From Paramacrobiotus metropolitanus (Eukaryota > Tardigrada > Eutardigrada > Parachela > Macrobiotidae), in the NCBI RefSeq assembly GCF_019649055.1, contig NW_026570280.1:620001-684000 (forward strand): a stretch of DNA of 64,000 bases, in the 5' to 3' direction. Shown piece after piece: positions 1 through 64,000 of this stretch. Below the pieces are notes generated by a model. It was given only the letters and a program-made list of their open reading frames with translations. It did not search any database and had not been told where the DNA came from. Made by a program: the position numbers and the translations under genes. Each line of letters starts with the position of its first letter. Within the stretch, counting starts at the first letter, position 1.

Positions 1-529
1 GTGTCTGTCTATCACGCTGTCTGTTTGTCCCGGAAGTGCCCCGATGACATCTTTAGCAACTGTCCCTGATAACGTCACCCAGTCCTTAAAATTTACTGGG
101 TAAATGAAGTGGTCATACTGCCATACTTGTGCACTGCACAATCCCTCGAACGAAAGTAAAATGGAAAATCATTAAATTTTTCTGTACCGTAGAGATTCTG
201 TGAGACTGTGGCTCGGTCTAATCTGGAAGTAGAAAAATACTTTCTCACTGCATTCCTTCCTTATTACGTCTTCCTTAATACTTATGCCTCTAATACAGTG
301 TATTTTTTAGATATACATAGACTGTAATGACACAGGTTTAAGGAACGCTCCAGGGACCGGGCAGCGCACACGAGTCGTCGGCCCGTTTTAAGATCAAAGA
401 GACCGACGGTCCGTGTGCGCTGGCCACGCCTCTCTTACGTTTTAACCTTGAGGCAAATACAGTGCTGTTATCCAGGAAATTGCACCGAGTCGGGCTGGGT
501 AGCACAGCATAGCCAATCAGCATATTATA

Positions 530-703
530 CAGTGAACTGTGTGAGATTGAACAACTGCGAAAATTGCACAACTGCAATACTGAACGCCCGTATTGGAAGC
601 GGCGCGTCTCGTATACTGCGAAAGCAACGCGTCTATTGTACATTTTCTTACACTGAACACTATTGAAGGAACCGTAGGCGTTCAAATTACACAGGATTTA
701 CTG
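530..703. mobile_element. Pogo/Tigger-like MITE, complete 174-bp copy
   Basis: The left end reads CAGTGAACTGTGTGAG and the right end, on the reverse strand, reads CAGTAAATCCTGTGTAA. Both are followed inward by TTGAAC motifs. A TA dinucleotide flanks each side (528-529 and 704-705), the target duplication of the Tc1/mariner-pogo superfamily. The interior is too short to code, so this is a non-autonomous element. It shares its end sequence and an internal CGGCGCGTCTCGTA block with a second copy at 21390. Superfamily assignment is inferred from the CAGT ends and the TA duplication. Confidence 0.7.
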
Positions 704-3700
704 TATAAATATTCTAATTATACTGTTGGATTAGTATTCTTTTTATGCGTGCCTGCGTAAAATCGAAGCTCAGCACAAAGGCTTACACCTAACAGATCTA
801 TGATATTTTCCAACTATCTTTTCCAAATATTCTGAAGTCCATGGAAAGATGAGAGCCATCTTTAGATTTTTCTCAACTGTTGTCGAAGGTTTTTGGTCGG
901 AGCCTCGAAGTGAAATACATTGACAGATACATGTCCGACAACGGCGACCTAGTGCAGGAGTAATTTAAAAGGCAACCGGTATGGGGGATATTACTGTTTT
1001 CAGGAGAGGGCCTGACCGTGTCACGGGACGAATACCGGGGGCTACTAATAACTGACGGACTGAACGAACAGGAGAGTTCTGCAACTGTTTATTCAAGTTC
1101 ACGGCTCTATCACCAAAAGGTGTTCCTAAAGGGAATACCAAAATTAATTATAACCAAAAATATAAAACAAGAATCAAAAAGAACAACAACACTGTCCAGC
1201 TCGACCGTGATAGTCGGCTTTGATAGCAGCCAGCCCTGAGGGTTATACAATATACACAGACCCGCCTCCTACCGCACGCATACCCAATCGAGACACTAGC
1301 GAAGTGTACTAGTGCCGCTATAATATTATTGGGAAGTGTGAGCCTGAGATAAGAGAAAGCTTAACATATGTATGGTAATGTGAGCATATCTGTACGTAGT
1401 GGTGTAGGAAGTTTAGGTGATAATTTACCAGTTGCTGGGTTGTAAGCATGGGGCTTGCAAGCATGTAATTAGGTAAGTGTGTGTAACTTAATGTATGTAC
1501 TTTAACGCATATACGGTAAATGTTAAGATACGTGTATACACGACGCGCGCGCGGTTACGATTTCCAGTTAATCATTAGAGTAGCGCATGAATGAAGGGAG
1601 ACTACGGATATACTTTGCTGTTAAGGATATAAGTTAATCCACCATAATTATCTGCCAGTTATTTCGTCAGCCAGCCCAGAAACGCTGCGCTTATTGTCAT
1701 AAAGAAATGTAAATGACAATGTCATATTATTTTTCTGTTGTGATTAGAATGATGGCGTCCTGGGAAAATACCTGGCGAAATAGCGCTAAACCTACCCTTG
1801 GAGTCGTAAACTGGCAGTTGTCGTAAATAATATGCACTTACTATCTGCCTGCAGTTAAACAATTAGTTACCGAACAGAAAATTAACAATAAGCAAAACTG
1901 GACAACAGGTTAGTACCGTCGCACAGGTAATTTCGTTATTTTAAATAATTCAGTGACTGAAAACAAATAATTTTCGTTTTTTGTGCTTTGAATTTATCTG
2001 CTGCACGTGTCTATAGAAAAAACATTAAACATAGGAAAAAAATCAAAAAATATGAAGCCGTAAAGTTAAGTAAGTAAAATATTTCGCAAATTGCATACAT
2101 ACGAGCAGATATTTACTATTAGTACCACGTCTGAAAAGGTTGTACTGTAGTTATCATCGGCACTTGTGCACCCGTAACGGATACCGCTTATAAGCACCTG
2201 AAGCTGATGTTCGTTCCTGCGCTGCTCCATTGCTTCTTCAATGCACGCCGGGCACAGGTACGCCTCCACTCCGTTTCCAGCGGTATTTTACAGCTCGAAT
2301 CGGTGTCTAATTAATATTCGTCGGTGTATATACATATCAGTACTGTGAAGTTGTACCATGAACAACAAAGGTTAGAGTGGCGCGCAGATGCAGACAGAAA
2401 CGCGAAGCAAAATAACAGGACCCACCAAATTTTTTTTGAAATCATGAGGTTTTATTGAAGGCACAGTTCCCAGCAAGTGCGACCAAGTTTTGCTCGCATT
2501 TGTCCCTCTCTGCCAAAAAATGCCTATTGCTAACATCGTCTACTGTTAATTGTTAGCTATTGTCTATTGTTAAAAAAATGCCTATTGTTAGCAAGTCTGA
2601 TCTCGCATGCTTCATGGCAGAGTTAACTGCAGACTTTAGTTTTCGAAGCTATACAGAGGAACACACTGGCGTGGCAATTGCGCCAAGAGCGCATAATTTT
2701 ATTGAGGCGAATTCCAATTTTGTTCTTAAATAGTAAAATTACTGTCCTTGATGTTTTTAAGCTAATAATGCTAAAATCAATTTCCCAAAATAACCCGTAC
2801 GTACCTCTTTTGCTTCAGTTTCAGCTCTTTCTTACCGACTCGCATACATTTGTAAAAGATTAAGTGTCTGGTCTCTTTAAGGTTACTACAGATTGTCGTA
2901 CACTTTGCAGAGCCATTCGTAAAGGATATTGGAGTGTCAACACCGCAACCCGCAGTGATGTGTACTTCTAGTCAAGGAAATCGCGCCCGGCTAACTAAAA
3001 TGTCTAAACTGCCAGCAGGACCGGACGCCGAAAGAGGCGAAAGTATGCGGCGCGAATCGTAGTTTTTAACCCATGAATGCAACGAGAAATTCTTGAGCAA
3101 AACCCAATAACAGCGATAGTAAACTGCAATCGCGCTGCAGCCCAAACAATTACTCCATGAACTTCTGAAAATCACCGCGACAGAACTTGCTAACTCTGCC
3201 AGAGTATTATTTTTATCGTCGTTTTCCTGGAGCGTCGCGGACGATCCTCAGAGACAAATACGGGACCGTTCATGCATACCACCGCAATCGACTGGGAGAC
3301 CGGTGCGGCGGGCTCCACGCTAGTCATTTCCTGCACCGGAAGGTACGCATGAATGGCCACCAACGTGTTACCGCAGTCGAACGATAGACGAATGAGGATA
3401 ATCACCCCATCCGCATGCAGAGCGGCTTGTTTGGTGTGGGAGAATACGAGCGTTCCCTCGGTGCAGGTTGCCGTAATAAAGTCTCCACATGTTCTCCACA
3501 TCTCATCAGAAAGCTTATTCTCGTTGGTTTCCGTAAATGAGGATCTCAGTAAAAGATGATGGATGTAGTTGAGGAACTAAGTAAATTTTACGAAGCATAG
3601 GCTGGCAAAGTCCGAGCGAAAGACGAGTTGATGGGCGTGCGAATGTTCCGGGTCGGTCGAGCTGAGAGAGGGCACATCGCTGGCACATTCGACGACTTGT

Positions 3701-4383
3701 TGCTACTTCCTGAACTCTATGCGAGTCACCTGAAATCTGATACACATGCATCGTGGTACTTCTATTACAGGTTATTTATGAATTCACAGTTTACATTTTC
3801 AGGTATTTTACTGTATTCTGTAGAAACGCAACAATAATATACGCATACAGCATTGTACGGTAGTTTGAAATAGTAGTACGGCAGTTTGCCTTTGTTAAGA
3901 GATCGCCGCCACCACTCATTAAGGCGGTGGGCATCGCGCCGACCCCCCCCCTCGTACATCCGATACAGCGCTAAGCGTAGAACAGAATTTTCTGATTTTT
4001 TCTCATTCTTCGATTTACCAATTCTCTCGACAGCTCGCAGAGGTCCTCGCTGCCCCAGACTGGATATCCTCCTCTTTTTCCGCAGAAAAGTCTATTTCCT
4101 TACGGAGATGGCGCGTTATGGCAGTTTATGTATCAAAATGTAGAACACTTTGGAATTTTTCTAGCTGCCAGGAAAGTCGCAGCAAATTTGTAACGATGTT
4201 ATGCATCTCATTAATTAAATGATTCCACGGTTAATTTCCACCTGATCACTACACGGTTCCTGAGTTTCAAACGCCTAATCCTTTAGAGAAATTATATGGC
4301 TGTATGGATCGCGCAGTACGGGGTCACGAACCGTTACCGCAGCACTTCTAACGCTAACTCAGCTTAGCTCTAAACATAAAGTC
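704..4383. other. Stretch without a recognisable gene
   Basis: I find no convincing exon chain here. Two short minus-strand open frames might be decayed coding sequence. One at 2066-2269 has a CPAC pair followed by a charged helix-like stretch. The other at 3190-3501 encodes about 100 residues of mixed composition. Neither matches a family I recognise, and neither has convincing splice partners. Confidence 0.4.
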
Positions 4384-5163
4384 TTAAACGTGTCGATTGG
4401 TACAGCGAAACATGCTTTTCAGTGATGTGCGCGCATGTGGCAACGTGATGGCAATGTAGACGGGATCCAGTGCGGCTTGCAGAAGGTTGAGGGTCCCGGC
4501 GATTTCGTACAACAAATCATTGCTGTATTCTTCCATTAAGACTAGTTTAAAGTAGATGGCATTGAACGATATTAACCGCCACGGAGCCAACCAGCGCCGT
4601 GGCGGTTAGTATCGTCAGAACATTGTAATTATTGGATGAGCACACATTCGTTGGGTTTTGGCCGCTACCCCTGGAATCAGAAGCGCCCACAGGAACGGCA
4701 TCCCGCGGTGTGGTTGCCACGTGCTGCCGTCTGCGCCGCCGTCTTAACATAGCCGGATAGCCGGCGAATACGAGGACTTGCGGTAGCAAATAGCACCAGT
4801 ATCATTGAAGTCAATCAGTGTCCACTGTGGTGCATAATTTATTAGGCAGAATGGCCGTGAATCGATCATCACACCATACCACAGCGCATGGCGAATAATC
4901 TCCGGCAGCAGCAGCGCGTTAATCTACAGCCAGATAAACACGCAGAGGCCGATGGCGACGGCTTTGGTGTGGCGGTTGCGATAGCTGACGGGAAAGGTCA
5001 CCGCCCAGGGGCGGTTGACCGTGATGAGCATGTGACAGGGGAAGAGGGCCGAATTGACGATCAAATTGAGGTACAGATAATACATACAGCCAAAAAATAA
5101 AGTACTTATGGGCACTCCTATTCGGTAGAAAACACTGTGTCTGGCGCCTGGCGAGATGCGCAT
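4384..5163 (-). pseudogene. Decayed rhodopsin-like GPCR (tardigrade-type)
   Basis: Reading the minus strand from 5163 down, the first frame gives a TM2-TM3 region ending in NRPWAVTFPVSYRNRHTK. This is the same signature as NRLWAVTYPHAYRTRHTT in the intact receptor at 35044, standing where most class A receptors have DRY. Translation then meets an in-frame TAG near 4922 and changes frame at least twice. The last segment (4384-4590) contains a TM7-like LQAALDPVYIAITLPHAR, with DPVYI in the NPxxY position. The N-terminus and TM1 are not found upstream. The stop codon, frame changes and missing 5' end indicate a pseudogene of the same receptor family as the downstream gene. Confidence 0.75.
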
Positions 5164-5727
5164 GCATGTGTATGTAGCATACGTAGACTGTAGGTACTTA
5201 ATAAATTACTTTATTAAATTATTACTTTAATAAATTATTTTTAGACCGTAACGTACCGGTGCAATAACTCAATCGCATTGCAAATAACTTGTCTAATTAT
5301 ATAGCATTATATAAAACATTATGGCTGGCTGTACAGGTGACCTTTTGGATTTCGCAAGGGTTTAAGCTGCGTGCACGAAAATCAAATCGGCTTTAAAAAG
5401 AACTCTGTGAAAACTTTTGTACGCTTTAAAAAGAAGGAATTCACACAGCCAGAACCCGTTCCAGCGTCCGTGCACGCAGCATCGGCTTATAAAAAAGCGG
5501 TAAACCTAATTTTACACGATGTCGCAATATACAACCAAGGGCTGATAAGTTTATCAGCAGTACAGGAAGGGTGTTTTGGGTGGCATCGAATTTTCCCTTG
5601 TACAGGTATTTCCCTGCTTTCTAGCTCACGCTCGTTTAGTTGTCTTTTGCACAAGTCCCTTTTATTGTAAGTGCTGGAGTTAGAGGAATTAACAGAAAAA
5701 AACGTTAATAGCAAAAACATTTCTAGA

Positions 5728-6030
5728 ACGTATTTGTATGTCTTGGCATAACAACAGAAAACATTTATAATGAACTGTTGCTGTCTGAAATGCAGAAATA
5801 GAAGGTAGTTCGATATTTTGCAATCAAGGCAAGTCAAACCAAGAAATTATGGCTGCAAACTCTTTGGAAAACACAACACAACGTATTTACACGTCTTGCA
5901 TAAGAATAGAAAACATTTATTATGGTCCAGTCTCTCACTGCTGGTTGAAATGCACAAAAACACGAGCAATAGAAGATGCTTCGATATTTCGCGGTCAAGG
6001 CTAAGTAAACCAAGAATTGATGGCTGTAAC
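5728..6030. repeat. Diverged tandem duplication (about 130-150-bp unit)
   Basis: Unit one (5728-5860) and unit two (5881-6030) share in the same order ACGTATTT, GAAAACATTTAT, TGAAATGCA, TCGATATTT and CCAAGAA followed by ATGGCTG. They differ by many substitutions and small indels. The duplication lies just downstream of the F-box gene stop codon on that gene's 3' side. No coding function is visible. Confidence 0.6.
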
Positions 6031-6155
6031 TGTAAGCTTAGAAAGAGTGGACACATCCACCTGCCTCAGATCAACATCCGTCCAACAGCGCTCGCTGCCA
6101 TCCGGTCGGAAGCCACAAAACCTATATCATAGAAAACTGCGATAACCCACAAATT

Positions 6156-8688
6156 TTATGAGTAGGTTTTCAACCGCATAAACGTCACATACAGTTGAAA
6201 GATGCGTCGAATAGGATGCCATTGATTGGGATACTCCAACTTGTCCACCCATCCCTGATGAATGGAGCGTACCTGGTTGTACACCGTGGCATCAATCGGA
6301 GGATGATTTATCTCCGCGGCCAGTAAAAATTTCCGCAGCATACCGGCATCATCATCATTATCGGCATGCAGCGTCAGATACGGAATTGTGATCGGATTTC
6401 TCCCTTCATCTGAGATCCAACGAAAACCGGCTTCGTCCAATGGAAACTCCTCGGAAAACACACGCGGCAGAGTAATGCAAATACACTGCACCGTATAATT
6501 CCGCAGAACCAGACGCCGGCTAACCGAGATTAGTTTGCGTAAACTGTGGCACTTCCAAGGACCGTCAGCTGGATCATCAGCATCTTCGTCATTTTGTTCC
6601 GATAAGGCGTACAGATCAGGATAATCCGCAAAACCGTCTCGAGCGACGCAGTCTTTGATAACGATATAGTGCAGCTGCATCCGTTTGACGGTTAGCAACG
6701 GTACCAACACTATTGTGGAAACAGATATGGCAAAGTCGGAGAACGGAAGATTGCCGGTGAGAATAACGCTGGTGGTTGCGTCGGTTAGGGCCTGGTTTAC
6801 GGCCCAGGTGAATTTGTACATACTGTGGCATGAAGGCAAGGGCACGTGGAGCTTGAAGCATTTGCTTGGCTTGAGTATGGAGACGTCGATGGTAATGTGT
6901 CGGCTGGAGTCACGGTCGGATAACAGCAAACGCCACAATGCGCAGACCCTAAAGCAAACCCTTTTTCCCTTTATTCTATGGCATTTTGCAGCCAGATGAT
7001 CTGTATCCATAATGAGACTTTATTCGGGAGACTTGAATGCATCTAAACCTTCTGGATTTTCTTACAGTCCGAACTCCCAAACCAGATGTTGAGCGCACAA
7101 ACGGTTTTTACGCCAATGTACACACATTATCTGGCTGCAGAAAGTCATAAAAACAAAGCAACAAAGCGCTTATGAGTTATGAGGTCGCAAAAATGAAAAT
7201 TTCGTGCATTGAACTTTACCGATTCCAACTCAAAATGTGCGCGCAATAACCGGCTGCTGTGCTATCACCGGAAAAAGTTTAAAAACTGGGACGCGTCATA
7301 TAATTCGCCTATCTATCCGACTCCGACCAAACTTACTATATGATAAATCTATATCTAAAGAACATTCTGAGCCATATGGTGATAATATCATGTAAAACAA
7401 AGATGCCGTGAATGGTCGAACATTTTAAAGTTTTATAGCTTGGTCACTTTAGATCTGACCAGCTTGATTTTGGTTCAGAATGTGTATGGGAATTTACTTC
7501 ATGGGATGGAGCAATCAAATTAAGAGTCGAATAAAACATCGAAATTATCTCCCCCACATTTGCTGTTTTGAAAAAAATTAATCTTTTGTTTATTCCTTGT
7601 AAGATTTGCAAATAAAGTGTTTAGTAATTAAACAAGAAACATACTGCGAGAACCATTTGATTATTCGTTACCTTTTTGCTTTTGCTTGAGTATACAGGTC
7701 CAAATCTTGGAGAACGCGAGCCGTAACTGAATGCACCAGATCACCAATCCTTCCGTCATTGCCTATAATTTAAATAAGCGACATTCACTTTTTTAATGTT
7801 TCATCCGATTGTGCAATATACCCGATAATACTAGGCGGATGCCAGTAGCTGTGTAAATAGAAGTATGAACATACCGAAAATTAAACCTTGTTCCTGGGCG
7901 CTCAATACAGTATCATTCAACAGAGACGGAACTGGATATAATTTCGCACAAGCTTGTGTTAATGTGTCTATATTCCATTCGGCCCGCTCACGAACGTCAA
8001 TAGCACGGAGCTGGCCGCAGATAAAGTGCAGAGCATTCCCAGTGACAGCAACATGGATCCGACATGCAACGTAACTGTTACCCCAAGAATATCCTTCATT
8101 GGAAGGGGCTTGCGCGACTGTGTACAAACAATTACGTATAGCATCCAGATTCAGCAATGGAATCATGCTGGCATTCGTTAAAGGCACGGTGAATTTGCGA
8201 TAGTACAGATCGCTGGTCCCGTTGTACAGCGGCGGTCCATCGGCAGCGGCTTCAATCGGGATGGCAATCTGCCACAGATGGACCACCAAACGCTGTGGTG
8301 TCGCATGATGCAGTTCCACGAGGAAAATACCAAATCGCGTTGTGGATGTCAGAAGCCGCGCCGATCGAAACACGTATGGTCCGTTCTCGCCGTTGCGCAG
8401 CGCCACCTGCACCGCAACACTGCCGTTTCGGGCCACTTCGTGGTCATATTCGTTATTCCACTGCTGATCGCTTAAGAAGCGTTGTGCCCGGATGTGGCGG
8501 GAGTGGATCCAGCCGGCGGGAGCCGTTGTGGAATCGAAATTAACGAACATGCGGTCCTCGTCGATATCCTGCACGTATCCCAGCCACCACTCCCCGTTGA
8601 CCTGCTGCACCATCACCGTGTTCCCATAATTAAATTCGCGTGGTCCAGATGAGATGGCCCGGAAAGGATACGCACTGATGACATCCAT
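6156..8688 (-). CDS. Tudor-like/F-box protein, three exons
   Basis: Exons on the minus strand are 8688-7875, 7762-7672 and 6948-6156, with phases 1 then 2 and GT-AG sites throughout. They give one open frame of about 565 aa. The first exon carries a Tudor/SH3-like segment near residues 17-75 (VMVQQVNGEWWLGYVQDID), followed by a long unassigned region. The F-box spans the second intron: VLQDLDLYTQAKAK in exon 2 joins RVCALWRLLL at the start of exon 3 (about residues 277-315). F-box proteins are substrate adaptors of SCF ubiquitin ligases. Pairing with a Tudor-like module is a combination I associate with tardigrade families (recollection, not searched). The methionine at 7010 lies in intron 2 and is not a start. 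No disabling mutation is seen in this model. The substrate is unknown. Confidence 0.8.
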
Positions 8689-9239
8689 GTCCGTGCAAAT
8701 GGGTTCTAGCCGGTAACGAAAATGAAACGGTGCAACGGTAGCGCCGACACTTTGGCGTATATGTCTTCTTAAAATCCTAGCACGTGCAGTAAAACTATAT
8801 TTTCACTTGGTAAATTGAGAGGGTTTGATAGCAGTTGGAGGGCAAATTACTGCACAATCGGATTTGGAATCGAAAAATGTAAAATGTAAGCGCTGGTGAA
8901 TATGAATGCGAACTCAAAGCGGGTCAGATGTGCGGCCTTTATAGAAATCTTCATTGGGAAAATCCGAATTTAGCATAAATAGCGGGGTCATATACTGGAT
9001 GGTCCTCCGTACACGCATGAATACATAGAGTGAAGAAGGATGCAGGATGTCCATTGCGCACTGTACTGCAGCGTACAGGGCCAACTTAAAATTCCTAAAC
9101 TATGGGCAGCTGAACGTAAGCACCACTTACCAGGGCACATAGGGAGACTCCAATTCAAAAAAGCCTCATCTTTTGTAAAAACCTACAATACTACTATCAT
9201 TTACTTAAAAAAATATTTTCTCTGCAAAGGTCAATAGGG
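8689..9239. other. Upstream region of the F-box gene
   Basis: This 550-bp stretch lies 5' of the minus-strand F-box gene. I see no open frame worth calling. The promoter presumably lies here, but no TATA box stands out. Confidence 0.4.
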
Positions 9240-9487
9240 CGTGGAAAAAGCAGAACTAAAAGAATACATAAGACTACATGCTACTCGAAATTTACGGACC
9301 TTATGGAGACGGTACTAAAAAGCTAGTGGAAACGGTTGGAAACGGTATAGCAACTTCAACTGGCCAAAAGCGGGCGAAAGAGTTTTTTAAACAGCGAATA
9401 TCTATGCAAATACAACGGGGAAACGCGATTTGTGTAATGGGTACTATCCCCGATCAGGATAGCATAGAGGAAGTGTTTCTTTTGTAA
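9240..9487 (+). pseudogene. 3' scrap of a non-LTR retrotransposon (restriction-like endonuclease end)
   Basis: The frame from 9278 ends in FFKQRISMQIQRGNAICVMG, the C-terminal signature also present at 36388 and 37504 on the minus strand. Just upstream, in another frame, VEKAELKEYIRL fits the same domain, so there is at least one frameshift. Everything 5' of this is missing, which is typical of 5'-truncated target-primed insertions. The orientation is opposite to the two right-hand copies. Confidence 0.65.
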
Positions 9488-10157
9488 ATGCCGTTTTGTT
9501 ATGGTGCATAGTTTGTACTCGTAACATGATACTTATTAAAGGTCCTTATCCACATGCTACTACATGCGCTACTACATGCTACTACATCCACATGCGCTGA
9601 CTGCACTACGTGCACGCTGTTCCCCCAACTTTGGATTTGCAGGCATTGCGCTAGCAGTAGCGCTTTAGCTATCGTATTTCGATATAAGGGGAGCAACCGT
9701 GCCACCGCTATCAGATTATAAAGTTTAAAAAGTTTTATCAAATATTGGTTAGTTCGGAAACAAACATTTAGCTCCGAAAGAACCACTTTTAAAATCGAAG
9801 ATTCGGATAGATACTTACAAAATAGCAAAAAATTTTTTTTTAATTTGGTTAAGCGGTGGCATGGATTACCACATGCGTGCTTCACTTAAGTACACTCCTC
9901 AAATCGGTCCACAGCTTCTTATGTTTCTTATTTCTTATTTTTTATGTATATGTTTCCTTATGTCTCCTGTTTATTGTTGGTTCAAACCTAAGCGCAACAG
10001 ATAAGCTCGCTTACACATACCGCCTGCAACATCATTGCCGACATCGGTAGAATCTCACAAGCAGATGACCTTTTACCTTGAAGCAAGCTCTCTATGCGAC
10101 ACTTACTACTGGTTTCGTTAAGGTTTACAGACTACAAGAAAGCCATCCGGTTTTAAT

Positions 10158-10563
10158 TTAAACGAAAGCACCGTAAAACAGCGGAGCATATAGGAAGCTT
10201 CGTCGTTCTTTGGGGTTGCAGTAATCATACACTACAACGCTCTGGTTCTTCATATTATCCACTTTGTAGATGAGGTACATGGTCACCATGAAGCACTTAG
10301 CGGACGGGCTCATGTGCAAAAGTATGATGTTGTCATGCGTTTGTAAGACAGGTCAGCCAAGCCGAGGCCAATACCAGCGAACCACGGCCGTAATTACCTC
10401 GTCAAAGTGCAGATTAAGCTGGGTGTCCTTGTTGATAAGTACGGCTTTTCGCAATGCTTCCACCGTGTGCGGCAGCTGTTTAACCTCCTCCTCATCAAAC
10501 TGATAACCTGACAGTGCATTGACCTCCAGAACCGCCATATTGCTACCACCATCTTTCAAATAC
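10158..10563 (-). pseudogene. Alpha-2-macroglobulin/thioester-protein receptor-binding exon, broken
   Basis: An acceptor (TTGCAG) at 10564 opens a minus-strand exon beginning YLKDGGSNMAVLEVNALSGY, which fits the receptor-binding domain at the C-terminus of the A2M/TEP/CD109 family. Conserved features follow: an LNLHFDEV strand and, after a frame change near 10355, KNQSVVVYDYCNPKER with the family's VYDYY-like core. The frame closes at a TAA at 10158. No upstream thioester or bait-region exons were found, so this is probably a relic or one exon of a fragmented gene. A2M family proteins are secreted protease traps or opsonins. Confidence 0.65.
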
Positions 10564-10945
10564 CTGCAACATCTTCGTCAGTAAGATCTGCTGACCGCTA
10601 TCGTAGTGACCGACAAAATGTTTACCCGACAACCTGTTTGAAACGAGTAAACGAAAATCGTAGTTATTGTTGAACACCGGCAAACTGTTTTCGACATTAT
10701 TTGGATATATAAGGTATTACACAAAACCCAGTCAGAAGACAAATACTAAGAAGTCTGAGAATAAAACATTAGGGCGCATGGGAAAGACCCCGGAATTTAA
10801 GGGATCTTAGAAATTGGGAACCAGTCCAACAAATATGTTGCCGGACAACCAATTTCTATCGGCAAAACGTCACTAAACAATGCTACAGGGACGGATTATC
10901 GGACGGTCAACGAAAACTGCGAATCAGCAATATGTCGGTCAACAA

Positions 10946-11282
10946 ATAGATATAGATAGATATAAATATATATAGATATAAATATATATAGATATAAATA
11001 TTTATACATATATATACAGATGTAAATATATACTGTAAATATATATAAGATATAAATAAATCATTATAATATATAAATATGTTTATATATATAAATGTGT
11101 ATATACATATATAGATAAATAAATGTATATAAATATATACAGATATAAATATTTATACATATATATACAGATATGAATATATATAAGATATAAATAAATC
11201 AATGTATAATATATATAAATATGTTTATATATATAAATGTGTGTGTATATTTATGTAGATAAATAAATGTATATACAAATAA
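10946..11282. repeat. AT-rich microsatellite with a roughly 150-bp internal repeat
   Basis: The stretch consists almost entirely of ATATA, AGATATAAATA and similar words. A block starting GATATAAATATTTATACATA recurs about 150 bp later, so the region is an imperfect tandem duplication of low-complexity DNA. It is not coding. Confidence 0.85.
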
Positions 11283-11490
11283 ATTCAGAAAAAATGTTGT
11301 ATAAATATTTTAGGAACAGTATTCGACAAATAAATTGTTATTAAATTAAATGAGTCATGGTAAAATGAAATTATGGCAATTTGTATTAATAAAATAAGGA
11401 GGTAATCATTATCATTACAGTATGCTAATGAAATAATAGCGAAATAAAATGAAAACTTAATGGTAGAACAAATATTGTGACTGCATTCAG

Positions 11491-14195
11491 TTGGAAAAGC
11501 GTCATACGCGTCCCAGCATCCGTTCGCGTCTGCGGTTTCTCCGCAAGGGCGCCAGCGCCAACAGGTCCAAAGCACCGCCAGCGCTGGGTACGTACAGTTC
11601 AATTTTTCCTCATTTCTTGTACATTAAAGTTTAATCTGATAATAGTTTATGAAATTAATAATAAGTGTTACAGATATTTAACATTTTTTGTCTTTTTATT
11701 TTTATTAATGGATTTTCTTCCTTTATTTCTATAAATAATTTATTAATAAATCACTTCAACTAATATTATTAATTATTACGCTGTCGTTATTATTTAATAT
11801 TATTTTATTTTTCATTTTATTAATTATTTTTTAAATTATTTTCTGTGTACGGTAATTACCGCAATGAAGAGTTATCCCGCACATTTAATTTTCTGGTTAT
11901 ATTAGTGATTAATAAACTATTATTATTAATTATTAAGCTATGATTATTATTTATTATTATTAATTTTTTATTTCGATTAATTAATTTTTTAAAATTATTT
12001 TCTGTGAACGGTAATTATCGCAATGAAGAGTTATCCCGCACATTTAATTTTCTGGTTATATTAGTGATTAATAAACTATTATTATTAATTATTACGCTCT
12101 CATTATTATTTAATATTATTTTATTTTTTATTTCTATTAATTATTTTTTTAATTATTTTCTGTGTACGGTAATTACCGCAATGAAGAGTTATCCCGCACA
12201 TTTAATTTTCTGGTTATATTAGTGATTAATAAACTATTATTATTAATTTTTACGCTCTCATTATTATTTAATATTATTTTATTTTTTATTTCTATTAATT
12301 ATTTTTTTAATTATTTTCTGTGTACGGTAATTACCGCAATGAAGAGTTATCCGGCATAATTGATTTTCTGGTTAAATTTTTGATCAATAAACGAAAAGAA
12401 AATGGAATAACTGTGCAGGTGAGCATCGCAAGCAACCCACCCTGGGCGGTGGAGCGGGCGGAGCGCGGGGCGGGTGCGGAGGCGGAACGGGCGGCGGGCA
12501 ACGTGGAGGAGTGGATGCCGGATATTTTCCCCTATCTCAGCGTCATCGACGCCGCCAACAAGGTATCGGCCACGCGCTCAACGACTATCGACCACGTTTC
12601 TGCGCTGGTAATTTTTCCCCATGCAAGTAGTTTCCGCCCGCCATATTTCAGACTGACGCAATTATGTTCCATTAAATTGTTGAATTAAATTAATTAAAAT
12701 AAAATAAATTAAATAAAATTAAATTTAAATAAAATAAAGTTAAAATAATTAAAATTAAGGAAGCAATATTGAGAACTATGAATTCGGTACAGAAATTACA
12801 GACGTCTAATAGAAATTCACATTAATTAAAATGAATAATATTAGTATTATTTTGTGTGTATATATTTTAAATTAATCAAAAAAATATAGTTTCATAAAAT
12901 TAAATTACAGACGGCTAATAGAAATTTACGGTAATTAAAATAAATAACATTACTATAACATTATATATTTTTTCAGTTATATTTCAAATTGCAGGCGGCC
13001 GATAAAAATTTAGATTAATTAAAATGAATACAATTACTATGAAATTATATATTTTTCACAAATAAACTTAAAAAATCATTGTATATTCTTGTAATAAATA
13101 TTCCTTCAAGTACGTATATTTGTTAAATTAATTAGAATAAAGGGAGCAGTGCGAAAAAGTGCCCACCGCCAAATATTTTGTTGTGGACATTGCAGAGCAA
13201 AAAGGTCACGGAGGTATGCGCGCTGCTGCCACAGTGGAGAGCGATGAGAATGCCGACGGTAATTAATTGTGCGAAATTCCGTAACTTTCGTATTCAGAAT
13301 TTGTGTGTCCCTAATTTGTAAGATTTCACAAAAAAGTTATTGTAATGATATTTACTTAACTTGGCAGATTCCGTCATGATCATCGAAAATGGCATCATGG
13401 AAATGGACATCGACGACGTTCAGCCGGCTCGTGCTAAAGGTCAACCGGCATTTTATCCCTTTTGCCATTTCTTATATATTATTTTATTTAGCGATTTTAT
13501 TTATTTTTTTCTTTGCGCTTATAGGTTACGTAATAAACTACTTTTACGATAAAATCATGCAGTACATCTGCCTAACTAATCCTTCAAATCCTATCCAGTT
13601 GGATACGAACAAATCCTCGTAAAATAAAATGGAAAATGATACATAGAAGAAAAATGCTGCAAAATAAAAGTATCCAAAAATAAATGATGAATAAATAATC
13701 TACAATTAAATTTTCAAACAGCGATAAGTTAATTTAATAAATTTTACCTGGCACTGGCGATTTGTAATTTAACGCGTTGGCTTATTTCCAGGGAAGCGAG
13801 ACCGTCGCGGGGAGCAGCCGGGTAATTTTAAATCATTTCCTAATATTTTCCTTTTCTGAGCAATTTTAAAAATCTTTTCTAATATTTTATTTTTTGGCAT
13901 TTTATTTTTTTTTTATTTTTCTGCAGACATGGCGGCCGCCCGGGATGCGGATATGGAGGAGGCCGGTCCGTCGGGCAGTGGCGCCGCGGGGAATGCCGGG
14001 CTGACAGCGGGAGGCGGCCGGGCCGGAAGTGGGCGTGCCGGAAGTGGGTGGGACGTCGGTATCCAGACGGAGAAATGGGAAGGGGAACGGGAAGGGGAAG
14101 GGGTGGGCGGGCACGACAAGGCCTGCCAGACGCGCCGCACCTGGGACGCGGAGAGCCAGACCTTCGCCATTCTGGTGGAGGAGGGCATGGAGTAG
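11491..14195 (+). CDS. Multi-exon unknown protein with three LC8-like QT motifs (5' end incomplete)
   Basis: Phase-consistent exons are 12419-12562, 13150-13258, 13368-13439, 13792-13821 and 13927-14195, with 11491-11587 as a likely but weaker upstream exon. The first exon was not found. Exons are GC-rich and introns extremely AT-rich. The product starts with an Ala/Glu-rich helix-like segment ending PDIFPYLSVIDAANK. An acidic stretch (MIIENGIMEMDIDDV) and a Gly-rich linker follow. The C-terminus carries three spaced motifs, DVGIQTEK, DKACQTRR and DAESQTFA. These resemble the x-[I/C/S]-Q-T core recognised by dynein light chain LC8. I recognise no catalytic domain. A 21-bp GT-AG candidate at 13214-13234 is more simply read through in frame. 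A partner role with LC8 is inference. Confidence 0.6.
11735..12375. repeat. 158-bp minisatellite, about four units
   Basis: The block TCTGTG(T/A)ACGGTAATTA begins at 11842, 12001, 12159 and 12317, giving a period of 158-159 bp. Each unit continues with GCAATGAAGAGTTATCC and an AT-rich tail. Because the period is not a multiple of three, the repeated open frames of about 65-70 codons seen here are by-products. The array fills the intron before the exon at 12419. Confidence 0.85.
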
Positions 14196-15879
14196 TCGAC
14201 GGGTCAGTTGATGTCATTTACCGAATTTTCCACATTTAATTCGCCCAGTGTGGTTTCTTAATATTTAAATAATTAAGAATTTATCCATTAAATATTCCGC
14301 TTATAATTTAATCAGTAATGTTGTATTTATTATATTTTCCACATATAATTCAATCAGTAATGTTACATTTATTATATTTTTGCTATTCAGTTTATTATAC
14401 GGATTAACTGTAATTTTTTCGCTCTTTGCCCGTACTCGTCCATTTTTTCCTTTTAAATTCCGTTTTCATTTTCAATACAATATTATAGGTTCTAATTTTC
14501 CAGATAATTGTATTTTTCGGTGCCGTTTCTTTTTTTATTTTTCTAATGTTCTCCCTTTTAAATTGCGAAATTATTTGATTTTTACCTCATGGTCAGTTTA
14601 ATTTTCAGTGTAACCTGTCTTCTTTGTTTCTCAAATTTGATTTGGCAAATTGAGAAACAAAGATTTAATTTTTAACTGGCATCGTATAATTTACGTAAAA
14701 TTATATTTCCGCTTTCCATTACGAAAGGAAATGTTAGTAATCGGAAAAAATTCAAAGCAGTATTTATTTCGCAGGTACACGCGCCAGGCCGCCATAATTC
14801 GGGACCGACCGAAATTACCTGCAGCGCACTAATATTAATCGGCTATTTTTTGTCATGGAATTGTTTTCATTATGCGCTTATCGTGTTTTATCTTTGATGC
14901 GCATTAATTGTTTTCCTAATAATTAACATGTGTATCTGTATGTGGCTGATAGTTTGGCCTGTATCCGTTGTGTTATTCATGCAAGAAGTGCGCTTGTATT
15001 TTCTTTATTAGTTCTTTTTTGCAGATAATGCTTTATCCATTGGTCAATTTAAAAAAATTCACAGCTTGTTGATTATGTAATTAAAGCTGATTTCATGGTA
15101 ATACAGGAATTATTTTGCGAATTATTTAATTTACCGGCCGTCACTTTCAGACTTAATACCACACTATGTTTTTTTTTCGGAATAAAATTTAAATTTGGCG
15201 AAAAATAAATATTAATTTAATTTCACTTGTTCTCGGGCAGAAATTGTACGCTCAGAATTCGACAAGGTAGTGCGATGTGTGCCGACTTAATTAAGAAAAA
15301 CTGGTTGGAAACAAATCCGTGTGCCGGCACGCGGCAGGAAATTCATTTTACGTGTCAATTAAACATTAACTAATTTAATTAATATTTTTCAATAATTTAC
15401 GTTTATTAAAATAATTAAAGTTTAATTTTTTAAATGGTTTAATTTGATTAAAATAGTTTCTTGAAATTTTTAAATTATGTTATTGTGAATTTAATTCATT
15501 TTATTAGAAGTTGTGAACTATTTTTCAAAACTTCTCTGAATCGATGACGCATATAATTTTGCGGCTGACCTTTAATACAATTTATTCCCACTTGGAACGT
15601 TAAAACTTGTTACATACAGATACTGTAAATTAATTGTGAAATAAAAAGTATACACCAATCAGCAAGTAATCTGAGAAAGCTGTGATGATTATTCCCAAAA
15701 AGCGCCGTAATTCCATAAGCGCCTATTTTAGAATTAAAATAATTTGAACGGTCTGCACGATATACAATTATACATGTATAAACAAATTGATAAAATATGT
15801 ATACCGGTCCGTAGTAATATTCAGCGCTGTGCTGTGATGAGAGTATCTTATACAAATTAAAGCCCGGATTATTTAATCA
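14196..15879. other. AT-rich intergenic stretch between convergent genes
   Basis: The region lies between the 3' end of the plus-strand LC8-motif gene and the 3' end of the minus-strand secreted-peptide gene. It is rich in short AT runs. The only open frames are short and lack splice partners. I see nothing functional beyond presumed 3' untranslated regions. Confidence 0.5.
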
Positions 15880-17072
15880 TCACCGCGGCCGGGCCAGCGG
15901 GTTGCGGCTGACGACGGGCGGCGGGATGGGCGCCGGTTTCGGCCGGTTGGAGGTCAGGAAGAAGCTCAGGTTGAGGACGGCGCGCTCGTCGCCGGGGACG
16001 TCGCGCGCATGCCGGCCTGCAAGAGCACCATCACACTGACCATTCCAATTAACAGACAAATCATATAGCAATAATATTCAATTATTACTCTTTCTCATTT
16101 TACTAAATTATTTTTAATTTATTTTTAATTGTTTTTAAATTTTTTTTTAATTTACAATTTTTTAATTTTCTACTTCTTAATTTATTTTTTTTCTAATTTT
16201 TTAATTTTATTAAATTGTAGTAATTACGTATACAGTATATATAGTACGAGTAATAAGTAAGTCATTTAACAATTATGTACTGCACTGTTCTACTAAAGTA
16301 AATAATTATCCACGTGCGGTATATGTATTATGCACTACGTATGGGAATTGCAGATCCAAATAAATAAAATAAAATAAACTGCCGCAAATACAATAAATAG
16401 TACACGTCAGTATCGCTAATTACCGCACATCAACACCCATGATAATCAATAAAAACTTGAGTCTCTCGTAAACAACGACCGCCAGTAAATTTATTAAAAA
16501 CAAGAAATAAAATAAAATGTCGCTTTAAATCTTATATGTATGTACGGGTACTATCCAGACAATGGGAGTTTCCGTCGCAATTTTGAATAAATTTTTAAAA
16601 AATACGCGGCACTCTGAAATAATAAATTCAGTGTCGCTAATTGCGACCGCAAATAAACACAAGCAAAAAAATAAAATGATAGATCGCAGCAAAATGTAGT
16701 AATACGATTCAGTGTGGTTAGAAATAAAAAATAAAATCCCGTGTAACAGCGGTAAAAATTAACGTTTAAATTATAAAATTACTGATAAAATTTATGTAGA
16801 ATTTTTAAATTAATGGTTACATACACGCCGGGTGATACATACCGGCTGCGGCAAGGATGCTAATAGGACCATCCTGCCAACGGTGACCGGCGACGGAATA
16901 TCGGCGCTGTAATAATTATTAATAAAATAATTATTATGACCGCAATATGCACACAAAATTTTCAAATCAGGATGGTAATAAATTCAGCCGAAAATTTATA
17001 TACCGCGTATGGCCATCCGGATGCCCGTTGCACGGCAATCATCAGTACCAGCAATAATACAGCCGCTTTCAT
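15880..17072 (-). CDS. Small secreted protein, 89 aa, three exons
   Basis: Minus-strand exons are 17072-17004, 16906-16843 and 16016-15880, with GT-AG introns and phases 0 then 1. Exon 1 encodes MKAAVLLLVLMIAVQRASG, a clear signal peptide, followed by WPYA. Exon 2 begins with a dibasic RR, a possible processing site, and exon 3 ends in a Pro/Arg-rich tail (PKPAPIPPPVV) before TGA. No cysteines occur in the mature part. I recognise no family. A short secreted peptide precursor is a reasonable reading, but no amidation signal (GKR or GRR) is present at a peptide end. Two of the exons are too short to appear as long open frames. Confidence 0.65.
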
Positions 17073-17179
17073 GGCGTCCGTCTTCCAGCAGCCAAAAATC
17101 TAATTACCGGTTAATAAACGATAATAATAATACGAGTATAATACTGTGTAATCCGCACTAACGTAGATATCGCTGCGCG

Positions 17180-17473
17180 TCATTGCCACTGTAACAGGCG
17201 AATCGGCTGCCGGAAATTCAGCGTCGACCGTCGCGGCGTATAATGCTGAATATTTGCCAAATAACGACGTGCGTTATCCGGGAGAGAATTTCGAGTGTCT
17301 TCGCCGTAAAGACGAACTGCTGACCGGCATTTCTTGGCTTCGCGGAAATACGATACAGCCTGAAACCAGCCGGTACTAGTCGTGTCGCCACCCGCCCGCC
17401 ACGGGTGGCCGGCGGACGTTTTCGCCGGAAACCGCTGTCCCGTATAATTGTGCTGACGCGGCAATGCTTTCAT
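17180..17473 (-). CDS. Uncertain 97-aa open frame
   Basis: The frame starts at an ATG (MKALPRQHNYTG) and stops at 17180. It has no signal peptide and no domain I recognise. A TATATATAC run about 165 bp upstream on the minus strand (near 17640) could be a promoter for this frame or for the secreted-protein gene just downstream. It may equally be untranslated leader of that gene. Composition is Arg-rich. Confidence 0.25.
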   Translation of the reverse strand: MKALPRQHNYTGQRFPAKTSAGHPWRAGGDTTSTGWFQAVSYFREAKKCRSAVRLYGEDTRNSLPDNARRYLANIQHYTPRRSTLNFRQPIRLLQWQ

Positions 17474-17633
17474 CACGTTCGGCCGACGCTGAGCCCAACG
17501 TTAGTTGAAGTGTATGGATGTATCGTACAGCGGCACTTTATCGCTAATTTCTCTATACGGCGTTTTTAATTGGTCTATCACGTTATACAACAATGATAAC
17601 AAATATAGCGGTAACGGCTGTATTTGGGTACTT

Positions 17634-17650
17634 TGTATATATAAAGGTCA
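17634..17650. promoter_or_regulatory. TATA-like run abutting an AAAGGTCA octamer
   Basis: The sequence TATATATAAAGGTCA lies between the minus-strand frame ending at 17473 and AT-rich DNA. It contains a TATA-like box readable on both strands, fused to an AGGTCA nuclear-receptor-type half-site. No plus-strand gene is found immediately downstream, so its target is unclear. Confidence 0.3.
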
Positions 17651-18348
17651 TGTCCGGTTTAATGCGGCGTGGGTCGACTGACCATAGTTGATTAATTAAT
17701 TAGCCGAATATTATTAAGTGTACAAGATTTTGAATGATTTTCCTGTTCAAATATAAATTTATTCCCGATTAAATTTGTATGTGTAAGAAGGTGTATTCTG
17801 GTAAGTGCAAATAGCGGCTTATTGCGTGCGGATTACTTGAACCACCATTAAAATTTTAATTTTAATACTTGCGAGTTTATTTACGCATCATATTATCTGA
17901 GGAATTTCGTTCACTCGTTGTACAGATAACTGACTAATAATATTTCTACACGTATTTTACTCTTTTAATTTGGTGATGAATTGGTGCTTATATGGATTTC
18001 CTGCATATTATTTAACTGATTAATACCCAGTCAGCCATACATATGTATATGCACATATATTTTTTTCTGCAATTATAATTACGGCATTTTCCGAGTTTTA
18101 ATCACAATTTTTCTCGAGGAAAATTCCCGAAAAATTCTCCAGTTAAAACAAAACCATTACCGCGACGGAAACGGTGCGGCGACAATCTGTAGTAAATTAC
18201 ACCACATTCTCGTGACATCAGAGCCACTGCACTACGCTACACACGGCGTCAGCAAAAAACAAAACACGAAAATCTTATCCAGAAAACAGGAAAAACGACC
18301 CAACACATCCGCCATGCCGGTGCGCAACCGCCACGCATTCCCGCCCGC

Positions 18349-18420
18349 TTACTTCTTCTTGACGCGCTTCGGAGGCGGGGCCGGGTGACGCCGGCGGCCG
18401 GCGGCCCCCGGCGTGTACTG
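18349..18420 (-). CDS. Possible terminal exon (Arg/Pro/Lys-rich tail)
   Basis: After a TTTTGCAG acceptor at 18421 the minus strand reads YTPGAAGRRRHPAPPPKRVK followed by KK and TAA. It is GC-rich amid AT-rich DNA, which is the exon signature of this window. Its phase does not continue from the BTB-BACK exon at 19202 without another exon, and no other donor was assigned. It could be an alternative 3' exon of that gene or belong to an unrecognised one. Confidence 0.25.
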   Translation of the reverse strand, partial: QYTPGAAGRRRHPAPPPKRVKKK

Positions 18421-18643
18421 CAAAATAAATGGACAAGTGCAGGGTAGCAGTAGTATTATTCTGTGGTAAACTGAATTCTCCAACTGAACAGAAAACACAT
18501 AATAATGAGGTTTATATTTGATTCTGTTAAACATCCACTGGTATCCGATTGACACTTGCAAGCGATTTATTAGGAAAGGCATTAAATCAGTTCTAAACAA
18601 AGTGTACGAACTAAATCACAACAGACGAAAAACAATTTTATAA

Positions 18644-21600
18644 TTACTGTTTTTCACTCACTTTAGCTGGCTTGTCTTTTTCTCGGATGCGCATGACACG
18701 CCAGTCCGGATATGGAATCCTCTTCACGTTTATGCGGTGGGTCTTTTCCTCCGGATTCGGTTGCGGAATTTTTGGGTTGAGGTAGAATTCCAGCGGGAGC
18801 TCTGCTGGCGGCTTCTGCTGCTTATACCGTTTTTCCCCTTTTCCCGTCCTCCATTTCCTACATGGCAGGCTGGCCTTTTGACTGGGTGTAGCCTCTTGAC
18901 CATAAATGTGGCGCCACAAATTAGCGGAATTGTCCGTTACCCTGCCGCAGCACGGTGCCTGCCAGTGTTTTTTCCCGTGTCGTCCAGGAATCTTGTCTTC
19001 TTCGCCTGCAATTTGTGGCGTACTCAACTTTTAGCGTAATACAACTTTTAGGTAATATATTAGCGTACTCAACTTTTTTTAATGCAGTAACGTCGCCCGC
19101 GATAGGTAGTACATAGTAAATTAAAAAGTAAAAATAATTAGTAATAACAATAATATTAATAAATAAAATAGTAATAATAATAATTCATCCGAGACGCTTA
19201 CCGTAGGAATGGCGGGGTGCGGGGTGGGGCGCCGACCCGCCCGCCACGACATTCTGCCCGCCGCTTCCCGTCGACGTGGCCGGCGCACTGGCCAGCGCCA
19301 GCCCGTACTCCCGCGCGGCCGGCTCGCTGAGGAAGGGCACGCAGACCAGCGGCAGGACGGTGTGCAGCTGCGCCCGGCGTGCGGCATGGTCGTGGGCCAG
19401 CCAGCGCTGCAGCGCCTGCCACACCTGATCCTCACTGACCACCGCGACGGCATCCGATGCCAACACGTCCACCAACTGCAACACACATTCATTACCAGCG
19501 TGCTGTAGGCCGTATCGGGCGGGCAAGAGTAGGCTTCAGCATCTCCATTTCAAACATTTTTTCAACACCTCCAAACCAAATCATGCCAAAATCCAACCGA
19601 ACTTTAGAGAATTTTGAAATGACCAACTGGATAATTTTTTATAATTTTTATTTCAGTAAATTCACGTGGAAAATTTTGTCCAATACAATAACCGCTTTTA
19701 ATAAGTTTCACACGTGAAAGATTAGTGTTGCCAATAACGCTGCTTCAGTTAACATTAATATTTATTTCACTGGATGCATTTGTTCAAAACAGAAAAAAAT
19801 ACTGAGAAATCACATTTAGAAAACACTAATTTTAATTAATTTTCTTAAACTGGAAATTTCCTTTCAAATGTATTTCCACCGGCAAATCTAGAAACTTTGA
19901 TCATCATTGAAATAACTATACAGATAGATGAAAAACTGGATCAACTAAAATCTTCGGAAAATACTTGTGAAAATTCATTTTTTTTAGTTGTAAAATTCAT
20001 TTCCAGTTTGATTATTTTATTTTTATTTGTAGAAAACGGCGCAGAACGGTCGGAACTGGAAGACTAAACGCGGACAGGCACAGTACGAGTATAGTACCTG
20101 TTGCGCATTCATCTTAAGGAATTCGGGAGTCTCCGCCAACTGCAGAAAGTGCTGATGGATGAGGGCCAGGGCGGCGGCGGCCAGATCGGGGCGGTGGTGG
20201 TTGGACGCCAAGGAATGGACGACCAAACAGTTGGCCACGTTGAGGTGCCGCTGCAGGTAGGCCCAGCACTGGCCGGCCACGCGGTCCATCTGCAGGAACT
20301 GCGCCGCCACCAGGATGGACGCCACGTTGTCCGCGTTCAGACGGATCGTCAGCGTGTACGCATAACGCACCAACCTACACGTACACCACGGGATGATAAA
20401 AAAAATAATCGAAAAAATAATTACTTTGTGATAACCGCCTTTAATCAATTTATTCGTAATAAGTTACAGAATTTGTTATTATAAAAATTAATTATTACAC
20501 GTAGGTACAGGGTACTACGTTACGTTTATTCATGTATTAAATTCGTTAAATTATTATAACATGATTACGCAGTCAGTGTGGACGGAATCGACAGTCCACA
20601 CTGACTGAAAGCTCGAATTTGTCCGAGCACAGTGTGCATGCTACGCTTGATCTTTTTTTGTATACCAGTCTTTATGGTGCAAGTCTATCGGGCGGCGGAT
20701 ACAGCTAAATAAACCGGTAAAATTGTCCGCCGGTCCGGAAAAAACATTCCCCAAAACTTTTGCAGCCCACATTATTTTATTTTGCGATACAACCAACTGG
20801 ACTTCCACCAGTTAGATTCCTAACAAAGCAATGCTAGACAAAAGTGTGAGAGCGTGAACGACAGTTTTCAAAAGCACGGCTGTGTCTGAGAAAAATGTGC
20901 ATTGTCCGCCTTGTCACCGTTACGAAAACGGGAACTTTTTGGTCAGTGAAAGTATCACCTGGGAATATGGGTTTCAGGCTATTCCGTGACCGCTTCGAAA
21001 CGGCCGCGAGTGTTAGAGTTCCGTTATTACGTTTTAATTTTTAAAAATATTCAACAATTCAAAAATGTATTACTGTTCCTGGGTTACATTTTAAATGCTC
21101 TGATTTTTCGATAGAAGTATGGGACATTATTGCCGAAATATCACCACGTCCGTAAAGCATGGTAGAAATCGCTTCCGTGTTAGTCTGTACCAGTGACTTT
21201 AGCGAGCCGTGTACAAGTTTCTGGTCCAAGGAATTTACATTGCTTTTTGACAAAACCGTACGCTAGCGAGTACAATACACTGACAACTGTAAAAAGCGGT
21301 CAACCAGGATTTACGGAGAAGGTGTTTTAATAACTTGAGCTTCATCCATCTGTACAGTTTTGCCGGTTACATGCGTGTACTGTATAGTACAGTAAAACCT
21401 GTGACTTTGAACACTCGCGTAAATTGAACACTGGTGTACATTGAACGGTCATAACGGAACCGGCGCGTCTCGTAGACTATAACACAGGGGGGACCCCGCG
21501 TAGATTGAACACTTCTATAAAGTGAACATTGAATAAATTAGCTGGAACGAATCTAATTATTTACTAATGTTCAGCCCTTTTGAAAATGAACAAAGCGCCG

Positions 21601-22441
21601 GAATCTGGTTTCGGGAGCGAAAAAACACAAAAAAATGCGCTTAATGACCAAAGTTCACAAGCCATTCGCTTGTTATAACTTTGACTCCACACGATTTTTG
21701 ATGTGTTATTATGTTATGCGCGAAAAAAGCGGATAAAAGTTTGCTAACGGGGCTGTCCCCCTTCAGGCGGTGCCCGTTCGCCCCCAGGAGAAGTTTTAGT
21801 GCGCAGAACTACTGCCAGTAGCCAGCCAGCTAGCTAGCAACGTACTGAAAATTTGCTCCCTATAATATACGTCAGTCGTGCATCCTGCTACGCTTCGGTC
21901 ATGCAGTGCCCGCAAAAAGCGAGTGCACTTTCCTAGTTATAACATGATTACGCAGTTAACGGAATTAAGTATTACAGCGTATTAGGTTAATGGCGCGCGC
22001 GCTGATTTCCGATCAATGATTAATCATTGAAGTAGGAATCGTACAGCCACTCAAGTTGACACAACTGCTTTCAATGCAACTACAGGAACACCATGCACAG
22101 CTACTGCATATCTGTAGGACTCACGCGTTGATCGTAGCAGTGTCGACATTGTGCAGCGGGAAGACGGGATCCCGGGAATCCTTCCAGTTGTGCGTGAAGA
22201 CGGCCCGAAAGTAGGCGCTGTGCACGGTGAGGACGGCGCGGTGACACGGGATACCGTTGGCCAGCGCGGATCCTTCCACATCATCCGCGTCGCTGCCTTG
22301 GAGGACGACATCGCACAACGTGCCCGTCGCCTGCAGCTCCCGCATTCCGCGGAGAAACTCGTCAACAGCCTCGCAGTCGTGCGGATGCTGATGCGCCGGA
22401 GCAGGATGATCAGCGGCACGGCTTGCGTTGGGCATCGCCAT
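18644..22441 (-). CDS. BTB-BACK domain protein, four exons
   Basis: Minus-strand exons are 22441-22125, 20374-20098, 19475-19202 and 19005-18644. Phases are 2, 0 and 1 with consistent GT-AG sites, giving about 409 aa. Exon 1 carries the start of a BTB/POZ domain (LCDVVLQG, then CHRAVLTVHSAYFRAVF). Exon 2 completes it (LVRYAYTLTIRLNADNVASI) and enters the BACK domain, which continues in exon 3 (LVDVLASDAVAVVSEDQVW). No kelch repeats follow; exon 4 encodes a basic, Pro-rich tail ending at TAA. BTB-BACK proteins typically dimerise and serve as Cullin-3 ubiquitin-ligase adaptors. The 1.75-kb first intron holds a MITE end, a perfect hairpin and a 20-bp direct repeat. Exon 4 is the least certain part of the model. 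Confidence 0.75.
20570..20607. repeat. Perfect 14-bp inverted repeat with 10-nt loop
   Basis: CAGTCAGTGTGGAC and its exact reverse complement are separated by GGAATCGACA. The left arm overlaps the end of the 20-bp direct repeat. It lies inside the first intron of the BTB-BACK gene. Confidence 0.85.
21390..21545. mobile_element. Partial pogo/Tigger-like MITE
   Basis: A TA at 21388-21389 precedes CAGTAAAACCTGTGACTTTG, followed by repeated TTGAACACT words and the CGGCGCGTCTCGTA block shared with the complete copy at 530-703. No matching right terminal repeat is found, so this copy is truncated or has lost its 3' end. Confidence 0.6.
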
Positions 22442-24287
22442 GGCTCAGCAGGAGCACACCAGACGATATCAAAAAGGAAGTAGTGAGTACAGACTACAGA
22501 GTCCTTCGACTGTAGCTACAAATAATCACATTATCACACTCAAACTAACACCATCAATAACAATTTTCACACAGTATTGTCAAACACCCGAACGTGTCGA
22601 AACACGAAACGCGCAGAATCAAAATAATTCCCGTGCAGAGTTGCAGAGTGAGCGGAGGACGTACGTACGTCTGCCGTCCGCCTGTCCAGTGCAGTGTTTC
22701 GCGGTCTTTTGTTATCGGCTTTACGCCGTGTTCTCTCTGGCACAGTGTCTCGCCACGTGCAGGCTTTAATAGTAATACTAGTAATTTTTTTTATTTCATG
22801 GAATACGGGTAAGGGATACTTACATTACTCTGATTACAGATCAAAAACATTTAAAACAGTTAATCACAGCAACAGAATCTATTTAACGCTCTCGCTCGGT
22901 CGCTCCATCCACTGTTCCGAGTACACGAGCGGCGTTGCCTCCTTGAATTTCCAGCGATACTCGTTGGCGCAAAAAACTCATCACACATGAGAACGAGGTT
23001 CACCTAGCTGTCTGCAGCTAGTTTTCCGTTTCATTTCTGCGATGTGAAACACTCCCGCGTTCCCGTCTTTTATTACAAGCAGTGTACGTGAAGTTGCCAA
23101 CTTTCGGAAATCATCGCCAGAAAGACGAAACTGCAACAAAATTACCGAAGTCGACAAATAAAGTTGACAAAAAAATAGCGTGTTAGGTAGTCTAACAGGG
23201 GATGAACGGCTAGTTCACCCCTGTGGGCGAACAGAAACGGAAACTGAACGCCAACACTGCACACTTTATCTCTCTCTCACACAACACATCAAAGGCCACC
23301 TGCAGCACCTTGCTGCGGGGCCAAAAAGGAAAAAGCATACAGCTCAGACGACGAAATCTAGCAACTCAAGAATCTACCAGATTGAAGATCTGGTAGAAGG
23401 AGAAAAACAGGACAAAAACAGCAAATTAAACAACCTAGCAGCCGCCTGTGCGCGGGTGAACGGAGAGGCCACTCCTCCTCACAGTAGGTTTGTAACATTT
23501 TTTGAACAAACGTAATTAATCCGAAAATCTGAATTTAATTCTTATAATATTATTATTTAGAAATTTGAATTAAACTCGTATAAATTACCGATCACCAGAA
23601 CAAACATAGAAACAATGGCTGACTTACGAGTGACATCGGGTTAATTTAAGATTTATCACAGTACACTGCAAAATCAAAACAACGACAGAAATACCTAATT
23701 AAAAAGTCACTGAAAGGTCTTTGATTGCTGCGCGTGCCTAATATCCTCGTTTTCTAAGTTACTGCAAGAGAAAACTGACGGACGGCTTTTGTTAATGGAT
23801 AACTATAATTTTGTGCGCGCTGATGTTCACATGAATAAATGCATTCAAACTTATATAAGCCGAAAGGTCACCGTTTTGTGGCTGTCCCATCGGCAGCCGC
23901 CCGCGGGCAGCGGCAGGTTCCTCATGACGTAGTATTAAAAGCCGCTTATATAGACATAATGCGCTGCATGCGCGTATATATCGATTATCAAACGGCAAAA
24001 CGAAATATTGACCAAATTTGTTAAGGAAGGCCGATGTTGGTAGAGCGCGTCAGCAGGGGAACTGCAGCGGCGTATAAACGCCTGACCATGCGATCCGCTG
24101 TTTAAACGCCGGGTGCAAACAGTAAGTACGCATTTTGTAAGTCTTCCTGTATCGCATTCGTCGCTTCCATGAAACACTCCATTAGAAAATATTGAAATCC
24201 TAAACAATAAAGTCTGCCGCGGTAGTGTATAAAATTAATTTGCAAACTAATTTAAAATTTGTGTCGAATTAATTAGCCATAAACGGA
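22442..24287. other. Divergent intergenic region between BTB and gustatory-receptor genes
   Basis: This 1.8-kb stretch separates the minus-strand BTB-BACK start from the plus-strand receptor start, so it should hold both promoters. It contains the dispersed hairpin repeat at 23366-23482. Short open frames here have no domains I recognise. Confidence 0.45.
23366..23482. repeat. Dispersed hairpin-bearing repeat, copy 1
   Basis: This block matches 60211-60318 in order. Shared parts are AAGAATCTACCAGATT, then AGATCTGGTAGA, GGAGAAAAACA, AAAAACAGCA, ACAACCTA.CAGC and GGCCACTCCTCCTCA. The first two parts form a perfect 10-bp inverted repeat (TCTACCAGAT / ATCTGGTAGA) with a TGAAG loop. Similarity may extend weakly upstream through an ACAGAAACGGAA word. 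It looks like the conserved end of a small mobile element; the class is unknown. Confidence 0.6.
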
Positions 24288-26581
24288 ATGTCGAAAAAGG
24301 ACAAACCACCCCCGTCGTCATGGTCCACCCCCGCCGTCCCCTGTCGCTCGGCGCCCCTCCTCCCGCTGCTCTTCTACCGCCTGGCCCAGCTCTGCGGCCT
24401 CTTCCCCTACGCCCTGCCCCCCGGCGACCCCGCCCTCACCCCGCCCCGCCCCCACTGCGCCGCCGCCCTGTGGTCCGTCGTCATCCAGGCCGGGCAGGCC
24501 GCCTACCTCCTCCGTGGTCCATCGGGCTCTACCTCGTCTACAAGGAGCAGCTGGCGCACCTGGAGTTCTTCGTCATCGTCTCCTTCGCCTTCAAGATGCT
24601 CGTCTACCTCCAGGGCCCCCTCATGGGGCTCCTCTTCATCCGCAACTGTCGCCGGATGCCGCGGATGGCCACCCGCCTCCAGCGCACCCTGGCGCCGGTC
24701 CCCCGGAGGCGTGGCTTCCACGTCCTGGTGGTGGCGTGGGCGGTGACCTTTACGGCGGCGTGTCTGGCGTCCTTCGTCCGCGCGTTTGCTCCGATCGCGG
24801 GGATGTTCAACCGTACCGTGGTGGCGGCGCTGCTGCAGTATCTGCGCGTGGCGCCCCCGCCGCTCCCGCATTTCTTCTTCCCGGCGCTGATCGGGGTGTG
24901 GCTGTTCTTTGTGCTGAGCGCCGAGACCTTTCCGAGTTGCTACATCTTGAGCCTGATGTACGAGGTTCAACTGGGCTTCCGGAGTGTCAACCAACAGTTA
25001 AAGATCACGGGAATGGACCCCGTCGATCCCCGCCTAAAGGTCAACGGATTGGAGACCCCGGAAAAGGTCACGGAGGTGAATACCCAGCAAAATGTCAGCG
25101 GAGCGGACTCCTTGCTAAAGGTCACGGACCTAATGATCGCCGGGAAAGATGCCGAGGTAAAGGTCACGAGGTCGGAGGCGACGGCGGCGGTGTCGGGGCT
25201 GAAGGAGCGCTACCGGGCGCTGCAGAGCCACGTGCGGGAGCTGGACGGGCTGGTGCGGGGCATGGTGCTGTTGGGGTCGGTGCGGGAGTTCGTGGGAGTG
25301 TTGGCGGTGTTGAGTGTGTCGCTGCAGGTCGGCGACGGACGCCCGGCCCGCAACCGCCAGGAGGCCGACGCGCTGCTCATCGACGAATCCACGAAGATTC
25401 TGATCTATGGGTTTGGTTTGCTGGGACTGGTCAATCTCCTGTTCAAGCTGTATGTCACCGTTTCCACGCATCTCGAGGTATAGTTGTTATAAACGCTTCT
25501 ATATTAAATATACATAGGCGCGTACGGTATTTAATTATGGAACATGTTCAGTAAATATTTATTATGTAAAGATGAATGTAACTGCACGTCAATTTTGATA
25601 AAAATAGCGCCTGTATTACAATGTTGATAATGTTAAGAATTTTCGCCATATTTCACGGTATAGAAATATTTATTATTTGTGACGTACGTATATATGCGAT
25701 GCCGAAGAAATTATTTAAGTAATTATTGTGGACTTTTACGAGCATATACCATTACTTTAAATTATTCGTGTATTATTTACCGTACAGCTCTTATATTTAA
25801 TAATTTATTTACTGTATATGTAATTACTATAATATTTTTTTATTTTGCAAAAATATGCAGCGATTATTTTATGTGTTTTGTTTGGTATTAATATTACGCA
25901 CAAACACCTGGTATTTCACAGCCAGTACATAATTATTGGTTTTTTGTTGCGATTGTGGATGGCTTTATTAAAAGTATCGTGATGCTAACAGGCGCAAATG
26001 GTGCGGGACAACCTGAAGAAACTGCTGGTAATGAATGCCGGCAACGCGGCGCTGCAGGCGGAATGCGGCGCCTTCATCGGCGAGTGCGAGCTGACCGACG
26101 GCGCCATCACTTCCGGCGGATTCCTCTACCTCACCAAGGAATCCGTGGGGACGGTCAGCGTTTACAATCACCAATCAAATATTTACATAATAAAATATAA
26201 ACATAATATTAATAGGAATAATATAAAGATAATAACAAGGATCCGCATATAATAAATTCAAATATTTTAATTAAAATATTTTTTTTTATTTAAAAAAATA
26301 TTTTAACAAATAAAAATATTTTATTTTATTTAAAAATATTTATTTAATCCCGATTTAATTTTTAAATTCGCAATATGCAATTAACGCGCAATTAATTGTA
26401 GTTGGCGCAGACCGTGATCACGTACGCCATTTTAATCTACCAAACCCGGGACACGAAGCAGGACGTGTCCCAGTTGCCGACGAAGGACGACTTTGCCGAT
26501 TTAAAGGAATATCTCAATCACTGCAGCCGCGCGCTGCTGGCCGACGTTCTCGGCAATATTACGCAGCGAATTTCAATATGA
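24288..26581 (+). CDS. Gustatory-receptor-like (7tm_7) protein with one frame break
   Basis: Exons are 24288-25477, 25992-26153 and 26411-26581, with phase-0 GT-AG introns, giving about 507 aa if the break is ignored. The N-terminus LLFYRLAQLCGLFPYALPPG fits insect-type gustatory receptors. The C-terminal exon opens with TVITYAILIYQ, in the place of the family's TYhxxLxQF motif, and is preceded by the last intron as is usual for the family. Near 24510 the frame moves by one base: YLLRG continues as WSIGLYLVYKEQL in another frame. This is either a sequencing error or an inactivating change. The predicted large intracellular loop (about residues 235-300) holds six degenerate KVT-type repeats. 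Such receptors are ligand-gated cation channels in insects. The ligand here is unknown. Confidence 0.7.
25007..25170 (+). repeat. Degenerate short repeat inside the receptor loop
   Basis: Within the first receptor exon, AAAGGTCA-type words recur at about 25003, 25036, 25063, 25090, 25117 and 25159, mostly 27 bp apart. They encode K-(V/I)-(T/N/S) repeats in the predicted cytoplasmic loop. The spacing and shared GGTCACGG core suggest local expansion of a 27-bp unit. Confidence 0.6.
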
Positions 26582-27069
26582 AAACGTTATACACGTCACG
26601 GTTATTACACGCGCCATTTAATCGGCGGGAAAACGTTCCGCACCGAGTAGCGGAATTTTTATTATATTATTCAACGTGTTAATGTCCCGTACTCGGAACA
26701 TTAACAGCAAACACGCAGTGTTTCCGTTGGAGAATGATTATGAGCGTATTTTAATGGGCAACGCCACCCGGAAGCGCTTACTCACGCCCCTTATCAAGAT
26801 GGACGCGATAAAGTATACACTTAAACTCCTTATCTTTACATCGCCCAACCATTAACGCCGCACCACTTCCTCCCGCATTCCACGCCGCGTTAATTCAGCT
26901 GAAAATTCGCTATAAACAATCGCCAGTCCGCTGTGAACGCGATTCACCGGAGAACGAAAAATTGCTGATTGTGTATATATGTTTTTCCACGGGATCCCAG
27001 TGTTGCCGGTTTAATTAGGGAGATTGCTTGTCCCGCGTATATATCACGCGATATAATACTGTATCTACA
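26582..27069. other. Intergenic region upstream of the protease gene
   Basis: About 490 bp separates the receptor stop codon from the protease start. No open frame of note is present. A GTATATAT run near 27035 is too close to the start codon to be a confident TATA box. Confidence 0.4.
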
Positions 27070-30000
27070 ATGCCGGGTGTTTATTTACTGCTGGAGATTC
27101 TTATGGGAATTAGCGCCGTTGCCGGTACGTTCAACACATCTCGCTGTAATTATTGAATATTATTTCTTAGTATGTAAATATTATACATTATGTAAGATAT
27201 ATTATTTATCGATATATTTGCATAATATATTATATTTTTATTTACAGTATTCTAGATAATTTTATACTTGTGTATACAGGTATTCTATATTATTTTATAT
27301 TATTTTATTCTAATATGTCTTTCTTTATTTTATTCTATTATTTTATTTTATTGTTTTAGTGTATTCTGTATTATTTTATTTTCTGAATTATTATCTGACA
27401 ATCATGCGTTTTATTTGTAATATTGGTACCATATCGTACATTGTCTTATATATCTGTATAATCTTTATTGCTACATTTCCATATTTCTATAAAATTCTGC
27501 ATTTTATTATCTTCTAATATTACTGTATTATTTTACCGGAAATGCTGTTATACACGGTACAGTTGCGACGTTTATTATGTGTTGTGTTGTAGCGCAAAGT
27601 GGGACGCAATCCACGCAGTATCTGCAGCAGAAGAGCGGCGTCCTCACTTCCCCGTTCTACCCGCAGAAGATCGTGCAGGCGCGCTACCGCTGGGTCATTC
27701 AGGCGCCCAACGCCAAGGTACGCCGGCGTAGTGCAGTGGCTGGAAAAAAAATTAAGCGTTCGAGGTTCTTATGCGCACAACATTCCACTAAAAAATGCCG
27801 CATACTCTACGTACTCTGTATATATTCCTACAAGTTGTATATATTGTCAAAACTGAGGTAGAAATTTTTTTATGAAATCAACCGGTAAACCTGTTTTTAG
27901 ATTTGTTTTATTTTGTTCAATTGTTTTTAGATTTAAAAGTTACTTATGATTAATAACTTCACTATTTATTTATAAATCATTTTCCACTATTTTTAATTTG
28001 ATATTTGAAGGAAGGAGAATTGCTTGAGCTAACGCAGAAAATTAAACAGCATGTTATTTAATAAACAAAGTATCCCTATAAAAACAGAATAAGAAAAGCA
28101 AAATTAAATAAAATTTTATTTATTGGTAGAATATCTGCCGAGCAAGAAAACTAGGGCCGCACTTAAGATTCTGGCTGGTTTGTTTCACATCTTTAATTAC
28201 GCTACTTTTCAAGTTGCGTACTGGATGATTTTTGCGTGTGCGCTGTTAGTCGATAATGCTGAAAATGGACGATCTGGACATCCCGGATCTGCTGTCGGCG
28301 TCCTGCCAGCAGAGCTACCTCATCGCCTACGACGCGCGCACCGTCTCGCCCAACGGCCGCATCTGCTCCTACAAAGGCCCCACCAACAACATGGGTACAG
28401 AAATAATCGACAAAAAAATGAATAGCACATAAATAAAATATTCTACCATTATTTTCCCGATAATAAGGAAAATATAAAAATTAACTACAGTAATGGTATA
28501 CAAATATTAATAATAAAAAATTGAATAGCACAGAGATAAATACTGCAGGCGTGGCCAGGGTAAAATACAAACGGCTAAAAAATTAAAAATATAAATCAAT
28601 AAAAATAGACTGAAATAAATAAATTAGATAAAATACAATATTTCAAATGAAATGCCTAATTTTGAATGGAATGGTCGAACAGGGAAGCTGCGTTTCTGTA
28701 ACCGCGCGCCGGCGCCGAACGTGGTGAGCGTGAAGACGGACATGCTGGTGCTGGAGTACTGCACCGGCCTGCGCGCGGGGCGGGGCTTCATCCTGACCTA
28801 CGACGCCGAACAAAACACCCCGCTCGGCCCGGTGACCACGCAGCCGCCGCCGCAGGTGGCCACGCCCCTCAACCCGCTGGCCGCCTTCTGCTCCATGGAT
28901 CCCTCGCGGCAGGATTACTGCGGTACACATACGATATGTTACGAGCAATATACAGATACATGTAGATGTATATGCGGCGGTTATTATTTATTGCGGCGAA
29001 TTTAACCGGTTCTTTTTTGCCCGCCGATAGGCTGTGGAAAAGCGGCAATCGCTCCCATCGCCACACGCATTATCGGTACGCATATACGTATGTAGTTCGC
29101 ACATATTCCTCCCAAAAAATCAAAATAAAATCAAATTCCAGCAGATTGAATAAAATCAAAAGGAAATAAAATTATAACAACTCGCGCAATATTCATCGAA
29201 AAAATTTGAAATGCTGTATGAAAAAAATTTAAAAATAAGCAGAAATTTAGTAAGATGATCTGCAGTTTTTATCCAGAAAATAAGAATAAAAAAAGTATAT
29301 GAACAAAAATAATACAGAAAAAAGTTAATATTGGAAAAAATTGTTAAAAAATAACTAACATTTTAATTAAATAACACAGGAAAATTTGTTGGTTAATGAG
29401 GAAAAAATCAGTTCCAAAATGATGTATCCGGTAGTTTGAGAAAATTATTACGTAAATGTTCTTCTGCAGGCGGAAAGGAAGCCCGTCCGCACTCGTGGCC
29501 GTGGGTGGTGCATCTGAAGCGCAACTACGGCCAGCAGTTCCACGGCGTCTGCGGCGGGGCGCTCGTCGACCCCACCACCGTCATCACCGCCGCCCACTGC
29601 ATCGACGGGTATATATATATATGCCTTTTTGTCTCTGTTACATGGCGTCTCTGTTATACGCGAATATACCAGCCGTTTATCTATAAATAGGTAGCTGGTA
29701 AATAATGTCGCATATATATAAATAGGCAACTGGATCCGCGCGCCTACCTGATCCGCGTGGGAGAACACAGCCGGCAGTTAACGGAGACCTTCGAAGAGGA
29801 TATCGCAGTCATCGAGGTCATCATGCATCCGGCCTACCAGCGCTGGGACAACGACAACGACATCGCCATCGTCAAGCTGGCCAAGGTTCTGGCGCATATA
29901 TACATGATTTATAAATTCTAACGTAATTTTTTATTCATTTCATTCAGTTCTATTTTATTTTATTTCTAATTTTTAATGAGCTATGTTTTTTTTCTTCTGT

Positions 30001-31967
30001 AAATTAATAACTGTACTCGTTAGTCTGGATTATTTCTATTATTTGTAATTATAGTTATTACTGTAGGACGTGGCGCTGCGCAACGAAATCAACACACTGT
30101 GCATCCCGCCGGCCAACCGCGAGCCGCTGGACAACACGCAGGCCACCGTCGTCGGCTGGGGCGAGACGGCGCCGCAGCCGGCGTCGCTCCGCAGTGCCGC
30201 CGGACGTACGTGTCAAGCAAATTCATTCTAAATAATACATATTTTTATTTCCTAAATACGTTTTTCACAATTCATAGTTACGATTAATCCGTGCTGTACT
30301 ATACATATCTGTACGTAAATAAGACCGGAAATTATACATAATATTAAGCTACTGGTCACCGGTAGTGTGTGAGTAGCGCTACACATTCTGCATGTACTGA
30401 TTATACTCTGTGTACAATATATAATTTATATCTCCGTAAAATTGTAAATGAGCTTTTTCTGTATGTATTACTTTACTTTATTCCATCAGAAAACAGCCGC
30501 TAAATAGTACCGAACGCTACGTGAAAAAACTGAAAGGTCACACGCCTATCTGCACTGTATGCATCTGCGTTTCCTCTCTTACTTAATTTGTACATGTAGT
30601 GTATCATATATGTATGTTTTATTTTTTCTTAATTTGCAGTAAATACTGCTGTACCTTTTTGCGAGTTATGCAGTGATCTTAAAGGTCATCCATCAGTCGT
30701 TCAGCGCTTCATCGAACATGTACTGCATAGTGTATACACATTTTCTTGCGCTTAAAAGCGCTGTCTGCTTTTTCTGATATCTGTACTGTATGTTTGATTA
30801 TTTATTAAATTTCTAATTATCAAAAAATGCCGCTAAGCCATACCGGAAATTGTGTAGCGTAGCTAAAGGTCACTGAAGGTGGCTCCTGTGTGTGTGAAAG
30901 TAATATCTGTCTGCAGAGGCCAATACGTCGCGGTTGGTGGGGAATGTGAGCAGTGACGTGCTGGTGCTGCCGATCGTGTTCGGCGGATGGAACAACAACA
31001 GCCGCATCGAGGTGCGCATCGCCGCCACGACACTACTGCAGGCAAGCTATACATTACTTCGATTCCCGGTTCTATTTGATAACCTACCATTCTACCACAA
31101 TACTCCCAAAGAATATCATAAGAAATAGCATTGTAACTTGTACACACTACCCTACATTTTTAAGAAATCGCACACATCGGCAGCTTCTTATCGCGCACTT
31201 CCGGTGCAAATAAGGAACGTGCGTTTTTATGCAGGTGAACGTGCCGATCATCAGCCGGGCTGTGTGTCAGGGCGCCGACTACTACAGCTACCAGATAACC
31301 GACAACATGATCTGCGCCGGCTATCCGCAGGGCGAGATGGATGCCTGCAAGGTCAGTGTTCCCGCGTAGAGATTATTATTCTCGTCCGTACTACGCACTG
31401 TAAACACGCCTGGATCAACAACTGATAAGCCGGCTTATCGCGCAATTCATATTGGAATTTTATACTGTACAGGGCGACAGTGGTGGGCCGTTGGTGCAGA
31501 AACGCAACGGACGGTTTGAGCTGATTGGGGTGGTCAGCTGGGGAGAAGGGTACGTACACCTGCACGTGACCTTTTTATACAAATATACTATCATTTAATA
31601 TTATGAATAATTGTCCGCTATATCGGGTAAAAACGTACAATTAATCAATCAAAATGAATGAAATATTTAATTAAATAGCTTAGATTTTTGCAAATTTATT
31701 TAAAATTTTTAAAGCTAAAAATACATATAATTACATAAAAGTCACAAAATAAAAATGTAACTAAAAATTAAAAAAGTTAAATCAAAACGGCTTATATGGA
31801 GTTAAATTGTTTATTATGCAAGGAATATTGCTATCAATTAAATACATTATGGGGTGTATGGATTCGGCAGATGCGGACTGCCGAAGAAGCCGGGTGTGTA
31901 CACCGACGTGGCCAACTATATTCCCTGGATCCAGCAGCACTCCACCGCTAAGCCGCAAGATTTTTAA
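27070..31967 (+). CDS. CUB plus trypsin-like serine protease, 12 exons
   Basis: Exons are 27070-27124, 27593-27717, 28250-28394, 28683-28922, 29031-29075, 29470-29608, 29726-29885, 30067-30205, 30917-31041, 31235-31351, 31473-31549 and 31871-31967. All phases agree, giving 487 aa. A signal peptide ([18 protein letters not shown]) is followed by a CUB domain (about residues 30-150; [17 protein letters not shown]) and a linker. The peptidase S1 domain follows activation site ATR-IIGG (cleavage after Arg201). The triad is His246 (AAHC), Asp295 (DNDIAIVKL) and Ser433 (GDSGGP). Asp427, six residues before the serine, predicts trypsin-like cleavage after Arg/Lys. Architecture resembles secreted clotting or immune cascade proteases of arthropods. 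The intron after exon 9 uses a GC donor (CAG|GCAAGC). No defect is seen. Confidence 0.92.
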
Positions 31968-31971
31968 TAAA
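31966..31971 (+). terminator. Polyadenylation signal overlapping the protease stop codon
   Basis: AATAAA shares its first two bases with the TAA stop of the protease gene. If used, the 3' untranslated region is only some tens of bases. Confidence 0.55.
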
Positions 31972-32533
31972 AAACTGACAACCCTGTAACCAGTTTGCTT
32001 TGCTTCTGACGGCATTGTACGTTTGGGCTTTCTGTACACAATTTGATGGTGACGCTCTGTTTCTTCGTTATTTGGCTTGCCAACGCAGCTGTACGCAGCT
32101 GCATCCACAGATCTAGTCCAGAGAAATAATTAAAAATATATTTACTGCAATAATCGCTGGCGATGCTTCGTTAACATTAATCACGAGCGACAAAACTGCA
32201 TCTGACGTTATTACATAAATTGTTAATGCTTTAATTAACGAAATTACTGTATAGTTAATTTTCGATTATTTATGTTTTTATTTTTTTATTATTAATAGTA
32301 ATGAGTGCTGAATGTCGTACTAGTAGCGTATACATAGGAAAATAATTACATAATAAAATCGCATATTTATTACGGTTTTACGATTGAAACCGCTCAGCAC
32401 AGACAAAATTGTTCAAGGCTGTGTGTGACCTCGATACAGGCGTCTGAAACAAAGGTCAGATCATACAGTACCCACATATATCCGCGTATTACACAACCCA
32501 ATAGATAGTTCCGGGATACCGGACTGTGGGCCA

Positions 32534-32540
32534 GTATAAA
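32534..32540 (+). promoter_or_regulatory. TATA box of the Gln-rich secreted protein gene
   Basis: TATAAAA lies in a GC-richer context about 155 bp 5' of the start codon at 32692, giving an expected transcription start near 32565 and a leader of roughly 125 bases. An AAAGGTCA octamer lies 83 bp further upstream, at 32451. Confidence 0.6.
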
Positions 32541-32691
32541 AACCCTCACACCGCCGCGATCCGCTGCTTCATTTCTCCGGCACACAATCTTTCATCGCAG
32601 GCAATTTTATTTATATTTTTACCGGCAATCTAGAACCGCTGGTCGGTTATTTCTCCTCTTTCCCGCATCGATCATATTGTTCTACACGATC

Positions 32692-34556
32692 ATGCAGCGA
32701 TTATTAGCGGTGACCTTTGCGGTGTTGTTCATGGTGCAGTGCGTTGCCAGCCAGTCGTTTTCGGACAACAGCACGACGAGTCCGCTGTCACCGGCGCAAC
32801 AGCAGCGGATCCGTGATGAAGTGCGGAAGGAGCAGCTGCAGCGCCGCCAACTGGATTTCACGCAGCCCTTTGCCGGGAACGCCGGCTCCGTGCTGCCCGT
32901 GGCCGCCGCCAGCACCGGATACCCCGGTTATCCCGGCACCTACAACATGTATCCGCCGCAACAGCAGGTACGCAAATATTTCCGCTACTGTATTTATTTC
33001 AAATTTTATTTCTTATATAATAATACTAATTTTATATTACACAATATGCACTATCATGTTTTGGATTAATTTCTGTATTTTATATCTTAGATAATATTTG
33101 TATAAAAAACGTCTGCTATATTTTTTTGCCTATTTTAATGGTAATTATTTTCCTTTTTGTTGGTTATTTATGCAGCAAATATATTTTTTTAATTTTTTTG
33201 CATAATATATTTTTATGTATAAGGCAAACACTTGCAGGAAAATCGATGAAAAAATTTAAATGTAATGTGAAATTTAAAAAAGCTGTGTACTTTTCGGTTC
33301 CCTTATAAAGTTCTTGGAAATTTCAATATGGACGCTTAGTAGCAAGATGTTCTTATTTAGATGATGGCGGGCAGCGCCCCGGTGGCGGCGGTGATGCCGG
33401 TCGGTCAGCGACAGCACACCATTGACCCTATGACGCTCCTCACTTCCGGAAGTAAGTCAGCCTATTCAGACATAAGCACGCCAGTTCTTACAATTAGGGT
33501 AAATTACACAATACGGCTCATGTCCATGTATCCTGTTAATAAACGCCAGTCTGCGGCCTTCTAACCCAAGGCAATTAACGGATATCGCGGTCATTACGCG
33601 GCTGCAGACGTAATGCTAATTTTGGTCGCGTATCCTGTACAGGTTTTCATGCAACGAAAATATTTGGCAATTATATTTATGAAGCCGGCAAAAAGCTGCA
33701 TATAATCGTGGCCTAATACTGTATAATAAGGAAGCGTTCAGGCAACGGCAAAATTTTATTTCTTCAAAAATATCAGAATAACTGAAGATTTGTTGTGGAT
33801 TTTTAAATCGATTATCAACACTGCGCAAATAAAAATCTTGAAATAATATATTACATTTATGGAATAAATCTTCAGTTTAATATCTCTAAAAAATAAAGAG
33901 CACGCATTTTAATTATTCAATAGAAAGTGCATTAAATTTTTTTATATGTAAGCAACTTAAGAATAATTGGGTAGAAAAAAAATCTAGAATATTCATAACC
34001 TAAGATGTTAATTTTTGATTTAATTTTAAAATTCACGTATTTAATGTAGTGGAATTCGGTGAAAAAAACGAATACAGACTTTCCCAAAAATAACCAATGA
34101 AAAGGAGAAAAATCATTTTATAAACGCCGGTTAAATCAATAAAAATTCCTTATAACGTTATAAAAAACTGAATTAATTGCAGCGTTGAACGCGCTGCTGA
34201 GTCCGAAGACCATGTCCCCGGAGGAAGCCGGCCAGAGCCTGATCCCGCCGCTCATCGGCACGCAGCTCCAACAACAGCAGCAGCGCAGTCTGGAGGCCAT
34301 TCGCCAGCAACAACTCCTCGAGCAGCAGCAACAGCAGCAGAACAACCTCGCCCCGGCCCTCCGCCAGCTGGGTCTGCAGGTCCCCGGCGTCAACGCCCCG
34401 CTGTTCAACGGCCAGACCCCCGTGGGCGGCGGCTTCCAGCCCACAATTCCGCAGACCACCGGCGGCTTCATGCAGCCCGCCGTCCAGGGCGGCTTCCCTA
34501 TTGCCGGCAACACCTTCGGCGCGCCAATGATCAACCAGCCCTTCACCGGCCGATGA
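32692..34556 (+). CDS. Secreted Gln/Pro/Gly-rich protein, 246 aa, three exons
   Basis: Exons are 32692-32967, 33361-33451 and 34183-34556, with phases 0 then 1 and GT-AG sites. The start at 32692 gives a clear signal peptide, MQRLLAVTFAVLFMVQCVAS. The mature protein has no cysteine-rich or enzyme domain. It holds a charged Gln/Arg stretch, a Tyr/Pro/Gly segment (GYPGYPGTYNMYPPQQQ) and, in exon 3, runs of glutamine around EAIRQQQLLEQQQQQQ. It ends in a Gly/Pro/Thr-rich tail. Low-complexity composition suggests a structural extracellular, cuticle, egg-coat or secretion component. I do not recognise a specific family. A TATA box and a poly(A) signal flank it. Confidence 0.8.
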
Positions 34557-34646
34557 TCATACTAACTGGTTGTTCTGTGTTCTCCGATTTGCGTAGTCAT
34601 CTGTTTTCAATGAGAATGCCGCTGTCAATACCTTCTTTTTTTGATA

Positions 34647-34652
34647 AATAAA
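34647..34652 (+). terminator. Polyadenylation signal of the Gln-rich secreted protein gene
   Basis: AATAAA occurs 91 bases after the TGA stop codon, within a T-rich stretch. Confidence 0.5.
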
Positions 34653-34963
34653 TTTATTATTCGGGTGTAATTCAATACCGCATCGATTTGAATAAAGGTC
34701 ACGTGCATATATAGCGCAGCTCGGGTATTGTTAAACATAGTCGCCGCGTCACGCACTGCGCCCCGATTTCCGTATCAGCCAATACACACACGCATTACGC
34801 AATTAACCGGTCATCGAAATACCGGGACACATGCGTGTAGCGAGACAATTAAGGAAACAGGCAAACCGACACTTGAATGACGCCGGTAGCGGGTGTTGAC
34901 GCGCAAGTGCTGAAATAATCGGCAGCCGGGTATCCGCTGTCATTGCCGGTAGGCAATCGCTCC

Positions 34964-34970
34964 TATAAAT
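34964..34970 (+). promoter_or_regulatory. TATA box of the single-exon GPCR
   Basis: TATAAAT lies 80 bp upstream of the receptor start at 35044, so transcription would begin close to 34995 with a short leader. Confidence 0.5.
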
Positions 34971-35043
34971 CGTCCTATATATTTTCCTATACGCGAATTA
35001 AAGAGACAACGTCCTCCGTTAGTTCGACGTTAATCCGGACGCG

Positions 35044-36030
35044 ATGAACAACTCCACGGGCGTTACACCGCGGGTGACCTTAGGCTGGGGTCCGCTGGAA
35101 CTGCTTAATCTGGCCATCGCCCTGCTCGGCACGCTCCTCAACGGCGGGATGATCCTCCACCTTATTTTCCGCAAATCCACGCACACCCCGTTCACTGTGT
35201 ATTTAATTAATTTATTGTTAAGCAACCTGGTCAAAACCGCGGGTACTAGTTTAGCCAACGCGCTACTATATGTTTCTCCGGTGTTTCACTATAGCCACGC
35301 CGCGTGTGATTTTTACATGATGACCTCGTATTTCTCCATGGCCGGGATGATCCACACCCACGTCCTGATTTCATGTAACCGCCTGTGGGCGGTTACCTAC
35401 CCGCACGCTTACCGTACCCGCCACACAACCCCCGTGGCGGTGGCGGCGTGCGCCGGGATGTGGCTGTACTTAGCGATCATGTTATTACCGCAGTTGATCC
35501 GCGATTCCCTGTACTTCCGCTGGCCGATGGAACTGTACAACCGGTGTCTGTTGAACATCGACGCGCAACGTTTCCTCATCACGACGATGCAGTTGGTGGT
35601 GTATGTCCTCCCGGAGATGTTCGTGTTGGTGACCTTTCCGTTGATCTGGCGTAAACGGAAGTTGACCGCCCAGCGGGTGGCGCCGACGGTGACCGGGAAG
35701 ACCGTTAGTAAAGCGGTGAGTCGCGCGGACACGGATTCGGACGGGGAGTCGCTGGCGCCGGCGGCGGGGACTTCCGGCGGAAGTGGGAAGCGGCGGACGC
35801 GGAGCATGACGGTGTTCGTGATGTTGATGGTCAGTATGTTTATCTGCTGGACGCCGCTGCTGCTGCCGACGTTCGTGGCATGCTTCGTCGATTTCAAGAG
35901 CAGCGCGTACTTCCGCGTGACGACGCTGTTGTTCACGGCGGAAGCGATTATCGATCCGGTGCTGTTCGCGCTGGTGTTTGTTGACGGGGTATGGCGACGG
36001 GTCAGCCGGATGTTTCGTTTCGTCAGCTAA
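35044..36030 (+). CDS. Single-exon rhodopsin-like GPCR, orphan
   Basis: The 328-aa frame has seven hydrophobic segments at about residues 19-41, 50-72, 87-109, 129-151, 176-200, 255-281 and 291-313. Asn-glycosylation is possible at NNST near the N-terminus. Cys88 at the top of TM3 and Cys168 in extracellular loop 2 can form the conserved disulfide. The DRY position reads NRL within CNRLWAVTYP (residues 112-117). TM6 has CWTP, and TM7 has DPVLF where NPxxY is usual. The third intracellular loop is long, Ser/Gly-rich and basic at its end. Lack of introns and altered motifs fit an expanded lineage-specific family; the decayed copy at 4384-5163 is a relative. The ligand is unknown. Confidence 0.9.
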   Translation: MNNSTGVTPRVTLGWGPLELLNLAIALLGTLLNGGMILHLIFRKSTHTPFTVYLINLLLSNLVKTAGTSLANALLYVSPVFHYSHAACDFYMMTSYFSMAGMIHTHVLISCNRLWAVTYPHAYRTRHTTPVAVAACAGMWLYLAIMLLPQLIRDSLYFRWPMELYNRCLLNIDAQRFLITTMQLVVYVLPEMFVLVTFPLIWRKRKLTAQRVAPTVTGKTVSKAVSRADTDSDGESLAPAAGTSGGSGKRRTRSMTVFVMLMVSMFICWTPLLLPTFVACFVDFKSSAYFRVTTLLFTAEAIIDPVLFALVFVDGVWRRVSRMFRFVS

Positions 36031-36204
36031 GAAATCTACTTATTTTACTGATATTTTATAAATTATTGTACTGTGCATTTTTACATTTATTAGTTAAAAG
36101 GTATATTTATTTTATTTTTGACATGTCTTTCCAATGAATTTGCTGGCTATTTTAACACGATCCTTACCCACCTTATTTTTCTATGCACAGCTTCTGTGTT
36201 GTCT

Positions 36205-36210
36205 AATAAA
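36205..36210 (+). terminator. Polyadenylation signal of the GPCR gene
   Basis: AATAAA occurs about 175 bases after the GPCR stop codon in AT-rich DNA, and is the first good match downstream. Confidence 0.45.
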
Positions 36211-36387
36211 TTTCCTGGGATTCGAAACGATGTACTCTGTACTCGTACATGAATGCTCGTCTGGTTCACTTAGATTTTAATAAGCAACTGCAGTCTACTC
36301 ATTTGTTACTATATTACTATACGTGAAAACAATATTTATTACTGACATCGCGTATTACAAAAGTAACAAGAAAAACAATCATTGACA

Positions 36388-36900
36388 TCATTGCCGTTCA
36401 GCTAATTTAAAGGCAAAATACACATCTTCCTTCTCAACCACGTCACTAAAAGTACCGAGAACTGATACTGCATTTCCTCTCTGAATCTCGATACCAATTC
36501 TCTGACGCAAAAACTCCCCTGAGCGAGGGTTGCCTGTACAGTCACAAATCTTTCGCGACAAATCTTTAAAGAACTTCTTCGTCAGCGGCCCAAATGTTCC
36601 CGTAGTTTCGAACGCTAGCGGTTGAACAATGTAGCGGTCTGCTAGCCCGATATACTTTCCTAACTTCCGGTTTTCCCGGATCTCCGCTGCACTTCCCGGC
36701 ACCCTGGACGTCTTGGCGATGTACGTTTGGGCAAATGTGTCTGCCACGGTAACATCCCACACTAGCGGCTTTCCATTCTTCCATGGGAAACCTGTCACTC
36801 CGTCGGGCCGCTTTCCATCGCCTCTGTCTAGGCCCACCGGCTCGAGCGACGAAGGTACTTTTGCCGAACTCAGCGCTCGCTTGGTTGCTTCGTTCAAGAC
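36388..36900 (-). pseudogene. 5'-truncated non-LTR retrotransposon, endonuclease end only
   Basis: The 169-aa frame covers the C-terminal restriction-like endonuclease. It shows KRPDGVTGFPW, then PLVWDVTVADT (the PD...D-type catalytic core), GSAAEIRENRKLGKYIGL and FLRQRIGIEIQRGNA. It aligns domain by domain with the C-terminus of the longer element at 37504-40474 but is clearly diverged, so it is a separate insertion. Homology stops abruptly near 36900, where a 5' truncation is expected. The frame itself is intact. Confidence 0.75.
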
Positions 36901-37503
36901 TATTACTATACTATATTTACCGGTTGCTGGTACTTAACTACAGATACTGAAGGATTGTTTTGATACAATTAAAGAAGGAACATTTCCCCGTGCGTTTGCT
37001 GATGTATTTAGCAGTCGCTGCATTCGTGAATAATTTTCTATTCCACTTTTTTGGTACAATTACTCTATGGCTTTAATAATAAAATTACACTGTAATGATT
37101 AGGTTTGTTTTGGCAGCCGGTTGCGGATGAATCTGCCAGTCGCTGGTAATTATGTTATTTTCAGACAGACCATGGAGAAACCTTTCCCGGGAGCTTGTTA
37201 CTGTGCGCTGATTAGCCACCATAAATTTGCTGAAGAAAATAACGGGAGTATGTATTAGACGCACCCAGTACGTACATAATAATTCTACTAGTGCGTGTTG
37301 CGGATCGCCTCGATCGGTCACTTACTGCTACTTCGCAACCGACTCGAGTAGCATGATTAATACTGATCATTAGTATGTACCAGAAGGGAAAATCTATTCC
37401 TATACTTTATACGTATCGATTATTTGTATAATTGTATACGACTGCAGCATACAAATCAAAAAACATTAATAAGTTAACCAAACGGTGAAAGAAGAATTTA
37501 TTA
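36901..37503. other. Spacer between two retrotransposon copies
   Basis: The stretch includes the presumed 3' untranslated tail of the longer element on the minus strand; its AATAAA reads on the minus strand at 37497-37502, just after the TGA. The rest has no gene I can support. Confidence 0.4.
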
Positions 37504-40474
37504 TCACAACAGAAAGAGCTCAGTAAACTTTTCAACTCCGTCCATTGTTCCGAAAACTGAAGCCGCATTTCCCCGCTGAATCTCCAGGGACAGTCGCTGT
37601 CGGAGAAATTCATAGAACGAGCCTCTCCAGTTTGATTACGTAAACGCTTCCCGATTTCCTTGATAATAGCGGTAGCTGAAGGTCCCCATGGGCCCATTGT
37701 TTCAAAGGCAATGGCTGCGAAAATGTAGCGCCCACTCAGGTACGAGTACAAACTGGCTTTCCTTTCTTCTGCCTGTACCGCCGCCGATCCGGGAGTCGAC
37801 GATATAGACCTTATATGGGAAGCAGCAACCGTATCGACACAAGTGACATCCCATGCCAAGCACATACCCCTCTGCCATGCAAACGTTGTGCAGCCGTCTG
37901 GGCGTCGTTCGCTCGTATGTGAGGTGCCGCGTGGTTCCAGTTTAGCGGGGAAGCCGGCGGAAACAAGGGCACGGCATACAATGCTAATGAGCCCGCCGTG
38001 CCGTGGGTGCCTGCCGGCTGAGAAAGCGCAGGATAGGCCGTGGTGTGCATATCGGTCTACTGGCTTGTGACACTTCATACACTCATGTGGTTCACAGATA
38101 ACCGCGCCAAGTCGGAGGCCAACCGAAATTTTCAGCGTGTCGTCGTCGAGCAAATTCCCTACATGAGCGGAGGGCAATGCATTCAGCCAAATGCCTGCTT
38201 CCGGCCACGACTGGGCAAGTAAACGCGCTTTGTTAATCTCATCGTCGCGATACACTTCCAGCAAGGTGGACAGAGATACGTTGCACAGCGGCAAATCCCA
38301 GGTTTTTTGCAATTTACGGACGTTAGATTCGGGCAGTGCTGCTTGGCGAGCGTTTATCTTCCACAGGTTTAAAGCCTCCGTGGTATTCACAGCCGGCCGT
38401 GCGGGTAACAGAAGGGATACCAAGTCGGATACGGAGTGAATCGAAGCCAGAAAGGCTGGAAGCGCTAATTCCTCCGATCGACGTATTCCGATACCCCTTC
38501 TGCTAACCGGGAGACTGGCTTCTCGCCAACTAGGGTAATCGTCATGGTTAGTTCGGACATTGCACAACTGCTGGAAACAGGAGCGTAGAGTTTCATCAAT
38601 CTGGTACAGCTGCTGCGGATACCTCCACGCGTTGCAACATCTCAACATATAAATGATTTTTGGGGCGCCGAGACAATGTTTCAAGAGGTACAAAGCCTGG
38701 TGTCGTGGAAGAAGCTGCATTCGCTCACAAACCGAAACAAGTGTCGCAGCTTTTTCGGTAAACATCGAAGCGATTGCATCGTCTAACACCGGTGCTCCGA
38801 GGAGTGTCAGGTTGGCACTGGACATAACACGCAGCTGCGGATATCGAGTGATAAAGCTGTCCACTGCTTCTTGCTGAATGCTTTCAGATCCTCCTGTAAC
38901 ATACAGTTCACATTTTGCGACGTTTATTTCCAGACCAATAGCCCTGGCGCCTTCGACAACTTTTGTAAAATTTTCCAATACGTTCAAAGGAAGCCCGCCC
39001 AAGGTCCCATCGTCGAGATACCAAGCATTGAGTTCGATGCTGAGAGAAGCAATTACAGCTTGCAGGGCAATGCAAAACGGCAATGCACTTGCAGGGCAAT
39101 GGTCCTAGTGGATGCCCCTGCTGAACTCCTGATTCTGACGACAAAATGTATTCGTCAAGAAACAATGACGAATGGTGACCGTAAACTGACTGAAAAAATG
39201 GAAAAGATTCCGGAAAATGCAATTTCACGACATTTAGGACTACTTCGCGGGAAACTGTGTTAAATGCATTCCGAAAATCCACTTTGATAACGGCTTTTAT
39301 GCTTTCCGGTGACGTGTCGAGAAAACATCTAGTACCGTGGGGCGTGGACTATGGCCTCAGCTCCACCACGCACATTAAAACCAAGCTGCACCGGCGAAAG
39401 GATGGCGGTTGCTCGCTCCGCAACTTTAGTGCAAACGATCTTGGCTATCACACGGCGTAAGGTTAATACTACCGCAATCGGGCGCAGACCACCGTCTTTT
39501 TTTCGAAGGGCCAGCAGCTTTCCTCCGAAAAATGTAGGATGAATGTCGGTAGGCACGTTTCCCTGTAGAACGAGGTTAAGGACGGACGCAAGAGATTCAC
39601 AAAATTGCCCGCTGTGGTCGTCAATTTTTCCACCAACAATGTCAAGTAAGTGCTGTGGCCGCAAACCATCGGGACCTGCCGCAGATCCTCGTGGGAAGCT
39701 GTGGATAGCTGCAAAAACATCCGCAGGGTTCACAGGTGGCGCTGAAGGCGTGTCGGCAGGAGGAGGCGTCACGAGCGGAGGGGGGCATTCGGGGTGCTTT
39801 GCCCTGAGCTCCTTCAGAGTCTCCTGAGTAATCTCCGCGATGGAGTCCGTGGATATCACGACACGCATCGCACCGGAGACAGATCCGTCATCGATTTTCT
39901 GGCCTACGCGACGGGCGAGGTCTTCGTCGGTACTCCTTTTCTTCTTGGCACTGGGGGGCTGCGAAGGAAGGAACTGGACATCGCGATCGTACAAATCCAG
40001 GTTCTTCTTCACTGCAGATGCCAAAGAACTGGTGCGCTCCGTTTTCGTCTTGGCAGGCAGGCGGAGTGCTGTTGAGGCGAAAGCGAGCAGTTTCAGCCAG
40101 GACTTACTATCGTTCTTAGTCGCAACTTCCAGCAGCGCTTTTTGCGGAAACTGTCTTGCCGCAGGCCTGGCTCCATGTGGAATGCGGCGAAGAATTCGTT
40201 CCTTCGATGGGTGGAAGGCCTTTGGAATTTGAGGCGGGGTAGGGGCTGCTCCGGCAGAATTGTTTCCTGTGGCTGTGGGAATGGGCACTGTAGCTGGAGC
40301 ACCAGAGCGTGAGGAGCCAGCTGCAGGCTGTGGGGCTGCACGCTGTGGAGCTGTCGAAGGCGCGAGACGGAGAGCTTTGCGTTGAGCTTTCTTGCACACT
40401 TCCGAGTCTCGCTGCGCAGATAAACCGTGCGATGATTTGCAGACTTTGGAACAGAGATCGCACTTGTATTCCAT
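37504..40474 (-). pseudogene. Non-LTR retrotransposon (C2H2 finger, RT, restriction-like endonuclease), broken
   Basis: From the minus-strand ATG at 40474 the protein begins MEYKCDLCSKVC, a zinc finger, and runs through a basic Pro-rich linker to reverse transcriptase blocks: GPDGLRPQHLLD, KDGGLRPIAV, DFRNAFNTVSREV, GVQQGHPLGPL and the active site AWYLDDGTLGG. The C-terminus has the CCHC motif CMKCHKPVDRYAHHGLSC, then RRPDG and LAWDVTCVDT of a restriction-like endonuclease, and RQRLSLEIQRGNAASVFGTM. This architecture belongs to the R2/NeSL/HERO-like group of non-LTR elements; the exact clade is not resolved. Frame breaks occur near 39330, near 39090 (a 16-bp local duplication) and near 37615. 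The copy is therefore dead. Confidence 0.85.
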
Positions 40475-41427
40475 GATGTCAGGCAGCCTAAAAACAGCTA
40501 CCAAAGCCAGAAAAGGAACCCACAAACCCGAGTGAGAACACGTAGACAGGCAACGACGTACCCTGTTTACCGAGAGCCGTCGCAACGAACTCAACGGTGG
40601 TGAATGGTAGAAGCATGCGTTCTTCCCGGGAAATCCAAAGATTAGAAAAAGAAATCCACAATCCGAAATCCACCATACGACTGCTGTTTAGATGTCATAT
40701 TGGTTGCGCCGAGCTGCTATTAAAGGCTAAATCTCATTGCATTAAAAGCGGTATAACATCTTACGATCAGCTTGTTATAACCACAAAGACCACACAAAAA
40801 AACTGGTTCGGCCAACTAACTATACGATATCGATCACTGATCCGAAGATACGTAGGAACTCAACATGCTGGTACGCACCAAGAAAGTCGTTAGAATCAGC
40901 AAGTCTGTGCACATGCAGGGACGGAAATGCCCAGTGAACAGCGTGGTTTGCTGTGCTCGATTACCGCTCTGTGCCTATCCGATGCAAACAGCGTTGATAC
41001 CGCACTGCCGTTGGCCCGTTGCTATATATATCGCGACGGCACACCGGCTCTCCGTTTTCATATCTAGAAAATCGTTGAGAGAGTGTAGCACATGTTCTAC
41101 AGTTCGGCCGTCTACGTGCACCATACTAATCGTAAGCGTTTTCGTCGCGTGCTTACTCTGGGTCCGATATCTGACTGCCCAATTATCTGGAAAAAAAACG
41201 TATGGTACACTGTCGGGATTACTTTCCATGTTATTGTGGATTACGGGGACATGATTTCATTTTTCTGGTAAGAAACCTGAAAAATGGAACCATGTCCCCG
41301 CAATCCATGGTAAAAAATGGTATTTCCTTTCCGGTCCACCTTGAGACGGTTGTCGGTTGACACAGCGTAAAAATATTATTCGACATGTAGAGACGAAATA
41401 TGTGGATGGGGTACTCATATTCCTAAA

Positions 41428-41488
41428 CGTCCTCTTCCTGCCAGATTATATCGTTTAGTAAACGATATAATCTGGGAGGAGGAGGACG
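41428..41488. repeat. 29-bp near-perfect inverted repeat, 3-nt loop
   Basis: The inner 16 bp (CCAGATTATATCGTTT) are perfectly complementary to the right arm across an AGT loop. The outer 13 bp continue with two mismatches. Such a tight cruciform is typical of a foldback insertion rather than of a coding region. Confidence 0.85.
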
Positions 41489-42300
41489 GCAGAGAAGTGC
41501 CTAATTCTCTGTCGTCAACGGGTTACCTGGCACCTGAAGGATACTGGCCCAGCAACGGACAAATTCCCTATGAACTGTCAGGATTCAGTAAGTGTGTTCA
41601 CTTACCTGTTAATTAATTCACTTACCTGTTAATTACTACCGGACCGACCAACTTTGTCACATAATGTTTCCGTATTTTTGTCTGTAACTCCCGTTCAGAG
41701 TCAGACGATGAGCAAACAACGACAATTGCAAGCGCCCTCCGCATTATGGAATGGCACAGCAACGGCTGCATCGCATTCAATTAAGAAACGGTTAGTTTTT
41801 CTTAGATTATTTCGGCGGTTTTTTCTAGGTTTTTCTAAATTTTGGGTTAATTTCACAAGAAAATCTGAGGAATGACCTAAGAAAACAGCAAAAGAAATCC
41901 TAAGAAACCTAAGGAAACTAAAACAACTAAGAAAGCTAAACAAATAAAACAAAAAAAACTGAGAAAGCTAAGAGGTAAGAAAACTAAGAAAACTAGGAAA
42001 GCTGAGAAGCTAAACAAAACTAGGAAACCTCAGAAAATTCAATAAGTACAATACCACCGCCGAGGCGACCACTATCAGTCCCATTAGCACCGCCGGTATC
42101 ACTATAAACCATTACCAGTATTGCCACAGCCACTGCCAGGACCAGTACCATCAACTACAACTGCCCGGAGAATTTAAAATGTTCTTCTTAATTTTTTCAT
42201 GAATATATTTTAGATAGAGATTACAGTTGGATGCCAGAACCATCTCATTTCGAGATTCCGGCAGTTGTCACGTTTTATCGCTTGCTAGAACGCGTACGTA

Positions 42301-42333
42301 GTGGCAACTGCCACCGGCAGTGGCAGTTGCCAC
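42301..42333. repeat. Perfect 14-bp inverted repeat, 5-nt loop
   Basis: GTGGCAACTGCCAC is followed by CGGCA and by its exact reverse complement. Each arm is itself a partial palindrome (GTGGCA/TGCCAC). Confidence 0.85.
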
Positions 42334-43251
42334 TGCCACATTTTATCCCCTGCCGCCTTTGAGCCCTGTCGAGCACTTTTTTGGCAAGAAGTCTCCCCAC
42401 AGATGCCAAGCGGACATGGGGCGTATCATCGGCCGTCCAACCAGAGTCACGCTGCATACCCACTGCTTGCCACCCGGCACCATTCAGCATTAATTTTATG
42501 CCTGTACACGCTGGGATTCCTCCACGAACACAGTCGCCCAGATGGCAGATGGCAGATGGGAACGAGCATGTCAACATCGTGGCCAGTAACATGGTATCCG
42601 AAATAGAGATGAGAAGGAGCACCCTTAAATGGTCACCTTTGACCATCCGCATGCATCAGTGACTCAATATCATAGGGATGACCCATCCTTATGACGTCGA
42701 GTCGCAGATGCATTACGATCCGCCGCTCTCCAAGGCCCCCCTGCAAACCGGCCATCGTTTCCAAGGCCCGTCCGCCGCCCGATTGACGGACCAACAGCAC
42801 GCCCTCATTCGGAAGCTGGAGACGGCCTCCAGCTGTCCTAAATTATGGTTCGAAGCACAGGTAAGGTAGGCACAGGTAAGGCGTTTTGGAAAGAAGGAGA
42901 AATTCAGGTCAGTTTTTAGATTAGGATTAGTAGTTGTCACAGAGTCTGCCCTAAGTACGGCACTCCGTGGTGATCTCAGCGAGGGAGGGCGATCAGATGA
43001 AGTCCTGTCTGTTGAGGAAATTCCGAAGAATGGAGCGGAATGGAACCGCCGGCTACCGAGTATGATCCACGTAGCACAGCCACTGTGCCATCGCCGCTGT
43101 TGGCGAAGATCAAGATACTTGTGCTTGAGCTTGAGCCAACCAGGTAGGTGGCGGTGGGGCGGCTGCTTTGGGTACCCTCTTACATAGTCAACACTTTAAG
43201 AGGAAGCCCCGGAAACTTTTTGTATTTTTTTTAATTTTGAGAAAGGCTGAT

Positions 43252-43281
43252 TATTACGATAGTTCGAGCACTATCGTAATA
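43252..43281. repeat. Perfect 11-bp inverted repeat, 8-nt loop
   Basis: TATTACGATAG is followed by TTCGAGCA and by its exact reverse complement. Confidence 0.8.
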
Positions 43282-44478
43282 TTCCAGCACTTTTTATTGC
43301 TTGAAGATAATAGTGTTCAATGAAGGTACAGCTGTATAACGGTAGTCGGCACCTTCCGTAAATATTCAAAAAACCGAGGAGTTCCCGTGGATCACTCGTT
43401 AATTATCCCTTTACCCTATAAATTGTAGTTATTCGTTTTATGCATTGCAATTGTATCAGCTAAGCTGTATCAAGTATGAAAGGGTTCGCACGCCATCTTT
43501 AAGTGCATCGATCGTATCCCGCCGAAGACCAGATCCAGGTATCCATGATACCTGCTCACCATAAAGTATAAACCATTGCCGCTTGATTGTCGGCTATAGG
43601 AACCCATTTTTACACTAAGTACAACCTGTACAAGAAAGCGTCACAAGTGCGAACCGCTATAATCTACCCCACGGCAATCCACGCCAAACGTGTCCCCGTG
43701 GACATTTCCGCTGTGTTCGTCCCACCTCCCGCCAGGCTGCCACCCTCGACGAAATGGTAGCCCTTTTACCAGAATGGTGATACAAGGAACCTGCGCGGGG
43801 AAGCTGATTTTGCGGTCAAAATGTGACCTTTCAAACTGCCACCATCGTTATCAAACCAAAAAAAATCCTGAAATTTGGTCAGAGTGGACATATTACTGCC
43901 GGGACTTAACAATATGCACGGACATGATGTTGCCACGATGGTGAACGTTTGCTTCTCATTCGCAAACTCAACATCGTTGCCGAGAAGTGTTGATTCTGGA
44001 TGAACGCACACACGTGAACGATTTATCCGTGTTATTAATTGTGACACTCTGTGAATCAAACGGTACATGTAGTGAGCATCCGGTATTGTACAGCGCCGGG
44101 AAACAGTTCATTCGTCTGCGGATGTGTTGGTGCTCGAAGTGTGCACATTTACCGCATATGCAGTCATCGCAGTTATCTGGTTTTATCACTGGCAGCGATG
44201 GGCTTGGGGGAGGAGCCCCGTTGATAACGGCAAAATTACCGCTGCTGTGGCATGTAAGACCGCAAAAGATGTACGACATAAAGGGCGCACGGACCAGGGA
44301 GGGCGTTTGAGTGCCCGGAGCCAGGTTACTTTGCCATAAACTGACCGGAAATCCATGCCGGTCCTTGATTTCTTTATTATGACCATTATGATCCACAATT
44401 TCAGTGATGGTAACAGAGGGGATGGGAAGTAAGTTTTAAGGGGACATTTTTGCCGATCACACTTATGGGTTATGTGTA

Positions 44479-44726
44479 TGTGGGCTTCGCCACACAATGC
44501 GTACGTTCGTTGATGCGTACGTTCTTCGTTCTGTATCTGTAATTGTGTAATGTTCGTTCTTCGGCCAACGTGTTGTGCAACACGTTGGCCTTGCTTGTAT
44601 GTTGTGCGTTTAGAGAGCTATATAAAGGCCCACTTCTGCTTGCAGAGTGGGGTGGTGCAGTCGAGTAGGTTTCCCATTGTATGGTATAAGTGATATAGAG
44701 TAGGCCTTTATGGGCCAGCTCCCACA
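44479..44726 (+). repeat. 5' LTR of the RT-less element
   Basis: 248 bp with TG...CA ends inside a TGTGGG/CCCACA terminal inverted hexamer. It contains a TATA box (TATATAAAG at 44619) and a perfect 28-bp palindrome at 44563-44590 (GGCCAACGTGTTG, TG, then the reverse complement). Identity to the 3' LTR is 246/248 by eye. Confidence 0.9.
44619..44627 (+). promoter_or_regulatory. LTR TATA box
   Basis: TATATAAAG sits about 107 bp before the LTR end, and the same box is present in the 3' LTR near 54237. It would start the element RNA around 44650, leaving a short R-U5 region. Confidence 0.6.
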
Positions 44727-44727
44727 C

Positions 44728-44747
44728 TGGTAGCAGATCGTGGTTCC
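44728..44747 (+). promoter_or_regulatory. Primer-binding site of the outer element
   Basis: One base after the LTR the sequence reads TGGTAGCAGATCGTGG. The first ten bases match the complement of the 3' end of eukaryotic initiator tRNA-Met (ending CTGCTACCA); the rest diverges. A conventional tRNA 3'-end primer is therefore likely, but its identity is not certain. Confidence 0.6.
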
Positions 44748-45229
44748 GGTCTTATTTGATTTTATGAATTTTTTTTAAACTAACGGGAGCTGGCCCAAAT
44801 CAATTATCCCACTTTTATTATCATCATTCTGCCTTAATTTTCTTTCCAATTCCATTCGAATATTATCCTTCACGATGCCTAATGAGGACACCCGGATTAC
44901 TTATAAAAACATCGCCTGTTTTTTTTTCTTCCGCAACGGCCCATTCACCTGGTGACCTTTCTTGATTAGTAAACCGGCTCAGTACGTGAGTGCATTAAGT
45001 AGCTCTGCCCTAAACTCATTTATTATATTTTGTTACGATCAAGGTAAAGCAGTATAGACTGCTCAAAACAACGAAATTTATTTGCATCATCTAACTTTTG
45101 CCTAGTCAAAGCAGTAATAAACTATGTATGCCCGAAAATAAATATGTCTCAACTTTGCCTCTTCAAATGTAAGCAGTTTGTTAGAGTTTATGCCTTCTGA
45201 AATTACATTTTGTTTGCCCGTAATATATT

Positions 45230-45448
45230 TGTTAGAATTTATGAGTGTAACCGTTACTAATGTCTGTTACTCATGTTGGCACCCAGCCCCTTTGTCATAC
45301 ACCGGCCTTAAAGGCGAAGTTGTTACTCAGAAGTTTAGTCAATATGACTGTTTTACTGAGTATATAAGAAGCTACAATTACAATGTTAACAACACAGGGA
45401 ATTACTCTTCATTAAAGCAAACTACCAAAACCACGGTTAATTCTATCA
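45230..45448 (+). repeat. 5' LTR of the copia element
   Basis: Begins TGTTAGAATTTATGAG and ends TTCTATCA. It contains a TATATAAG box near 45360. The only difference from the 3' LTR is ACACAGGGAA versus ACACAGAGAA. Confidence 0.9.
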
Positions 45449-45459
45449 GATTATGAGAC
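45449..45459 (+). promoter_or_regulatory. Copia primer-binding site, elongator tRNA-Met anticodon arm
   Basis: Directly after the LTR, GATTATGAGAC is complementary to GTCTCATAATC, the anticodon stem-loop of eukaryotic elongator tRNA-Met (anticodon CAT). With the last LTR bases the match is 14 nt (TCAGATTATGAGAC). Drosophila copia is primed by an internally cut 5' half of a tRNA-Met (initiator), so half-tRNA priming from a different tRNA-Met is the inference here. Confidence 0.6.
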
Positions 45460-45515
45460 CTGCTTGTCTCTAAGCAGTGTTGAGTTTGTTTTATCATTGT
45501 TGTGTGGATACTACA

Positions 45516-48500
45516 ATGGCGCAGTTGAAGAGTATTAAGGTCACCGAGTTGAACGACTCCAATTACTCGCGATGGCGGGTACAGGTGGAGGACGTGTTGA
45601 CTGGTGAGTCTTTGTGGTCCGTTGTGAACGGGACACTGACGATGCCCCAGGATTCGGCAACGGATAAAGCTGTGCATGAGCACCACCTGAAGTGGATAGC
45701 TGCCGATGGAAAAGCCAGAAGTATATTGCGTGCGACTGTGGATGATACCACCTTCAGTCAGTGTCGGGACTGCAAGACGTCCGCTGAGATTCTGAAGAGG
45801 ATCCAGGAGCTGAAAGAGCCGAAGACTGACAACGACTTGATGTCGGCAATGACCGAATTTTTCGAAGTCAAGTGGAAGGAGGTAGACGACGCAAATACAT
45901 TCATGGCATCATTGTATGTTCTAGCGGCAAAAATAGACGCGTGCGGGAAGCCGGAAAAGGTTACCGACACCTGGTTGATCGGTAAGACGCTAGCCAGCTT
46001 GCCCAAACAGTACGCCTCATTTGTTTCGTCGTGGAACATGATGGCCGGTCCTAATCCTGAGATGTCCAAGTTCCGGGAGAAGCTGCTCCTAGCGGAAAAG
46101 ATGATGAAGGGACAGGGAGAAGGAAGCGGGTCCAGTCCAGCTGGTGAGTCGCTGTACGCAAAAGGTAAGCGGCTACCAACTGGAGCGAAGAAAAAGTTCA
46201 CCGGAAGCTGCCACAACTGCGGCAAAGCGGGCCACAAAGAAGCAGATTGTTGGTCAAAGCGGAAAGAGGATCCAGGCACCAACAAGCGACAGGACATGTC
46301 CGGTCACGGTTACAGGAAGGAATCCTTAATGGTTTCAGCTATGCATGTGGCCGGAAATACGGATGCGATCATTGCTGATAGTGGGGCAAGTGACCATATC
46401 ACGAATAAGTACACCTGGTTTAAAACTCTAGTTAAGCTAGATGTTCCCAAGCCGTTCGTGGTTGGCAACAACGCGAGTATCCAGGCCACCCATATTGGCA
46501 CGATCGACATCGAGATGTCCGTCGACGGAAAGCAGTGGCGGGAAGCGGAATGGAAAATGTGTACTATGCACCTGATGCATGCGACACTACGCTGCTGTCC
46601 ACGGTGACATTGGAGCGAAAGGGATTCGCATTTTCCCACGCTAAAGGAAAGATGACAATCAGCAAAGATGGCAAGGCGTTCCTCGGTGGAGTGCGAGGTG
46701 ACGGTGCAACGTACCGACCTTTCATACGTGTGGTGCCGCCAAGTGGAGATGCGCTGAAGGCGCAGCCTGTGGGAATTTGGCACCAGCGGCTTGGACACGT
46801 CAGCGACGCATTGGTCGACTCCATGGTCCGCAACAAGGTGGTGGACGGCCTGGAGGTGGTGACCTCGAAGCGCGGTGACTGTGAAGCGTGTCATATGGGA
46901 AAGCAAACGGCTAACACCCATGACAGCAGTGCTGGAAGGGAGTGCCTACCAGGTGAGCGGTTTCATAGTGATGTGTGTCATTTGGGCGCAGACTCCTGGG
47001 AGGGACATCGATATCTCTTGACGTTCAAAGATGAGAGCAGCGGATACAGAATGGTCCGAACACTACCAAGTAAGCACTCTGTGAGTAATGCATTCAAAGA
47101 GCTGATTATCACAGCAGAAAGGGAAACTGGTAGAAAAGTGTTGTCGATTCGCACGGACAACGGGACTGAATATATCAACCAGGAGGTTGAAACGCTGTTT
47201 CAGAACAGAGGGATAAAGCACGAAAGAAGTCCGGCGTACGTGAAGCAAGCAAACGGCATGGCAGAACGGGAAAACCGCACGCTCTGTGACAGTGCGCGAA
47301 CGCTGCTCTACGATGCGGACATCACAAAATGTGAGAAGAATCTCCTGTGGAGTGAAGCCATCTCAACCGCCGCCTACCTACGGAACATTGTGCCAAATCG
47401 GGGAAAGCTGGAAATTACTCCGGATGAACTGTGGCACCGCCGGAAGCCAACAGTTGACCACCTGTGTTTGGATCAACGGCCTACGTTAAAGTTCCGGAGG
47501 ATCAGAGACGGAAGCTGGATCCCAAGTCGGTAAAAACACTGTTTGCAGGTTACGATTGGGACACCACGAAAGTGCTCCGGGTGTTCAACCGGGAAACGAA
47601 AAAGGTGGAGCGGGTTGGAGATGTGGTTGTCGCAGATGGTGGCGACGAGATTCCCGAAGTTGCTCTACGGTATCCTGCCTCAAGGGGGGATGAGAACGAG
47701 CGGGATGATGATGAAGAGTGGGAAGATGCGGAAGATGAGCCGGGAAGCGAGATTGCTGTGGAAAAGGCAGCAGTTGAGAAGCGACGGCCAGGGCGACCAC
47801 CGGGATCGAAGAATCTGGTGAAGGATCCTCCTCTTCCGCATCCCATGGAAACCAGAGCCAAGGGAGCTGCGTTGTACGCAATGGCCACGGCCGCAGATCC
47901 AGTTGATGTCCAGGATGCGCTGTCGAGAGCGGACGGGCACCTGTGGAAGCAAGCAATGGATGCTGAAATTGAAGCGCTGCATAAAACGGGCACTTGGACT
48001 TTGGAACAGCTACCAGCAGACCGGCGCACTGTGAAGTGTAAGTGGGTTTTTAAATCGAAGCTACTTCCAGATGGCGAGCTGGATAAGCGGAAAGCGCGGC
48101 TTGTGGCATGCGGCTACTCACAAGCGCAAGGCATTGACTATGGCGAAACCTTTGCCCCCGTTGTACGACACGAATCGGTGCGATGTGTGTTAGCGGTGGC
48201 TGCCGCACGCAACCTGGAAATGGTACAGTTTGACGTCAAGACTGCATTTCTGAACGGTGACTTGGATAAAGTCATATATATGGACCAGCCGGCAACGTAC
48301 GACGACGGTAGTGGACGTGTATGCCGGTTGAAGCGTTCAATATATGGTTTGAAGCAAAGTCCAAGATTGTGGAACGAGCGAGTGAACGCAGTACTAACTG
48401 GACATGGATTTGTTGCATGCAGTGAAGATCCATGCGTCTATGTTAAGAAAGGTACGAGTAAGGAGTACATGGTACTGTGTCTGTATGTTGATGATGGGCT

Positions 48501-49461
48501 GGTATGTGGTGCGACGCGAAAAGTGGTGGATGATTTCCTGAAGAAACTGAAAGAAGATTTCGAACTGACGGTTCATGAGCCAGACTGTTATGTGGGCATG
48601 GAGATCGGTCGGAACAGGAAGATCGGCACCATCAGCATCAACCAGCAGGGATACATCAATCGCATGCTGCAGCGATTTGGACTACAGGAGAGTAAAACCT
48701 ATACGTCTCCTCTGGATCCGAATGTGAAGCTGATGAAATGTGAGGATGGAGAAGAGCCATATGGCTGTCCATACATGGAAGCGATTGGCTGCCTCATCTA
48801 CATCTCTTCCATATCACGCCCGGATATCACTTACGCAGTGAACCGTTTGGCGTCGTTTGGGAAGAAACCGGGATTCAACCACTGGACAGCTGTTAAACGG
48901 GTAATGCGCTATTTGAAAGGCACATTAACTTTGGCTTTGACGTTTGGTACAGCAAGTATGGAGTTGACCGGATACTGTGACTCGGATTGGGGAGGTGATC
49001 CGGATGAGCGGAAGTCAACCTCCGGATACGTGTTCACCCTGGGAGGCGGACCTGTTGCGTGGAGTTCCCAGCTGCAGAAAGTGACAGCGTTCTCCGCGAC
49101 GGAAGCCGAATATATGGCACTGGCCGAGGCAGTTAAGCAGAACGAGTGGAGCAGACCGTTTCTGGATGCGCTCGGAGTGGACATGACGAAGGCCACCCAG
49201 ATGTATGTGGATAATCAAGGCGCGATTGCCTTGTCGAAGGATCCCGAATTCCATAAGCGGACGAAACATGTCGGAATTCGCTACCATCGAATCCGCCAGG
49301 AAACGAAAGCCGGATCGATCGAGGTGAGCTATATTCCAACGGATCAAAATCCATCGGACATGCTGACGAAGGCGCTCGGAGGGATCAAGGTCAAATCCAT
49401 CACCGGACTGCTCGGGATGCATGGAGTGAATGACCGTGGACTGGGTGAAGGGGGGTGTTAG
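45516..49461 (+). pseudogene. Copia Gag-Pol polyprotein, two frame breaks
   Basis: The start at 45516 gives MAQLKSIKVTELNDSNYSRW, a Gag of the UBN2 type. Then come a CCHC knuckle (CHNCGKAGHKEADC), protease DSGASDHIT, integrase zinc domain and core (HQRLGH; FHSDVCH, IRTDNGTEY), reverse transcriptase (VQFDVKTAFLNGDL; CLYVDDGL) and RNase H (GYCDSDWGGD; ATEAEYMAL; KHVGIRYH). A base seems missing near 46553 (a run of A before NVYYAP) and near 47468 (before FGSTAYVKV). Otherwise about 1,315 codons are open. The stop codon TAG lies within the first bases of the 3' LTR. The breaks may be real or assembly errors, given the near-identical LTRs. Confidence 0.9.
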
Positions 49462-49674
49462 AATTTATGAGTGTAACCGTTACTAATGTCTGTTACTCAT
49501 GTTGGCACCCAGCCCCTTTGTCATACACCGGCCTTAAAGGCGAAGTTGTTACTCAGAAGTTTAGTCAATATGACTGTTTTACTGAGTATATAAGAAGCTA
49601 CAATTACAATGTTAACAACACAGAGAATTACTCTTCATTAAAGCAAACTACCAAAACCACGGTTAATTCTATCA
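49456..49674 (+). repeat. 3' LTR of the copia element
   Basis: 219 bp, one substitution from the 5' LTR. It is preceded by the purine tract at 49444-49455. Its TGTTAG start supplies the polyprotein's last codon and stop. Confidence 0.9.
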
Positions 49675-51160
49675 ATATTTCGACTTGTTCATTAATTTTA
49701 TGTGCCCTAAATAATCGCTTATTATAAGCTAAAATACAAAGATTTTGGCCAATTTTCTTCTTGCCGGCTTAAATGAATTTATCCATGGAATATGTTAAGC
49801 GCGCGAATTTATTGACGCAGTGAAGTGCTTCGTCCGAATTTGAGTGAAGAAATTTCTCAAAATAGTCGGGTTTAAAACTTGCCATTTACATGGCAATTTT
49901 ATCAATATTAACGGGAGCTTTGTGCTGTTGTCCCACTGTTAGCGAAACGCAAGGCGTGGGACCCTTGCACGTTAACAAACAACACAATTGCGACCACAAA
50001 AAAAAATTGAGATTCATGAAATCACGTGATAGTTTTGTTACAGAGATTAATTCCATTTGTAGTCAATAAAATTGCTGTTATTTTTGTCAAACAGAAGATG
50101 GGTTGATTTTGATTCCCCACACTTTGATTTGCTGATGCTTAATCTAATATCAGTTAAAAGGAATTTTTTTTATAACAGGGCGCAGGATGTACGCAATAAA
50201 CCGGGCTCTATTTCAAAGACGTGGTCAATACTGTTTCTGTAAAAATTTTAATTTTGCGCAATTCACATTACTAATTACAGTTTTAATGGGCATGACATTA
50301 TCAAAATGTAGGCGATATTTCACTCTTATGCAAATGAAACCAGAGCAAATTCGATGCGACTGAGGCCGTAAAATCTGTCATTACTGGCAAAATTTATGCG
50401 AGTTCGAATTTTCGTGAATTTTTACATAAGCAAGCTATACTTGCTTATGTATACTTGCTTATGGCATCCAACTCGAACAATGAGGTTCATCAAACGACAA
50501 CAGTTATAACGATCGTTGACTATACTATACTACAAGCATATAATTTTTTTAATTGTCTTGTAATGTTTTATTTGTTCAAGTGCTATGTATAGGTACGTCC
50601 GTTTGTATCATAATAATGTCCGTAGTACGTAGTACATATATTCATAATACAAAACCTCATACCAATCATTCTGCCAACTTTCTTATGAACGTAATTTGCT
50701 CTCAGAATAAACGAACGCTGCCAAATTGCGGCCATTTCACATAAGTACCTGACGGACATTACAGTCTCAAGCAATTTAGGTTACATAACAAAAAAAATGT
50801 GGAAGTAAAACTTTGTTATGTCATATGTCATATGTTTGTTCTTTCGACAAAACAGTTCTTAAATGTCATGGGCAGCGCGATCCATCATCGGTTATCTAAC
50901 TTTATTACACAGTTACCCAGAAGTTATGCAACAACTTGTTTGTTGGCACTTGTTCGGTCATTTCCAACTTGAATTATGTCAGTGAACACCAAACGAGTGT
51001 CAACGGACGCGGTAGTCCATATAAAACAACGTGGCTTTGAAACGACGAAAAGTTTCTTATTAGTGCAAGAATTGTTCAATGTCAACTTAGTTGACCTTTA
51101 CACAAAAGTCTCAGTACAAAAAAGCAGGTACTTACAGGTAAATTAGACCTTTTCAGAATC
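49675..51160. other. Non-coding leader part of the RT-less element
   Basis: Together with 44727-45229 this forms about 2 kb between the 5' LTR and the first gene. It has no long open frame and no recognisable gag remnant. A short direct repeat (ATACTTGCTTATG twice, near 50446-50472) is present. The sequence just before 51161 contains several CAG|GTA-like words, so the downstream gene might be expressed from a spliced leader; this is speculative. Confidence 0.4.
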
Positions 51161-51649
51161 ATGACACAATGCTTTAACTGCGGTCGGTGGGGTCATCGCT
51201 ATGCAGATTGTCCATTTGAACGTTGCTGCTTTAACTGTCACAGCGCAGGGCACATAGCTCAGGAATGTGACCTCGATCCGCAAGAATACGATAACGACGA
51301 TCGTGGCAATACAGAGAAGGGCGAGAATTGTTTAAATTGTGGTGGTTGGGGACACCATTTTGCGGTCTGTCCATCTCCCCACACCTGCTTTAGTTGTCAC
51401 AACGAAGGTCACAAAGCAAGCCAGTGTATTATCGATCCCAGTAAATATGATACGTATGAATACGATGATGAGGGAGACAATTACGATAGCCAAGACAAAG
51501 AGCCAATTTATGGATCCGATCACTATTATTTCTGCCCCAATTGCAAAAAGCCCAGCCTGGAAATTTCAAATGCATGCATTGAGGAAATTCGATGTAAGCG
51601 CTGTCAATTTTATGCGCATGACTTGAGCCTATGCGAATGTACACAGTAA
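51161..51649 (+). CDS. Four-zinc-knuckle protein of the RT-less element, 162 aa
   Basis: The protein begins at ATG 51161 and has four CX2CX4HX4C knuckles: C4-C17, C23-C36, C57-C70 and C76-C89. They are arranged as two pairs of the same design (CFNCGRWGH then CFNCHSAGH; CLNCGGWGH then CFSCHNEGH). Acidic linkers DPQEYDNDD and DPSKYDTYEYDD follow each pair, so the gene arose by internal duplication. The C-terminus has a further pair, CPNC and CKRC, likely a zinc ribbon. Such knuckles bind single-stranded nucleic acid, as in retroviral nucleocapsid, CNBP and GIS2. No capsid or polymerase segment is attached. Its position before the hairpin-repeat array makes that array a candidate target (inference). 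Confidence 0.85.
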   Translation: MTQCFNCGRWGHRYADCPFERCCFNCHSAGHIAQECDLDPQEYDNDDRGNTEKGENCLNCGGWGHHFAVCPSPHTCFSCHNEGHKASQCIIDPSKYDTYEYDDEGDNYDSQDKEPIYGSDHYYFCPNCKKPSLEISNACIEEIRCKRCQFYAHDLSLCECTQ

Positions 51650-51880
51650 TTGCACGCAATGGTAAGTCGGACTAGTGCATCTGGTAATACTGTTTTTGAA
51701 AAATGTATTAAAAATCAAATTCGTATTTTAATAATTCCGCAATATTTAATTGAAGCAGCACACTCGATAAAACTAAACAAAAACGCGCTGCATCATGATT
51801 TATTTCGATAAAAAGATCTACACGCTGGTTAAATTCATTATGACATTATTTTGTCCCGTGCCGTTTCTTACATTGCAGCC

Positions 51881-52637
51881 AAAAGATCGCATTAGCGACA
51901 TTAATTTTTTTAGTAAAAAGATCGCATTAGCGACATTTATTTTTTCTCTTTTAGCAAAAAGATCGCATTAGCGACATAATTCCTATTACATCAATTGAAA
52001 AGATCGCATGAAGCGACAAATAAAAATTTTCTTTACTTAAAAAGATCGCATGAAGCGAGATTTAATTGCTTTTCGTTCAACAAAAGATCGCATGAAGCGA
52101 CAAGCAAAAGTTTCTTTTAATGTACAAGATCGCACGAAGCGACATTAAATTCTTTTTCGTTCAGCAAAAGATCGCGTAAAGCTACAAGAAAATAATTTTT
52201 TTTACTTTATAAATATCACGCCAAGCGACAATAACATGTTTTTTTAGTCTGAACTAAAGATCGCTTAAAGCGACAGTTAAGGATTTTCCATTCAAGAAGT
52301 CGCAATTAGGAACACTTAAGTTTTAAGTTTCAAAAAGATCGCATAAAGCGACACGTAAAATTTGTTTTATTTTAAAAGATCGCAGGTAGCGGCAAGTAAT
52401 TTTGCATCATTCAAAAAAGATCGCTTAAAGCGACAATTAAGATTTTTGTATTCAAGAGATCGCAACTAGCGACACTTAATTTTACGATTCAAAAGATCGC
52501 AGGAAGCGACAATTAATTTCTCAGCATTCAAAAAGATCGCATAAAGCGACATCTAAGAGTTTCAACACCATTTAAAAAGGTCGCCTAAAGCGACAATCAC
52601 ATTTCCATTATCACCCAAAAAGATCGCATAAGCGACA
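51881..52637 (+). repeat. Array of 19 hairpin-capable 20-21-bp repeats
   Basis: Nineteen units of consensus AAAAGATCGCATAAAGCGAC plus A start at 51881, 51916, 51957, 51998, 52040, 52082, 52124, 52166, 52210, 52255, 52294, 52333, 52374, 52415, 52454, 52491, 52531, 52575 and 52618. Spacing is 35-45 bp, mostly 39-42. Each unit has the inverted halves TCGC and GCGA around a 4-5-nt variable centre. The AT-rich spacers (15-25 bp) diverge far more than the units, yet several are recognisably related and an 84-bp higher-order period shows at 51998-52186. It is therefore a tandem repeat with a conserved core, not a CRISPR array. It lies between the zinc-knuckle gene and the RING locus. Confidence 0.95.
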
Positions 52638-53129
52638 GAACTGTTCGATACCTTTAATTATTTACCGGCAAAGATTGCATACACAATCATTTTTCACTTT
52701 GACTGTGAGCGCTTCACAGCGCCTTTTTCTACGCTCTACTTTTGGTTCCGCTGTTCCGATTTTTCTTCTGTACAATTTCTTATTACTGTCAGCGCGTTAC
52801 ATTACGGCGGTCGATCACCGTTCAACTATACTCGACCGCATGTACAATTTCATCCAACGAGACCGTCGATTCAATTTTAACCTGCTTGTTAATATCGGTT
52901 TTAAAGCACTGCAATCAGACAACTACTGCACTGCAAGTTTAATCGACCCCATATATGCCATCCATACGAATAGCAGATCAGAGCCTGTCTAAAGCAAACC
53001 ACTGTCCGAGCTGATCATCTCCGAGCTTGCTCTTCTTCGTTTTTCAATTGCCCCGGGCATAATAACTTACTCGGCTTCTTGCCATATACACCGTCTTAAC
53101 ATCCGCACAAAACAGCAGTTTCAATAAAA

Positions 53130-53447
53130 ATGGACCATGATCGCCCACCTATAATCTACTGCAGTGCTGACTACGAGCTAATTATATTAGATATCAGCAT
53201 TGCAGATTATTATTTAAAAATAACATACGAAACGGAAGCCTTGTCTGTTGACTTTATCAACAATCGCTATTCCTGCCAAAATTGTCGCTACTCTGCTCCG
53301 TCCGCGATCGGCATCTTTACACATACATTCCGCAGATACATCTTACCTGCTATTCTAAGCCGGAATCTACTCCGACTCATTCGCCAACGATATACCGCAC
53401 GCGCCGTGCGCGAGCATAACCGGGAATACGATGCGGCTAACCCGTAA
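53130..53447 (+). CDS. Unknown 105-aa protein of the RT-less element
   Basis: The ATG-led frame encodes a hydrophobic/acidic N-terminal half and a basic C-terminal half. One CQNC pair with a downstream histidine (YSCQNCRYSA...FTHTFRRY) recalls a degenerate zinc finger. Its last 17 bases overlap the start of the next frame (ATG at 53431), a compact arrangement typical of viruses and mobile elements. No family is recognised. Confidence 0.5.
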   Translation: MDHDRPPIIYCSADYELIILDISIADYYLKITYETEALSVDFINNRYSCQNCRYSAPSAIGIFTHTFRRYILPAILSRNLLRLIRQRYTARAVREHNREYDAANP

Positions 53448-53903
53448 GAAGAAACGACATGGGCGACTCTGGCTAACGCCACCTATTATTTTAAAGCATC
53501 AACGTCTTCGCCGAAAGGAAAAATTTGAAAGAATTATGAGATGGATTCCTTACACACCAGTAATGGAGACCCACCAACGTTCTAACACCCGACAAAATCC
53601 AAGGCCAACATTCTACTTGTCTCCAGATATACCACATGCCGTACGTCCAAATACCAAACCCGTACCAACAAATAGCCAGACCGAATGTCCCGTCTGATAC
53701 TGCGTTTTAAACGACCAAAACACAGGAGGAAACGAATACAGCTCCATTGCGGCCACGCAGTATGTTCTCGCTGCTTCCATAAAATATTTTCCACCTACGC
53801 CAAGGAGCTACGCATAGACTGTGCCATAAGCCCTTTACAACAACGTCCCAGATGTCCTCTCTGCAGGAAGGAGATTCGTCCTGAGAGAAGCACTTACAAT
53901 TAA
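53431..53903 (+). pseudogene. RING-finger protein of the RT-less element, one frame break
   Basis: The first frame starts at 53431 (MRLTRKKKRHGRLW), is strongly basic and reaches TECPV before TGA. One base must be missing near 53696: in the next frame the sequence continues LRFKRPKHRRKRIQLHCGHAVCSRCF and ends with RCPLCRKEI. Together they make a C3HC4 RING: CPxC, LHCGH, CSRC, CPLC. RING proteins are usually E3 ubiquitin ligases. If the break is an assembly error the gene would encode about 157 aa. Host-derived capture by the element is possible. Confidence 0.65.
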
Positions 53904-54085
53904 TCTATACTAAATATTCTATACTATACTTCTTTAAAAAATGGAAAATCTTTGTTAGTGCATGTTGGTGATCTATTTCTGTACGTATCTTAAGTAGTCT
54001 ATTTCTCTTGTTTTATAGTTTTGCTTCTTTAGCGCCTGTTTACGCCACTTTTCTTAGACTATGATTACATGTTTTTTTTCCGTAG

Positions 54086-54096
54086 ACGGAGGGAAG
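54086..54096 (+). promoter_or_regulatory. Polypurine tract of the outer element
   Basis: ACGGAGGGAAG directly abuts the TGTGGG start of the 3' LTR, as expected of a plus-strand priming site. Confidence 0.7.
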
Positions 54097-54344
54097 TGTG
54101 GGCTTCGCCACACAATGCGTACGTTCGTTGATGCGTACGTTCTTCGTTCTGTATCTGTAATTGTGTAATGTTCGTTCTTCGGCCAACGTGTTGTGCAACA
54201 CGTTGGCCTTGCTTGTATGTTGTGCGTTTAGAGAGCTATATAAAGGCCCACTTCTGCTTGCAGAGTGGGGTGGTGCAGTCGAGTAGGTTTCCCATTGTAT
54301 GGTATAAGTCATATAGAGTAGGCCTTTATGGGCCAGGTCCCACA
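54097..54344 (+). repeat. 3' LTR of the RT-less element
   Basis: 248 bp, two substitutions from the 5' LTR (GTGAT/GTCAT and AGCTCCC/AGGTCCC). It ends CCCACA before the TGTA duplication and contains the same 28-bp palindrome (54181-54208) and TATA box. Confidence 0.9.
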
Positions 54345-55405
54345 TGTATTATGCAGATACATGGGATGAGGCTACGCGCGCGTTACTTCCAAAAAGACAG
54401 GATTTGATAAAAAATTCTAAAAAACTCCAGGATTTGATATAGGCCCTACATGTAGCAATATCTTCATAACGGGCAAATGCGGTGACGTAGCGCAACCTCC
54501 TAGCGTTTTTTCCGTGACGATTTACCATAACCGACAAAAATCAAAAGATGCAGTTTCACTGTACGTGTATAGGGTCACTCTGACGTCCTTGCGTTATTCC
54601 GTAACGATCTTCTATAACGGAAAGAATCAAGAGTTGCAGTACCGCTGTATACAGCCGCTACGTCACGCGCCACGGCTGCCAACCATGTAGTCATTGACAA
54701 TTACGTCATAGGTCATACCGGTCAGCTCACCATGTCATAGTATTACTTCTGTATCCCACTTCCGTAACGAACTTCCGTAACAAGCTTCCGTAACGGATTT
54801 TCGTAACGGACAGAAATCAACCTATGCATAAGTCTTGAATATAGTGGACTTTCGCTACGCTCCGATCGATCACCTCCGGTACCGGCGCCGGTAGAACGAT
54901 AAATCTTACGGTGAACTTGGAAAAAATTTCCAAATTTTGTTGCATAAAGCAAAAAATCAGTAATGTATTATGTTCTAACTGAAAACTATGACTGTAACTT
55001 GAATCAAAAAATAATCTTATTTGACCATAATCATTGTCCATACGGCTGACCTTCCACTATAATTCCGTTTGAGTCACTAGCGAAGGTAAGTGGAAAAATG
55101 AACTGTCATGTACAAAAAGTACTAATTAAGGGAACCCAGCTACTGTCGTCTACCACTACTGTCCACTTCACAGAGCCCGTTTGGTGAACGAGTGACCGAG
55201 CTACCACTACTAGCCAGTGCACAGGTGACAGATCTGTCTTTCTGAGCTGTTGCGATGTACTTATCATGTTTCGACGAACTGCTCACTGATATGCATACTG
55301 TGACAAAATACTACACTCTCAATTGTTGATAACATTTGCGGGAACGCAAAGAAGCAACAAAAAAATAGCGTTCACGCAAACACCAAGTACAGAGTATTGA
55401 TTGTT
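54345..55405. other. Gene-free stretch with TTCCGTAAC short repeats
   Basis: At 54759-54810 the words CTTCCGTAACGA, CTTCCGTAACAAG, CTTCCGTAACGG and TTTCGTAACGG follow one another. Similar CCGTAACG words occur upstream near 54590. No gene is seen. Confidence 0.5.
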
Positions 55406-56410
55406 TAGGGGTCGGCCTATTTTACCTTTAGCCGCCCTTTGCCTTTCTACTTTGCCCTTTTCAACTGTACCTTTTGCCTTTGCCGGCGAGAGATTACCTT
55501 CACCGTCTCGGGTAACCTTTGGAAAGACCGTTTCGCAGCCCGTCCCGCAAATTAACCCTTAAAGTTTATAATATCAGTGTCGCCACTTTGCCGTTTAAAA
55601 AAATGCAACTTTCTGTCGCTGTTCGGTAAGTTAAAATTAAGCATGCGCATTTACTGGCCATTACCGCACACATGTAGGAAAATAGAATGATACTGTAACT
55701 GCAAAACTTTGCCGCTATATGGTCTGCGTAAAGAACTCATAAGGGATTCAATCTCTCTAGTGGATTCTCTGTTGCGTATGATGTCAAGTGGTTGCTGGGG
55801 CAGCGGAAAGCGAAAAGGAACACGCTCAAATGTTTCGTAACGGACCTTTGTTTTAAAAAGGGCTGTCAACTGTTGAGGCAGCCAGCTTGAAGTTACTGCA
55901 AGAAATTTGGTTTAGTTGTTAATACTTCTACAGTTTCATACGAGTACCATAAAGAAACAAACTGCCTAACAAAGAAATAATTTCAGTACCGGTAGAACGA
56001 TTTATACATTAGCATGTTTCAATGTTTCAATGTTATTTTATATTCGAGTACGATACTAAACGAACTGCTGTAAAATGTGGGGTGTTTGTCCCGTTTTTCA
56101 TGGGGATAATATGATAAAGGATAATCGGAGTAATAAAATTGCAAATGCGTCATGCGAGTACATATTTTATGCTTTGAACAGCATAACATAAAGAATTTCT
56201 GTGCTGTGCTGATAGTCGCATTTTTCAAACGGTAGCGTGGCTACTTTTTAAAGGTTAATTAACGAGACAAGCTTTTGAAACGGTTTTTTTCCAAAGGTCA
56301 CCCGGGACGGTGAACGTAATCTCGCCGGCAAAGGCAAAGGTAAAGTTAAAAAGGGCATACTGAAAAGGCAAAGGCAAAGGGCGGGCAAAGGTAAAGTAGG
56401 CCAACCCCTG
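55406..56410. mobile_element. 1-kb element with long terminal inverted repeats (hAT-like ends)
   Basis: The left 125 bp (TAGGGGTCGGCCTA, then CTTTGCC-rich subrepeats and GCCGGCGAGA) recur inverted at the right end, where the outer bases read CAGGGGTTGGCCTA. The arms are about 85-90% identical by eye. YAGGGGT ends recall hAT superfamily elements, but the flanking 8-mers do not match, so no target duplication is evident. The interior has no transposase. It is a non-autonomous or foldback element. Confidence 0.7.
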
Positions 56411-56717
56411 GAAAACCGCTGGAATAACGGGTAGCTTAATTTATGAGGATATTATTGCCAGTGCATTGCTGACACTAATAACTAATGCTGCTTTCGGCAG
56501 CTATCATCGACAGTTGATCGCCGATATTTCGTTTGTCATAATCTAGATAGGAGCGCTAACAACTGGTACTTTAAAAAGAAAATTTATTGTAATGGAACTC
56601 GGTTTTAATGGCTCCCGTGCTGAGAAAGTTCAGCGTGGCAACATCCAGCTCGAAGTTGCTTAAAAGCGTACAAAATTTAATAACTGCTAGAGCGAAAGAT
56701 AACAGGTCCCAGTATAA

Positions 56718-56754
56718 GCTTGAAAACAGGTTATAGAGGCGCCTGTTTTCAAGC
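56718..56754. repeat. Perfect 13-bp inverted repeat, 11-nt loop
   Basis: GCTTGAAAACAGG and its exact reverse complement are separated by TTATAGAGGCG. Confidence 0.85.
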
Positions 56755-57698
56755 CGTTGACTATTATCTATCACTTTTGACTAGCTAGTCAAAAGGATCT
56801 AAGAGTGTTGACACCTGCCATTTTCCTGATCATTAGCTGGTTTCAAGGGAATGGCGAGAAAGACAACCGTGATGACTAAGCAAGTAATCAAGACGATGAA
56901 GGACAACTATCTAAAGAATGCGTTCGAAGTGGCAGCTGTAATTATGTATTATCAGAACTGCTGTAATTATGCATTATAAGAACTTCTTAAGGTAGTACGG
57001 TGATTGATAGGTTGAGTGACTGTATTTAAGCTCGAAAACGGGCACTCAGCTGTGTTTATTCACAAAGAGCAGCAGTTTTTGTTAGGCAAGTCACTGTATT
57101 CCGTTAAACACCAGTAATACGTACAGTACAGGTGCAACACGTCTCAGAAAGGCGCGTCATGCACAGGGCAATAAGCCTTATAACGAAAGAAGTGAATGTG
57201 AAAAGTTCTTCAATGCACGCTCACATGATGCGCTTTACATGCACTGCCTTGAAATGCACGAAACCCACCGACACCAGGCTACCAGCCAACGAACGCACAC
57301 GGACCATCATCCAACAATCAGTTTACTCTAGATTATTCTGTCCGGTTTCGGAGTGGCATTTCCATTTAGTTTACGGTAGGATTACAGTGTAACTGTTTTT
57401 TCTAAATTTTGCCCAGCTGTCTCAGTTGATGTTGGCCTCGTTTATTAAAGCCAAACGTCGTTCAGGCAATGTATTCTTTTGTTGTGATATTTGCGGAACC
57501 GTGTAGTTAACAGCTACTGGCGCTAGCCGTTCTCAACAGAGCAACCTTAATTCAGATGCAACAGTTGGGATATTACATGCATGGATTCTGATATTAACAG
57601 CAGAATACTTGAATGCGACTAACGATTTTCCCTTGTTGTAATGAATGGTAATTGAGTGTGCAGTCAGCGGCTCTCTCTCTGTAGTGTACTTCCTGCCC

Positions 57699-57756
57699 CA
57701 CATTTACAACGACATCATATTAATTTTAAAAGGAATACAATGTCGTTGTAAATGTG
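57699..57756. repeat. Perfect 17-bp inverted repeat, 24-nt loop
   Basis: CACATTTACAACGACAT and its exact reverse complement flank an AT-rich 24-nt loop. Confidence 0.85.
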
Positions 57757-59883
57757 AGACAGTAAGTGCATTACATACCTCAAATTCGAGGAACATGGAA
57801 ACGGGTTTCGATAATTTTCTGGACCTCACTGGGATATCTTAACTCTCAAGCCAAAACATTATGGGTCGGCCGGACAGGATATTCCCTGCCACATCCGCGG
57901 CTTCGGTAAAAGCATATGCCAGCTTTTCCCACATTTGTACTTGTGAAGAATGCGAACTGTTTTCTGTGCTCTCCGCACAGACACTTACAGTACATGCACG
58001 GCAGTAATTGCACGGGGTGTTTTGCAGACTTTGAGGAAAGAATGAAAATAAAAATGTCTTCAAGTTCAATTGCCACTTCTCCATGCAATTGTGCACCCTA
58101 TATATACAAACACAAGTGAATGGAGCAGTGACAACTGCGTCAAAGGTTAAACCAAAGAAAACCGAGGAAAGGTATACCTCGATCCGAAGTCCTCTCGGGG
58201 AAATAATAAGGTAGGGTAAGCGTTTTTGGCTGTAGTCCAGTAGTACTGCAGCTAGCCGGATGCTATATGCTGCCTTGGAAATTCCTTAATACACATGCCA
58301 AACGGACACTGGTCGCGTTGCCGGCCGTCCCACGCGAGTGATAAATGATAATGCATCCGCGATGCCTGAATCCAACATGGAATTATCCAACTTGAAGTTT
58401 TGCACGCCCTGGGGTTTCTTCACAAACGTAGTTGCGGTATTCAGGATGATCACATCATAATAAATGCCGGCAATATGTCATGGGACGTATACAACTTACC
58501 TGCGTCCTCTTATGGCCTTCACATCCAGCCGGGCTTCTTTTATATGACAAGCCTTGTCATCAGCCTGGCTCTCTTAACGGGGCAAAACACATCATGCTGC
58601 GCCATATAGTGTAGTGACAGAAGTTGTACACCCATAAGACCACCCAGTTATGATTCATCATGACGTTATGAATTCTCTTTATTTTACCGGCTAGCTGTCA
58701 TTCTTTACATTTTCTAGAATTCAGTTTTGTCTCAGCTTGCTACAGCTTGCATCAGCTTGATGATTGATTAGCTTGTTCCGCTTGTTAAACTCTTCCATAA
58801 ACCTTGCTCCTGTCTTGCATTGTTCTTTTCATTAAACATGCCGTGAACTTCCGTTGTTACGTTCCGTAATTGTGTTACGTCAGTAAGAGCAGTCCCGGCC
58901 AGCATCGTTTTCGGCCGTGCCAACCTTTCATCCCAACAGCCCACACAACATCGTGGTAAGGTCAACACGCCAACCCACTAGAACAGCAGCCAGATCGGCT
59001 ACTGTTACAATAGTTAACTAAATGACGCATCCTGCTGCGTTTTGCCACCTTTGTTTGCACTGCCTTGAATTAAAAATCTCCTCCCTGTGCTTCTCCCATA
59101 CATGCCGGTTAGAATGCTTAGTTAACCCGTTGACGGGCACTGGTGTCTGGAGGCGACAAGGTGTTTGGGTTTTTTTACCCAGCGATCGGCAGCAGTTAAT
59201 CGTTATCCCATAATGTAATAAGCAATAAGGGACCTTAAAGCAGCAATAAAAACATAATCTGAACTTGTGTCTTAAGTTAATTAAGAACAATAGATGCGCG
59301 CAAATCGCTAATTTTGATTTTCTGACCTCTCGTAGGTTTTGCTAACTAACGAATTAGGGGATGAATAATTAAACCCAAGATAAATCAGCAAGGTACTACT
59401 GACAACGCTTTATTCGAAAATGTCTAATGCGTATTCTACAAGTCGAACCATAGATGGCCACAGTCCGTTAAAAACGTGTGTCGCCTGCCGGCACCATTGC
59501 CCATGAAGGGTTATGAATACACGGGCGGGTGCACTTTCGACAGATACTTTTCATTACGTAAACGGAATAAGTTAATGTCGGTTCGGACGCAAAACATGCG
59601 CCATATGGTTTTGGTTGTTGAAAGCTGGCAGAAATCGGGGTTCCAGAACGGCACCCCGGGCGGTCGGCATGGCAGTCTTGATGCGTTAGTTCTGATTGTA
59701 ATTCTACCGCCAGTGTACGACACTGTACCTAGCACTGTGAAATGGCAGCACAATCCTGCCCTCTGCTGCTCTCTGCCTTCGATACTGAATACCGCTTGGG
59801 CAAGCAAAGCTATGGAGCCGCGCAGCTTTAAAGAAACATGCGAATTTTGAGTTTTGACCAGTCTCGGGCGATTGCAAGCTGTA

Positions 59884-60210
59884 ATGATCAAATTGGTGAT
59901 GTTGACCTTTGCGACGGCCTTATGTAGGCTACATCCTGATCCGGCCGATAATGTATTAGAAAAAGTGCGAGTGACCACTAATATTTGGTTCGGCGCCAAT
60001 CGCTTTTGCAGCTGGATCATTCCCGCCGATTTCCCTATACCCACCACTGCGGCCACACGGGAAACGTGCAAGTCCGAATGTTGCACGCAGTGTAAAGGCG
60101 GCTCGGCGTGTTTATCAAGGCAGCAGAATCCACCGGCAGAGACAGAAACGGAATCTACCCTGCTGAGTGAGCAGTGTTGTACGCTGCCAGCTATGCAGAA
60201 ACGCAGCTAA
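59884..60210 (+). CDS. Possible small secreted Cys-containing protein
   Basis: Starting at ATG 59884 the frame reads MIKLVMLTFATALCRL, a plausible short signal peptide. About 90 residues follow, with a cysteine cluster CKSECCTQCKGGSAC. The stop codon lies immediately before the dispersed hairpin repeat. No splice sites or family support the call, and an overlapping minus-strand frame is longer. It may be part of a mobile element. Confidence 0.25.
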   Translation: MIKLVMLTFATALCRLHPDPADNVLEKVRVTTNIWFGANRFCSWIIPADFPIPTTAATRETCKSECCTQCKGGSACLSRQQNPPAETETESTLLSEQCCTLPAMQKRS

Positions 60211-60318
60211 AGAATCTACCAGATTAAAGATCTGGTAGATGGAGAAAAACACCAGTAAAAACAGCACACAACCTAACAGCTACCCGACTGCGGGTGTACG
60301 GGGAGGCCACTCCTCCTC
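60211..60318. repeat. Dispersed hairpin-bearing repeat, copy 2
   Basis: This is the second copy of the 23366-23482 repeat, in the same orientation. Its inverted repeat is 11 bp (ATCTACCAGAT / ATCTGGTAGAT) with a TAAAG loop, so the pairing extends by one base relative to copy 1. The block ends GGCCACTCCTCCTCA in both copies. Confidence 0.6.
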
Positions 60319-60694
60319 AAAATGGGGCCTCGATTGAAGGTTCCTCGGTGGTTCCTCGGTTTGCTTGTCTACAATTCCTAGTTTTCGTGGTCTAGGTCGA
60401 ACGAGAGCAGGTACCGAGAAGTCGCTGGTTAAAAATTATTTCCATTTGCGTAATTTTTCTTTTTTTCAATGAATTCTTTGGTAAGTATATTTGATTCTTA
60501 ATTAGGTTTATTATATGCCATAATTTTCCAAATATTTCGAATATGTTGACATGACATTGTACAGATATAAAACATAAGGAAAATCAAGCAATTATACGAG
60601 TACATGAGGGCTGCCAGAAAAATAACAGGAAAAGCTTACAGGATAAAGCCGAGAAACACTTCTATTCTCCTTCTAAATCTACTGTAATTACTGC

Positions 60695-61069
60695 TCATGC
60701 AAAATCGACGAATGCCGACTGGACGAACCACTCGTAGCTGCGGAGATCCGTGCGCAGCCAACAATCCAGCCGCGCCGGCCGACGATCGGCCACCCCGCTG
60801 ACGGTGATGGTCAACGTGCTGGAGCAGAAGACTTCGGCAGCTCCTTCCGCTGATGCGTTGCCGTTAACGTTGCTTTGCAGCCGACCGGGGATGTGCGAGT
60901 GGACGGCAATGGGAGGCCGGTAGAAATCGGGAGCCGCCACGAACTGGCCGTCGTACTTCCAAATGAAGTGCGCGCTGGGCCCCAGCCGGCTGCAGTCGAC
61001 GCGGCCGGTGCACGTCATGGAGAACTCCTCCAGCGGCGTGATCACAATAAAGATACAATTCCAACACAT
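60695..61069 (-). CDS. Ig-like domain exon, probably partial gene
   Basis: The 124-aa minus-strand frame has an immunoglobulin-like pattern: Cys20 (FSMTCTGR), Trp37 (HFIWKYDG), the strand STLTITV near residue 84-90 and Cys103 (ARLDCWL). It stops at 60695. No signal peptide, membrane segment or further exon was found, and the first ten residues after the ATG (CWNCIFIVIT) may be intronic. It is probably the last exon of a gene with undetected upstream exons, or a relic. Confidence 0.5.
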   Translation of the reverse strand: MCWNCIFIVITPLEEFSMTCTGRVDCSRLGPSAHFIWKYDGQFVAAPDFYRPPIAVHSHIPGRLQSNVNGNASAEGAAEVFCSSTLTITVSGVADRRPARLDCWLRTDLRSYEWFVQSAFVDFA

Positions 61070-61206
61070 GACAATGCATTATTTTTATTATTATTATTAT
61101 CGAACCAACAGTAGCCAAACTCTACTTGGGAGACTTTTAAGGCTAATGGAATTTATTTTTGGTATTTTGAAAATTTTATACTTTTTTGGTTTGATTTTAT
61201 GAGATA

Positions 61207-61283
61207 TTTACAGATGATATAGTATGATATATATCATATAGTATGACTATATCATATATGATATAGTATGATATAGTATGATA
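61207..61283. repeat. Short tandem repeat, TATAGTATGA unit
   Basis: Imperfect 10-11-bp units containing GATATAGTATGA recur about seven times. Confidence 0.75.
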
Positions 61284-63565
61284 TAAAGTATTGCAAAAAA
61301 GTGATTCGGAGTGCGCGAAAGCGAAAGTTTTAGTATATGTATCCCAGTTTTGACGCTAAGTACCGGGCCATTTTCCTTAACTTCCCACTGGTTCTACTGT
61401 ATAGGCGAACGGATCGCTTGTTACTCGCTAAAGAATGACTGCATGCAGTGCATTTTGTACCTTCCTTTAATATTTGTACATGACATTACGACAAGAGCGA
61501 AGTATAGCTTTTTCGTTGTGCGCAACTTTAACGTCACACAGTCATTATTACAGCATGCAATGGTGTTAAAGAGCGTCGTTTACGGATTTGTGAATAAAAT
61601 GGAGATTTATATAGTTATGGTATTCGAATATGTATCTGAAAAATCCTTCTCACAAGTTAGCCTCGTACTAAATTTGCGTAAGGCACACGGGATATAACAT
61701 CTTGCTCGGTAGACGTCCGAGATAGCTCATTTTCTTTGCTTGAATACAATTTCTGTACCAACTATAATTGTATCCCCGATAAGGTCGTTATAAGTTGCCA
61801 TTCCTGTATAAGTGCAAAATGAACATGGCGTTTATCAGAACAAACGAGAAACCTCACGAAACAAATTGCTTTAGCTAATCCGTTGTTTTCACCGCCTCGA
61901 GCCCGTGTATCGGTAAAATGTTTCAACAGGGGAGCTTTTGTTAACCCGATTTCAAGCGGATATGGGTCGTACAGGTATACCCGGCCGTACGTCCAACGAC
62001 AGGGAAGCAGCCATCGGAATGCGGCAACATCCAGCATGAAATAATGCAATCGGATTGATTATCACGATTTCGTGCTGAGTGATGCCGGGCGATGGGTCAG
62101 TCTTCCGAATCGTGATAAGCGCTTCGCTTTCAGCAGTAGTAATTGGCTGGATGGATTCCACGAAAAATGCTAGCCGAAGCGGCCGCCCATGACCCACTCG
62201 GGCCATCATTATGAAATTCACTGACGCCATAATGGAACGCTATTACGCCGCCATCCAGTAATAATTTGCTCCTCATCTTCCGGCAAAGATATCCCCCGAT
62301 CAGGTCAGTAGCCTGTCGACCCGAGCTCGGAGCCAGAGGGTACTGGCCTAACCCGGGGATGTCGAGGATTTCCCGTTGAAACGGATTAACACGAATACTG
62401 TACACGATGGATCTGTTGTGGCGGCGGCTGCCGGTTCGGCTTTGGAATAACTTTCATCCACACCCCAAATCGAGTGAAATAAAGACCGACATCAGAATGT
62501 GTAGCTTTGCGATCTACAGTGTACCGTGAACACTGCGTTGCTGTGGCTGAACGCACGAACGCGGATGTTGAAAACATGCAATTTGGTATTCATGTATGGT
62601 GGATTGCTCGCAAGGTGCAAACGCGATGTGCAAACATCAAGACAACATAATGTAACTTTACAATCTAATGCGTCCGTTTATTTTCAAGTCAACGCAAGGC
62701 CGCTAAGCGATAGCATGGCGCCGGTGTAATGGAAATGCAAAGAGTACTAGTAAAGCCGCGATATCGTGCAGTACTGTGTAATTTATTGGCTTTGCATGCG
62801 CAGTTTCTAAGACTGTGTGTAGTAGTGCTCGACTTTGAACTTGAATTTGGTCAAAGCCGCTTTTGTTCATGGGAAACTTCACCCGAAGAGTTTTCTGGGC
62901 ATTTGTTTATCATTTGTCAGGAATCTACAGATACGTATATGCAAACTTTTCGTGTAATTACTTGATGGCCTGTAATTCGATTTGCTTTCCTGATTGCTGC
63001 TGTTGGTGCAGGTTGCTGATACAGCAGTAATTTGTCTTCATATTATGCGTAATGCAGTGCAACCGGATACATAAATACAGTGGCGATTAAGCCGAAAGTG
63101 TATTCATTTTCCGGAAGTATGTACTCAAGGGTGGGGAATGTTTTGATCTTGGGGGTCCTGGATCTTGGATCTTGGGTATTATAACCTTGTCCGGGCCCGT
63201 TATCCTATACAAACGATGTTGGACTATCTGCTTCCTAGTAAGCTTCGCCGAATTCGACGGTGTTTGACATTATTAAAAAGATGACATAATTCTAACAGGT
63301 CATGGTGTTGTCAGAAGTTGCAAAACTCTGTTTAGTTTACAACCAAAGGCGTTTAATTCGAACCCTGAGAACATTTCCTTACAGAAGCTTATCATACTTC
63401 GACAAATCACATGTTCCGGCTAGGTGAAAATGCGACAGAAGATGTTTTGCTTCTTTTGGCTTAGGATCACTACAGCGTGTCAACAGACGACTACGGTGAC
63501 TACAAGATAAAATCATTATACTATATTTAAAGACAAGGCCGACATTTAAAGTCAACGCCGACAAG

Positions 63566-63612
63566 AAATTTAAAGACAAGGCCGTCTTTTGCACGGCCTT
63601 GTCTTTAAATTT
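63566..63612. repeat. Perfect 20-bp inverted repeat, 7-nt loop
   Basis: The arm contains AAAGACAAGGCCGT and pairs exactly with the right arm over CTTTTGC. The words AAAGACAAGGCCG and GTCAACGCCGAC also occur just upstream (63530-63562) as partial copies, so this is a small repeat cluster. Confidence 0.85.
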
Positions 63613-64000
63613 TCTCCTCCCGGTTATCTTCCCTCTTCGGCTAGTTTCACCTGGTTCTAGGGGTGGAGTGGTAGCGTGACAGCGTGCCGCAAGCTAGTTT
63701 GTGTGGTTCTATGGTGGTTCTATGGGTTCGGAACCAGTGAACCACCAATGTCCTAACTTGGACATTCCCTCATACAACACGCGCACGTATACCTATACTA
63801 AACACACACATAAGCCATATATTTTTATACACGAGTACATATATGTTTTTATTGTATATATACTTTTTCTACATCTATGTTTTCCATATCTGTATACGTA
63901 TATACTCGTATATTTGGATATAAATTTTTTATATGTAAAAAAATACGACGTACATGAATATATGAAGAACGAGACCGAGACCAGTCTCGCATCTAAACAT

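Follow-up and report, generated by a model that had tools for sequence, protein, structure and literature searches.

Dispersed, recently moved LTR elements of the tardigrade Paramacrobiotus metropolitanus that lack replication genes still keep protein genes under purifying selection. We consider it probable, at roughly 0.65, that these elements make up a satellite clan among LTR retrotransposons, with Ty3/gypsy-type enzymes copying them in trans and with accessory proteins that they encode themselves. The reference copy lies in a 64,000-nt stretch of contig NW_026570280.1 (positions 620,001–684,000, forward strand; the window, to which all coordinates below refer). Genome loci of LTR elements are designated by C-numbers, and the window copy is C60.

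Architecture of the window element

C60 occupies positions 44479–54344 and spans 9866 bp, or 5421 bp of its own sequence when a nested Ty1/copia element is subtracted. This foreign element (45230–49674, + strand; LTR 219 bp; target-site duplication [TSD] ATATT) has an LTR pair with 1 substitution and the Pfam domains copia gag, rve, and RVT_2. C60 itself is flanked by the TSD TGTA (44475–44478 and 54345–54348) and bounded by a 5′ LTR of 248 bp (TGTGGGC...CTCCCACA; 44479–44726, +) and a 3′ LTR (54097–54344, +), which differ by 2 substitutions in 248. The 5′ LTR contains a TATAAA motif (44621–44626, +) and, upstream of it, a 28-nt near-palindrome (44563–44590; 26/28) whose core is found again in other clan LTRs, with a match of 97–100% over 28–29 nt. 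The primer binding site (PBS) TGGTAGCAGATCGTGGTT (44728–44745, +) is complementary to the 3′ end of tRNA-Met plus CCA, and the polypurine tract (PPT) GGAGGGAAG (54088–54096, +) recurs identically ahead of the 3′ LTR in C41, C110, C5, and C480. A preliminary description had concluded from the LTRs, the TGTA duplication, the primer site, and the purine tract that the element moved as an LTR retrotransposon; all four features were located, and C60 belongs to the order of LTR retrotransposons.

The interior encodes a zinc-knuckle (ZK) protein of 162 aa that has four CCHC motifs and, at its C terminus, a CxxC...CxxC stretch (51161–51649, +), followed by an array of 19 units of the form (R)TCGC-loop-GCGAC, in a single orientation and mostly at 37–47 bp spacing (51886–52636, +). 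Next comes ORF B, of 105 aa, with a zinc-finger-like CxxC...H pattern (53130–53447, +). ORF C is split: a first piece of 88 aa (53431–53697, +), overlapping ORF B by 17 nt, runs from a basic region to just inside a RING domain, and the remaining RING lies in a different frame (72 aa; 53685–53903, +). Thus, of the three small genes described earlier, two of them overlapping, the ZK gene, ORF B, and the ORF B/ORF C overlap stand, but the RING gene is broken in C60. An Rfam scan of positions 44300–54500 matched no family.

Absence of gag-pol and recent movement of the family

When five frames of a Ty3/gypsy element and three of the copia element were used as tblastn queries (E ≤ 0.01), no gag-pol match was obtained in the own sequence of C60, and the positive controls were recovered. 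Likewise, none of the scanned sense-strand ORFs of at least 65 aa had a Pfam gag or pol domain, so that the reported absence of gag-pol from about 5.4 kb of own sequence was borne out. Membership of Ty3/gypsy is judged by RT phylogeny and PR-RT-RH-IN order, and neither RT nor IN was detected in the own sequence of C60; it is not filed under that superfamily, with which only its 4-bp TSD is compatible. The preliminary description had also named gag-pol in the other copies as evidence that would overturn it. C41 (5462 bp), C110 (6199 bp), and C5 (4694 bp), each with both LTRs and matching 4-bp TSDs, were read end to end, and gag-pol was not detected; no gag domain or gag similarity was found in these three or in C60.

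Matching 4-bp TSDs were present in seven of eight elements (C60, C41, C110, C5, C9, C25, and C99, but not C58). The LTR pairs of C41 and C110 are identical (0/247 substitutions in each), indicating that the window family has moved recently, and identical pairs also occur in C99, C25, and C9 (273 of 274 bases seen in C9). C25, C58, and C75 are small elements whose gag-like proteins end in one knuckle.

Selection on the encoded proteins

The ZK frame is open in all five full-length genome matches, and dN/dS was 0.16–0.35 in all six pairs among the four copies compared, the C17 copy being left out (Fisher P = 5e−8 for C60–C41). The ZK gene is therefore under purifying selection, as the preliminary description had proposed to check, and the genes of C60 are more than random insertions. 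The four C-x2-C-x4-H-x4-C motifs of the C60 protein were recognized by sequence; its Pfam zf-CCHC score (19.5 bits) is below the cut-off of 20.8, as are the other CCHC matches except those of a short C5 protein (23.2 bits) and C58. ORF B is also under purifying selection, with dN/dS of 0.22–0.39 in six pairs among C60, C41, C5, and C480 (Fisher P = 3e−5 for C60–C41); 7 of the 12 genome matches were used, and pairs with C185, C99, and C69 were saturated or had zero dS. ORF B is truncated in C110. Single-sequence structure models of both proteins were unusable (pLDDT 33 for ZK and 42 for ORF B).

ORF C forms a single frame in C41 (172 aa), C5 (173 aa), and C110 (191 aa), and is interrupted in C185, C480, and C293 as well as in C60. 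As a C3HC4 RING protein, and hence a putative E3 ubiquitin ligase, it is weakly matched: the best RING scores (C5, 27.3 bits; C41, 25.9 bits) are below the Pfam cut-off of 27.9, and in a comparison of three copies the C41–C5 pair gave a dN/dS of 0.51 that was not significant (P = 0.12). The proposed check on the RING frame thus gave a divided answer, open in three copies but broken in C60, and ORF C is poorly supported as a selected gene.

The selection signal argues for function at the level of the element, as genes would persist intact only if they aided their own copy. An unlikely alternative is that the elements arose by deletion from an autonomous Ty3/gypsy parent that carried gag-pol and extra 3′ genes, the signal having arisen before the loss. 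In its favor, ORFs B and C lie on the 3′ side, where complete elements place env-like or additional ORFs, such as the ORF3s of bdelloids in the part of PMC5408684 drawn on here, and the C9 relative, at 9.06 kb, is roughly as long as a complete one. However, ZK, ORF B, ORF C, and a second C9 ORF never occurred in a pol-bearing element among the fully read loci (C60, C41, C110, C5, C9, and C99), although the remaining matches could hide one. Furthermore, the interiors of C41 and C110 diverge by about 15% although each has identical LTRs, and their ZK differences fall mostly at third codon positions; selection has therefore acted on lineages that now lack gag-pol.

Purifying selection would also be expected if the genes had been captured by the host and now served it, with the LTRs merely as vehicles. 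This domestication, one of two readings originally suggested, is very improbable: the genes are scattered over several copies, a number of which are broken, and the LTR pairs are fresh. No full-length homologue was found among other proteins with ZK, ORF B, or C41 ORF C as the query (3, 327, and 46 candidates, respectively, the ORF B search using an alignment; no match at the thresholds used), and relatives of ORF B and ZK were both absent from the viral contigs searched. These negative results are weak evidence of novelty, since the coverage of eukaryotes in the searched sets is uncertain. The other reading, a parasitic one, fits.

The repeat array

The order of the array, noted earlier, was confirmed: the parser found 19 units, compared with a mean of 0.85 and a maximum of 5 in 100 shuffles, and genome-wide the array motif occurred at 64 sites versus 3 for the reversed pattern. 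Its interpretation as RNA hairpins fared less well. Folding of the array RNA was close to that of shuffled sequences (z = −1.17; 2 of 20 shuffles equally good), 8 of 15 perfect units formed all four pairs at p > 0.5, and covariation was scarce: pairing was preserved by two-sided changes in 5 cases, whereas one-sided changes numbered 62, including 23 to G-U. It is therefore quite possible, if somewhat doubtful, that the array works at the DNA level rather than as an RNA target, as an insulator or enhancer like the Su(Hw) sites of gypsy, whose tandem repeats function as an insulator according to the portion of PMC3286476 used here. The unit spacing near 42 bp, or four helical turns, across much of the array is consistent with this alternative. 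In contrast, the motif AAAGATCGC occurred 77 times in sense and never in antisense across seven array stretches, which fits a role at the RNA level, but simple tandem growth too.

Primer site and candidate helper

Three tRNA-Met genes were found by their 3′-end pattern, and two primer-site variants pair with two tRNA-Met gene variants; an insect initiator-tRNA stretch gave no match as a query. The primer-site pattern matched the genome 421 times (control, 3), but the loci read were mostly other repeats, and the count was rejected as evidence of a widely shared PBS. A long frame at each of L049, L055, and L061 contains the motif in antisense orientation. In the window family, the primer site is enclosed by a 13-bp stem between the end of U5 (44711–44723, +) and the leader (44785–44797, +), and the stem recurs elsewhere with other bases. 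The test for an uninterrupted stem was convincing solely in C60, C41, C110, C165, and C25 (0–1 of 200 shuffles as long); the corresponding counts were 21 for C5, where the sequence stretch was truncated, 75 for C9, 78 for C58, 50 for C75, and 73 for C150. C99 and C21 had no such stem.

Relatives of ORF B occur in two further LTR families without gag-pol: the 9.06-kb C9 family, which has an array and two ORF-B-like genes, and the 3.09-kb C99 family, of which five copies were found. ORF B thus recurs across LTR families with differing primer sites. C21, a Ty3/gypsy element in which domains for protease, RT, RNase H, and integrase were identified, is the likely helper of the 3.09-kb family; it resembles C99 in its LTR ends and primer site as well as in the leader motif and the purine tract. 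For the window family, junction searches for a helper with the tRNA-Met primer site returned just the family itself and other small LTR elements, except for C150, in which the 1.2 kb read contained a gag-like fragment. The preliminary description had proposed a check for an autonomous relative sharing LTR ends and primer site; C21 is a candidate of this kind for the sister family.

The 4-bp duplications and the signals that the C99 family has in common with a Ty3/gypsy element are the reasons for proposing copying in trans by Ty3/gypsy proteins. The window family retains all the cis signals (TATA-box LTR, tRNA-Met primer site in a U5-leader stem, and purine tract), and its RNA would be packaged, reverse transcribed, and integrated by such proteins. 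The ZK protein, a putative nucleic-acid binder, may favor its own RNA, perhaps via the array, and so promote uptake into helper particles; ORF B and the RING protein may be accessory factors acting on helper proteins or on host restriction. More tentatively, with a nearly even chance, the clan could be a true satellite lineage that lost or never had gag/pol, in which a conserved trans-acting set (ZK, ORF B, and RING) would direct the Ty3/gypsy helper or counter the host's control, much as satellite viruses act on their helpers, ORF B being a hallmark across satellites of different helpers.

Comparison with known systems

Searches of the open-access literature turned up no LTR element with this combination of features. 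As a rule, non-autonomous LTR elements are regarded as passive RNA templates. Should the proteins described here aid the element that encodes them, retrotransposons would have given rise to satellites equipped with offensive genes, and helper capture would become testable. Large retrotransposon derivatives (LARDs) are similarly LTR-flanked, several kilobases long, and non-autonomous, with conserved cis signals, but their internal region is non-coding by definition, whereas ZK and ORF B are open and under purifying selection. The TR-GAG elements of plants are non-autonomous LTR elements that retain a structural gene, the GAG domain being their sole gene; the window family has knuckles and ORFs B and C but no gag-like domain, and TR-GAG is nearer to the small elements C25, C58, and C75.

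The non-autonomous cqUNK elements of Culex (PMC3286476, in the part considered) resemble the window family: their LTRs are closely alike, PBS, PPT, and TSD are readily recognized, the interior contains tandem repeats, gag-pol is absent, and no master copy is known. Some of them (cqUNK_17 and cqUNK_37) combine a Met PBS with a length of about 5.4 kb. The window family shares the LTR signals and tandem repeats, and searches returned no master copy; however, cqUNK elements are described there as having no coding sequence and mostly 5-bp TSDs, whereas the window family has 4-bp TSDs and two selected genes. Bdelloid LTR elements with extra ORF3s resemble the clan in that extra genes are common to different LTR families, but, as far as the cited part of PMC5408684 goes, they are described with both gag and pol, which the clan lacks, and their extra genes are of other types than those of the clan.

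Structure and coding content of the element

The window occupies positions 620001–684000 of contig C60 in an assembly of 169.8 Mb in 533 contigs. Its outer LTR element (44479–54344) shows the features that the preliminary description had read from it: LTRs differing at 2/248 positions, TGTA duplicated on both flanks, a primer site (44728–44745), and a purine tract (54088–54096). It contains a nested Ty1/copia element (45230–49674; LTR of 219 bp, 1 substitution; duplication ATATT), in which copia gag, integrase, and RVT_2 were found with Pfam. Removing this insertion leaves 5421 bp of own sequence, and the claim that this roughly 5.4 kb lacks gag-pol was upheld. Tblastn with eight query frames (five from a Ty3/gypsy element of the same genome and three from the copia element; E ≤0.01) gave no gag-pol match, the positive controls were recovered, and Pfam detected no gag or pol domain in any of the 13 sense-strand ORFs of ≥65 aa, three entered as ATG forms. 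An AT-rich tandem array elsewhere in the window (11758–12392; four 158-bp units, 92% matches) is unrelated to the element.

A search of the assembly with the 248-bp LTR, as had been proposed, recovered the window pair and copies on contigs C41 and C110, with weaker matches on C293, C165, C480, C5, and C185. Three copies were read end to end: C41 (5462 bp; duplication CTCC; LTR substitutions 0/247), C110 (6199 bp; TAAG; 0/247), and C5 (4694 bp; ACAT; 3/227). The longest aligned internal blocks of the window element and C41, C110, and C165 share 85–86% identity. Because LTR pairs are identical while the insides are divergent, at least two sublineages of the window family have moved recently. The alternative that other copies carry gag-pol was contradicted by C41, C110, and C5, which were negative both by the same tblastn search and by Pfam, the latter covering 14/17 ORFs of C41 (not those of the zinc knuckle and ORF B), 10/13 of C110, and 10/13 of C5; ORF C of C41 and of C110 and the short zinc-knuckle frame of C5 were scanned in addition, each in its ATG version. 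The few weak, unrelated Pfam matches in the scanned ORFs, some in frames crossing the repeat array, were taken as chance.

Conservation of the three genes

Three small genes, two of them overlapping, had been described, and all three were recovered, but in the window copy the frame of the RING gene is broken. In the zinc-knuckle protein, four CCHC motifs are accompanied by a CxxC...CxxC stretch at the C-terminus. The 14 genomic matches of this protein comprise five full-length ones (C60, the window contig, and C110, C165, C41, and C17; 86–100%), one short relative (C5), and eight weak matches that are single knuckles of other frames. The frame is open in 5/5 full-length matches, and dN/dS was 0.16–0.35 (Nei-Gojobori; six pairs of C60, C41, C110, and C165; Fisher P 5e−8 for C60–C41), which is the purifying selection that the preliminary description had proposed to look for. 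ORF B, a CxxC...H zinc-finger-like gene with 12 matches, gave 0.22–0.39 (six pairs of C60, C41, C5, and C480, same method); its C110 copy is truncated. ORF C, the RING gene, overlaps ORF B and has 13 matches, and its RING matches score under Pfam cut-offs. It is one frame in C41 (172 aa), C5 (173 aa), and C110 (191 aa), but is disrupted in C185, C480, C293, and the window element, and its selection signal is weak in the close pair C41–C5 (dN/dS 0.51, P 0.12); in the distant pair C41–C110 it is clear in raw counts only (P 2e−17, dS saturated).

The repeat array

In the window copy, the array separates the zinc-knuckle gene from ORF B and has 19 RTCGC-loop-GCGAC units, whereas shuffled sequences average 0.85; C41, C110, C165, and C5 have 20, 22, 18, and 18, and the C9 element described below has 33. 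Genome-wide, 64 sites (≤2 mismatches) were found versus 3 control sites; by our own count, 47 lie in C60, C41, C110, C165, C5, and C55, 8 in the C9-type family, 3 in C272, and 2 at C165:167.6–167.9 kb, and 4 are isolated. Units beyond the elements read occur at C272:78084–78189 (43 bp apart) and C165:167631–167940. The flanked motif AAAGATCGC occurred 77 times in sense and 0 in antisense across seven array stretches. The array is real, but its description as hairpins fared less well: RNA folding gave z −1.17 relative to shuffles, and two-sided pair changes that preserve pairing numbered 5, versus 62 one-sided changes (23 G-U) and 3 two-sided changes that break pairing. Well-paired units in the RNA fold numbered 8/15 of the perfect ones. 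The RNA reading of the array is weak.

Other LTR families bearing ORF B

The C9 element (9.06 kb; LTR 274 bp, identical over 273 bases compared; duplication CTGG) shares the primer site and the array with the window family and has two ORF-B-like frames in tandem (96 and 216 aa), which matched the ORF B alignment in profile comparison at E 1.4e−6 and 2.5e−5. The second frame has 19 matches, including C245, C280, C362, C110 (415.5–416.2 kb), and C9 (176 kb), with the C99 family picked up at E 0.002–0.004. This 9-kb family has a long degenerate array, and the copy read gave no gag-pol match by tblastn and no gag or pol domain by Pfam (10/11 ORFs ≥70 aa). Its loci are the element itself (L076, L078), C110:415.5–418.7 kb, C9:172.6–176.7 kb, C245, C280, and C362. 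The C99 element (3.09 kb; identical 284-bp LTRs; duplication GTGG) has four further copies (C84, C106, C69, and C155) and carries only one sizeable gene, related to ORF B (31%); two read stretches gave no gag-pol match by tblastn.

Cis signals and candidate helpers

Three genes called tRNA-Met(cat) share the 3′ end ...AACCACG[C/A]TCTGCTA, and the complements of these ends plus CCA give both primer-site variants observed, T in the window and G in C41 and C110. We take this tRNA to be the initiator, from the features A1:U72 and AUCGAAA loop. A 13-bp stem of the U5 end and leader encloses the primer site in C60, C41, C110, and C165; C5 has, by eye, a variant of it in a longer sequence, and in C25 the stem has 14 bp and is made of other bases. 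C9, C58, C75, and C150 show a similar fold, but it failed a simple shuffle test.

C21, a Ty3/gypsy element in which protease, RT, RNase H, and integrase domains were identified, has in common with C99 the LTR ends TGTTACGAGTA...GCACGTAACA, primer site ACTTGGTGGCTCCAGG, and leader motif ACACGAGYGCCCATGA, and their purine tracts are similar; by these cis signals, the C99 family and C21 are a predicted non-autonomous/autonomous pair. For the window family, the proposed check for an autonomous relative with the same LTR ends and primer site came out negative: genome searches for its LTR-primer junction found no such partner, and matched the family itself, C150 (1.2 kb read), and small gag-like LTR elements. 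The latter, at C25 (L068/L069; 1766 bp), C19 (L067), C58 (L077; 1634 bp), and C75 (L080), are very small, have similar LTR ends and the tRNA-Met primer site, and encode one gag-like protein, which terminates in a single knuckle. This protein has 27 matches, with six full-length frames (92–100%), and distant similarity (28–36%) to longer frames, including gags of ~494 aa.

The octamer TGACCTTT recurs in leaders of several LTR families, including C21 (window 44952–44959; L068, L076, L075, L070, L080, and L081), at small counts of 0–5 per element; reversed, it resembles a nuclear-receptor half site. In L049, L055, and L061, which represent a different kind of multi-copy repeat, a primer-site-like motif, GGTAGCAGATCGTGGTT, lies antisense within a long frame (931 aa in L061) that includes a protease-like DTGA motif.

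Interpretation and comparison with known systems

The 4-bp duplications matched in 7/8 elements (C58 mismatched at the boundaries used). Together with the cis signals and missing enzymes, they fit trans-mobilization, in which the window family would be moved by Ty3/gypsy-type proteins. That two genes are under selection in dispersed, recently moved copies is consistent with their serving the element; the roles of the proteins are inferred. In its bold form, this reading would make the family a satellite. The nearest published description that we found is of 38 non-autonomous LTR families in Culex (PMC3286476), which have tandem repeats but lack both coding sequence and a master copy; the window family resembles them, with genes added.
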